Below are positions 1 through 64,000 of a stretch of 64,000 bases of DNA, piece after piece. Position 1 is the stretch's first letter. Every line of letters begins with the position of its first letter. The position numbers were made by a program, and so were the translations under genes. The DNA lies in the NCBI RefSeq assembly GCF_048128805.1, contig NC_135998.1, positions 30,158,492 to 30,222,491 on the forward strand, in the 5' to 3' direction. Source of the DNA: Centroberyx gerrardi (Eukaryota; Chordata; Actinopteri; Beryciformes; Berycidae). The notes beneath the pieces are model-generated. The model was not told where the DNA came from, searched no databases, and worked only from the letters and a program-made list of their open reading frames with translations.

Positions 1-528
1 AGCAGACTAAATAAGCATGACTGCACCACAGCCACCATGCAGACTGCAGTAGCACAGACAGTAACGGTCAGACTGGTTTTATTTTGTTATATATTCGTCT
101 CTCTTAATAATGCGCTCTGGGGCCATTCCGGCTGCACGCGCCTCCGTTTCATTAAAACGGCTCTCTTTTTAATTAACACCAAGGGCACAAATCCCTTAAG
201 TGCTCTCTTGCAGTAGAGATGCAGTCAAATTACAAAAAAAAAAAATGTCCCCCCGCTGCCGGAGACCCATGCAAAGAAATGAATCATATCCATAACTTTA
301 CAACGAAGGTGAGGGAGGGGAAGCCACAGGACAAGCTAGCAAATCTGCAGCAAAATATCAGATAAGAGGTGGAGAGCGAGCAAAAAAAAAAAAAGACTAG
401 GACTACTCCTTTCGTGGCTTTATTCTTATTATTTGCCACGTCGTCTACAGACAGCACATAAGCTGTTTAATAACTGTAACAACACGCCGAAGTGTAGACT
501 AGGCTGTATTGACATGCATTCAACTCAC
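1..528. other. No gene recognised; left-edge flank
   Basis: No coding region, RNA gene or clear repeat is visible. The stretch holds several short poly-A runs and ordinary mixed sequence. If the candidate minus-strand first exon next to it is real, this would be the start of that gene's first intron, whose body lies outside the window. Confidence 0.4.
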
Positions 529-760
529 CTTGCTGTTGTGAAGTGGAAGACGTCGGAGCGAAGAGTTGCGAAACTGCGGCGGCTTCTTTTCAGTCTCACC
601 TGAGTCCAGGAAAGTGTCACAAGTTGCAGCACGAGCCGCAAACTTTTACGCGGCTATATTGTCCACGCGCCGGGTTGCCAGATATGAAATAAAACTGTGA
701 AGTTTCTGCGGGCTGCGCCTCCTTTTCCTCTTCTCCCATTTACCGTGGCTGCTATTGGAG
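529..760 (-). promoter_or_regulatory. Candidate promoter and noncoding first exon of a gene leaving the window leftward
   Basis: Read on the minus strand there is a CCAAT box at 756-752 and a TATA-like AATATAG at 660-654. Two strong splice donors follow: CAG|GTGAGAC with the exon ending at 600, and AAG|GTGAGTTG with the exon ending at 529. The order CCAAT, TATA-like box, short GC-richer stretch, donor is what a short 5' UTR exon looks like. No coding sequence is visible, so the gene cannot be named. The evidence is motif order only; one or both donors could be chance. Confidence 0.3.
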
Positions 761-1118
761 CTGATTTACACCGATTTCCTCTCCAATGCTCGCCGAGTCT
801 TTGATTATAGCTAATCTGACAGATCAATCCCTTTTTCAAAACGATTCCTTCAGCGCACAGATCAACCAGCGGGTGTTTTTATTCACGCGAAAGGGCTGTA
901 TCTCTGCGGAGAAAGCGGGGTTTCTTCCATAAATTCAATGCATATTTAACTCGCTCCTCCTCTGACGTGGGGAAGGGGGCGTGGCTCTTGTCAGGATGAT
1001 GGATGGCTGCTGAGGGAAAGTTTTGCCTCGTTTTGGATGTTTCAAATAAGCCATAATCACCTGCCGCTTAGAGCTGCAAGGAAAGCATTTTTTTTGTATC
1101 CTGGTCATGACACCTTTA
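761..1118. other. Unannotated spacer
   Basis: No ORF, RNA gene or repeat stands out. A GC-box-like GGGGGCGTGGC at about 976-986 could belong to the candidate leftward promoter, but nothing else supports that. Confidence 0.35.
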
Positions 1119-2590
1119 CTATAAAGAACTAATCCTATAATACATTTTAGAGGGCTGCTTTGAAGCGATCACAGCAAAACTAGAACATTCCCTACAGGAA
1201 TCTACAATATATACTATAATAAGTCCCTGTAATAGGAATATTACAGTAGGCTATAGTAATATTTTAGTGATGCCATATGAGATTAAAAATAAACACAATA
1301 AAATGGGATAAGGTCACTGTAAACTCACTATTGGGCACACTATAACTCCCTATATGGATATGATAGGAATATTATAGCGATAGGAGATTTAAAAAAAAAA
1401 CATTAACAACAACAGCAGGAATTGACAAACCATTTTAGTATCATTTCTCAATAGTCAATAGAAGGTTAAGGGACTGACTTTATTGTCCATGCTCTTATTC
1501 ATGTATTATTACATTAAAAAAAAACAAAAAAAACCCCATGGTAGGCTGTGTTAAAGCATCAGAAAGAGACATCTGGTTAGAGAGACATATTGTAGACTCA
1601 GTTTACTCACTTTACCTGCAGCCAGCAAACTCTATTTAAGTTTCTCTCTACAGTCAACAGAGGCATAGTTTGGGAAATCCAAGTTTGAGGCTAAAACATT
1701 ATCTTTAAAATCAGACACACTGCACACATGCCAGCATTAAAGTGAGTATAGATAGGCCACCAACTGCCCGTCCTTCCCTTACTATAAAGAACTATTGTAA
1801 TCCTCTAATACACTAAAATACAAATATCACAGAAAAACTTGAAGGGCCCACTGGAATATAATACTAATAACATAAAGATGAAATAGATCATGAAGTTCAA
1901 TAAGGTCACTATAAACATAATATTATACACTCACATTATAACTTCCTATAGCGATATTATAGTCATACTATAGGAAATAAAAAAATCCTAAGGTAAAATA
2001 AGGCCACTATGAACTCACTGCTGAGTACCACTGACACTCTTTAAGCTCCTATAGCAATATTATAGTGATACTATAGGAGATAAAGTAAACTCACTATTCA
2101 GTACCACAGAGATACTGCAAGTCTCTATATTAATATCATAGGAATATTCTAGTGATACCATAGGTCAGTGGTTCTCAACGTGGGGTCTGGGGACCACCAG
2201 GGGTCCTTGAGGGGGTTCCAGGGGGTCCCCAGCAAATTGATGAATTGCTAAACTTCAGCATTATTTCATTTACAAGAAGTGAACACAATTAGAGAATGTA
2301 GAAGAATGACTGTTTTGATCATAGTTTCACTGTTGTCTCTCTACCTGCAATACAGATAGTCATGGAATTCTGGACAAAATCATATCTAACAATAAAAATA
2401 TTCTCAGATTTGGGTTCAAGAGACAAAATCTCATCAAATGGGGGTCTATGGCTCTAAGGTGCTCTATCAAGGACTAAATTAGGGGTCCTTGATATGGAAA
2501 AGGTTGAGAATCACTGTCCTAGGAGATGGAAGTAGAATAAGTTCACTATAAACTCGCTATCCAGTACCACAGACACAGTGTAAGTCCCTT
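1119..2590. repeat. Degenerate tandem/dispersed repeat, unit roughly 95-130 bp
   Basis: A diverged motif recurs: 'aaggtcactataaactcac', then 'cagtaccacagacac', then 'taggaatattatagtgatac', then 'tataggagat'. Recognisable units lie near 1310-1390, 1900-1975, 2005-2085, 2087-2165 and 2525-2600, with looser copies near 1195-1285. A second motif (tttactataaagaact) occurs near 1119 and again near 1780. Units are too diverged for a simple tandem call by eye. A hAT-like element at 2166-2516 interrupts the last unit. Confidence 0.55.
2166..2516. mobile_element. Non-autonomous hAT-like element (MITE)
   Basis: The 351 bp element has 14 bp terminal inverted repeats: CAGTGGTTCTCAAC at 2166-2179 and GTTGAGAATCACTG at 2503-2516, with one mismatch. 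The CAGTGGTTCTCAAC end is typical of hAT/Charlie-type elements in vertebrates. It carries no transposase ORF. Flanking octamers (2158-2165 and 2517-2524) agree at 5 of 8 positions, consistent with an old 8 bp target duplication. It sits inside a degenerate tandem repeat unit whose sequence resumes on the far side. Confidence 0.7.
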
Positions 2591-3337
2591 CTAGGAATAT
2601 TCTAGTGACTTTTTTGCAGCGAAGGGGGGGGGCTCAACTACAGGGAAAATTCTTCTAACCACAATGTGAGTTCCCTGTCAACGCCTTTAATTATGTGGTT
2701 ATTTATAGTACCGCCCTGTGTGCCTCTTGTGGTCTAACTAAGCCTATAGCCTGAACCGCGCTCATACATCACACCTGCAGAGGCCTGTAATAACCACAGC
2801 AGATTTTTACTGTCTGGGGGAGAGTCTCGGGGGTTATCTGGTTATTTTTATAGTCTTATTAACCAGAAAATTACGCGAACACATTGAGGAACCAATCTGT
2901 TTAGCTGATGGCCGGGAATACTGAGGCATAGGCCGACGTGATTGTTCTTTGGTTCAATTGCAAACAGTTGGCCGGACCCATAAAGCATCAGGATGTGGTG
3001 TTGTTTAAAACCACAGCCGACCACATTTTGTTCATCTCTGTTCATTATATTAGGGTGTAATTTTTCATTTGATTTTTTGGAGCTCGCTCTGTTAAGATAC
3101 ATGGTTAATATCTGACAACAGAGATGTTAACCATTACCATATGGAGGCATGTAATGTTTTCTGCCTTGCAAGGAAGGGGCCACATGTACTTTATTATTTC
3201 TGACAAACATTTGTGGAGTGTGACCTCTTGTGGACAAATCGCTAACGCACCCAATCAAATGACTCATAGCCAAATAAGACATATGAAACAAAAAGTTGAC
3301 TTTGTTTGGATGCTGTTTTCTCAAAACGATACATCAG
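2591..3337. other. Unannotated spacer
   Basis: Short ORFs on both strands have no recognisable domain, splice context or start context. I see no gene, RNA or defined repeat here. Confidence 0.35.
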
Positions 3338-3490
3338 AGGTGTGACCAAGTCAATTTTGCTCGAGTTCCACATCAGTCTCAAGTCTTGAGGCACAAGTCT
3401 CAAGTCAAGTCCCAAGTCTAAATGTAGATTAGCAAGTCAAGTCCAAGTCAATCCATGTCATTAATGTCAAGTCTCAAGTCTAAAGCTCCT
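3338..3490. repeat. CAAGTC-rich interspersed repeat, copy 1 (partial)
   Basis: The stretch starts 'gtgaccaagtcaattttgct' and is built from variants of 'caagtcaagtctcaagtc'. It shares a long, almost collinear stretch with the copy at 26262-26715. That includes 'aaatgtagattagcaagtc' followed by 'cattaatgtcaagtctcaag'. Only the left part of the family is present here. The family type is unknown; it looks like a transposon with CAAGTC-rich ends. Confidence 0.6.
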
Positions 3491-3908
3491 GGGTTTCCTC
3501 CCATCTACTTCCCGTTCCTGTTCAGCGCTGTGCTCTTGTTTCACCTGAAACTTCCTGTCTCCACTCCATACCAATGTATCACTATCAAAAAGCCTAAGAG
3601 AATTCATTAGGAGGAAAGTTGAGATGAATTATAAGCCCTTGTTGTTCTGGTCAAGGGCAGGGGAATCATTTCAGCTTCGGGTTAGATTAGAAGACTATTT
3701 AGTTTTTTTCATGTTATTATGATTTGACAAGCACCCCTATCCCAAGAAAAAAATATGTTTTGTTGTGCCAGCACAACCCTAGTTATGACTATGTTTATTA
3801 AACATTTGAAAGAAAACAAAAATGTGTTGCACTTATACACATATACACATATAAAATAGGCCTACTGACAACAATTGATTCTGCAATATGTATGTATGTA
3901 TGTATGCA

Positions 3909-3946
<38 letters not shown>

Positions 3947-4472
3947 GTGGGTTATCTATAACTAACTGTGTATCTTTATCTATCTATCTGTTTGTCTATA
4001 ATCTGCATTGAATTACAAATGGCAGCAGATACCAGTGGCCATTTACACATGGCTTTAAGACTATTTGAAAGTATTTAAAGAGAAGCTACCTACTGAAAAC
4101 AGAAAGTCAACATATTAAGCCTTGTTACAGAGAAGAAAATGAACCCTGTTCAAAATCTTGATATTATTGTGCATGTGAGTATTTTTACATTAGATAAAAG
4201 ACTTTGTTACTCCCTATGCAGAAGTGGTTCCAATCTCCCATTGGAGTTTTGATGTAATGTATTTTGTGTACAGGTGATGTCATACAGTAGATACTAGAGT
4301 TACCACTTGTGCTTATAAGCCACCAAGGCCTTTGCCTTTCCTTTTCTTTCTAAGTGTCAAACTGAAATCTTGCATCTTTGAAAATGGCAAAAGGTGGAGA
4401 ACAGACAAAAGTGCGGGTGGTTAAAATATGAATACAGTATAGCAGCATCAAGTTTGAAAAAGTACAGAAAAG

Positions 4473-4504
<32 letters not shown>

Positions 4505-5514
4505 CGTCTGGTTCATGGAAGTGTAAAAGTTTGTAGTGGAAATTGACCATTGGCAAAACACTGACTCATCTTTGTATTGGTATCAGTGCTGACAGTAAAT
4601 ACACATCATATGAAAGAACAGTGAATGTGGGTGGTGTGCTATGGAGAAAGAGCCAAAGATCATCTAACTAGACTGTGGGGTAGGGAGGTTTGAGGAACAG
4701 GGATTCAGTATTTGCACTATATGAGACCGGCCCTGGACATATGATGCAGGATCTTGAACCAAGATCTTACCCCTACCTCACTGGTTCACTGCAAATAGCT
4801 CTATCAGTTGGGTCTATGCAGGGCTGTAAAGGATTGGAAACTCACTTTAACCACCTTTATAGGCTGAGATAAATCTTTATGATTTTAAATTCATAGTAAG
4901 TAGTATCAAACTGTATCAAAAGTTAGGATAGTGTCTTTAAAACAAACAAACAAACAACAACAACAAATATGTTTTTTTTTTCTTTCTGAAAATGTAATTG
5001 ATTTTTTGTTTCTATTGGCGGTTCTTTGCCCTATGGTGATAAAAAACTAGCAGCATGTCTGACTGTCGGTCGCTTGCACAACACAGCCTGCGTTTCAGAT
5101 CATAAAATTTTACGATATCAGGTTACAAACAGCCTACAGAACACAGTGTTCACCAGACGTCCAGTCTTTGGGTGCGTCGAGGTGCATGCCACGATATAAA
5201 TCGAACTTGCCTGTCTACCCTTGGTATGTCTGTGTGTGTATTTGGTAGCGGGCTCTGCCAATCACTGTCATGTAATTTGAGTAGAACTAAAGGAATACGT
5301 TATGGATGATTTCAATCGGTCGGTCCTGGGTCTAGGTCAGAGGAGGCAAGGTAGAGCCAGGGAACTCAGTGTCGGGAATAGACAAGGCAGGGTATGGATC
5401 TTCTTCACTTTATCAAAAGAATTAGGAAATGTACTAGGTTTGGTTAAATTATCAATTATCCAAATATAGAAAGACAGCAGCAGCATTCTGTACGAGTTGA
5501 AGGTTTGAAGGCCA
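3491..5514. other. Unannotated spacer with simple repeats
   Basis: No gene recognised. It contains a (GT)n tract at 3912-3945, a TTTA-type tract near 4470-4498 and a short A/C-rich run near 4940-4965. Short ORFs have no supporting features. Confidence 0.4.
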
Positions 5515-6260
5515 TAATATTAACCAGAACTAGAAAATTTGCTCACATTACTCCCATCCTGACCTCCCTTCATTGGCTCCCAATTCAAGCCAGGTCTGAC
5601 TTTAAGGAGCTTCTGTCAACATATAAATCATTACATGGGCTTGCACCGTAATATTTACCCGACCTCATCATCCCTAATGTTCGATGGCAGGACGCTGGTT
5701 ACCTTACTGTCCCAAGAATCAAGAAAAAATCAGCAGGCAGTAGAGCGTTCTCCTACCAAGCTCCCTACCTCTGGAACCAGCTACCTCTTACGATCAGGGA
5801 GGCTAATTCTGTAGAAATCTTCAAATCTAAACTCAAAACGTATTCATTCTCGCAATCATATGACCTGCCATAACACTGTCTACCTTGGGATCCACACAGT
5901 CTCTTCTTCTACCTTAGCTTCTGCTTCTGTTCTACTCTAGTCACTGTCATTGCCCATGGTCTATGCTCAGCCGTCCCGGTGGGGGATCCCTCTGTGACTC
6001 GGCCCACCCAAGGTTTCTTCAATTTTTTTTTTTCCGTCTCAATCCAGCTGTTGGAGGCGTCACCATGTGACAGTTCCTCAGTTTTGGGGGACACCGTCAC
6101 AGGCGACCGGAGCAATAGGGGCGATGCCCCATCTTGGCCGACCTCTCAAGGTTTGGCTCCTGAACAGGACACACTGATGTACGCAGGTTTGTCTGCAGAC
6201 GTGGTGCGGACTATTCAGGGCGTACAGGCATAATCCATCATCTCATGCTATAAGGCAAAA
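5515..6260 (+). mobile_element. L2/Rex1-like non-LTR retrotransposon, 3' remnant
   Basis: Translation on the plus strand gives the conserved C-terminal end of a reverse transcriptase ORF: 'LTSLHWLPIQARSDFK', then 'TYKSLHGLAP', then 'SRAFSYQAPYLWNQLPL' and 'SVEIFKSKLKTYSF'. An in-frame TAA near 5649 and the missing 5' part show a dead, truncated copy. The following stretch, including 'ggcccacccaaggtttcttc' near 6001, is the usual 3' UTR of such fish LINEs. Short ORFs over 5900-6233 are part of this element, not genes. Confidence 0.8.
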
Positions 6261-6535
6261 GTCAAGTTTTTCTATAGAGCCCTTTATCACAGCATGTCTC
6301 AAAGGGCTTTACATACCATATACCATACTACATCACTATATACCATACTACATCAAACACACTCATGCTAACATTCACACTAATCTCCAATTCACCTGAC
6401 CTGCATGTCTTTGTGAGACTGTGAGAGAAAACCGGAGCACCCAGAGGAATCCCGCAAAAACACAGGAGAACATGCAGACTCCACACAGAAAGGACCGGGG
6501 CTGAAATTCAAAACCCAGGACTTTGTTTTTTTTTT
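6261..6535. repeat. Common teleost interspersed repeat (LINE-tail type)
   Basis: The region contains 'ctgacctgcatgtctttg' followed by a diverged 'accggagcaccc' and 'gagaacatgcagactccaca'. This block is found in very many fish introns and is usually classed with L2/CR1-type tails. It follows directly on the LINE remnant to its left. It has no coding capacity. Confidence 0.55.
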
Positions 6536-7133
6536 ATCCCAGGACCTTCTTCTGCCAAAAATGGTTGGGTTTCCAAAAGTGGTGTGGAGAAAGGGATGAT
6601 GACCCATTTAATTGTTCAATTGGGTCTATTCTTTCTTTTGTCCAGCACCTGTTGGAGAGGGGACTGGCGCATTCCACACTGTATGATGTCAGTGATCTCC
6701 TTGTGTCATGAAGATGTTGCAGAGAGGATCGGTGTCAGCTGCCCTCTCCTGAACCACCACCCTGCAACCCTTTCTGCAGAGGGCCAGGAGGGAATGTTCA
6801 GTGATGTGTTCTGCCACCTCCCAGTGGCAATTGCCTTTGGTTCTCGAAGCCCTCTCCAAGCAGCCTTTGGAGCCTATTAGGCAGGTCTTTCTTAAATCGC
6901 TGTCTGAGTCTGAAAGAGTGAGTGACCTGTGTGCACTCTCCATCCGTCCCAGCTGTTTACTGGTGAGAGGGGATTTGCATGGCGGTACACTCAGACAAAA
7001 CCTTTACCCCTAAGAACATCAGAAGGTCTTTTTGGTCCAGGACGATCCAGCTGGACCGGCAAGTTCTATGCTGCTCCCCATGCTGGGGAGAGGGAGGAGA
7101 GGTTTCATCGTATGTGCCCGCTCAGTGCATGCA
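6536..7133. other. Unannotated spacer
   Basis: Several overlapping short ORFs in different frames show no domain, splice or start evidence. I see no gene. Confidence 0.35.
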
Positions 7134-7410
7134 ATAGTGAATCTAATGTTGCAGCACAGGTATGACCGGTAGCAGGTTCAGTTCCACTGTTGAATGCTAC
7201 CTGAAGTCTCCCACCACCCCTCCCCCTCACAGCTCAGGCGCGTTCACAAGGTAACTTCCAGGCCAAAAAACAGCTTCATGAAGCAGTATGTCAGTGCCCA
7301 TAAACCTCTATCTCTTGGCACTTTCTGCACCATTTTGAACAACATGGAATGTGAACAGGGGAATGGGCGGTGCCAAACTACTTCCAGATAACATCATACG
7401 TCCATAGATG
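7134..7410 (+). repeat. Interspersed repeat family A, copy 1
   Basis: A near-identical segment occurs at 58286-58580. The match starts at 'gaatctaatgttgcagcaca' and runs through 'gtagcaggttcagttccact', 'caccacccctccccctcaca' and 'cagcttcatgaagcagtatg'. After a diverged middle it resumes at 'gtgggcggngccaaac' and 'cttccagataNcatcatac'. Two copies 51 kb apart in the same orientation indicate a dispersed, probably non-autonomous mobile repeat. The class is not recognised. Confidence 0.65.
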
Positions 7411-7578
7411 GCACTCAGTCTCTCTCTCTACTCCAACTCAACTCCAACCTAACAACTGACAGCACAGTGTGCATCCCTGAAAAGTTACAACTGATGAGGC
7501 TTCATCAGGGTGTGGTCAAGGCAGGAGTCCTTGGACAAATGTAAAATAAAAGCTTTTAGCTTTTGCTATCACAACAGT

Positions 7579-7695
7579 ACGGAAGAGGATTAGGACCAAA
7601 GTCCAAATTCTGAGTTCTGACTTTATTCTCAGAATTCTGACTTTAAACTTAGAACTCAAATACATTTTTCACATGTGGCCCTAATCCTCTTCCGT
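7579..7695. mobile_element. Short palindromic MITE (ACGGAAGAGGATTAGG family), copy 1
   Basis: The ends are ACGGAAGAGGATTAGG at 7579-7594 and its inverse CCTAATCCTCTTCCGT at 7680-7695, a perfect 16 bp inverted repeat. The inside consists of 'tctgacttta' and 'ctcagaattctgac' units, themselves palindromic around GAATTC. The subterminal 'cacatgtggccc' matches the subterminal end of the copy at 8537. It has no coding capacity. Confidence 0.7.
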
Positions 7696-8225
7696 GCAAC
7701 AGAGTGCCTTGGACCCTCTTTGGTTGTTAATACATTCTTGTAGTTCCCTGTTGATAGCTCTCTGCCATGGACATTTCTGGTACCAAGAAGCGCTCCCAAA
7801 TTCTAGTTCCCCTTTTTTCTTACCTTTCACATGAAGATGTTTTTGTGTGGATCACTTCCAGAGAAGTCAAAAATTGACCTATGCAGCAAATTAATAAGAT
7901 GGTGATTCTAATGGTTTCTGAATAACCATTAAATCTGATCCTATGAATATATATTTGAATATAGTGACAGCTAGCAGTCTAATCCTAGCTGTGGTCAAAG
8001 AACAACTAGATCACTGATGCCAAAAGACACAATCACCCCCAAATAACTTCAGAAAATAATCATCACCAGTGTTATCTGTGCAGCCTTAGACTAAATGACA
8101 TCGCAGTTCATGAAAAATAGAAAAATAGTCTGTTAGACTGACGCTTGTTGGTTTGAGTGGTGCTCTTCATGTCTGGGGCCCCTCAGAGAGGCAAGGCTGT
8201 TTGTGGGTGAAACGTCAAGGCATGT

Positions 8226-8262
<37 letters not shown>

Positions 8263-8536
8263 ATGCACATGCATTTTGCAGACTGAATGAGAGAGCAAGA
8301 GAAGTAGAGGCCAGAGTGAGTGATAACTAGAGATGCCAGAGGAGGTTTCCCCCTCCAACGCCTGTCAGACGGCCACAAAAGGGAATTTCAAGGGTCACTT
8401 CCTTCCTCACACTTCACCCTGTACTCACGTATCAAATCCAAGAATTCCATGTCGATATTTGTGTCCCTGTGGAGAATGATCCTCCCAAGTTGTCCTGGAG
8501 AGAACAAACTTCTTCAGAATGCAAGAACAGAGAACT
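7696..8536. other. Unannotated spacer with (GT)n
   Basis: No gene recognised. A (GT)n tract lies at 8231-8260. ORFs running through it are microsatellite artefacts. Confidence 0.4.
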
Positions 8537-8752
8537 ACGGAAGAGGATTAGGGCCACATGTGAAAAATGTATTTGAGTTCTGCGTTTAAAGTCAGAATTC
8601 TGAGGAAAAAAGTCAGAATTCCGACTTTAAACTCAGAATTCTGACTGTTTTCTCAGAATTCTGACTTTAAACTTTAATCTCAGAATTCTGCCTTTTTTTC
8701 AGAATTCAGACTTTAATCTCAGAATTCTGACTTTATTCTCAGAATCTCAGTA
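8537..8752. mobile_element. Palindromic MITE (ACGGAAGAGGATTAGG family), copy 2
   Basis: The left end ACGGAAGAGGATTAGG and the subterminal 'gccacatgtgaaaaatgt' match the inverted right end of the copy at 7579-7695. An expanded internal array of 'tcagaattctgacttta' units follows, with about eight GAATTC-centred palindromes. The right terminal inverted repeat is not seen, so the copy is truncated or rearranged at its right end. Confidence 0.65.
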
Positions 8753-9406
8753 CTATACTACAGGTCTACTGCTGTTTGGATGTGATGCATTCTCGCAATG
8801 AATCTTGGGCCTTCCCATTCGTTCTCGTCAGCCAAACCGCCATCTGATGCATCCCTCGCTTGGCAAGTCAAATTTCCAGGCTCTTTATCCGTCCTCCTTG
8901 CGTTCTTTTGTGCTCAGTGGGTGAGGAGAACACAGATGCTGTCTGACAAACACAAGGCTTTCCTCTATTTATTTCATTCATTTCACTTTTCTAATTACCC
9001 TATATCTCCCTCCTGACAGCTCCCATGTATCATACTCTGTCCACAGAATTTCAGCCTATCAAGCCAGGGGAGCTTTCCAAAACATTGTCCCCATTTTCCT
9101 GATGTGCTATCAGACCTGACAGCCAGTACTTGGCATAAGCAACAAGGTGTAAACTCGGAAGCTGACATACATTTGATGTGAGTGTCTTTGGAATCTCTTG
9201 CCACTGATGCAAGTCTTGAGATGTTTCCATTGGCGTCTCTGTACAAAGAGAGGAGAATCCAAATTATGTCCAGTTTGGGGAATGAAAAACTGCAGGTGAA
9301 AAGAAGAGTGATAGGAGCGATTGCCCATTGTTAAGTTTGATATTTAATGGTTTTGTTAGTCACACTCAAAATGTGCATACACATGCATTTACTCCCTTCC
9401 ACCCTT
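8753..9406. other. Unannotated spacer
   Basis: No gene, RNA or repeat recognised. Short ORFs on both strands are unsupported. Confidence 0.35.
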
Positions 9407-9606
9407 CAGTCACTCACTCACTCACTCACTCATTCACTCACTCACTCACTCACTCACTCCCACACTCACTCACCCACTCATTCACCCACCCACTCATTCA
9501 CTCACTCACTCCCACACTCACTCACCCACTCATTCACCCACCCACTCACTCACTCACTCACTCACTCACTCACTCACTCACTCACTCACTCACTCACTCA
9601 CTCAGT
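9407..9606. repeat. (ACTC)n tetranucleotide array with a higher-order unit
   Basis: About 200 bp of ACTC/CACT repeats. Interspersed CCCAC, CATTCA and CACCCA variants form a larger unit of about 50-60 bp that occurs twice (roughly 9445-9505 and 9505-9565) before a pure CACT run. Two plus-strand ORFs across it (L-T-H-S repeats) are artefacts of the array. Confidence 0.9.
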
Positions 9607-11699
9607 CCAGTTTGGTGAGTAATTGATGCTGATGCCTCAGCAATTCTGGTCATTTAATTTTTCCCACTTCTATACCTTTTGTGAAGGTTTTAGTGTGTCT
9701 ATTTGTGCACACTGATTATTGTACTGCAGACAGCCGTTGGGTAACCACCTCACCTCTGAGTGCCTCTTAATCAGGCGGGAAGGCATGATAATGTCCTCGT
9801 TATTATTCTATAAAATGACATAGTGCACTTTACTATTTATTAGTCAGCGACTACGAATGATACCAGTGGGTGGGAATGTGATAAGGGTGTCGTTAAAGCT
9901 TGTTTAGGCTGTAAAGTGTGACACCTGACTGTGAAAATGGAAACAAGCTTGCTGGCACTACTTTATACACTGCTGTTTGCAAGTTCTGACCATCAGGTAG
10001 GAATTTACAATCTGCAATAGACATTGGCCATGTTTGATTGTCTAAATGTCCAAGCCCTGAAGTATTACAGCAGCCAAACAGGCAAGCCTTTTCTCCGCTA
10101 GTCATTCCTGCCTATCCTGTGTTTTAAAATATGTTATGTGTGTAAATATCTTGTAAGTGACCTAAGGATCATTTTTCACAACAAATCAAATTATTATGGT
10201 AGATGAGTTAACTTTATCTTGCAGACATTAGTCTACATCATTAAAAACCCGGTGAATCTAAATATCTAAAGCTCCTACAAGATAGAAAATGTTCGTATTA
10301 ATTACAAGCTGAGAGTATTTGTATTAGTAGAAAAGTATAAAAAGGACCAAGATTATTCTTTAATATTGATATATTGTGTAGCCACACAATATATCATAAT
10401 TGTTATTATTAGTAGTAGCATTAATATTGTTAGTATTATGAAATTGCATTTGTAGTGTGTTGTATAGTAGTAGCAGTAGATGGCCTTCACTAACCTAAAA
10501 TAACGCTACCTTCAGGCACTGTAGGAAATAACGCTATTAGGAGGTGAACTACTAGAAGCCAACTGATGGTTAAATTGATGTACACTGCAAATTTTAACTA
10601 ATAAATTAATAAAAGCATCAATTACATCCCTGAAGTGTATTTTCGTCTTTTCATTCTGCAGCTCTGTGCCACTTGATTCAGTAGATTTCTAAATTAAGTA
10701 ATGGTGATGATAATAATACGAGGATTAAGGCAGCATTATGATTGCTGCAGCTGACGTCACGCGTCGTCTTGTCCGGTCTTGTCCCCCTGTGTCAAGCATG
10801 CCAGAGTTAGCCAGAACAAGACCGGAAAAAAGGGTGATTTGCCTTCAAAATAAAAGCATACAACTAGTCACCCTTTGTAAAGACCACAGAAACAATTATG
10901 TACAGCTATCAGTTTAAATTGTCCTTTTAAGGTCGTAGACATCCTTGTCTGGTATATATTTTGTGGTTGAGTCTTTGCATATTTTAACAACCCTATATAT
11001 GGCATCTTGCATAGTCCTTTATGGCTATGAATATATGCTTTGAAAAGGATATTTGGGGCATAAAATAATAATTGCAATTTAATTCATTACAAACTCTTCC
11101 CTAAATATATTATTTATTCATATTCATTCATTAATTCATATATATAGGCCTATATTTTTTTAATTTTCATATTCTCATTAATTTGTATAGGTATATTGCA
11201 CATATGTCAATACTATTATAATTTCTCACTCATTTAATACTGAATATATTTCATATTTTAGCATACGTTTTTTGTCAGTATATTCGACTGCTGTTATTTT
11301 GCACACCCTTGTAATGCTGTAACTAAACATTTTTTCCATATTTTTCAAGCTACATTTCAAGTTATTAAAATGTTGGGATTGGTGATTGCATTGTTGCCCC
11401 CATTTACCTAACTATATTCTTATTTATTTTCAATTTTTTCTTTGCTGCATCCAATTATTACAATAGCATGTGCAACGACCCAATTTCGCTCGACTACCAG
11501 TTTATGTTATTTTGAAAATTGTGACCGGAAAATGTATTTGATATTATTCTGGGTATCTTGACACTAATAACATTGCCTCAGCTGTTGGAAATCAGCCCGT
11601 GAATCAGCCGGACTGGGCTTGTATCGGGAATATTGCTGCATCTTCATGTAACTTTACACCAAAACCAGGAAGCTAAACTCATCAGCCATTGCCTCTATT
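9607..11699. other. Unannotated AT-rich spacer upstream of lrsam1
   Basis: No ORF of note. A CRE-like TGACGTCA lies at 10752-10759. A 10 bp inverted repeat, CCGGTCTTGT at 10773-10782 and ACAAGACCGG at 10816-10825, lies just beyond. Neither has a transcript feature nearby. The rest is AT-rich with no recognised element. Confidence 0.4.
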
Positions 11700-11934
11700 T
11701 CTATCCTGCTCTTGACGATTGACTCGTTCGGTACCGGAGTTACTTATTATCCAGCATCGTTAACGTTGTTTACGAAACTCCCCCTTTTAATGGTGTCACC
11801 TCACGTTACCTACAAGACGGAAGGCCAGTGAAACAGCCGTGACAACGCCTGTGAGCATAACTTAATTTAACTTTACTAGCTAGCCAGACATCTTTTAGTT
11901 GTTAGTGGATTACTGTCGTCTCGCTAACGTTAGC
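11700..11934 (+). promoter_or_regulatory. lrsam1: Candidate lrsam1 promoter and noncoding first exon
   Basis: A strong donor, CGCCT|GTGAGC, ends a possible noncoding exon at 11850. The next acceptor that can serve the start-codon exon is at 12323, so the 5' UTR is most likely split. The neighbourhood contains TAACGTT motifs and the palindrome GCTAACGTTAGC at 11923-11934. There is no clear TATA box. The transcription start is inferred; only the donor is seen. Confidence 0.35.
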
Positions 11935-12323
11935 TAAGTTTAGTCAAGTATGTCAACATGGAGGAACAGGGAAGCTAGCATTAGCGTTGTCTGCTAGTTA
12001 GTGGGAAGAAACCATCATATAATATCCATATGCTTATTACTGACATAATTATAGCTACACAGCGTTAGTTACAAATGGGCAAAGTGTAATAATGTCTAGG
12101 TAAGATTTGTGATGTAACTGTAGTTAAGCCATGTAGCTAACATTACCCTTCCTTCCCCTGCTAACCTACTAACTAGTCCACTCCCCCCCCCCCAGGCCCA
12201 GGACAGGTTGTTGTTGTTGTTAAATAGGAAAGTGTGCTAACATCCAAATCATCTGATTAGCCCTGTAAATTTGATCGTAATTGTATTGCTCTTCAGTGTC
12301 CGGGGACCTTCAGTTTTTTCCAG

Positions 12324-12382
12324 CCTGTTTAACAAGCCTTTGGAGTGGCACTTGTTAGCGGGGAGGAGCTGGAGGAGTCAGG
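12324..12382 (+). other. lrsam1: lrsam1 5' UTR part of the start-codon exon
   Basis: A polypyrimidine tract and CAG end at 12323, and the ATG follows 59 bases later at 12383. An alternative acceptor (cttcag) ends near 12296. The ATG context GTCAGG-ATG-C is moderate, but the encoded start [13 protein letters not shown] matches the known LRSAM1 N-terminus, which decides the start. Confidence 0.6.
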
Positions 12383-12507
12383 ATGCCTCTGTTCTTCAGA
12401 AAGAGGAAACCCAGTGAGGACTCCAAGAAGAGGCTTGAGTATCAGCTGTGCTTGGTAAGAAAGACGTTTGCCCCCAATATGTGTATACATGTGGATATAT
12501 AGGCTAT

Positions 12508-12563
<56 letters not shown>

Positions 12564-12655
12564 CAGCACAATCTCACAGCTGGAAAACACCCTCATGTTG
12601 GTGGAGGAGTTTGAGTCAAAACCCTTTTTGTGGTTGTCCGGACAACGTATGCCCT

Positions 12656-12734
<79 letters not shown>

Positions 12735-12858
12735 CCAGCTAACCTCCATTCCCCAGCTCACAGCCAGAAAACCCTCCTGTTGCTGCTGAGATTTGAAGCT
12801 TGAGTTAACAACCTTTTGTTATTTCTGAGACAACCTGCAGCCCTTGTTGTGTGTATTT

Positions 12859-12909
<51 letters not shown>

Positions 12910-15900
12910 ATATATCTCTGATTAAATAAGATGTTTTGTGCAAAAGAATAGCTTGAGAATTAGATTTACATTCATCCCATTAGGCCTTCAAGAACCTTGC
13001 CTTCTCGTATGTCTTCTACCAAACAAATACACTAGGAGCATGACGTGGAACATTTGGAAACAGAATGATGTGGAAATTTGGTGACTCATCATCACCCTTT
13101 AGTGAAATATGTGTGCGTCTTTGCTGTCTAAAAGAAAGAATATGTATTCCAAATGACTGACTGTAAATTCTTCTTGTTTGGCAGTCTAAGGAGGCAGGCG
13201 CCGATGACATCCTGGACATCTCCGCTTGTGAGCTCTCAGAGGTGAGTGGTAGAGTGTGTCGCTGTTGGATAGATGTGAGGCAAGCATATATTACCACCAG
13301 CTAGGTGTCCACTGCCTGTTTCAGCTATAGGACAACACTTAAGCCAGTTAAGCTTGTTACAGCCCGGCTCGTATAGGCCGTAACAACAGAGACATATGGC
13401 AAAGTAAAAGGGGACTTACTGGCAAACAGATGACCAGACATAAGCAACTCTAACACAGTTCGCAACTCTCTCACCCATCAAAGATGACACCCACACTGTC
13501 ATCACCTTAGGTGCGGGGGAAGGTGTCGACAACAATGTTTTCCAACTCACTGCTAGGTTTTCAGGCTTTCTAGACTTGACAAGAGGCTGCTCCTTAGCCA
13601 GTATGCCCTGCTCAGCCGAATTGGCCGCAACCTCAATCTTATGACCTGGAATTTCCAAAAGTTGCGCTTTAGTGCATCGACAAAACTGCTCCAAAGTAGG
13701 ACACCCAAACTTCCCCAAATCCTCCTCCATATTGGAACCAATGAGAAGTAATCCTGCTGACACCGGCCAAAACAAATACCAAAATCGCAATGACATAGCA
13801 GCACCCTAAATGCTAAACAAAAGGCTGCACAAAAACCAGTGCAACCCAGGGCAACGTAAGTGTTACCGAACAAACGCAGCACTGGCTGAACCAGCACGAT
13901 ACAAAGATAACACTAGCACACAAAAGAGCAGGTAACTTACACCAAGCCTTCAGGTAACCACTCACCAACTCTAGGCCATTAACACTAGCAGTATTCATCA
14001 TAGCTCACAACCCCAGACAAAATTCCCAATCTGGTCAGTGCGGTCTTCAAAACCCTTGGCGTCCTCCTTGAGCCAACGGCTACCAATCACCACCTTGTAA
14101 TGCTCAGCAGTTTGTCGTACAATGTTCCAACAATTCTTTTTGGGAACAATTCACAAGCGAGCCACATTGCCAAATACCGTGTTGTGAAGGAGAATTACTT
14201 GAAGTGAATATTACAAATGTTTGCAGATGCGTTGAGGTATAATCTGTCCGTTCTGTCATAGAAAACATGATGGTCTTATATAAAAATATATCTGCTGCAT
14301 GGCAGGCTGGGATTTGCCAAATGCGTGTTTGGAACAAAGGTCTGTTATGGATGTAATGAAGTCATTTCTTCTCATAAAATACCATTTCCATAATAATTTG
14401 TGGTAACAATTGAGCAAAAACAAATCCACCCCTGACAGACATTTTCTTTCCATTTAATACACTGAAAGTTTCTCTGATAACCAGTTTTCATTAGTCATGA
14501 TGGAACTTTTTTTTTTTTTTTTTCGTCTTTGCTTCTGTCCGTCAAATCTGGGTCAGTGGAAACCTGTCAGTTAATGACAAAAAAAACCAGATATATATAG
14601 TATAGGGCCAGTGTCTTGGGTCATGCTCTGGTGTGTGGATGTTGACTTCTACAGATTTAGCCATCGTTTGTGTAACACGTTATACATGATTACTGCATTG
14701 ATGTTGTTTGGAAAATTCTGTAGACTTTAAGAGAGTTGCATTTGATTATGGATGTCACTGATGCCTCATATTTTAATATTTTTAATCTCTTTCAGGTTCC
14801 CTCCAGTGCCTTTTCCATCTGCAAGGTGCTGCAGAAGAAGGTAAGGACACGCCTGGGAGCGGAATAGTGGAGGAAGGAAAAACAAGTTTCAGCAAAAAAT
14901 AGCAGTCCATTTCTGTTCCCCACTTTTTGTACGTTTGCGATATTTTTAGTTTACTCATAACAAACAAATCCCTTCAGATGTTTGCTTAACCTAGGCAAGG
15001 ATTGATGGAATTTAGAATTTTTTTTTTTTTTAGTGGACAGGGATCCGATTTCTTTATATGAAATGTTATATTCCTATTTTATTCAGTTTATATAGCTAAT
15101 ATTACCAATAATCATGCAACCTACTTGTATGTGTATGTGCCCAGTTGAACAGTCAACAGCCAATCATATCTCTGTCCTGTTTTGTTCACCCAGGTCCTCA
15201 TCCTCCACAGCAATGATCTGAGGTCTCTGCTGCCCAAAGGATGTGATGTCCGGGGTCTCGCCACTTTAAAGGTAGGGTCAACCAGACACACTGGGATAAT
15301 GCCAGGGTGAGAAATGAACAGTTTGGTCAAAGCTGCTGGTGGATAGCCAAATTACATGTAAAAATAAAATGTTTAACTAGTTCATTTTGGACATTTGCAA
15401 GCATATATAGACATTTTGGTGAATACTTTAATCCAAAGTGCCTTACAGCACCATAAGTGCATCATTTTTAGTATTGATCCCCTAAGCCTGGCAAGTGTTG
15501 AGGGTAAATTATACTTCTGCGTCTTCTTCCTCTTCTGCGTATAATTTGCCCTTTAGTGCCATGCTCTACCAATTGAGCTACACTGGACCACAAGACTACA
15601 GATATTAGAACTACAAAGTTGCTGCTTCAAATCCCATTTTCCACTCATGTTTAGCTCTCAGATAGTGCGTCACCACATTTAGCAAGAGCTCAGAAAATCA
15701 AATGGAAGATGGAAAATTGATTTGAATCCAGTCACATCGACAAAGCAACGAAGCTATAGGCTAAAAGGTTTCTGTAGGTTTCTCCCAAGTCTGCTTGAGA
15801 TGTAGCCTATGAAAGACCTGAAAGCAGGCCCTGGCACTCAGGTGTATATTGCTACTAGTCGCCTACCTTTTTAAAATCCTCATTATAGAACTGAGCACGA

Positions 15901-18900
15901 CACAAGATGCTACTGCAGGTGTACACAGTGACACAGTCGTCTCTCTCACTGTTAATCCCTCCCGTCTGTCCCCCAAGGTATTGGATCTGCATGAGAATAA
16001 GCTCACCTCACTCCCAGATGACATTGGGAAACTAGCGTCACTGCAGGTAAAAACCACGATGAATATGATTCCCGTTACAGACGAGGGAAATGAATGACTG
16101 CAACTGATCACCCGCATGCGGACATTTTGTGTCCCGTCAGGTTCTGAATCTGGAGAAGAACCATATGAAGGCCCTGCCGGACTCCATCGGAGATCTACGG
16201 CTTCTGCAGACGCTCAATGTGAAAGGTACGATGCTTAGATTTATATATATATATATATCACATATGACACTGTATGGCAGCAGTCCATGCAAACTAATGG
16301 ATTAAGAACCTAGAAGTCGTGTGACGTCAACACAACTCATTTGCATACAAAAAGAGTATTGCAGATCAAATATGTGATGATTTATAATTTAAGATTAGAT
16401 TTTCACAGTAATACAACTTTTGCTTATTTTTATTCATTAGGTGCTGATCCATAAAGATCAGACATGATTTGTAGACATTTTGTAATGATTTAATGATTCA
16501 GCATGACAACAAGTGAAATCACATGGCTGCTGTGTGTGTCTAACACTGTGTGTCCCAACAGGTAACTGTCTCAGTATGCTGCCGTCCTCAGTGGGCTCTA
16601 TGAGCAGCCTGCGGACCCTCGACCTGAGCGACAACACCATCCACCAGCTTCCCAAAGCTCTGGCCTACATCCGTACCCTGGAGGTGTGTGTGTGTGTGCA
16701 CGTTTTGGGATTAAAATTGACTGTAAGGCTAAAATTGTGTGACGGTTTTACATCGTGTGTGTGTTTTTTGATAGAGCTTCACACTTGATGCTGCCATGAT
16801 GTCCTATCCACCTGCATCTGTGTGTACAGAAGGTACAGAGAGCATCCAGCGCTTCCTATGTGATGGTGAGAGTCTAGTTTATGGCATCTCTCTCTCTCTC
16901 TCTCTCTCTCCCTCTCCCTATAGACATTTCATGAGATACAAGATATATAAGAACATTGCTGGATTTCTTCTTTCGTATGTGTTGTTAGAGCTGGGAGAGG
17001 AGTACTGCCCTCCATCCCAGTATCTCTTGCCAGTGCTCGAGAGTGACTGTGGCAAAACGAACACTGATGGCATGGACGGTATGGAGCAGGCCTGGCAGGT
17101 AGGTAGCACACTAACCATAGCTATTTTTTCCCAGACTTTCACCACCACTATGTTAAATTTTCCCATAAAACTGATATTTGTCTTATTGAGTCTGGTCTTG
17201 TAGTGAAAGACCAGTACAAATAAAAATCTGTTTCATTTATTAATGGGAATGACTGGAAAACTAGTCAATTAATCCTTAATTGACGTGCTAGTAGATAGAT
17301 CTGTCAATTTCACCTGAAAATCAATTTTGACTATGGATTGACTGAAATGAGTCACGTTCGATATCGGGTATTCGATTTCGCAGGAAATATCGCGATATTC
17401 GATAATATTGAATATCGGCCCAAGCCTAGTCAGTGTCTGTCTTTCTCTGTATCTAAGTTTTAACTGAATTGATTAGAATTAGGTAATAGTATTTTTGTTT
17501 TTTGTTTCTGTTGGTAATACTGGATGACTCATTCAGGCTCTCCATCGTTTCTCTGTTGCAGAACAAATTCAACGACTACGAGAAGAGAAAGGTGTGTGAC
17601 TCCACCTGACACAGTGGTTGGCAGATACAACCTGTCTACACACATTATATGTTACTCCAAATATCCATAGTTTTGAATTTAACTCATATGGACACAGAAA
17701 AGTCCTTTACCAGCTTTGCTCTTGGCTTGGCAACTGATGTGCAAATAAAATTTTCATAAAATCTGCACTACACAATTTTCACAAAATTAGAACTATTACT
17801 TATTTCTATTCATTGGATACTGCTCAGTGGAGAACAGAAATGATTTGTAGAAGATGATTTTGTCAAGTGCTGTAAACTAATGAAATTTAATAGTATGGCA
17901 CCATGGCAGTTGCATACTGGGACTGTTGTTGTGTAACTTCCACCTTTGTCCGTCCCATCTTTTGTGTCTTTTTTCCACTGTACTGTAATATCCTTTTCTT
18001 TATTTCCGTTGTTATTTCGCACACATACATGCAGACGCCCTCACTCCTCTCTCTCCCTCCTCCAGGAGCAGAAGCACCAGGAGAAGCTGGCCTTTGAGCG
18101 GCACCTGGAGGAGAAGCAGAAGGAGCACGCCCAGCTGCTCTTCATGAACAACTCCCGCAAGGAGAACATCCTTCACTCCGTCCGGCAGGTGCTTCACACG
18201 CTCACTTGCTTTCGCTCTTGCACTTAAAGCACTATTCCACTTAGTTTTAACATGGGGGTTATTTGGCACTTGACCGGCATGAAAACCAGAATATAAACTA
18301 ATCACCAAGATCAGATGCAGCTGGACGAGTTTGTAGCGTTCAGATTTTTACCTCCCATTCATTTGAATGAGCCAAGAAAATAGACTGAAAACTGACATTT
18401 AACACGTTGGTGAACGGATTCAACAACAGATCCTGCTGCTGTGATTTTCAACTGACTGTGAGTCCAACATTTTAGACATAATTTAGCAGAATAGCATTTT
18501 TATCGATAGAAGAGAACATAGTGGAGGGATACCATTTAGGAGAGATAGTTCCTGTTTTGGAGACAGGATCTACTTTTATTTTTAAATACTAATTTTAGTG
18601 TAAACCAAGAATAGAAAAGCAAAATGAGGACAGACCCAGGATGCTTTGTTGTCTTAAAAGCAGGATCTGTTGTTGAATCTGTTCACCAACGTGTTAAATG
18701 TCAGTTTTCAGTCAATTTTCTGGCCTCATTCAAATGAATGGGAGGTAAAAATCTGAAGACTACAAACTCGTCCAGCTGCATCTGATCTTGGTGATTAGTT
18801 TATATTCTGGTTTTCATGGTGGTCAAGAGCCAAATAACCCCCATGTTAAAACTAAGTGGAATATTGCTTTAACGAGTCTGCACTAATGTCTGGATAGATG

Positions 18901-21900
18901 TGAATTTTAAAGACTATTTGATGCAGATGTGTTTTCTAGTTATGTTTTTGCCATTGTCTTTTAAGAACTCATTGAAGCTAGTTCAGTTGGTATGGCCACA
19001 CAGTGGACTTGACTTGATTTGAGTCTCCACCGGCTGTTTCTTTCAATGTATTCGTTACCAGAGCAAAGTTACCCAAGGTACAAATTTTGCTCACCAAGTT
19101 AACAGTGTGTGTACTAGTGCAGTGTTGCCTACAGTGAAAGTATGTTTGGTTTCCTGAGATCTCTGCCTCAAACACTCAGACACACTCTGTGTGTGTGTGT
19201 GTGTGTGTGTGCGTGTGTGTGTGTGTGTAGGCATCAATCATTGACTACTCACATGATGCTCAGTCCAATCCGTTCCTATTAAATACAGTATGTTTGGAAG
19301 AGTACCAGAATGGCCAACCGCTTAATGTTTTATGCGTGAATGGCATTTCACCTCAAAAAACACACATTGGAAATTGCATCCTTAGTGGGTGAAATTCACT
19401 CTGTGTCTGTGCACCTGACAGACTGAACATAACACTGATACTGAACCAAACATTAACAGTGAAACTGGAGACAATGCAGCCTCCAGCAGCCCAGTACACT
19501 CACTACTTAAATTGAATTCTATAGGGATTTTCTTTCTCACCTGTGCATTATGTAGGCTATTTCTGGGTTTTGTAGCCTATTTCTGGGTTTCTCAAGCCTA
19601 ACAATACTCCCCGCCCAAACTCACCGATGTGCAGGAGCAGGAGCGTCTGGAGCAGGGCGTGTCCCAGCAGCAGAGGGCCCAGGAGGCGGAGAGGCTGCTG
19701 GTGCTGGGGCGGGTCCGACAGGCCGAGAATGACATCAGCGGTCGCATCAGCAGCCTTTTAATGGACAACAACCGGTAGGGCAGGAGAGGACTGGCTGTGC
19801 AGCAGTGTGCTTGGTTGTGAAGGTTTTGGGTGTGTGTGATGTATTATGTATTATATACCATGGCTGGAATGCTTCACCTTCAGTTCACCCTCTGAATGCG
19901 TCCCAGCTAATTGCATGTGTATCCATCTGTCTCTCCAGGCAGAAGAAAAGCGCAGATTTTCTCCAGGCCTTGGAGGCGGATCGGTGAGTGGACAGATAAT
20001 CGATCCATATTAGAGCACTCCCATCCGAACCCATTACAGCTAAAGAGATTTGAGGCACTCCAAGACACCGCAGTACTCATCCGATTGCACTCCACTTAAC
20101 AATCTGAGCCTAATGGAAAACAAGATATATATATATATATATATATATATACTGTGTGTTTGTGTATATTCCTCTACTTTCTGCTTCCATTACTACATTA
20201 GTTGATATGTCCCTACTTCAATGTGGTGAATAAAGTAGTTCTAATTCTGAATTATGCATTGTCCAGAAAAGACACTTTTGCAGAAATTGACAAAAGCAGT
20301 TGATTTTATTCCCCCTTTTGCTGCTTATGTTTTTATATTTTACCATACATTTTCATAGTGACAGTATTCCTCACCACAGGATCCGTATGGAGCATCTGAC
20401 TGCCATTACACAGGAAGAAGCCAATTCACTCAGGAAGAGAGAGGTGGCAGGTAAGCAGCCTGGGAAACGAGCTTTAACTTGAGCTGTTTTATTTCAAATT
20501 CAAGTACATGCAGCACACCTTGTAATGGAACAACATCATACTCGGAGTCCTTGATGATTGAATTAAAGTGGATAGAAAAACTCCCCAAAATCAAATCCCA
20601 GTGTAAATTTAGCATGTACATAAAAGAAAATAAACCTAAGTGTGTGGATTCAACAAGGAAACGCACATAAAACAAACAAGCAACAGGCAGCTCAGATAGG
20701 AACATTGTCAAAAATGGATTGTCAGGATATTGGTGGATGGGGAACAAGGGAGACGAGGTGTTTAAAGTAAATTTTAAAGGGTCTCTGTGTAATATTTCTG
20801 CTTTACTGAAGTGTAATATGACTAGTAAATATCAGCAGAGGTTCCTGAATGGTAGTGAGTGAAACAAAGTGAGAATTCTGTATTCATAAACACAGGGGCG
20901 GGCCGAGGCTGTGTGTTTTTGTTGTTGTTTGAAGACCTTCCTACCACACCAAGGTCCATTCAAAAATCGGACAATTTGTTTTTCCTTGCTTATCGGCAAA
21001 ACACACACAATCCAAAATATAATTTGAGACTTTATTACTAATCAGTAGGGTGTTCTGGTAAATTCAGCATGTATGTAATCCTTCAAACAGCTCGAATTAT
21101 AACAGAAGTAGTGTTACTTTACACACAAAATAGCGACTCCTTACCTTCTATACATCCCATCCCATCCCACAGACAACAGGAATCGTGGTAATGTCAGCAT
21201 CCATTGAACAAAAAAAAATGTGCTAACTTGGTAAAACCCCTCCCTTCTCTCTCTCTCTCTCTCTCTAGTGGCCATGCAGAAGATGCTGTCAGATAGCTGT
21301 GCGATGAACCTCCTCCAGGAGGCCAGCGACTTCCGCAGACAGAGCCTTGTCTCCGAGGCCTGCAGAAGGTTGGACACACACACACACACACACACACACC
21401 AAATCTTGGCTGGATGACGTTAATGTTGCAGAGCTGCATGGAACTTGTTATGAAGTGGGCCAGCATAAACTCATCTTCTTCCCTTTCCATGTCCTCATAA
21501 CAGTCTGGAGAGTTTGGACAGGAGGTTTGATCAGGTGCTCTCCCTCCAAGTGTTAGACAAGTCCAAAGCCATCGCCCACATCTTGCAGGAGGTACGTGAT
21601 CCATGGATGTGTCCTGTAAACCTGCGGTCTGGACACCTTCAGTGCATGACAATGAATTGAAATCGATAATTACGATTACAATTTAGGCATTTAGCAGACA
21701 CTCTTATCCAGAGTGACGGTCAGGGTTGATGGGGATAATAATTATTGTTTTTCTATATATAGTACACATACTTTTTCACCTTGCTAGCTTTCCTCATACA
21801 ACAAGATAGTAGTTTCTCTTAGTTTCAAGGAATGAACTAAGATTGTGAAAAAGTCTGTATAAACTTTGCTCGATGAAGAAAAATATTCCACTATAATAAA

Positions 21901-23820
21901 TAAAAATGAGCGCATGGTCACATCCCGACACTGTCGTCCGCAGGAGGAAATGCAGAAAGCAGCGTTCCAGGCCCTGCAGCTGCAGAAGGACAGCGTACAC
22001 GGCTACATCCGCAACCAGGTCTGTGGGGGAGTAGCAGCCTAGTCAGTGGTTCACAGTTTTACTATGACACCGCCTAACACTTGGAAAGCTATACAGTAGA
22101 GGATGAAATATAGCTAAACAATTTCAACACACAACACTAGTTTTAGAAATGCCTTCAGTTAAATTGTTCTTCAAAACTCCCTACTTCATATTGGGTGTTA
22201 CGATCACCATGTGTTTGTTTTACATTGATCTAAGACAGTCTGATTGTGCCAGTAAGACAGAGGGATTATAATATCCAATATATTTCCATTGTCAAACTTC
22301 CGCTTTCTTGGACATTTAAAAAAAAAAATGAAAATAAGATGAAGACCCTTATATACATTATTCATAGCTAAAAATAAGTTTCTAAAAAGCACCACAAAGG
22401 AAAAGTGTCACCAGAACCACGCTCATACACCAGCCGCCACAAGGGGGCAGCATCCATTTCCATTGCCTACCGCTTCCAGGAATAACTGATTCATCTACCT
22501 CCTCCACATTTTATATGCCTCTTTGATTTATTATTTAAAGAAGAATATTTATCTGCGGACAGAAGATCATTTTATCAAATCATTCCCAACTTGTTCATGG
22601 CGACTTCCCGCTCAGCGGCTCATCTCCCTGATCCCTGCTAGCTTCATGTTTCCTTTATCTCCATTGTCTCCAGATCAAGCTCATAGAGGGTGAATTAATG
22701 CAGCTGACTAAGCTGGAGGTTAAGAGACGCAATCTGGACGCTGAGAACCTGCAGGTGGGTGTCACCGCCTCCTCTCCTTCCCTCCTACCCTTGCCCCCTT
22801 CCCTTGGCTTGTTTTCTCCTCTTTTCTACTGATTACTTTGCCTTTTCTTTGGCTCTCTCCATGTCATCGCACCATAGCAAACATTTCACATGACACAGAC
22901 AGAGGGTGGAGAAAATAACCTCAAGTAAAAGGATATTAAATGATAGGAATCAAAGGTAGTGACTATAATAATAATAATGGGTGTCCGTGAAATATGTTCC
23001 CATCATGCCAATACAAAGCACTTGGAAAATAAATTCTGCAGATTAGGAAATCAGATTTTCTTTAGAAAATATTCTTGATTTTCATTGAACATATTACTTC
23101 CAAATTAACTATTCATGCTTCATGCTTCATTCTTCCCAGGCTGCATTACATCTACACATCACTATGATAGATCCTTTATTGTTCCTATTCAAATTATTTT
23201 ACCTTTGTTTTGCTCATTACCATATCCAAATGAACAATATTAATAAAAACCTATAGTAAGGAGAGGATTTTAACACCATGCACACAATCATTCCATCAAA
23301 CGAGTCACCAGTACCACTAAAGCCTGATTACAACAATAACAAGTTATTATGAGTTCAATGCAAATTTACAGAATGAGTTTCTCAGTTGTCTCTAATATAA
23401 TCAATCAATCTAATATACCACCTGTCTTTCTTGTCTCTCTGCTGTAGCTGTCCAAATAAAGCAGAAATGCCTGAAAAAAATAATCTTTAAAAAAAATAAA
23501 AACCAAAACCAACTAAGATTAGGGCCTGATGGCAAATTCTGATCTTTAATGTAGACTGTAGAGCAGTCAGGAGCTGTCTGTGGATCTGTGCTACACTTCA
23601 GTACATAGGGAGTGAAAAATTATGTAAAGATCTGTCTAACACTGTACAATTGGACTCTAAATGGATGTAGTGTGATTCCTTTTGGTTCCAATTCAAAGTC
23701 TAACTGCTGTATGTTCAACTTGAAAGATGACGACCTTGACTTCCAGTACTGTACATGCCATAGATGTCTATTTTTACACTGTCCACTGGTCAGCGTACAT
23801 TGTCACTCTGCTTCAAATGT

Positions 23821-23869
<49 letters not shown>

Positions 23870-24809
23870 CGTGCGTGCAGGAGGTTCTGGTGGAGCAGCG
23901 CTCGGCTCTCAGTGACATGTTGCAGCAGCTGCTGAAGCAGAAGGACCAGAGAGAGATGGAGCTTCGCCAGGTTCTGGTGAGGAGCCAACTGGTTTCACTG
24001 GGCCTCAGTGGTGCTGCCTTGACCAACACACTGTTCGTCTGTTTGTTGTAGTGATGTTGGCCTCAAGTCACTGTGAAGGCTGATACACATGATCACCAGC
24101 AAGATGGATCTGTGCTGGCTGAGCCATTGTTTTCCTGTAGTCCACTGAAAACTGCAATCTTCCAGCTTTCTGCTGGTTATGAGACATTTGCGCTGTAAAT
24201 TGCTGTGAATGAATGTTGAAAGTCAGGGTTTGAGATATTTTAAACAGACACTGTATGACCAAAACGTCATGGTTTCTAAATTGGCTTAAAATTGGTAAAT
24301 GGTAAATGCGGTAAATATCATTGTTGCATTTTTTGTCCCACCTTTCCTAATCCCAGTGAATGCACCACCCTCGTTCTCACTGTCTCATAAGATAGTGTCT
24401 GTCCAACATGTTCAACACTGTTTACTGTTTACAGTTTACATGCGGTCTCCTCCAGTGTGTGATTGGCTGTCAACTTGTCAATCAAAGCTCTGGTGTGAAC
24501 AGAAAGGACACACCCACAGTTATCAAGACAGGTGCTAGATGTAGTGAAAATGTGGCTGCATCAAACCAAAAATGAAGGCAAAGATGTTTTTAGTGAATTT
24601 ATTGCACTTTTAAGCTGATTTGCCAACAGCACAAACTGAACTTAAAGTCACCAACATGGTCAAAAACAGTATTGTGTGGCTTTGTTTTGATTTAAACTCA
24701 GGTTCATTGTGCAAATGTAAAACAATCTTTGACTAGTGGAAGCCTTTACAGCTTTCATTTGGAACAAGCAGGACTATGCAGAGTAGTTCATAATTGTGTG
24801 TATATATGT

Positions 24810-24862
<53 letters not shown>

Positions 24863-26909
24863 CTCTCCAGGCGGAGATGGAGCTGAAGTCGGACTCGAAC
24901 CAGCAGAACTACTGGATGATCCAGTACCAGAGGCTGCTGGACGCCAAGCCCCTTTCACTGCGCATGCAGGTAGAGACAGCAGCAGAAAGCTGTTCCTACC
25001 TCCACATTTCATTCAGGAGTCACTCTGCTGTTTTACTTTGACACAGTAAAGTTCCTCCAGTAAAAGAGAGGCTCACTATAGAGTCATCATGTCCTTCACT
25101 ACTTTCTGTGACTCATCATCATTTCACTCTCCTCATGAAGCTTTCCTCTCACCTGATCTTAGGAAGCAGGTGTGGAGAAAGAGTTGGTCAACCTGTTGTG
25201 TAAACTGTCCGCTCAGCACTACCTGCCCATTCTGGCTCACCATCGAGTGACAACAGAAGCCCTTCAGCACATGAACGCCTCTGACCTCAGCAAGGTCTGT
25301 CTGCACTGACTTGTTCACCAATTTACATGTTGTTGTTTATTGTACTGAATTAATTATTCATTTCTGTATATTGCATGACTGCTTTCTTTTAAGATTGGTT
25401 TACTATTTGTGAATGTGCAAAAGAATGAATATTATGAATAGATGAATAGATGAATAATATATGTAAATGAAGACTGATGGTCATTTCTCTGTTCCCAGCT
25501 GGGCATCAATGAGATGGGCGTCCAGAAAGCTCTTCTCAACTGGGCCAGGGAACGCCGTCCTGAAGGTCCGTCCCACACACACTTTTCCAGGGCGTTTATA
25601 TAGCAGTGTTTTGACATCAGTGCTAGAATGTGGATGAATGTGGTTGTTTCACATGTGGCGCTGTGACCTTTAGTTTTTGCCTTCCCTTCATGTTCTCCTG
25701 CTCCACTAGGAATCTGTAAGGCAGCCCAGCAGGAGGAAGAGGAGGCCGCTCCCTCAGCTCCATCCCCTCCATCCCCTCCATCGCCTCCCTACGCCTTGGC
25801 CGCCCAGACCCCCAGCCCGCCGCTCACCCCGGGGACCCCCGTCACCCCGGGGACCCCCGTCACCCCGGGGACCCCCGTCACCCCCTCGGCCCCCAGCCCC
25901 GTGGAGGGGCCGGGGAGCTCCGAGTGTGTGGTCTGCATGGAGACCGGGGTAAGACAAACACTCCAAGTAGACATTAGACTTACACAAATATGGGTTTTGA
26001 AGGTGGAGACCAATACTGATATTTTTGGACTGTAGCTGCCAGTAGCTGATATTTAGTGCTGATATTCACTGTCTTTAAATTTGACCGTTTACAGGCCAAA
26101 ACATTCCAAGCATTCAGAGTTTTATTCTTATCAGAGTGGAAAAGCCTCTGAAACGAGATTTAGATCAACATGGGACACTAAAACTCTCCACTGAAACCAG
26201 ACTGATGAAATATTGTTGAGTAAAATACCAGAGTGATTTCTCTGGTCAGCCAGCTGCAGAGGTTTGACCAAGTCAACTTTGCTCGAGTCCCAAGTCAGTC
26301 TCAAGTCTAAATGTAGATTAGCAAGTCAAGTCCAAGTCATTAATGTCAAGTCTCAAGTCTAAATGTAGAACAGCAAGTCAAGTCAGAACAAATCAAGAGT
26401 CCAGTATCAATTTAATATCTTAAAGAAAACGACATATCTAGGACTTTTCAATGCAATATGGTTTTAATAGGATAAAAACTTGGTAAGAGCATCATGAGTT
26501 TGATTTCTAGAATCAGTTTCAACTTCAATACATTCAATCATTCCATACAAATTCAGAAAACAGTCGTCTGCTGGAACAAATCTCATCACTTTCAATCTAA
26601 GTCATTTACACAAACACAAGATCTCAAGTCAAGACTTTAGAAACCTTTTCAAGTCATCAAAGTCAAGTCCAGTCTCAGGTCTTGTCTTCATGCGTCAAGT
26701 CAAGTCATGTGACTGCAGGCTCCACCTCTGCTACAACATGCACAAACCCCTCATGTCTCCAGTCTGACAGTATGGTCTCTTTTCAGTCTCAGGTCATCTT
26801 CCTGCCATGCGGTCATGTCTGCTGCTGTCAGATCTGCAGCGACGCTCTGCAGAACTGCCCTCTGTGCCGGAGCAACATCGCCCAGCGCATCCGCCTCTAC
26901 CACAACTAG
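12383..26909 (+). CDS. lrsam1: LRSAM1: LRR, coiled-coil, SAM and RING E3 ubiquitin ligase (24 coding exons)
   Basis: Coding exons: 12383-12454, 13185-13241, 14796-14840, 15194-15271, 15978-16046, 16141-16225, 16562-16683, 16775-16865, 16989-17098, 17562-17591, 18066-18188, 19635-19774, 19939-19983, 20380-20450, 21269-21368, 21504-21591, 21944-22018, 22674-22754, 23881-23976, 24871-24969, 25163-25294, 25499-25565, 25710-25948, 26787-26909. Phases agree throughout, giving 745 aa (human about 723). All introns are GT-AG. The order is leucine-rich repeats (about 30-175), long coiled coil (about 245-545), SAM (about 560-625), proline-rich linker with two PSAP motifs (640-643, 684-687) and C-terminal C3HC4 RING (ECVVCMETG...PCGHVCCCQ...CPLC, about 697-735). 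The family ubiquitinates the ESCRT-I subunit TSG101 through PSAP/PTAP motifs, acts in endosomal sorting and xenophagy, and is mutated in human Charcot-Marie-Tooth 2P. All key residues look intact. Donors after 21368, 22018 and 25565 are weak. Confidence 0.96.
12510..12906. repeat. Microsatellite cluster in lrsam1 intron
   Basis: (GT)n at about 12510-12561, a second (GT)n at about 12657-12731, and (AT)n at about 12862-12906, all in the intron after the first coding exon. The sequences before the two GT tracts' 3' sides ('taccagc...acctccattcc' type) are similar to each other, suggesting a local duplication of tract plus flank. ORFs reading V-C-V-C or T-H-T-H here are artefacts. Confidence 0.9.
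15411..15590 (-). mobile_element. tRNA-derived SINE, interrupted
   Basis: On the minus strand it starts GGTCCAGTGTAGCTC and continues with a pol III A-box-like 'tagctcaattggtagagc'. It ends in the familiar SINE/L2 tail 'ctgtaaggcactttggatta'. The B-box part is degraded, and a 52 bp hairpin is inserted in the middle. It lies in the lrsam1 intron before the exon at 15978. Confidence 0.7.
15501..15552. mobile_element. 52 bp hairpin (micro-MITE) nested in the SINE
   Basis: The ends are AGGGTAAATTATAC (15501-15514) and GTATAATTTGCCCT (15539-15552), inverse of each other with one mismatch. Between them is a short CTTCTGCGTC/CTTCCTCTTCTGC stretch. It interrupts the tRNA-like head of the surrounding SINE, so it inserted later. 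Its small size and lack of coding capacity fit a minimal MITE or an internal-deletion product. Confidence 0.5.
17345..17435. repeat. TATCG-rich MITE fragment
   Basis: The sequence has dense ATATCG/CGATAT motifs and ends 'gaatatcggcccaagcctag'. It resembles a common teleost element that carries 'atatcggcccag' at its end. Only a fragment is seen, and no terminal repeats were matched. Confidence 0.4.
18228..18868. mobile_element. 641 bp long-inverted-repeat element flanked by TTAA
   Basis: The left arm (about 18228-18443) and right arm (about 18653-18868) are inverse copies of about 215 bp with few mismatches. The left arm starts AGCACTATTCCACTTAG and the right arm ends CTAAGTGGAATATTGCT. TTAA tetranucleotides flank it at 18224-18227 and 18869-18872, the target site of piggyBac-type elements. 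The roughly 200 bp centre has no ORF. The element begins 39 bases after the lrsam1 donor that follows 18188. Confidence 0.8.
19188..19229. repeat. (GT)n microsatellite in lrsam1 intron
   Basis: Imperfect (GT)n interrupted by one GC, about 400 bases before the acceptor at 19634. Another intronic tract, (AT)n, lies at about 20125-20151. No function is evident. Confidence 0.85.
21672..21760 (-). mobile_element. SINE/L2 tail fragment
   Basis: The plus strand reads 'gcatttagcagacactctta' followed by 'tccagagtgac', the inverse of the standard fish SINE tail that ends with a 'ctggataagagcgtctgcta' motif. Only the 3' end is present. It lies in the lrsam1 intron between the exons ending at 21591 and starting at 21944. 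Confidence 0.55.
23824..23880 (+). promoter_or_regulatory. lrsam1: UG-repeat tract directly at the acceptor of lrsam1 coding exon 19
   Basis: (GT)n from about 23824 to 23866 runs into GCGTGCGTGCGTGCAG and the exon starts at 23881. No conventional polypyrimidine tract lies between repeat and AG. UG repeats beside a 3' splice site bind TDP-43/CELF proteins and modulate exon inclusion in other genes (CFTR exon 9 is the classic case). Exon 19 is 96 bp, so skipping would keep the frame. Confidence 0.55.
24811..24870 (+). promoter_or_regulatory. lrsam1: UG-repeat tract at the acceptor of lrsam1 coding exon 20
   Basis: (GT)n at about 24811-24858 is followed only by GCGTGCTCTCCAG before the exon at 24871. 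The pyrimidine stretch is five bases. Exon 20 is 99 bp and frame-neutral. The arrangement repeats that of the preceding exon. Confidence 0.55.
25748..25890 (+). other. lrsam1: LRSAM1 PSAP-flanked proline-rich linker with an 18 bp coding minisatellite
   Basis: Inside coding exon 23 the unit ACCCCGGGGACCCCCGTC is present three times, plus a partial unit, at about 25826-25882. It encodes T-P-G-T-P-V repeats between the two PSAP motifs (residues 640-643 and 684-687). PSAP/PTAP tetrapeptides bind the UEV domain of TSG101, the known LRSAM1 substrate. The spacing between motifs is therefore set by a repeat-prone tract. Confidence 0.75.
26262..26715. repeat. CAAGTC-rich interspersed repeat, copy 2 (longer)
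   Basis: The left part matches the copy at 3338-3490 ('gaccaagtcaactttgctcg', 'aaatgtagattagcaagtc', 'cattaatgtcaagtctcaag'). The right end is again CAAGTC-rich ('caagtcatcaaagtcaagtc' near 26650, 'gtcaagtcaagtcatgtgac' near 26696). It fills over half of the last lrsam1 intron and stops about 70 bases before the acceptor of the RING exon. Confidence 0.6.
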
Positions 26910-28575
26910 AATCAACTCTTTTCATTATTTCTGCATGATCATACAGCTGCCGTGATCTCATCTAGTCGTCACGTATCAAACAGCTTTTAGCGGGTCCTTT
27001 TCAGAGCTGAGCCACTTTCCTCTGTTAACCACACATAGTATTTTGCTGATTTATAAGGAAAAGAAATATGTTGATAGAATTATTTTTAATGGTTTGGGTT
27101 GTCACTGGCGTCCAGAAGACATTCGAGGTGAACCGTGCTGTTGTGTTTTGTTGATTTTCGTTTTTTAAATATGATTTTTATTTGTATTCCACATATTACG
27201 ACCCAAAGGGATAATGTGGCACTGTTTGGTTCCAGATTGACTGTTTTATGCCTTAGTACACCGGCTTCATTGATGTGTGCCTTCTTCTGGAAATCTCCCT
27301 ACGTTTTAAAAACCCTTTATTGTGTCTGTCTGTATTGTCAGCCAAACTAAGGCTTATCAAACATGTATGTACGTTTACTAAAACTCACTGACTGCCATGG
27401 CTTTCTGCTATCTAGCACGACTGTTTTTCATCACATCACTAATTTCTCCTCTCATGTTGTTGGTCTTCAACCCGTCTCTTGCCCTGAATGCCAAAGGCTT
27501 CTTTCCGTTTCCAAAGGTACCTGATGGAATCATTTATCTAGTGCAAGTTTGTGGGAATGATATATCAATCTATATCAAGGCTGGAACATCTTTTGATAGC
27601 ACACTCATTTAAATGCTACATGCTGTGCATATCTATGGACTAACCACATATTCAACTAACAATGCTGTTCTACTGTATCCCCTTCATTCAAGTGCTCTTA
27701 CTTCAATATCTTACTTGGCATGTTTCAGGAAATATTGAATATATACTGTTATGAAACTATGAAGTGTAAAAGATTCCAGTTGTATAGAAATGTGAAAACA
27801 TTTCAGCTGAAGTGACAATGTGATGTCGGAATACGTGTTGTATCATTTCTCTGTTTTCATGTCGTCAGTGTAAATGTTGTGTTCTGTTTGACAGTGAGCT
27901 GCTAAAGGTCTGCTGGAAAAGGATTGAGAAGAACGTTTGTGAATTGCACAAAGATTGTGGAAAAGCATGGAGATGATATTGTTGTTCAGTCCCAATACAA
28001 ATATGCCAACACAGTGGCAGAGAGACTTCAGCTATAGAGTGAGTGGCCTGTTTGATAGTTACTGCAGGTCATATTGAAACCGACCCGACACTCCAGACAA
28101 GAAATTAAGGTCTGGAACAAATGTGGACTTTTGAATGGAGAAGATACAATGATGTCATCTTGAAGCATAGATTATCTTTGAAGCAGCTACTCTGCTGGTT
28201 AAGGAGCCACATAATGAAGAAGGCAATGAAGAGTGCAGGAGCGCCAAATTCAGCCAAGAGAAAGCTCTCTGTGATAGAAAAAGATTCATATATATATATA
28301 TATATACACATATATTTATATATATATTCATATAGATATTTGTCCCCCTATGAAAAAAATGTCTGTCCTGCAGCAGTGAGTTCAATAGTGAGAGGAGTTA
28401 TTATAGTTTGTTCAGAAAACATCATGTTATCAACCATTAAATACACGCTCCAACCACTCTTTAAATTCCTGTTTTCTAACATTTACATATTCCATATATT
28501 TTTGTGTGTGTGTATTTATGTTATGTGCTCCATTTTGTTTGTCAACCTAAATAAAACCTTTGTTAAACTAGCCTG
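26910..28575 (+). other. lrsam1: lrsam1 3' UTR (inferred)
   Basis: After the stop at 26909 no other exon is visible. The first good AATAAA on the plus strand is at 28550-28555, followed by a GT-rich stretch. This gives a 3' UTR of about 1.65 kb. It contains a (TA)n tract near 28287-28330. ORFs in this stretch are unsupported. Confidence 0.55.
28550..28555 (+). terminator. lrsam1: Candidate lrsam1 polyadenylation signal
   Basis: AATAAA in 'caacctaaataaaacctttg', with 'ggtctctgtag' downstream as a possible GU-rich element. It is the only canonical signal seen between the stop codon and 28.6 kb. Confidence 0.55.
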
Positions 28576-29681
28576 GTCTCTGTAGAAAATATGCTTCAAC
28601 TTATGACACTTTAATATTTCACCATCCAATTCAGTAGCAATGTAATAATTATCAGCTGCTAGAAACAGTTGTTCAGGCCCATTTGTTGTTTTCAAAGTGA
28701 GTGATTTGGGAAAGTCAAGATAATTAGTAAAGTGGAATTGATCCCTGATATTGTGGCAGGAATTCAGATTTGGCTCACAGGAGTTTGAGCATCATGGTTC
28801 CTTGGTCAGAATGCAAGGAGGAAACTGCTGTATCTGTTGAAGCCGTTTATTGCAACAGTGCAGACATATAGAGCAAGAGAAGATGATGAGGCTTATGATG
28901 TTATCTATGAAGAATAAACAGCTTTCCACATCAGGTTCTAAGGATTCAAACAAACTGCATCTCCTCAATCAAGAGCTACAGTTAAATCACACAATAATAT
29001 AAATGTGTACTCTCAAGGCAAATAGGCAGGGTGACCGTTATAGCATTTATCAATGACAGTAAACACACACTGGTCCAGCATCTGATCACATTCAGGCTAC
29101 ATGCATCTACAAATAAGCATTCAGCTGCAGCAATATATAAAGAAAGGAATGGACTCACTTCAGTCACACAACCACAGGTGCACCTGAGACACAGGTACAG
29201 GCACATTTTCTTTCTTTCTTTTCTTTCTTTTTCTTATTCTTTTCGTTTTGAAAGGTGCTATGAAAATAAAACTTACTTACCTACTTATTTACTATTTACA
29301 GTATATACACAGAAGCCTATATTCAGAGTCTCAGGTGTCTCTTGGGCGGAGGGAGTCTGCTGCTGCTGCTGCTCTCAGCCCAGCTAGCCTTCCTCCTCCT
29401 CTTCCTCTTCCTCTGACTGTGAGGCTTCTCATCGTCTCTCGCTGCGTCTCTGGTCCTGGGGAAGCTGCAGAAGACCGACAGCATCACGCACTTTGTAATG
29501 ACATTTTGAAATTGTTGTTTACGTTCTAGCGAGCCGGTGACATCGCTAGAAAGATTTGTGACTCAGAAATAAACAGATTTGTGCACAGTCAGACTTTGTT
29601 GTCACTGAACGTGGATTCATTACACGGTATCGTGGTTGTATGGAATCGTACGGTGAGATCAGCATATGGTCCCGTCCCTAC
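28576..29681. other. Spacer with a LINE/SINE-type tail and possible 3' part of a minus-strand transcript
   Basis: 'gaaaggtgctatgaaaataa' near 29244-29265, followed by a (TTAC)-like run, is a typical fish retroposon tail. A minus-strand AATAAA lies at 28852-28847. On the minus strand, an acceptor-like 'tcttctgcag' near 29470 precedes a short open stretch that ends at a stop near 29330. No protein is recognised. Confidence 0.3.
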
Positions 29682-29844
29682 CTAGTGGTGTGTTCTCCAT
29701 GCGGTCCTCAGAGGGACAGATGGAGGGTGAAGCCAGCGTCATGACCAGTCCATGTGAAGTCACTGGACTCTCTGGTGACGTGTTGGGATGGACTGAGCGA
29801 CGCCACCGATGTTGCCCACAGTCGGTTGAGGAATCACTGAGATT
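29682..29844 (-). other. Candidate internal exon of an unrecognised minus-strand gene
   Basis: On the minus strand, a pyrimidine-rich tract ends in 'catgttgctcag'. The 163 bp segment that follows is open in one frame only (starting NLSDSSTDCGQHRWRR) and ends at CACTAG|GTAGGG. The encoded 54 residues match no family I know. One open frame of this size can occur by chance. The splice sites and the minus-strand polyadenylation signal at 28852 are the only support. Confidence 0.25.
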
Positions 29845-30125
29845 CTGAGCAACATGTTTGGGGAAAAGAAAAGTTATTAAAAAAAAAGCTACCCCTTGTG
29901 CCCATGTACTAAATATAGTACACTTACAAAAATGGCTGTAACTGACAAACTACAAGGAATAAATTAATATACCTGAAATATTTAACCACACTTGCCAGCT
30001 TCATTTTAAGCCTATTTGCATGTCTACTAAATATAGTACAAAGACACATATGGATTAATACAACACCTAATAGCCTATTACACCTTCACTCATACAGTAC
30101 ACAACCATCAGTATCATTTCCTACA

Positions 30126-30127
30126 AT

Positions 30128-30157
<30 letters not shown>
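30126..30157. repeat. (CA)n microsatellite
   Basis: A pure CA run, with no gene context other than the candidate minus-strand transcript. Confidence 0.9.
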
Positions 30158-30159
<2 letters not shown>

Positions 30160-30276
30160 AACCTGATCACATAATACATTCTCAACATTATCACTCCATT
30201 CAATGGCCGTTATCAGTGGTTATCAGCCCCATAGATATGGGTTAGAAGGGGCCTACTACACCTCCTAGAAGGTTCA

Positions 30277-30948
30277 GAAGACAGACAGACAGAGAGACAG
30301 ACAGACAGACAGACAGAGAGGCAGACAGACAGACAGACAGAGAGGCAGACAGACAGAGAGACAGACAGACAGACAGAGAGACAGAGAGACAGAGAGGCAG
30401 ACAGAGAGACAGAGAGACAGACAGACAGACAGAGAGACAGAGAGGCAGACAGAGAGACAGAGAGGCAGACAGAGACAGGCAGACAGACAGACAGAGAGAC
30501 AGAGAGGCAGACAGAGAGACAGAGAGGCAGACAGAGACAGGCAGACAGACAGACAGAGAGACAGAGAGGCAGACAGAGAGACAGAGAGGCAGACAGAGAC
30601 AGGCAGACAGACAGACAGAGAGACAGACAGACAGACAGACAGAGAGGCAGACAGACAGAGAGACAGACAGACAGACAGAGAGACAGAGAGACAGAGAGGC
30701 AGACAGACAGACAGAGAGACAGACAGACAGACAGAGAGACAGAGAGACAGAGAGGCAGACAGAGAGACAGAGAGGCAGACAGAGACAGGCAGACAGACAG
30801 ACAGAGAGACAGACAGACAGACAGACAGAGAGGCAGACAGACAGAGAGACAGACAGACAGACAGAGAGACAGAGAGACAGAGAGGCAGACAGACAGACAG
30901 AGAGACAGACAGACAGAGAGACAGAGAGACAGACAGACAGACAGACAG
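30277..30948. repeat. ACAG/AGAG satellite-like array (~670 bp)
   Basis: The array is built from GACA, GAGA and GGCA tetramers. Higher-order blocks such as 'agagaggcagacagagacag' followed by 'gcagacagacagacagagag' recur about every 78 bp between about 30430 and 30610. A longer block seems duplicated between about 30600-30780 and 30780-30930. It is entirely purine-rich except for the C of each CAG, so one strand is strongly purine-biased. No ORF crosses it. Confidence 0.95.
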
Positions 30949-31949
30949 TCTCTTAAATGTGTCTTTGGGTTTTCAAGTTCAAGGTTGAGGACGGTGTCTG
31001 TAAAGCAATGAATCTTTATGTTGGCCTACACCATTGCTCACTTACAAAAATACAACAGAGCCACCTGATATCACCATACAGGTAAACAAGCTAAGGTACT
31101 TGTAATAATTTGCCAGTGTTCATCTTTTGCATGAATGTAAATGTCAAGTGTAAGCTTCTATCTTCCACTGACAGGTGACAGGTGTGCTAGTAGAGGAGCA
31201 GCCCGATCAAACTTCTACCCTGAGGTTCCTCATGCGGGATCATCACTAGAAATGCAGCCAAGCTTTGTTCAAACCCACACAACTTTATTTTACATTCTAG
31301 TCAAGATCCCAAGGTTCCCAAAGACACCAAACATGTCAGGCTGAATTACAGGGAAATGTGTAGAAAATGATGCACAAGACATCTACATTTTTCCATTTGA
31401 TGTAACGCTAACGGTGCAGCCATAACAAAGGCGTCTTGGGTTTGAATATTTCACTCAGTAGAAGTATGATATAGCTTCAATGTAGAGTTAGAACGAGCAG
31501 ATACAGAATATATATGTAACACTGTCTTACAGTATGGAAAAAGTATTTTTATAGGCTAACTTTGAAGCTATGGGGAAATTTAAGGGGAACCTCAGGGTGC
31601 AATTAATCGTTTCATTTCTTAACTAATAATTACTTAGTTAACCACTTAGCCACAACAAAAGCTAATATTCTTGTAATAACATCAACCTAACATCACTGAA
31701 AAACAAGCTAATTAGTAATGTTAACCGCTTAGCTAGGATACAAGATAACCTAAGCTAACCTTGCAGTAACATCAAGCTAGCATCACAAAAAGATCGGTAA
31801 CGTTAAAGCATGTAATAACTAGCGAATGCCATTGCAAAACGGTTATCTCATGTCAACACTCGTGTCACATCACCTTAAAACTATTTTTCTGTATTGTTTT
31901 CGCTTATTGACTAAATAATCACAGTTGCCCTCATTTTAAATCGTCTTAC
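30949..31949. other. Unannotated spacer
   Basis: No gene recognised. TAACGTT/GCTAAC-like motifs recur at 31630-31850. A minus-strand acceptor-like site ('ctgcatttctag') near 31240 could belong to the candidate minus-strand transcript, but no coding support exists. Confidence 0.35.
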
Positions 31950-32012
31950 CTGAAAATACCACGTTATCCACCAGACTTCAGGTTTAGGGGTGAGCTGGAT
32001 CTTGTACTGGAT
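31950..32012 (-). other. Candidate 5' exon of the minus-strand transcript
   Basis: On the minus strand an acceptor-like 'gttgttccag' (ends 32013) is followed by a 63 bp segment and a strong donor TTTTCAG|GTAAGACG. The segment has one open frame but no plausible ATG, so it would be noncoding. If real, the transcript's promoter lies between here and the divergent gene at 32901. Confidence 0.25.
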
Positions 32013-32832
32013 CTGGAACAACACATTTCCCACCGTTATCCTGACCTGACAAAACGTTATTCTCCAAAGTACACCTTACACCATTTTTCCTTAACATGCA
32101 TCGATACTAAATATATTTTTTTCACCTTTACCAATGTTAACGGACTTCGACGTTAGCTTGGAAGATAATCATCAAACTTATCAGGGTGTGTTGACCCAAA
32201 ATAAACTGTGGAGCAATAAGGACACTGAGACTTATTTAACTTAACTAACTCTAATCTAAATCTAACTGTTCAACAGATTTGTTAGCATGGTAATTTTAGT
32301 TTCTGATTTAGTATGAGCAGATTACTAAAACGTACGCTAGCTTGTGTTGACAGAATTTCGTCTAAAAGTGCAAATTGACACTCACAGAATAGTTTAATTT
32401 GCACCACAAATGATAAACCCGCCTTTCTCTGTAGGAACTCGCCCTCTTTTTCTCTCTCCTCTCTCTCTCTCTCTTTTGTTAGTTGAAATCCAGACTTTAT
32501 CTTTGGAAGAGACGTGAAAAAAAAAACAAATCTCAAACTAGGTCCACTAGCATGTACCGTTTGCCTGGAAGCGGCTGGACAAAACCATTGTGAATAAACA
32601 GGCGGGGGGAGACTACAGACGCTGGATCGTTAGGGTGCCTTTTACCAAAAAGGTAATAGAAAAAGAAAACACTAAATTTGTTAGTACTGATATTTCAATT
32701 AATATATTTTTTGTTGATGAAAGTTTCAATAACTGATTAATAAGATGATCTTACTAGTAGATTGGAGCATTGCCATTTAGGGGCTCTTGGAATCGTCCGA
32801 ACTTTGCAGCCACTTGTGGCGCCAGCTCATTG
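32013..32832. other. Intergenic stretch between the candidate minus-strand exon and the alternating-repeat gene
   Basis: There is a (CT)n/(TCTC) run near 32450-32475. No coding sequence is recognised. It would be a bidirectional upstream region if the minus-strand transcript is real. Confidence 0.3.
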
Positions 32833-32858
32833 TGACGTCACCTGGGCACGGTTTAAAA
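32833..32858 (+). promoter_or_regulatory. Compact core promoter: CRE palindrome plus TATA-like box
   Basis: TGACGTCA, a full CRE, lies at 32833-32840, and a TATA-like TTTAAAA at 32852-32858. Initiation would fall near 32880-32890, a few bases before the ATG at 32901. This argues that the ORF's upstream extension to an ATG at 32787 is promoter DNA, not coding. Confidence 0.5.
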
Positions 32859-32900
32859 GAGCGATCCGCAGCCAACAGAGTCATTTCACGATTTGCCACG

Positions 32901-35900
32901 ATGGAGGTCATGAAGATAAGACTTAGAAGCAGGATAATAAAGAGTAAGCAGGTCGAACCAAAGACAGAGCCGGTAAGAGCCCAGGTGCCCACAGCTGCCC
33001 ACAGCATATCAGCGCAGACAGCCAACCTGGAACCCCCTGTGGAGACTCAGACCCACGCACAGTCTAATCCCCAGATTGAGACCCGGGCTCCCGCCTGGGC
33101 CAATACCCAGGCCCACAATGATGCGCCTCACGCCGAGTCCGAGGACTGGGCCAAGGATTGGCCCACATTGGCCGAAGCCAACGTGAAGCCCCAGGCCCGG
33201 GCTCCGACTCAGGCCCAGACTCAGGATCAAGCCAAGGCCCAAACTCAGACCCAAGACAAGCCCCAGGACAAGGCCCAGGCTCAGGCCAAGGACCAGACTC
33301 AGGCCAAGGCCCAGGCTCAGCCCCAGGCCAAGGCTCAAACTCAGGCTGAAGCCCAGGCTCAACCTCAGGCCAAGGCCCAGGAACAGGCCAAGGCCCACAC
33401 TCAGGCCAAGGACCAGGCTCAGCCCCAGGCTCAGCCCCAGGCCAAGGCCCAAACTCAGACCCAGGACAAGGCCCAGGCTCAGGCCAAGGACCAGGTCAAG
33501 GCCCAACCCAAGGACCAGGCTCAGCCCCAGACTCAGCCCCAGACTCAGGCCAAGAACCAGGCTCAGCCTCAGGCCAAGGCCCAGACTCAAGCCAAGACCA
33601 AGGACCAGGCCATGACTAAGGCCAAGGCTCAGGATCAAGCCAAGGCCCAAACTCAGACCCAAGACAAGCCCCAGGACAAGGCCCAGGCTCAGGCCAAAGA
33701 CCAGGCTCAGGCTCAGCCCCAGGCCAAGGCCCAAACTCAGGCTGAAGCCCAGGCTCAGCCTCAGGCCAAGGCCCAGGAACAGGCCAAGGCCCACACTCAG
33801 GCCAAGGACCAGGCTCAGCCCCAGGCTCAGCCCCAGGCCAAGGCCCAAACTCAGACCCAGGACAAGGCCCAGGCCAAGGACCAGGTCAAGGCCCAACCCA
33901 AGGACCAGGCTCAGCCCCAGACTCAGCCCCAGACTCAGGCCAAGAACCAGGCTCAGCCTCAGGCCAAGGCCCAGACTCAAGCCAAGACCAAGGACCAGGC
34001 CATGACTAAGGCCAAGGCTCAGGATCAAGCCAAGGCCCAAACTCAGACCCAAGACAAGCCCCAGGACAAGGCCCAGGCTCAGGCCAAAGACCAGACTCAG
34101 GCTCAGCCCCAGGCCAAGGCCCAAACTCAGGCTGAAGCCCAGGCTCAGCCTCAGGCCAAGGCCCAGGAACAGGCCAAGGCCCACACTCAGGCCAAGGACC
34201 AGGCTCAGCCCCAGGCTCAGCCCCAGGCCAAGGCCCAAACTCAGACCCAGGACAAGGCCCAGGCCAAGGACCAGGCTCAGCCCCAGACTCAGCCCCAGAC
34301 TCAGGCCAAGAACCAGGCTCAGCCTCAGGCCAAGGCCCAGACTCAAGCCAAGACCAAGGACCAGGCCATGACTAAGGCCAAGGCTCAGGATCAAGCCAAG
34401 GCCCAAACTCAGACCCAAGACAAGCCCCAGGACAAGGCCCAGGCTCAGGCCAAAGACCAGACTCAGGCTCAGCCCCAGGCCAAGGCCCAAACTCAGGCTG
34501 AAGCCCAGGCTCAGCCTCAGGCCAAGGCCCAGGAACAGGCCAAGGCCCACACTCAGGCCAAGGACCAGGCTCAGCCCCAGGCTCAGCCCCAGGCCAAGGC
34601 CCAAACTCAGACCCAGGACAAGGCCCAGGCTCAGGCCAAGGACCAGGTCAAGGCCCAACCCAAGGCCCAGACCAAGGACCAGGCTCAGCCCCAGACTCAG
34701 GCCAAGAACCAGGCTCAGCCTCAGGCCAAGGCCCAGACTCAAGCCAAGACCAAGGACCAGGCCATGACTAAGGCCAAGGCTCAGGATCAAGCCAAGGCCC
34801 AAACTCAGACCCAAGACAAGGCCCAGACTCAGGCCAAAGCTAAGGACCAGGCCCAGACTCAGGCCAAGAACCAGGCCCAGACTCAGTCCAAGAACCAGGC
34901 CCAGACTCAGGCCAAGGCTCAGCCCCAGGCTAAGACTCAGACCCAGGCCAAGGCCCAGACTCAGGCCAAGGCCAAGAACCAGGCCCAGATTCAGGCCTGG
35001 GCCCATACTCAGGTCCGGCCCAGGCCTCAGGCCCAGAATTGGGACTGGACTCAAGCCTGTGGAAAGGACCGGACTCAGACTCAGGCCCGGGGCAAGGCTC
35101 GTACCCAGACTCAGGCCAAAGCCCAGGCTCAGCCCCAGGTTCAGCCCCAGGCCAAGGCCCAGATTGATGCACCCCTGGCCCAGTCCGAGGACTGGGCCAA
35201 GGATTGGCCCACATTGGCCGAATCCAATGTGATGACCCAGGCCCGGGCCCAGACCCGGACCCGGGCCAAGGCCCAAACTCAGGCTGAAGCCCAGGCTCAG
35301 CCTCAGGCCAAGGCCCAGACCCAGGCTCAGCCCCAGGCCAAGGCCCAAACTCAGGCTGAAGCCCAGGCTCAGCCTCAGGCCAAGGCCCAGGACCAGGCCA
35401 AGGCCCACACTCAGGCCAAGGCCCAAACTCAAGCTGAAGCCCAGGCTCAGCCTCAGGCCAAGGCCCAGGACCAGGCCAAGGCCCACACTCAGGCCAAGGA
35501 CCAGGCTCAGCCCCAGGCCAAGGCCCAAACTCAGACCCAGGTCAAGGCCCAACCCAAGGCCCAGACCAAGGACCAGGCTCAGACTCAAGCCAAGAACCAG
35601 GCCCAGACTCAGGCCAAGTCTCCACCACAGGCTAAGACTCAGACCCAGGCCAAGGCCCAGACTCAGGCTAAGGCTAAGGACCAGGCCCAGACTCAGGCCA
35701 AGAACCAGGCCCAGACTCAGTCCAAGAACCAGGCCCAGACTCAGGCCAAGGCTCAGCCCCAGGCTAAGACTCAGACCCAGGCCAAGGCCCAGACCCAGGC
35801 CAAGGCCAAGAACCAGGCCCAGATTCAGGCCTGGGCCCATACTCAGGTCCGGCCCAGGCCTCAGGCCCAGAATTGGGACTGGACTCAGACTCAGGCCCGG

Positions 35901-37253
35901 GGCAAGGCTCGTACCCAGACTCAGGCCAAAGCCCAGGCTCAGCCCCAGGCTCAGCCCCAGGCCAAGGCCCAGATTGATGCACCCCTGACCCAGTCCGAGG
36001 ACTGGGCCAAGGATTGGCCCACATTGGCCGAATCCAATGTGATGACCCAGGCCCGGGCCCAGACCTGGACCTGGGCCCAGACCCAGACCCGGGCCCAGGC
36101 TCAGGATCAGACCAAGGCCCAGGTGCAGCCCCAGGCCAAGGCCCAGACTCAGACCCAGGACAAGGCCCAGGCTCAGGCCAAGGCCCAACCCAAGGCCCAG
36201 ACCAAGGACCAGGCTCAGCCCCAGACTCAGGCCAAGGACCAGGCTCAGCCCCAGACTCAGGCCAAGAACCAGGCTCAGCCTCAGGCCAAGGCCCAGACTC
36301 AAGCCAAGACCAAGGACCAGGCCATGACTAAGGCCAAGGCTCAGCCACAGGCTAAGACTCAGACCCAGGCCAAGGCCCAGACTCAGGCCAAGGCTCAGGC
36401 CCAGGCCCAGACTCAGGCCAAGAACCAGGCCCAGACTCAGGCCAGGAACCAGGCCCAGACCCGGGCCCAGGCTCAGGATCAGACCAAGGCCCAGGTTCAG
36501 CCCCAGGCCAAGGCCCAGACTCAGACCCAGGACAAGGCCCAGCCTAAGGCCAAGGACCAGGCTCAGCCCCAGGCCAAGGCCCAGACTCAGGCCCAGACAC
36601 AGGCCAAGGCCCAGGCAAAGGTGGAAAAGGAAGCTCTTCACCTGGAAATTGAGGAGTTAAAACAAATGCTCCACCAAGTGGAGAAGTGCATTAACATCCA
36701 GGCTGCACAGAAAGATGAGGCAATCATCCTTGGACTGCAGCTTCAACTTGTGGAGTTGAACAAAAGCGAGAAGGAGGCTCTCTTCACAACAGAGGAGTTG
36801 AAGGAGGCTCTCCAAAAGGAGAAAGAGGAGGCCCAGAAGGTGCTGGAGAAGCACCTGGCCTCCCAGCTGGCTCCAAAGGAGCGAAGTGATGAAAAGAACA
36901 AGATCACAGAGACCCTGAAGCATGCTGAGCAGCAGCTGGAGAGCCACCTCCTCCAGTGGCAGGAGGAGCGGACCTGTCTTGTCAGGGATAAAAACAAGAG
37001 CCAGCAGGCCCTGGAGGAGAAGGAGCTGGAGTGGAACAAGATGAAGACCAGCATGGAGGACAAGCTTGCCAATCTGGAGCGTGAGATCTGCAGGGAGAGA
37101 ACGGGGGAAAAGTCCAAGAAAAGCAGCTGGCTAAGAAGAATCATTGGTGCCCTGACCCCAACCTGCAAGAAGAGGAAGAAGGAGAAGAACATGGAGTCCA
37201 CTTCCAACAAGGACTCCAACAAATTCCTCCAGTTCTTCAAGCGAAGGGCCTGA
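32901..37253 (+). CDS. Unrecognised intronless gene: ~1,450-aa protein with an alternating [A/T/P/D/N]-[Q/K] tract and C-terminal coiled coil
   Basis: The frame is open from 32787, but I choose the ATG at 32901: Kozak GCCACG-ATG-G, and core-promoter motifs lie between the two ATGs. Residues 1-100 are non-repetitive (start MEVMKIRLRSRIIKSKQ, basic). Residues about 102-1240 alternate almost perfectly: every second residue is Q or K, the others mostly A, T, P, D or N. Three modules containing EDWAKDWPTLAE interrupt it, as do two NWDWTQ-containing blocks. Residues about 1241-1400 are unique sequence with heptad-like leucines (IEELKQMLHQVEK, LHLEIEE), predicted coiled coil. The tail is basic (KKRKKEK near 1421, ending FFKRRA). 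No signal peptide or membrane segment is seen. I know no family with this architecture. It could be a fast-evolving structural or scaffold protein. A non-coding satellite with a fortuitous frame is the main alternative, but the unique C-terminus argues against it. Confidence 0.7.
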   Translation: MEVMKIRLRSRIIKSKQVEPKTEPVRAQVPTAAHSISAQTANLEPPVETQTHAQSNPQIETRAPAWANTQAHNDAPHAESEDWAKDWPTLAEANVKPQARAPTQAQTQDQAKAQTQTQDKPQDKAQAQAKDQTQAKAQAQPQAKAQTQAEAQAQPQAKAQEQAKAHTQAKDQAQPQAQPQAKAQTQTQDKAQAQAKDQVKAQPKDQAQPQTQPQTQAKNQAQPQAKAQTQAKTKDQAMTKAKAQDQAKAQTQTQDKPQDKAQAQAKDQAQAQPQAKAQTQAEAQAQPQAKAQEQAKAHTQAKDQAQPQAQPQAKAQTQTQDKAQAKDQVKAQPKDQAQPQTQPQTQAKNQAQPQAKAQTQAKTKDQAMTKAKAQDQAKAQTQTQDKPQDKAQAQAKDQTQAQPQAKAQTQAEAQAQPQAKAQEQAKAHTQAKDQAQPQAQPQAKAQTQTQDKAQAKDQAQPQTQPQTQAKNQAQPQAKAQTQAKTKDQAMTKAKAQDQAKAQTQTQDKPQDKAQAQAKDQTQAQPQAKAQTQAEAQAQPQAKAQEQAKAHTQAKDQAQPQAQPQAKAQTQTQDKAQAQAKDQVKAQPKAQTKDQAQPQTQAKNQAQPQAKAQTQAKTKDQAMTKAKAQDQAKAQTQTQDKAQTQAKAKDQAQTQAKNQAQTQSKNQAQTQAKAQPQAKTQTQAKAQTQAKAKNQAQIQAWAHTQVRPRPQAQNWDWTQACGKDRTQTQARGKARTQTQAKAQAQPQVQPQAKAQIDAPLAQSEDWAKDWPTLAESNVMTQARAQTRTRAKAQTQAEAQAQPQAKAQTQAQPQAKAQTQAEAQAQPQAKAQDQAKAHTQAKAQTQAEAQAQPQAKAQDQAKAHTQAKDQAQPQAKAQTQTQVKAQPKAQTKDQAQTQAKNQAQTQAKSPPQAKTQTQAKAQTQAKAKDQAQTQAKNQAQTQSKNQAQTQAKAQPQAKTQTQAKAQTQAKAKNQAQIQAWAHTQVRPRPQAQNWDWTQTQARGKARTQTQAKAQAQPQAQPQAKAQIDAPLTQSEDWAKDWPTLAESNVMTQARAQTWTWAQTQTRAQAQDQTKAQVQPQAKAQTQTQDKAQAQAKAQPKAQTKDQAQPQTQAKDQAQPQTQAKNQAQPQAKAQTQAKTKDQAMTKAKAQPQAKTQTQAKAQTQAKAQAQAQTQAKNQAQTQARNQAQTRAQAQDQTKAQVQPQAKAQTQTQDKAQPKAKDQAQPQAKAQTQAQTQAKAQAKVEKEALHLEIEELKQMLHQVEKCINIQAAQKDEAIILGLQLQLVELNKSEKEALFTTEELKEALQKEKEEAQKVLEKHLASQLAPKERSDEKNKITETLKHAEQQLESHLLQWQEERTCLVRDKNKSQQALEEKELEWNKMKTSMEDKLANLEREICRERTGEKSKKSSWLRRIIGALTPTCKKRKKEKNMESTSNKDSNKFLQFFKRRA
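33205..36620 (+). repeat. In-frame hexanucleotide (CAGGCC-type) coding array with higher-order repeats
   Basis: The base unit is 6 bp (variants of CAG-GCC, AAG-GCC, CAG-ACT, CAG-GCT, CAG-CCC). Higher-order copies can be anchored on 'gatcaagccaaggcccaaac' at 33225, 33633, 34023, 34389 and 34785, giving spacings of 408, 390, 366 and 396 bp, all multiples of 6. A further segment of 810 bp repeats from the module at 35166 to that at 35976. The opposite strand is also open for long stretches (Leu-Gly repeats) because the reverse of CAG-GCC has no stops. Confidence 0.9.
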
Positions 37254-38341
37254 GCACACTGACACCTGTGCTCACCCCTGACACCCCCCACTCACCATCA
37301 AATTCCCACAAACCCCTTTCCCTACCTATTTTTCCCTCAATATAATTTGATCTAAAATCATGCGCTGGCTGTATAGTTGTATTTCTATAGAGAATTGTAA
37401 GTTCCACTGAGTCAACAGTGTATGCATAACTAAACTATCAATTGTTTGTGTGGTTTTGATATTTAAATGCTGTTTAAAAAAATGAAGCAAGTATAGAAAA
37501 GGAAGATATGGAGAGATATTGCAGTGTGGGATGTGATTCATCAATCCTAATTGTAATCAAATGGTAGTATGTTTGAAACTGTCTCTGCCTTTACAGTCAT
37601 CTATTGGCACTACTACAGAAGGAAATGGAGATCAACCTGTATGTGCTCTAAAGTACACACACACACACACACACATGCACACACACACACACATACATCA
37701 TTTCAGAGTAGCCTGATTTTTCTATTTTTGTCCCTGTCTTTTCAAATATGGAAGACCTAAAATGACTTATCCGTTTATTGGATTATTATTATTCATTAAA
37801 TGTAATGTCTTGGTGTGTGTTGTTGCCTAATGGAATCCTCTTCTGTAGAAATGGATGTACAGAAGAGGATTCCATTGGATTTCTGAACGAATTATTTAAA
37901 ATTAGTTAAGTTGAGAAATTTCTGTAATTTACAGCCATGCAGGGACTATTTGAATTATTTTCTAAAATGCTGCAGTGAAAATATTGGAGGATTGTTACTG
38001 TGTGAGACTTGGTGACATTTTTTTATTTTTTTACATATAATGTTTTTATTGCGTTCATATGGTTAATGGTATCAGATTGTGATTTTCAAGCAAGCAAAAC
38101 AGCAAGAAAGCGTTTTTTCTGCCTTTTTAAAAACAGTTTTCACTCGCTAATTATTGCAGTGTTTCTCAACCAGAATAAAATAGAAAGCCATTAATAACCC
38201 GGTGTTAACATGAGCGGGCCCGCGTATCTCAATATGCCCAAACTATGACAATAAAGTTATTTTGACTGGGTGGGTGAATAGCCTACCTGTAAAATAACAC
38301 GTACTACCCCTTTAAATCTGTCTGACATCGTGCACACTGAA
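37254..38341 (+). other. 3' flank / probable 3' UTR of the alternating-repeat gene
   Basis: AATAAA signals lie at 38174-38179 and 38250-38255; either would give a 3' UTR near 1 kb. The stretch also holds (CA)n at about 37659-37694 and a perfect hairpin at 37829-37876. No other gene is seen. Confidence 0.4.
37829..37876. repeat. Perfect 19 bp stem hairpin, 10 nt loop
   Basis: AATGGAATCCTCTTCTGTA (37829-37847) is exactly inverse to 37858-37876. The stem core 'acagaagaggatt' resembles the terminal repeat ACGGAAGAGGATT of the MITEs at 7579 and 8537, so this is probably a minimal derivative of that family. It is too short for a typical microRNA precursor. Confidence 0.6.
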
Positions 38342-38424
38342 GTCAGGATGGCCGAGCGGTCTAAGGCGCTGCGTTCAGGTCGCAGTCTCCTCTGGAGGCG
38401 TGGGTTCGAATCCCACTTCTGACA
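38342..38424 (+). tRNA. tRNA-Leu (anticodon CAG)
   Basis: An 83 nt type II tRNA without intron. The acceptor stem GTCAGGA pairs with TTCTGAC, with one G-T pair, and the discriminator is A. The A-box lies in 'tggccgagcggtctaaggcg'. The anticodon stem CTGCG/CGCAG holds the loop TTCAGGT with CAG at 38376-38378. A long variable arm follows (tctcctctggaggcg), then the B-box GGTTCGAATCC at 38403-38413. CCA is not encoded, as expected in eukaryotes. All stems pair, so it looks functional. It lies alone between two protein genes on the same strand. Confidence 0.97.
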
Positions 38425-38431
38425 GCAAAAG

Positions 38432-38436
38432 TTTTT
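38432..38436 (+). terminator. Pol III terminator of tRNA-Leu
   Basis: TTTTT begins eight bases after the tRNA's last base, a standard RNA polymerase III stop. Confidence 0.85.
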
Positions 38437-50095
<11,659 letters not shown>

Positions 50096-50340
50096 TCACA
50101 TGACCTCAAAACAGTTCTCTCCTAAATTCACATTCAAGATTTGTGGGCATATGGACTAGCTGCTCCCAGTGCAACAGTGCAATCATTCCACAGTAAACGG
50201 CACTACAGTTTTGCATATGGACAATATGTGCAGTGGTATAAGTTTGCCCTCTCTACGCAGATTTGTATGGATGCAAGAGAAGCCTATTTGAAATGTTATT
50301 GATATTGTGTAGATCAATAAAAGACATCGGGGGTTTAGAC
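50096..50340 (+). other. ndor1: ndor1 3' UTR (inferred)
   Basis: A short stretch between the stop at 50095 and the first AATAAA at 50316-50321. The downstream 'ggggtttag' is a weak GU-rich element. No other features. Confidence 0.6.
50316..50321 (+). terminator. ndor1: Candidate ndor1 polyadenylation signal
   Basis: AATAAA in 'gatcaataaaagacatcggg', 221 bases after the stop codon and the first canonical signal on this strand. Confidence 0.65.
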
Positions 50341-50928
50341 ATGGAGAAAAATATACAGGAAAGTAAAGATGTCTGCATTGCCTAACTGATCTTCAAATGT
50401 CTTTTAATTCCACAGTACCTACTCCTTTAATTTACAGTTAGCCAGGTGGGCAAACCTAATTACATAACCTACATATCCGTTCTACAAAGTGGGTTTGTGG
50501 GCTTTGATTTTTAAAGTGCTGGAAAATGCTTGAGTTTACTTTGAGAGTTTACTTTGACCTGACAAAAACTTTCTGTCACATGTTTTTATAATGCCTGAAT
50601 GATCTATGCACGAGTAGATTCATCAGGTAGTGTTCCCAAATGTTTTTTTAAGGGTATTATGAGATGCCAAAAAATAAACTATTCATCATCCACTTATTGA
50701 GCATAATAGGCATATGCAGTATGTATGTACCAATGGGTTGGAAATGCCAGACTATCCAGAGAATAAATGAAAATGTAAAATTGTACTGCATAACCATGAT
50801 ATGCAAAGTATTATCTATAAATACTTGTAACTGGTTAATCAATAACTTGTCTTAAATTTTTCCTCAATCTTGGGTATATTGGAAACTTGAATGTTCCACA
50901 TTTAATGGACCAATGAAGTTGCAACGTA
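50341..50928. other. Unannotated spacer
   Basis: AT-rich. Two overlapping opposite-strand ORFs near 50657-50855 have no recognisable content. Nothing else is seen. Confidence 0.4.
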
Positions 50929-51625
50929 CACTACATGGCCAGAAGAATGTGGACACCTGCTCATCGAACATCTCATTCCAAAATCATGGGCATTAATATG
51001 GAGTTGTTCCCCCCTTTGCTGCTATAACTGCCTCCACTCTTCTGGGAAGGCTTTCCACTATGGAACATTGCTGCGGGGATTTGCTTCTATTCAGCCACAA
51101 GAGCATTAGTGAGGTCGGGCATTGATGTTGGGCGATTCAGTCTGGCTCCAACTCATCCCAAAGGTGTTGGATGGGGTTGAGTTCAAGGCTCTGTGCAGGC
51201 CGGTCAAGTTCTTCCACACCGATCTCAACAAACCATTTCTGTATGGACCTCGCTTTGTCATGCTGAAACAGGAAAGGGCCTTCCCCAAACTGTTGCCATA
51301 AAGTTGGAAGCAGACAATCCTCTAGAACGTCATTGTATGCTGTAGCGTTAAGATTTCCCTTCACTGGAACTAAGGGGCCTGAACCTAGAAAAACAGCTCC
51401 ACACCATTATTCCTCCTCTATCAAACTTTACAGTTGGCACTATGCATTTGGGCAGGTAGCGTTCTCCTGGCATCCGCCAAACCCAGATTTGTCCGTCAGA
51501 CTGCCAGATGGTAAAGCGTGATTCGTCACTCCAGAGAACCACTACAGCAACACTTGGCGTTGCGTATGGTGCGGCTGCTCGGCCATAGAAAACCATTTCA
51601 TGAAGCTCCTGACAAACAGTTCTTG
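50929..51625 (-). mobile_element. Tc1-like (Tc1/mariner) transposon remnant
   Basis: The left end CACTACATGGCCAGAAG follows a TA at 50927-50928, the Tc1 target. The minus strand encodes broken transposase pieces: 'FVEIGVEELDRPAQSLELNP', 'IQHLWDELE' and, further upstream in the gene, '[20 protein letters not shown]'. The HTH-coding part and the other inverted repeat are missing. The DDE-type C-terminal half is interrupted by frameshifts. The copy is dead, cut near 51625. Confidence 0.9.
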
Positions 51626-51661
51626 TTTTGTTTGTTTGTTTGTATACAAACAAACAAAACA
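51626..51661. repeat. TTTG/CAAA palindrome at the Tc1/LINE junction
   Basis: 'tttgtttgtatacaaacaaa' is a perfect palindrome centred on GTATAC. The arms extend further with a 4-base slip. It lies exactly where the Tc1 remnant ends and the LINE remnant starts. Confidence 0.6.
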
Positions 51662-51662
51662 A

Positions 51663-51972
51663 GTACAGTATATTGCTTGTTTATACATTGCTGGTATATT
51701 GCTTGTATATTGTGTTTCTGTATATGTCCAAGCAGAAGCATATATAAATTGAACAAAAGAGGACCAAGGATTGAACCCTGTGGAACCCCACATGTCCCAG
51801 TGACTTTATCAGATACAAAATTTTCAATAGAGACAAAGAAATTGCTGTCTAGCAGGTAGGTCCTGAACCACTTTAGAACAGGACTTGACAGTCCTACCCA
51901 ATTTTTTAATCTGTCTAGTAAGATCTCATGATCCACAGTGTCCAATGCAGCATGGTCATTTATTGTTAACAA
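51663..51972 (-). mobile_element. L2/Rex1-like LINE reverse-transcriptase fragment
   Basis: The minus strand encodes 'DTVDHEILLDRLKNWVGL', 'VLKWFRTYLLDSNFFVSI' and 'CGVPQGSILGPLLFNLYML'. These are consecutive blocks of a non-LTR reverse transcriptase up to just before the catalytic YADD motif, which is missing. It is cut at both ends. Confidence 0.88.
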
Positions 51973-51974
51973 TA

Positions 51975-52310
51975 TGCCATAAAAGATGTAATCACATATG
52001 TGTATCTAAAAATGTCATTTATATGATTACCTGCCCCTGTGGGATGGCCTATAGAGGCAAAACCTCCCGAGCTCTTGAACACAAAAACAGTATTGACAGA
52101 AATGACCGTACCTATCCAGTGGCAGTCCATTTTAATGATTTAAAACATGACTTGAAGACATTTCACTTTAGTGGCAGACTTCCAGAGAGGGGAGGTAACA
52201 CAGAGAGCCTGTTAAAAAAAAAATGTGAAGCCTATTGAATTTTTACACTTAAAATGATCCAACCAAGGGGTATGAATGATGAATTTCTCCTCATTTTAAT
52301 GCTGTAGACT
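51975..52310 (+). mobile_element. Penelope-like element fragment: C-terminal GIY-YIG endonuclease remnant
   Basis: The plus strand encodes 'VIYMITCPCGMAYRGKTSRA', then 'DRTYPVAVHF', 'FHFSGRLPERGGNTESLLKK', 'KCEAY', a TGA in place of a conserved Trp codon, and 'IFTLKMIQPRGMNDEF'. This order (VIY...C-P-C-G...Y-x-G-K-T-R, then RGG, then E-A-W-I) is typical of the GIY-YIG domain ending Penelope-like retroelements. The reverse transcriptase part is absent. The premature stop and truncation mark it as dead. Confidence 0.75.
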
Positions 52311-53866
52311 TTTTATATTGATATCCCCTCAGCTATGGCAGCAGGCACTAGCGTTTCTTTGGGCTCAAGCAGATAAATTCCCTGTACTGTGAGTGTGACC
52401 GCTGTCATGGTGGTCATAACAACTCTCACCCAAAGCATAAGTTGAATTTGAATGGGTGCCAGGCACCCACAGGCAACAATGTAGAGAATCCCTTGGAATG
52501 TAGTAATAGTAGTAAAAATTGCTCATAAATTGAATAAGAATATTATTATTAGAATCATTGACAATTTTCTGTTGCTAATTCACTTTTATAGCCTTTATCA
52601 ACACAGTTATTGACAAATTTGCAAAGATGAAATCTAGAATGAGTTTGAAGGGTTGGTACAATACGGCACATTTGGAAAAAATGTTGATGTTGCGGTGATA
52701 TTGAGGCACTTGCATGATGTAATGTGAACTGGTAAATAAATACACCAAATTCCAAATGCCTGTGTGACTTCAACAGCCATGTTGTTTCTTTGTTTAGCAA
52801 CATAGTGTCCATTTCTATTTTCCAGCAACTTAGAAAAATATGTTTCTATACAAGATAATCAAACAATCATTATTCAAATTTCTGGATTACGTCACTCAGT
52901 CTATACAATATAAGTAGCTTTGATATTCAGTAATTTCCACTTTCATCCACAAGTTGCACTGTTCTATCAATAACAGTCAATGCTCTACATTTTTTGCCCT
53001 CAAGAATTTCAGATGAAACTGCACTAGGCTGCTGAAAGTGAAGAGAGACCAAAAGTAATGTTGTGAAAATTGGCTGTAACAGTAGCTTCTCATTGCAGTT
53101 TAGCATCTCTGACAATTTTGGCAGTTTTTTATCTGAAGGAGCTATAGACATTTATTATACACAGATTGGATGAGAGGAGGCAACTATATTTTATGATTTT
53201 ATGGACTTTAAGTGCTCACTGCTGAATATTGTCAGCTCTTGAAGAGAGGGAAGCCCCCCATACAAATGAAATTACACTTTCTGTAAAGCTATATTTCATA
53301 TGACATTTAATAGCCCATTTTGTGGAAGCAATGAGAAAGTCATGTATTTCACATTTCAAAATAAATTAACCAACTTCTATTATACATACAAGTTGCATAA
53401 TAAATCATTACAACTAGGCATATGGTGTTGCATTTTAGCAACTGTTACAATTCATTTATTTAGAATGTGCTTTGGTGTGAAACAGCTGAGATTTTTGGCT
53501 CAGCATGTTTCAGAGGCCTAGACTCCATCCTAAAAACTTAAAACAGTTATTTCTGAAACATTTTCCATGATCCATCCACACACACACACACACACACGCA
53601 AACGCTGTACTCTCCAGCTCAGTCCAGGGAGGCCTGTTAGCAGTGTTCCCTGCTGATATGTTAGAAACAACTTTTGGCAAGTGGAAACCTCCTCTTCAGC
53701 CCAGTTCCAGTCACCCAGGCCCAAATGCTCAGGTATTTTCCAAGATTTAAGAAATCTGGACATGGACAAAGTCTCCATTCAAGAGAGCAAAGCTGAGTAA
53801 TTGCTCAACCTTAGTTATACAGACTTTCCTTTATGTTATAGGCTAAAAGAGGACCAAGAACCTGGG
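52311..53866. other. Unannotated spacer
   Basis: Short ORFs without recognisable content. The first 60-100 bases may be the Penelope-like 3' UTR. A (CA)n run lies near 53577-53597. Nothing else. Confidence 0.4.
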
Positions 53867-54505
53867 CCCTCATTTATCAACGTTGCATAGAAAAGTTCCT
53901 ACAAAAACTGTTAACAAATGTAATTTAGAGTGTCCGTACTTTACAATAAAACTGATACTGGCATTAATGTATGTATACTTGCCCTATGTAAACCTGTCTT
54001 GATAAATACCAACATGTCTAAACCAGCATGCTTGTGCAGAACCATTCTCTTTAACATAAAAAATCAACTTTATCATACACAATAAATACACAGTGAAAGC
54101 CTTTCTGTTTAAAAATTGCAAGAAATGTCAGACAATGTCCCTTGATTGTTGAATAAGGCTGAATCAAAGAGAATAAAAAGAGGAAACTTTTCAGATACAG
54201 AAACATCAATTCCATGTAATTGGAACGTACAGCCATAGCTAAACAGAAGCCAAAAACAGAATTTGATCTCAGAACAGTTATTACAGTACTAAACAAACTT
54301 CAAGAAAATAAAGGGTTGAGAGCATCCCATGACTGAAAAGGACATCTTATGAAGGAAGAAGTCACAATAAAAGTTTTTTAAAAAGTTACGAAAAGGATTT
54401 CTGATTTTACTCTTTGACAGAATAGATTTTCCTAACCTGCAAAGTTCTCCTGACACAAGAAAAAATTAACAGGTCTAAAGGATCGTCATGTAAATCCTTT
54501 CCGTT

Positions 54506-54511
54506 TTTATT
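54506..54511 (-). terminator. ntmt1: Candidate ntmt1 polyadenylation signal inside the TIR element
   Basis: TTTATT on the plus strand is AATAAA in the ntmt1 direction, about 740 bases after the stop codon. I found no canonical signal nearer. If used, the ntmt1 3' UTR would be mostly transposon. Confidence 0.35.
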
Positions 54512-54705
54512 TTGTTGTGCTATAACAAACAGCTAATTGGATATTACAAGATGGAAAATACATTATCATGGTACAGGCAAGGATCTAGGATTTTAGGACT
54601 GAACTAGATACTGTGTGATGAGTGTCATTTGGCTTCATCAGTATAGAGTACTTCAGAATATCAGCGTTTTCATTTCATCTATAGACACGTGTGTGTTCGT
54701 TCGGC

Positions 54706-54733
54706 CTTGACAAAGGCCAATATGGCTGAAACG
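54706..54733 (+). other. Decayed hammerhead-core-like motif
   Basis: CTTGACAAAGGCC, loop, GGCTGAAACG. The arrangement CUGANGA-stem-GAAAC is the hammerhead ribozyme core found in Penelope-like element repeats, often as CTGACGAAGGCC...GGCCGAAACG. Here the first part carries an extra T and a G-to-A change, so activity is not expected. Confidence 0.3.
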
Positions 54734-55248
54734 ACTATTTTCTGCTACTTTGCTCTAGCCTAATATTTTCTACCTTCTGCACAAGTGTGCCTTTAAAATG
54801 GAAAAGAAGCCCCGACTATACATTGCATTCAGGTAAAGTGGCTCACTTTTCCACCTGATTCTTGTAATGTATCTGTTAGCTTCCCTGAGGTAAACGAATC
54901 CACTCGACAGCACAACTTTGTCGATTCCGCCGCCGCCGACTGTGGTAGTCGGCATATGGCCAAGCAGCCAATCAGAGTGACAGACAACAGACAGACAGAC
55001 GAGACAAACACCAATCAGAACACTGGCATTTCATTCTTAGCAACACTCACGCCCCATAAAAGTACCGAATCGTGGATAAAGACAGATTTCAAAACGGAGC
55101 GCTTACTCAATAAACATACCATTGAATGGAAGGGGGAAACCCTGGTGCACACCCAACGTTGATAAATGAGGGTACGGAACTGAGTATTCCTCTGCGTGTC
55201 CCCTACACCTCCTCCTGCACTTCCCTCCTTCCCTGCCCACCTGTCTAT

Positions 55249-57279
55249 CTATCTGAGGGCCAGTGTGTGCACTTGGTAGATCTCCTTTGGGAAGTCCATT
55301 TGTTGCTCCTCGTGGACGATGCGCAGGCCCGCCCGGCCCACCAGGCTGCGGACGATCTTCAGGTCGCGGCAGACGCTGCTGTCCACCTCGTCCGGCACCA
55401 CGCCCTCGTACGCCACATTGTCCTTGATGACGACGAGGCCGTTGGGCCGCAGGGCGCTTTGGCAGCGCCGCAGGAACTCCACCAGGTGGTCGTCTGTGAG
55501 GTGGCCTGAAGGGGAAAGGGGGAGGAGAGGTGTCACATCTAGAACATCCCGAGCCTTTGGTCTTACTCTTTGACCTCCACTTAGCACGGATTATCTGAAT
55601 CCAAATGCAGGTACTCACTGGCAAAGTTAATGTAGGCCAGGGTTTTTAACCATGTGCCATAGTGACCCAACAGTCTGCAGGTCTTCATTCCTACCAAACA
55701 CTACAGCAGCTTGTTTCACTGATTAAGACACCTTCAAACAGAGGAACCAATACGTGAAATCAGCTGCTGTTGTGATTGGTAGGAGGGTCATTCCGTGTCA
55801 ACTCAACCAGAGCTCGGCGGCTCAAACTTTTGATTTTGAAAAAGAAAAATAGTGGAGCTGCTACCTTTCTCAGTATCGCTTTTAGACCCCTAAACTTGCT
55901 CCAAATCATAGGCGAAAATTATCATTTTGACCCTCACTACAAAATTGGGGGAAACTCAGTAAATAATGATCAGTGTGAGTTTTAATATTTGGGCTTTCTT
56001 CATCATTTATGTATATCTTCCACCAGGAGAAAAATGATCAAAATCAAAAGTTTGAGCCGGCGAAGTTTCAGAAATTTGGTTGATTTGACACGGAATGACC
56101 CAGGAATGAAAACCTGTACACTCTCAGGTCACAATTGCACATGATGGCTCCCATGAATGATCCAGCAATTTCGAAAATGCTCGAGTACAGCAGTGAGATA
56201 CATCATTCCCCCAAGTTTCATCAAAATCGGATGGCCTGGCGACCATTGAGCCAGACTCACCAATGACCCACTGGATCCAGATGACGTCGTAGCGTCCGTC
56301 CTCCGGTAAAAAGTCCTGCAGGCCGCTGCAGAAGTAGTTGCCCACCCGCTTGCCCTCCTCGCCCAGGTAGGTTTTGGCCTTGTCCAGGAACTCCTGGGTC
56401 ACATCCACCAGGTCCACAGTGTGGAAGAGAGGCAGCAGCAAGCGCTTGGTGATCCGCCCGATACCGGCTCCACAGTCCAGAGCGCAGGCTGTGCCCGTCT
56501 TCCCCTCACCTTCCTTTATTGGAAAGATGATAAACATGAAAAGAGTTAACTAGTCGAAAAAGCTGTAGAATTAGGTGTTAGATTTAAGCAACTCCTAATT
56601 CAAGTTTTGTCTTCTACACAACTGAGGAACAAGGCTATTAAGGTTCAACCAATAAGGGCTTTTGGCGGCTGATACCGATATTTTGTCATCTTTAAATTTG
56701 AACTTTCTTCATGCAAAATTAAAAAATATTACAAGGATTCAGTGTTTCCCCCAGAATTTTACTCTCATCAGGGTGGAAGAGCCTCTGAAACAGAATTTAG
56801 ACCACGGGACACTAACACTCTAACACTATAATAATAATAACACTACTACTACTACTAATAATAACATATTCATGCAGAATTTTGTAGAATCCAAACAAAA
56901 TGTGCCATTATCAATTCAGGTTAAGGGCTTCCCATGGACAACCAGTATAGGATTCATTCTACAATAAATATGTAATCAATCAACCTGCATCATATCCATC
57001 ATATCAGAGGTGGACCACACTGACTGGACCAGATCCCATTTTTAGTAAAAGGCCAACATCAACTTGATATAAACTAAATCCCAGTGTTTCTTTTCTTTGC
57101 TTGAGCTGGCTGGCATCTCAAAAAGAGTTTCTTACGCCAAGGAACTTCTGCAGGAAAGCCTTGGATCCGTTGAGGTCGATGTTGGAGATGCTGCCGTAGC
57201 CTCCCAGCATGCCGTCCACGGTGGAGGGAACCTCCCTCCAGTAGCCCTCCGCATTGGAGTAGAAGCTGGCCTCACTCAT
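55249..57279 (-). CDS. ntmt1: NTMT1: N-terminal Xaa-Pro-Lys N-methyltransferase 1 (3 coding exons)
   Basis: Coding exons in gene order: 57279-57136, 56513-56261, 55505-55249. Phases agree, giving 217 aa (human 223). The enzyme transfers methyl groups from S-adenosylmethionine to the alpha-amino group of proteins that start X-Pro-Lys after Met removal (RCC1, CENP-A and others), in the nucleus. Visible family features: FYSNAEGYWREVPSTVDGML near the N-terminus, the SAM-binding loop LDCGAGIGRITKRLLLPLF at 60-78, DLVDVTQEFLDKA, YDVIWIQWVIGHLTDDHL, and the C-terminal EIYQVHTLALR. Start: an in-frame upstream ATG exists only in intron sequence. The ATG at 57279 lies one base after an acceptor (CTGACAG|G) and matches the family. 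Intron 2 holds a palindromic transposon (55785-56101). No broken residue is seen. Confidence 0.96.
55785..56101. mobile_element. 317 bp MITE with long inverted repeats in ntmt1 intron 2
   Basis: The ends GGGTCATTCCGTGTCAA and TTGACACGGAATGACCC are perfect inverses, and similarity continues through 'tcaacca'. A second inverted pair, 'ggctcaaacttttgattttg', lies further in on both sides. AGGA flanks both ends (55781-55784 and 56102-56105), a possible 4 bp target duplication. No ORF. Confidence 0.75.
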
Positions 57280-58285
57280 CCTGTCAGACCAGAGATTGAA
57301 TATTTCAATCAAGGGAAAACTTGAACCCAAAATTACTATTCAAGTTCACATATATAGGGCCCTATGAAATATCTTGTTTTCTTTCATTTTTGGATGGTTT
57401 TTTTCCATGGAGTTTTTGTTTTAAACTCAAAACTCGCAATCCCAATTTGGTTCTTTCAATCATTCCATGCTTACAGAAGACAAACACCTTTATCCTACAA
57501 TATTTATTTGAACAAGTATCAGTGATCGCTGTGAGTACTGAGATTTTGTGGCCAGTAGTGCTTCAAGTTATTCTTTGATCAATCCTAGACCAAAACATTT
57601 CATACATTAGAGGCATCATTTAGCTTTACCTCAAAATGTGTGTAGTACACAGCACTTAGTTAGAAAGGGAACGAATTGGCAGAGCCTCAACCTGAGGGAA
57701 AAAAAATCTCCATGTACTCTTTGCCTTATTATAATCTGTTTGTGCCATCACTGATTACTGGCAAAAATGTATGGAAAACAGAATATGTAGGGCTATAATA
57801 GAGTATAAGACGGGTAGGCCCTTGCCTCTGAATGCCAAACCTGTATGTTATTATCCACATGCCTACCTGCCTGTACTTAGCGATTAATTACATAAACCCA
57901 ACACAACAAATGAAGTGCATAAACACACACACAGGGTCTCAAATGTAGCCCAGATCCCCATACTTGTGGCCATGATATTAAACACATGACCAAGTTCCAC
58001 AGAATGGAAACTGTCAAATTAATACTGATCTACAATAAGGCCAAAGATTCTAGTGGTTCTATAAAGGTGTAGTATGCATCTCTATCCAATCATACTTGAC
58101 GTTAGAGACAAATTCTAATCACTACTGACTTAAAGGATAACACCAGTGTAATTTTACTTTTTCCTTTCTCCATTACTGCCCATGGAAAGTCTAAAAACCC
58201 ACCAATGTATTTACCTCCTAGAAGTGATAGGCTCCCATTGTTTTCCAAAATACATTCAAGGATTATTAGCTTAGGCCTACTATGC

Positions 58286-58580
58286 AATCATGAATCTATT
58301 GTTGCAGCACAGGTATGATCAGTAGCAGGTTCAGTTCCACTGTTGAATACTGTCTGAAGTCTCCCACCACCCCTCCCCCTCACAGCTCAGGCGTGTTCAC
58401 AAGGTAAATTCCAGGCCAAAAAACAGCTTCATGAAGCAGTATGTCAGCGCCCATATCTATCTATCTTTCTGCATGTTCTGACTGCACCTTTTGGAAAAGC
58501 ATGGAAAGTCAACTGGGGGAGTGGGCGGGGCCAAACGATACCCTACTTCCAGATAGCATCATACTTCCACTTGGGTGTGA
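58286..58580 (+). repeat. Interspersed repeat family A, copy 2
   Basis: Nearly identical over its first 155 bases to 7134-7290 and again over 'gggcggggccaaac' and 'cttccagatagcatcatact'. The middle part differs. Same orientation as copy 1. Confidence 0.65.
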
Positions 58581-59205
58581 ACTGAGCTCCACAGTAGCTC
58601 CACATAGCAGCAGCAAATGCTCCCAAACTCACTCGAAGAGAACTCGCTCTGCTCAGCCATTCTAAGCCAACTGTGCGACAGCCTCAAACTCCAAATGGTT
58701 TAAATCAGGGTTCACACTGCTGCCCCCTGATTTCAAATTCCATGACTTTTCCATGACTTTCCATAACTGAGTCAAAGCTTCCTTGACCTAAACATGTTCT
58801 TCCTTCCTGGTTTGTTAATGTAGTTTTTCTAAAGGGGGTGAACAGTCTGGTTTCCACTACTGTTGGGCTAAAAAGCACCACCTAATGCATTGAATGCCTG
58901 AAGCAAGTTGGAAAATACATTCTGGTACATACCTGTATAGTGACCCATTTGTTAAATTCCTTGACTTTCCCTGTCTGGAATGTCTGTAGTTTACAGGCTA
59001 CTCACAGTTCAGTGTGAGCTGTCGTCTACCCATTCTGTAAGCACTATGCTGCCCTGTAATTATGGGGCATTCAAGGACATTCATTCTTACACCTATTCAC
59101 TGGAAGCTGAATATGAAAAGGATGTGTAATCGAACTCCAAGCTGGAGCGATGACATGAGAGGACTGGAGGTCCCGTATCATCACCTGCTCAGCATGTAAG
59201 GAGCA

Positions 59206-59262
59206 CACACACACACACACACACACTCTCACACACACACACTCTCACACACACACACACCA
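59206..59262. repeat. (CA)n cluster
   Basis: Three CA runs separated by CTCTCA interruptions. Confidence 0.9.
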
Positions 59263-60152
59263 GTAGCAGCCAAATCTGGCTTGACTTGGCTGGAGTTCAG
59301 CTGTCAGAGCCCATCTTGTGACCAGGGCAGAGGGCATAAATTTCCTCTGAGGCTCTGACCCCGTCACAGTGAACAGCAAATGCAGAATGAATGAGATCTT
59401 AGGCTTGAAAATGCACATTTAAAAATGTTAGCTAAATAAGTTAGTTATATCGGGTATAGGTTAATTGATCTTTTCTGCCATCATTACACTGCAACCAACA
59501 ATATTAAGCAAATTATTATTATTCCATCTTCACTTATCAACATGTAAGAACATGAAATAGGGCTATGTTAAAAGATAAATTGGAAGAAGCAACTGCCACA
59601 AACTTGGGAGCTGCAGATATTAGAATTGCCTTATTATATATTAATAGTATAGACTGGCTAAGTGACTTTTATAGAAGTAATGCTACAGACAACTTAGCTA
59701 CTTTCAGGCTTCCAAGTGAACAGGGAACCTATTGGCCATTTAATACAATGCAATTAAATAAAGTAAATAGTGGCAAGTTGTTCATGTTATAAATATAGCC
59801 ATTCACCGGTAAACTCTTTAACTTGCCACTACAGCTAATGAAACTAAAGAAACAAATATCCACTTAATGTCCAATATGAAACTTAGCCTATATATCACTG
59901 CTGTTCCCAACCAGACAATTTCAACTCTGAAACGTCCATGTGGAATTTGAAAATTGTGTGGTTATATTAGCACTACACAGTAATACACTATTGCTATGTA
60001 GCGCTAATATAAGTAACACTATGGCCTACCACGTGTTACATGCTTTAGTTTTAGCTAACCTGCTGCCGTCTGTTGTGTTTCCAGGGTAAAACAACAAGTC
60101 TGCGATTTCATTTAGAAAGTTTATAGAAAGTACTCTTCACAGCAACGCTCAC

Positions 60153-60310
60153 CTCGTTTTGTCTCAGTGCCAGGTCCCACACCCTCCTCTAGCCTCCTCT
60201 CGCCTCTCACAAATCAAGTGCCTCCTCCGTGCTTCGGTTTCCTATTTGCGACCATCTCTGCACATGGAGCACGTCATTTCCTTATTTGGTTCCTACAACA
60301 AGAAGTGACA
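60153..60310 (-). promoter_or_regulatory. ntmt1: Candidate ntmt1 noncoding first exon and promoter
   Basis: On the minus strand a good donor, AAACGAG|GTGAGCG, ends a possible exon at 60153. The sequence before it is GC-richer than its surroundings and rich in GAGG/GAGAGG motifs. This fits a short 5' UTR exon spliced to the acceptor just before 57280. No TATA box is seen. The link is inferred from position and splice signals only. Confidence 0.4.
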
Positions 60311-60745
60311 ACAGCGCCCCTGCTGGCTGCTTCACTCCTGAGGGAAAGCTCTATGCGTTTCCCCAGACCGTATACACTGAAAAACACCTGAGCAGTATGT
60401 AGCCTAATAATAATAATAAAAAAATGATATATAATACAATACTATATAATATAATCTAATATAATATGATATAATATAATATACTATAATATAATAAAAA
60501 ATAAGTAATAATTAAATTAGGCCTACATTTAAGAAAAACAAACAAACAAAAAAATTCCTCATACACAATTTAAGGGTATAAGAGTCTTGAAAGAGTTTTG
60601 AAAACATCAAAGTTTGGAGGGTTCTTAAAAAGAGATTAAAAAAGTAAATTTTTAGATTCTTAAAAAGATAAGAACACCAGATAAATATCTCAAATATAAT
60701 GTAAATGTAACTCACATTTTTGGTTTAGTTTCACATCTGGTCTGA
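60311..60745. other. AT-rich spacer
   Basis: Long runs of ATAATATAAT-type sequence near 60405-60510; no gene. Confidence 0.5.
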
Positions 60746-61320
60746 ATCTAACCATGCTTGCTTGGGATGGCAGTTTTGTCTCTGATCACCACTGTGTGAT
60801 TTTTGATAGGCCTGCTATTTTGAAGGCAGCCATTAAACATCATGCTCTCACATCTTTAATGAATAATCTTAGAAATACACCAAATACAGATTATCCGCCC
60901 TGGATAAATGATAGTACTGTATCTGCAGCCTTAAAAGGGACTGTAGAGGTGTGAATGTTACTAATGATCTTCTCATGAATGCAGATTTTGGACACAAAAT
61001 CTCTCCACAAGTCACAAGCTCTCCACATTGGCGCTGCCTGACCTAAGCACTGAATTGATTTTCATCATATTAGATATAATTTTCAGTCTGTATCAGTATA
61101 TTTCTTCCACTTCATTGATTACATGTGGCAAGCCTCAAGGATCACTTCTCGGGCCAATACTGTTTAGGCCTATATGTAAACTCTCAACCTTATAATTTGT
61201 TGCCGGAGCATCTTCTTTCATTGCTATTATAATCCCAGTAGGTTGGCAGTGTTACATGCTGATGACCAGCTGATGTCCCCAAATTTACTCCTAACATTAA
61301 GCAAAACTAAGGTACTTTTT
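60746..61320 (+). mobile_element. L2-like LINE remnant: endonuclease end and reverse-transcriptase pieces
   Basis: The frame at 60754-60953 contains SDHHCVIFD (end of an APE-type endonuclease) and 'TDYPPWINDSTVSAALKG'. After a gap, 61128-61200 encodes 'TCGKPQGSLLGPILF', and 61255-61266 encodes HADD, a Y-to-H change of the catalytic YADD box. Large parts between are deleted. Dead copy. Confidence 0.75.
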
Positions 61321-64000
61321 TAGGTATTTCATTGCTATTGCTATTGTTATTATTCCCGCTGTAGATTTTCTTCCATTTCAACTATGTTTTAATTGTGTCT
61401 AACTGTTTTCCTTATGTCATTGGAACAGCAACAGTCCCGTAGTAAGTACCTCCGTGGTTAAATGCCACTTAATTTTTGACAGCAGTTACTAAGGCAGGGA
61501 AGAGCAATAATGAGGATCAATGAGGATCAACTTTTAACATTGTATGACAAGGTCCATTCAGTCAGCGAGGCATAATGTATGGAGCTGGATGGTGAGAGTC
61601 CAGTACTGCACTGGAACAATGAGATGGTGAAAAAGTATTTGATGTTCCTGGTCATCCATTTTTACTGATGTTTTTGATTAGAAAATTGGGATGAGCTGGC
61701 AGGCATGGAAAGGCACATAACCCACGAATAATGGAAAGACACGTAATTCATATTTGTGTTATTTGTTAATTCAAATGTAAAACACAAAACACTGTGGATG
61801 CCAGGACATGATGGAATGTGTGTCCATGATGTTTTTCAAATGAATATCGTTTAGTTAATAGGGTATTTCTTAAATTGAATATGAAGGAAAAACTCAACTT
61901 ATTATAGACAGACAGGCATTTATATAATTAGTTTTTGCCTATTTTTATTCTTATAGTAGCCTATTTGCCAGTTTTATTCTCATCTAAACTCATTTAAGTA
62001 ATGTAATTTTAGCTCAGGGTCATTTAGGAATTATTCTGATTAACTTGTTATCTATTATTTTTTATTGCTGGTAAAGCACTTTGTAACACTGTCTTGGAAA
62101 ATACTATGTCATTTAAGTTTATTATTTATTGTTATCTAGAGGAAATCAGACTAACATTTTCTACCATACAATCTAGAAAAAGTAAACTACTCAGACTACA
62201 ATAAGCTGCTGTTGAAATGGCTTATACAATTGAATACTTAATGTTTTGTATCAGTGTATGAAAGCAAAGATCATGTATTGACATTGTTTTTCTGGTCAAA
62301 CAAAAGTCTATCTTGTCTGATTTTCAGGTCATGAAAAACTCTCAAACTAGATCTCTCTGCATGTCATTTCTTTGAAAAATATCTAAATACACATAAGAAG
62401 TACTTTTTAAAACCTTTTAAACCATTTTAGCAATGCACTACAAAGACTATAAAATACACTACAATGTTACTATATACTATGTCCTTAATGAAAATGTAAA
62501 AAAAATCATAACTATCTATACTATATCATTTTATTTGGCAACTCACAGGTTTGAATGTGAATAACTTTGTCCGTAAGAAACAGGATGTTGCTGAAAAAGG
62601 TTCAATCAAGCTTCCTTGGATAAAGGTTCAATGAAAACAACAGGGGGATATCTAACTTTTTAGAGGACAATTCCAAACATATTAAGCTTTTACTGCAAAC
62701 AAATAATGAATAAGCATCATGCTGTTATTGTATACTACCTCTAGATGGCAATGTTGTGCTTCAGGCCCTTCAGCTGATACAGCCACAGTACTGCTCTACT
62801 GAATGTGATGTGAGATGACACGGGACGTTTTTTAACCCCATAACATAGTGGCTATGTATAAAACTGAAAAGCCAATCCATGTATGTGCTGGAGCTACTAA
62901 AAACAGTGTGAGGAAGCTCTGAACCAAAAAGATAAACATAAACAATTTTCATGAAGCCTACAGAGTGGAAATAGTTAATTATATGGCTTATTTATTATTG
63001 CATACCTTCCATTAGCTAGATCAGTATCTTATATATTTTTAACTACAGTGAGTTAATAAATACATGTTCATATGAAGTAATGAGCAGGCAACTTATCATA
63101 CCAATCATCATACCAATCATACCAGACTGGATCTGATGTAATTATTGTTTATGCTATTGAACACTCAGCAGTTCAGAACCCACATTTTACAAATAATCAG
63201 AAAATAATGATACGACTGACTTGAATATACTGACTTGAAACAGCAGCATACTTAGCAGTGTTTGACTCAACAAATGGGTGTTTCATCTGCAAGTCAAAGT
63301 GCCCTTCTTTTGAAATACCAACAATCATTAAACATATATATATACTCTACGCGGTACCATTCTCTTTGATAATGACCAAATGCTGGTGTTAACTGCAGAT
63401 GCTCTGCGCAGACCGCTGCAGGCCGTGCAATTATTGAGAAAAGAAGTGCGACTGCATGCTGGAAAACCTTCCAGGAGAGTTGCAGTGCGGCCCACAGGCC
63501 ACAGGAGGGCATTGCAACGTGGAGCTGTGATCCACTTGTTATTTTCTGTCTTCATGCTTATGTCTTGCTTTGCCCCTTTGCACTGTTTGTGAGGTCCTGT
63601 TGTCCTTGTGCCCTGTGTGCTTGCACTGTGAAACTAGACTCACTTACAAGTAGTTGGCTTGTAGACAAACAGCATAATCAGGTTAAAAGTTTGGTGTGGA
63701 TCAGAGCATATAATCTGTTTCCAGCTGTTTCCATGCAGCAATCCTGACTCAGTATATTCAGAGAGGAATCCCTATGGTGAACTTTAAATGAAAGGCTTTT
63801 TATATTATTTATTGTTTGTCAAATAAAACTGAAGCCCTATTCCATTCTATTCTATTCTATTCTATTCTTAAATTGGGCGTACTGCATCTGAACAATACTT
63901 GAAGACCCAAATTGTACTCTAAGAAGACTTGACCTCTGGCTTAAAAGTATAGATTCAGTGGGGACACATTTTTATTCAACCATAGTCATTGTGTGTGTGT
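61321..64000. other. Unannotated right-edge region
   Basis: Mostly AT-rich sequence without a recognised gene. A (CTATT)n run lies at about 63845-63868. A stretch at 63380-63590 is open on both strands and GC-richer than its surroundings, but shows no recognisable protein or splice context. Confidence 0.4.

Follow-up and report, generated by a model that had tools for sequence, protein, structure and literature searches.

Low-complexity coiled-coil proteins, to which automatic annotation gives names such as trichohyalin-like or golgin-like, are rich in Q, E and K, helical and built with internal repeats. Among fish gene families, the finTRIMs are characterized by RING, B-box and B30.2 domains. 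The finTRIM expansions of teleosts are reported as those of a large, fast-diversifying family (PMC2657112). The texim genes of the platyfish are multicopy, testis-expressed and Helitron-associated, and encode an SGNH hydrolase (PMC4021074). In hexanucleotide repeats of the C9orf72 type, a 6-nt unit gives rise to a dipeptide polymer.

Here we analyse a 64,000-nucleotide stretch of the genome of Centroberyx gerrardi (hereafter the window), which holds an open frame whose long middle part mostly alternates between Q or K and some other residue. In all likelihood this frame is a real protein gene; it has dozens of scattered relatives in the same genome. On balance, we consider it probable that it codes for protein and belongs to a multicopy family that is dispersed, evolves fast and is mostly intronless, and that its middle has grown by in-frame amplification of hexanucleotides. 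Like the trichohyalin-like and golgin-like proteins, the family is rich in Q, E and K, predicted to be helical and endowed with internal repeats. It differs from these proteins, and from the finTRIMs, in that no Pfam-A model scored above its cut-off for the N- and C-terminal parts of the window protein or for five paralogue proteins or parts of them. Furthermore, the window C-terminus found no match at E ≤ 1 in a PDB sequence search; a match between the paralogue L013 and Pcdhac2 (E 0.017) was taken as chance. The Pfam result agrees with an earlier note on this DNA, whose author, a model, knew of no described family with such a pattern. In a literature search limited to titles and the starts of abstracts, no paper on this family was found, and searches of viral contigs and plasmids returned no relatives. 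Like the texim genes, the family is a multicopy fish family with relatives across the genome, and its copies seem to be associated with a DNA transposon; the differences are that texim genes are marked by the SGNH hydrolase, Helitrons and testis expression (PMC4021074), whereas the present family, described here from genomic DNA, has basic-tailed proteins predicted to be helical, and hAT-like ends in one subfamily. Like the C9orf72-type repeats it turns a 6-nt unit into a polymer of residue pairs but, unlike them, its array is ATG-initiated in one frame, heterogeneous in its residues and common to paralogues. What was a lone curious open frame is now a testable family, with dozens of paralogues, natural variants in array length, cis sequence in common and selection that can be measured. 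Should the family be expressed, it would be a system for asking whether the growth of an in-frame minisatellite in a protein spacer is tolerated or selected, and whether a DNA transposon aided the spread of a gene under purifying selection.

The frame (32901-37253) runs from an ATG at 32901 to a TGA at 37251-37253, comprising 1450 codons with no internal stop. It is unbroken from the start context of the family to its stop, as are most of the intact paralogues inspected in genomic DNA. The parts of the gene are summarized in Table 1.

Table 1. Features of the gene and its flanks, in window coordinates.
Feature	Position	Strand	Remarks
Start-proximal promoter region and short 5'UTR	32780..32900	+	MAFFT alignment with 12 paralogues
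N-terminal head	32901..33200	+	Residues 1-100; basic start; DNA alignment with paralogues
SEDWAKDWPTLAE peptide, copy 1	33138..33176	+	Residues 80-92, in head
Alternating X-[Q/K] array	33201..36620	+	Residues 101-1240 (1140 residues)
SEDWAKDWPTLAE peptide, copy 2	35184..35222	+	Residues 762-774, in array
SEDWAKDWPTLAE peptide, copy 3	35994..36032	+	Residues 1032-1044, in array
Family C-terminal region	36621..37250	+	Predicted to form long helices; present in dozens of paralogues
Short predicted helix SWLRRIIGAL	37125..37154	+	Within basic stretches; family form RSWLRRLIDAL
3'UTR and downstream DNA homologous to paralogues	37254..37650	+	Alignment of 19 rows

The array contains 356 Q and 147 K, and their partners are mostly A, T, P, D and N. 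Its alternation, which the earlier note had called strict, is strong but imperfect: adjacent residues switch between Q/K and another residue at 88.2% of steps (49% expected for the same letters in random order), the longest perfect run is 77 residues, and the pattern is interrupted where E, M or H is substituted and where islands rich in Trp and Arg occur. Residues 108-627 are organised in higher-order units, each 122-136 residues long, a second duplicated block lies at residues 651-785 and 929-1055, and a period-6 signal was found by TRF across 33190-36616. Over the array, stops number 0, 10 and 22 in the three forward frames and 0, 153 and 17 in the three reverse frames. The openness of the coding frame is by itself weak proof, because the codon-register antisense frame is likewise open (1215 aa) and CAG/GCC-type hexamers are without stops. 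A single change would turn any of the 503 Q and K codons of the array into TAG or TAA, and none is a stop, a count in which the codons are not independent, many being recent duplicates; C-to-T variants are nevertheless common in the third position of codons for A, T, P and D. A noncoding satellite would be expected to have no frame preference; here the stops are frame-specific and the C-terminal homology is in frame. The view that this is a real gene and not a satellite is supported, with stops in four of the six array frames and none in the coding frame.

The head carries a stretch, AQV..AH..ANLEPPVE, that aligns with AQVSPAHR..RAYLEPPVER of the paralogues. The head aligns with paralogues at the DNA level, and a protein search at E ≤ 0.01 matched the window locus alone, so the window head is strongly diverged. 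Upstream, the start-proximal sequence is common to 13 aligned rows (the window and 12 paralogues), with L018 differing over most of the stretch. We take its motifs to be a CTTGGAATC box from 32780, a CRE-like TGACGTCA at 32833-32840, and TTTAAAAGAGCG from 32852, followed by CAGAGTCATTTCA. That promoter motifs lie near the start, as had been claimed, is supported by their recurrence in paralogues: a TATA-like box occurs in 5 of the 13 rows (by eye) and the exact TGACGTCA in 2. A role connected with CREM or the testis, drawn from the CRE alone, was dropped because TGA[C/T]GTCA is present in just 4 of 13 rows. Downstream, AATAAA stands at the homologous site in 14 of 19 rows (by eye) and is absent from the window, L009, L022, L023 and L028; the window has AATATA instead (37339-37344), and so has L009.

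When its own genome (779 Mb, 278 contigs) was searched with the C-terminal 213 aa of the window protein, at least 60 match rows were obtained at E ≤ 0.001. After rows of one locus were merged by hand, these represent at least about 53 places on 20 contigs, the window counted, and many of the matches lie in open frames. Thirty paralogues were fetched for comparison. In several of them an open frame of some 380-1850 codons spans the match with no intron inside it; others are truncated or frame-broken. The C-terminal identity of the window protein is 51-59% to six of eight aligned paralogues and 45-48% to the other two. L009, the copy closest to the window gene, has lost its 5' part, and the frames of L010 and L017 are broken; intact frames are found in the window copy and in several other members. 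A typical head reads MEAT..K..R.R.KK..AQVSPAHR..GRRAYLEPPxER and a typical tail KKRSWLRRLIDALTPxRKEKKKK. The family is dispersed, has start-proximal and 3'UTR sequence in common and, as judged from genomic DNA, is mostly intronless. In three members of what we call subfamily III (L029, L031 and C24:6.20 Mb), the first ~36 codons are set apart by about 1143, 1143 and 363 nt, respectively, distances that were obtained by subtraction. This split, near a CAG|GTAAGC-like site, is possibly an intron gained by insertion.

The C-terminal end had been described as a unique coiled coil. Its helical character is upheld by an AlphaFold2 prediction from the single window sequence, with helices at residues 2-55, 60-85 and 88-163 of the C-terminus (mean pLDDT 75, pTM 0.36); its uniqueness is not, given the matches in its own genome. 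Further short helices are predicted at SWLRRIIGAL and at the extreme end, and residues 183-199 have pLDDT below 50. Heptad periodicity is not significant in the window (P 0.20) or in L013 (P 0.10), and is significant in L018 (P 0.007). The last 50 residues of the window protein include 16 K/R and 4 D/E. In the alignments, SWLRRIIGAL, with its family form RSWLRRLIDAL, is the most recognisable motif of the family.

Arrays recur among the relatives. Of the 30 fetched paralogues, 11 have open X-[Q/K] arrays, 111 to 1460 residues long as delimited here, namely L011 and ten members of subfamily III (L028-L034, C17, C6 and C20:16.66), and L010, L017 and L043 have array stretches in broken frames; in the remaining 16, alternation is at most 0.58 in any open 60-residue stretch. 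Across the 12 open arrays measured, the window counted, alternation is 0.76-0.91. K falls nearly always in the Q register (147/147 in the window, 276/292 in L011), A almost exclusively in the other register, and D/E mostly in that other register as well (60/73 in the window, 218/228 in L011, and weakest in L031 with 69/102). In the related arrays most residues are A, Q, E, K or V, and the frames of subfamily III range from 468 to 981 codons as array-length variants. A tree built from the C-terminal DNA of 27 rows places the window with L009, L010 and L017 (96/89) and unites L028-L034 in one clade (100/100), while deep branches are weak. On this tree, which holds 9 of the 12 arrays, the presence of arrays needs three changes when the truncated L009 is counted as array-bearing. 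Members that lack long arrays also have short QxQ stretches, so an ancestral seed may have grown in several lineages. In view of these stretches, the weak deep branches and the fact that the tree holds only 9 of the 12 arrays, a strictly convergent origin of the arrays was considered and dropped.

The reading that we favour may be put as follows. The family plan would consist of a basic head with the conserved segment AQVSPAHR..AYLEPP, a variable middle, a helical and probably coiled-coil C-terminal region, and a basic amphipathic tail. In the window copy, the middle would have reached 1140 residues as codon pairs of 6 nt, and larger units too, were duplicated in frame again and again. The X-[Q/K] alternation would then be a by-product of the hexamer, with selection against stops and frameshifts keeping the frame. 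The C-terminal helices may oligomerise the protein, the basic tail may act as an anchor on a membrane, RNA, DNA or other acidic partner, and the array may serve as a spacer of variable length in which amide and basic residues occupy one register and small and acidic residues the other.

Selection on the family can be measured outside the array. For seven copies of subfamily III, which lie on six contigs, pN/pS pooled over 21 non-independent pairs is 0.17 in the N-terminal and 0.32 in the C-terminal part. Omega for the parts outside the array is 0.25, in an alignment from which the final 20 residues of L027 were omitted because of an apparent frameshift. Array-bearing proteins of subfamily III are under purifying selection outside the array. 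The family overall evolves fast: omega is 0.50 on 22 rows, broken copies among them, and pairwise dN/dS is 0.23-0.71 in 22 of 24 pairs. The two exceptions are L012 with the window, which was ignored as it comprises 18 codons out of frame, and the window with L009, for which dN/dS is 3.0 (12 nonsynonymous changes and 1 synonymous). Omega for the window, L009 and L010 together is 0.65.

For the window copy itself, the lines of evidence diverge: the tests on the frame and, strictly read, on the array point to constraint, and the C-terminal substitutions do not. The main rival to our reading is that the family is real and the window copy is decaying, that is, a paralogue that was functional until recently, has come under relaxed selection and still has an unbroken frame. 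With changes polarised by L010 and L017, nine C-terminal changes in 559 nt are derived in the window since its split from L009 (8 nonsynonymous, 1 synonymous), compared with four derived in L009; eight of the nine fall within 37042-37247, and two of them are R-to-C replacements in or near the basic tail. It is for this excess of nonsynonymous change, the R-to-C pair and the AATATA that we grant decay a substantial minority share of our belief, and the truncated or frame-broken state of the siblings L009, L010 and L017 fits it too. Against decay stands the intact frame. Noncoding divergence between the window and L009 is 7/379 nt in the 3' flank, with a misaligned CA repeat excluded, and 16/536 nt; taking half of the L009 divergence for each lineage and indels as 10% of substitutions, neutrality predicts 3.5-3.9 stops and ~4.4 frameshifts over 4350 nt. 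None was observed, and the probability of no stop is 0.02-0.03. The variable columns of the window array units also favour synonymous change (4 synonymous versus 1 nonsynonymous, Fisher P 0.007), with P 0.013 when the second block is included and P 0.12 when ambiguously aligned columns are.

How the copies came to be dispersed is a separate matter. Plain retrocopies were ruled out because homology continues on both sides of the coding part, in noncoding DNA common to the copies. Copies of subfamily III lie in units of about 3.3-3.9 kb with common sharp ends (e.g., L028, L033, L034 and L042). The 5' end, TAGATGACATTAG, is present in six of seven loci compared and missing in C17, and the 3' end, CCACCACTG, in all five loci whose 3' end was reached. 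From the shape of this 3' end, and not from a library, we take it to be hAT-like. Units of the hAT type have terminal inverted repeats and an 8-bp target-site duplication. At the 5' boundary of the subfamily III units no inverted repeat matching the hAT-like 3' end was found. Direct repeats of 7 bp abut both unit ends at C14:14.29 Mb and C20:13.85 Mb, two of the five cases; at C15, C19 and C20:16.66 flanking repeats are absent or weak, and 3.3% of random pairs of stretches reach a 7-base match. The 32-nt end has 67 exact matches in the genome, of which, by hand count, 7 adjoin family members. Because one subfamily lies in 3-4 kb units with a hAT-like end, transposon-aided spread is possible.

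A stronger version holds that these are cargo genes without a host function, whose proteins help, or ride with, a hAT-like mobile unit. The shared ends, the direct repeats at two of five copies and the family members adjoining the 32-nt end speak for this version, as does the fish precedent of texim genes and Helitrons (PMC4021074). We nevertheless think it unlikely: the 64-kb window has no match to the 20-nt hAT-like end with up to three mismatches allowed, three of the five copies are without clear target-site repeats, no transposase was seen on inspection of the units, L029 and L031 carry different upstream sequence, and the hAT label comes from the shape of the end. A broader scenario, in which units of 3-4 kb with hAT-like ends spread helical, basic-tailed genes and several branches separately grew a two-register polymer under protein-level selection, making this a mobile family that goes on producing long alternating polyampholytes, perhaps with a role in the germline or in host-parasite interplay, strikes us as similarly improbable. 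Some observations on individual loci may be recorded here. An inverted repeat flanks L021 (283-972 and 9212-9901, 690 nt, 100% complementary, C7:28.73-28.74 Mb), its arms 8.2 kb apart and one of them running to the edge of the sequence retrieved. The idea that L021 is flanked by LTR-like terminal repeats was dropped, as these match the hAT-like end. Sequence upstream of the gene in L025 (2765-3267) matches, at 92% identity, that directly downstream of the gene in L024 (6392-6880), an arrangement that looks as if it were circularly permuted or had once been in tandem.

As for the meaning of the alternation, the earlier note had proposed an extended, fibrous or gel-forming polyelectrolyte with Q and K on one face of a strand. 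The separation of the Q/K register from small and acidic residues in all 12 arrays agrees with this, and strand geometry would indeed put Q and K on one face. A repeat unit of 6 nt, however, is enough to produce alternation, and no selection for a strand is needed. The related arrays are rich in residues that favour helix, namely A, Q, E and K; no secretion signal was seen on inspection of the basic N-terminus. We therefore regard the polyelectrolyte as decidedly unlikely, and the simplest account of the alternation is that it came about as a side effect of 6-nt amplification and that selection held the frame open. That the array is a hexanucleotide satellite, open by chance and fused to the remnant of a coiled-coil gene, would suit the period-6 signal and the open antisense frame but is highly improbable in the face of the stops in four of the other frames, the 11 paralogues with open arrays of other sequence (in the seven of these that were tested, the parts outside the array evolve under purifying selection) and the Q/K codons, non-independent as they are, of which none has mutated to the stop one step away.

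The gene had been placed between lrsam1 and ndor1. One side of this placement is consistent with the domains found, with flavodoxin and FAD-binding exons (Pfam) at 41272-41490 and 44208-44567 that presumably belong to NDOR1; for lrsam1, the one stretch checked, 25667-26032, gave no Pfam match. Farther along, a Methyltransf_PK exon (Pfam) at 56124-56546 fits what we assume to be NTMT1. A tRNA-Leu (CAG) gene at 38342-38424 is the sole find of the tRNA and Rfam scans, and the homology between the window and L009 ends ~10 nt before it. The window also contains a reverse transcriptase fragment on the minus strand (RVT_1, E 9e-8, 51598-52002) and, at 30275-30948, a CAGA-type tandem array of 674 bp in which several frames are open.
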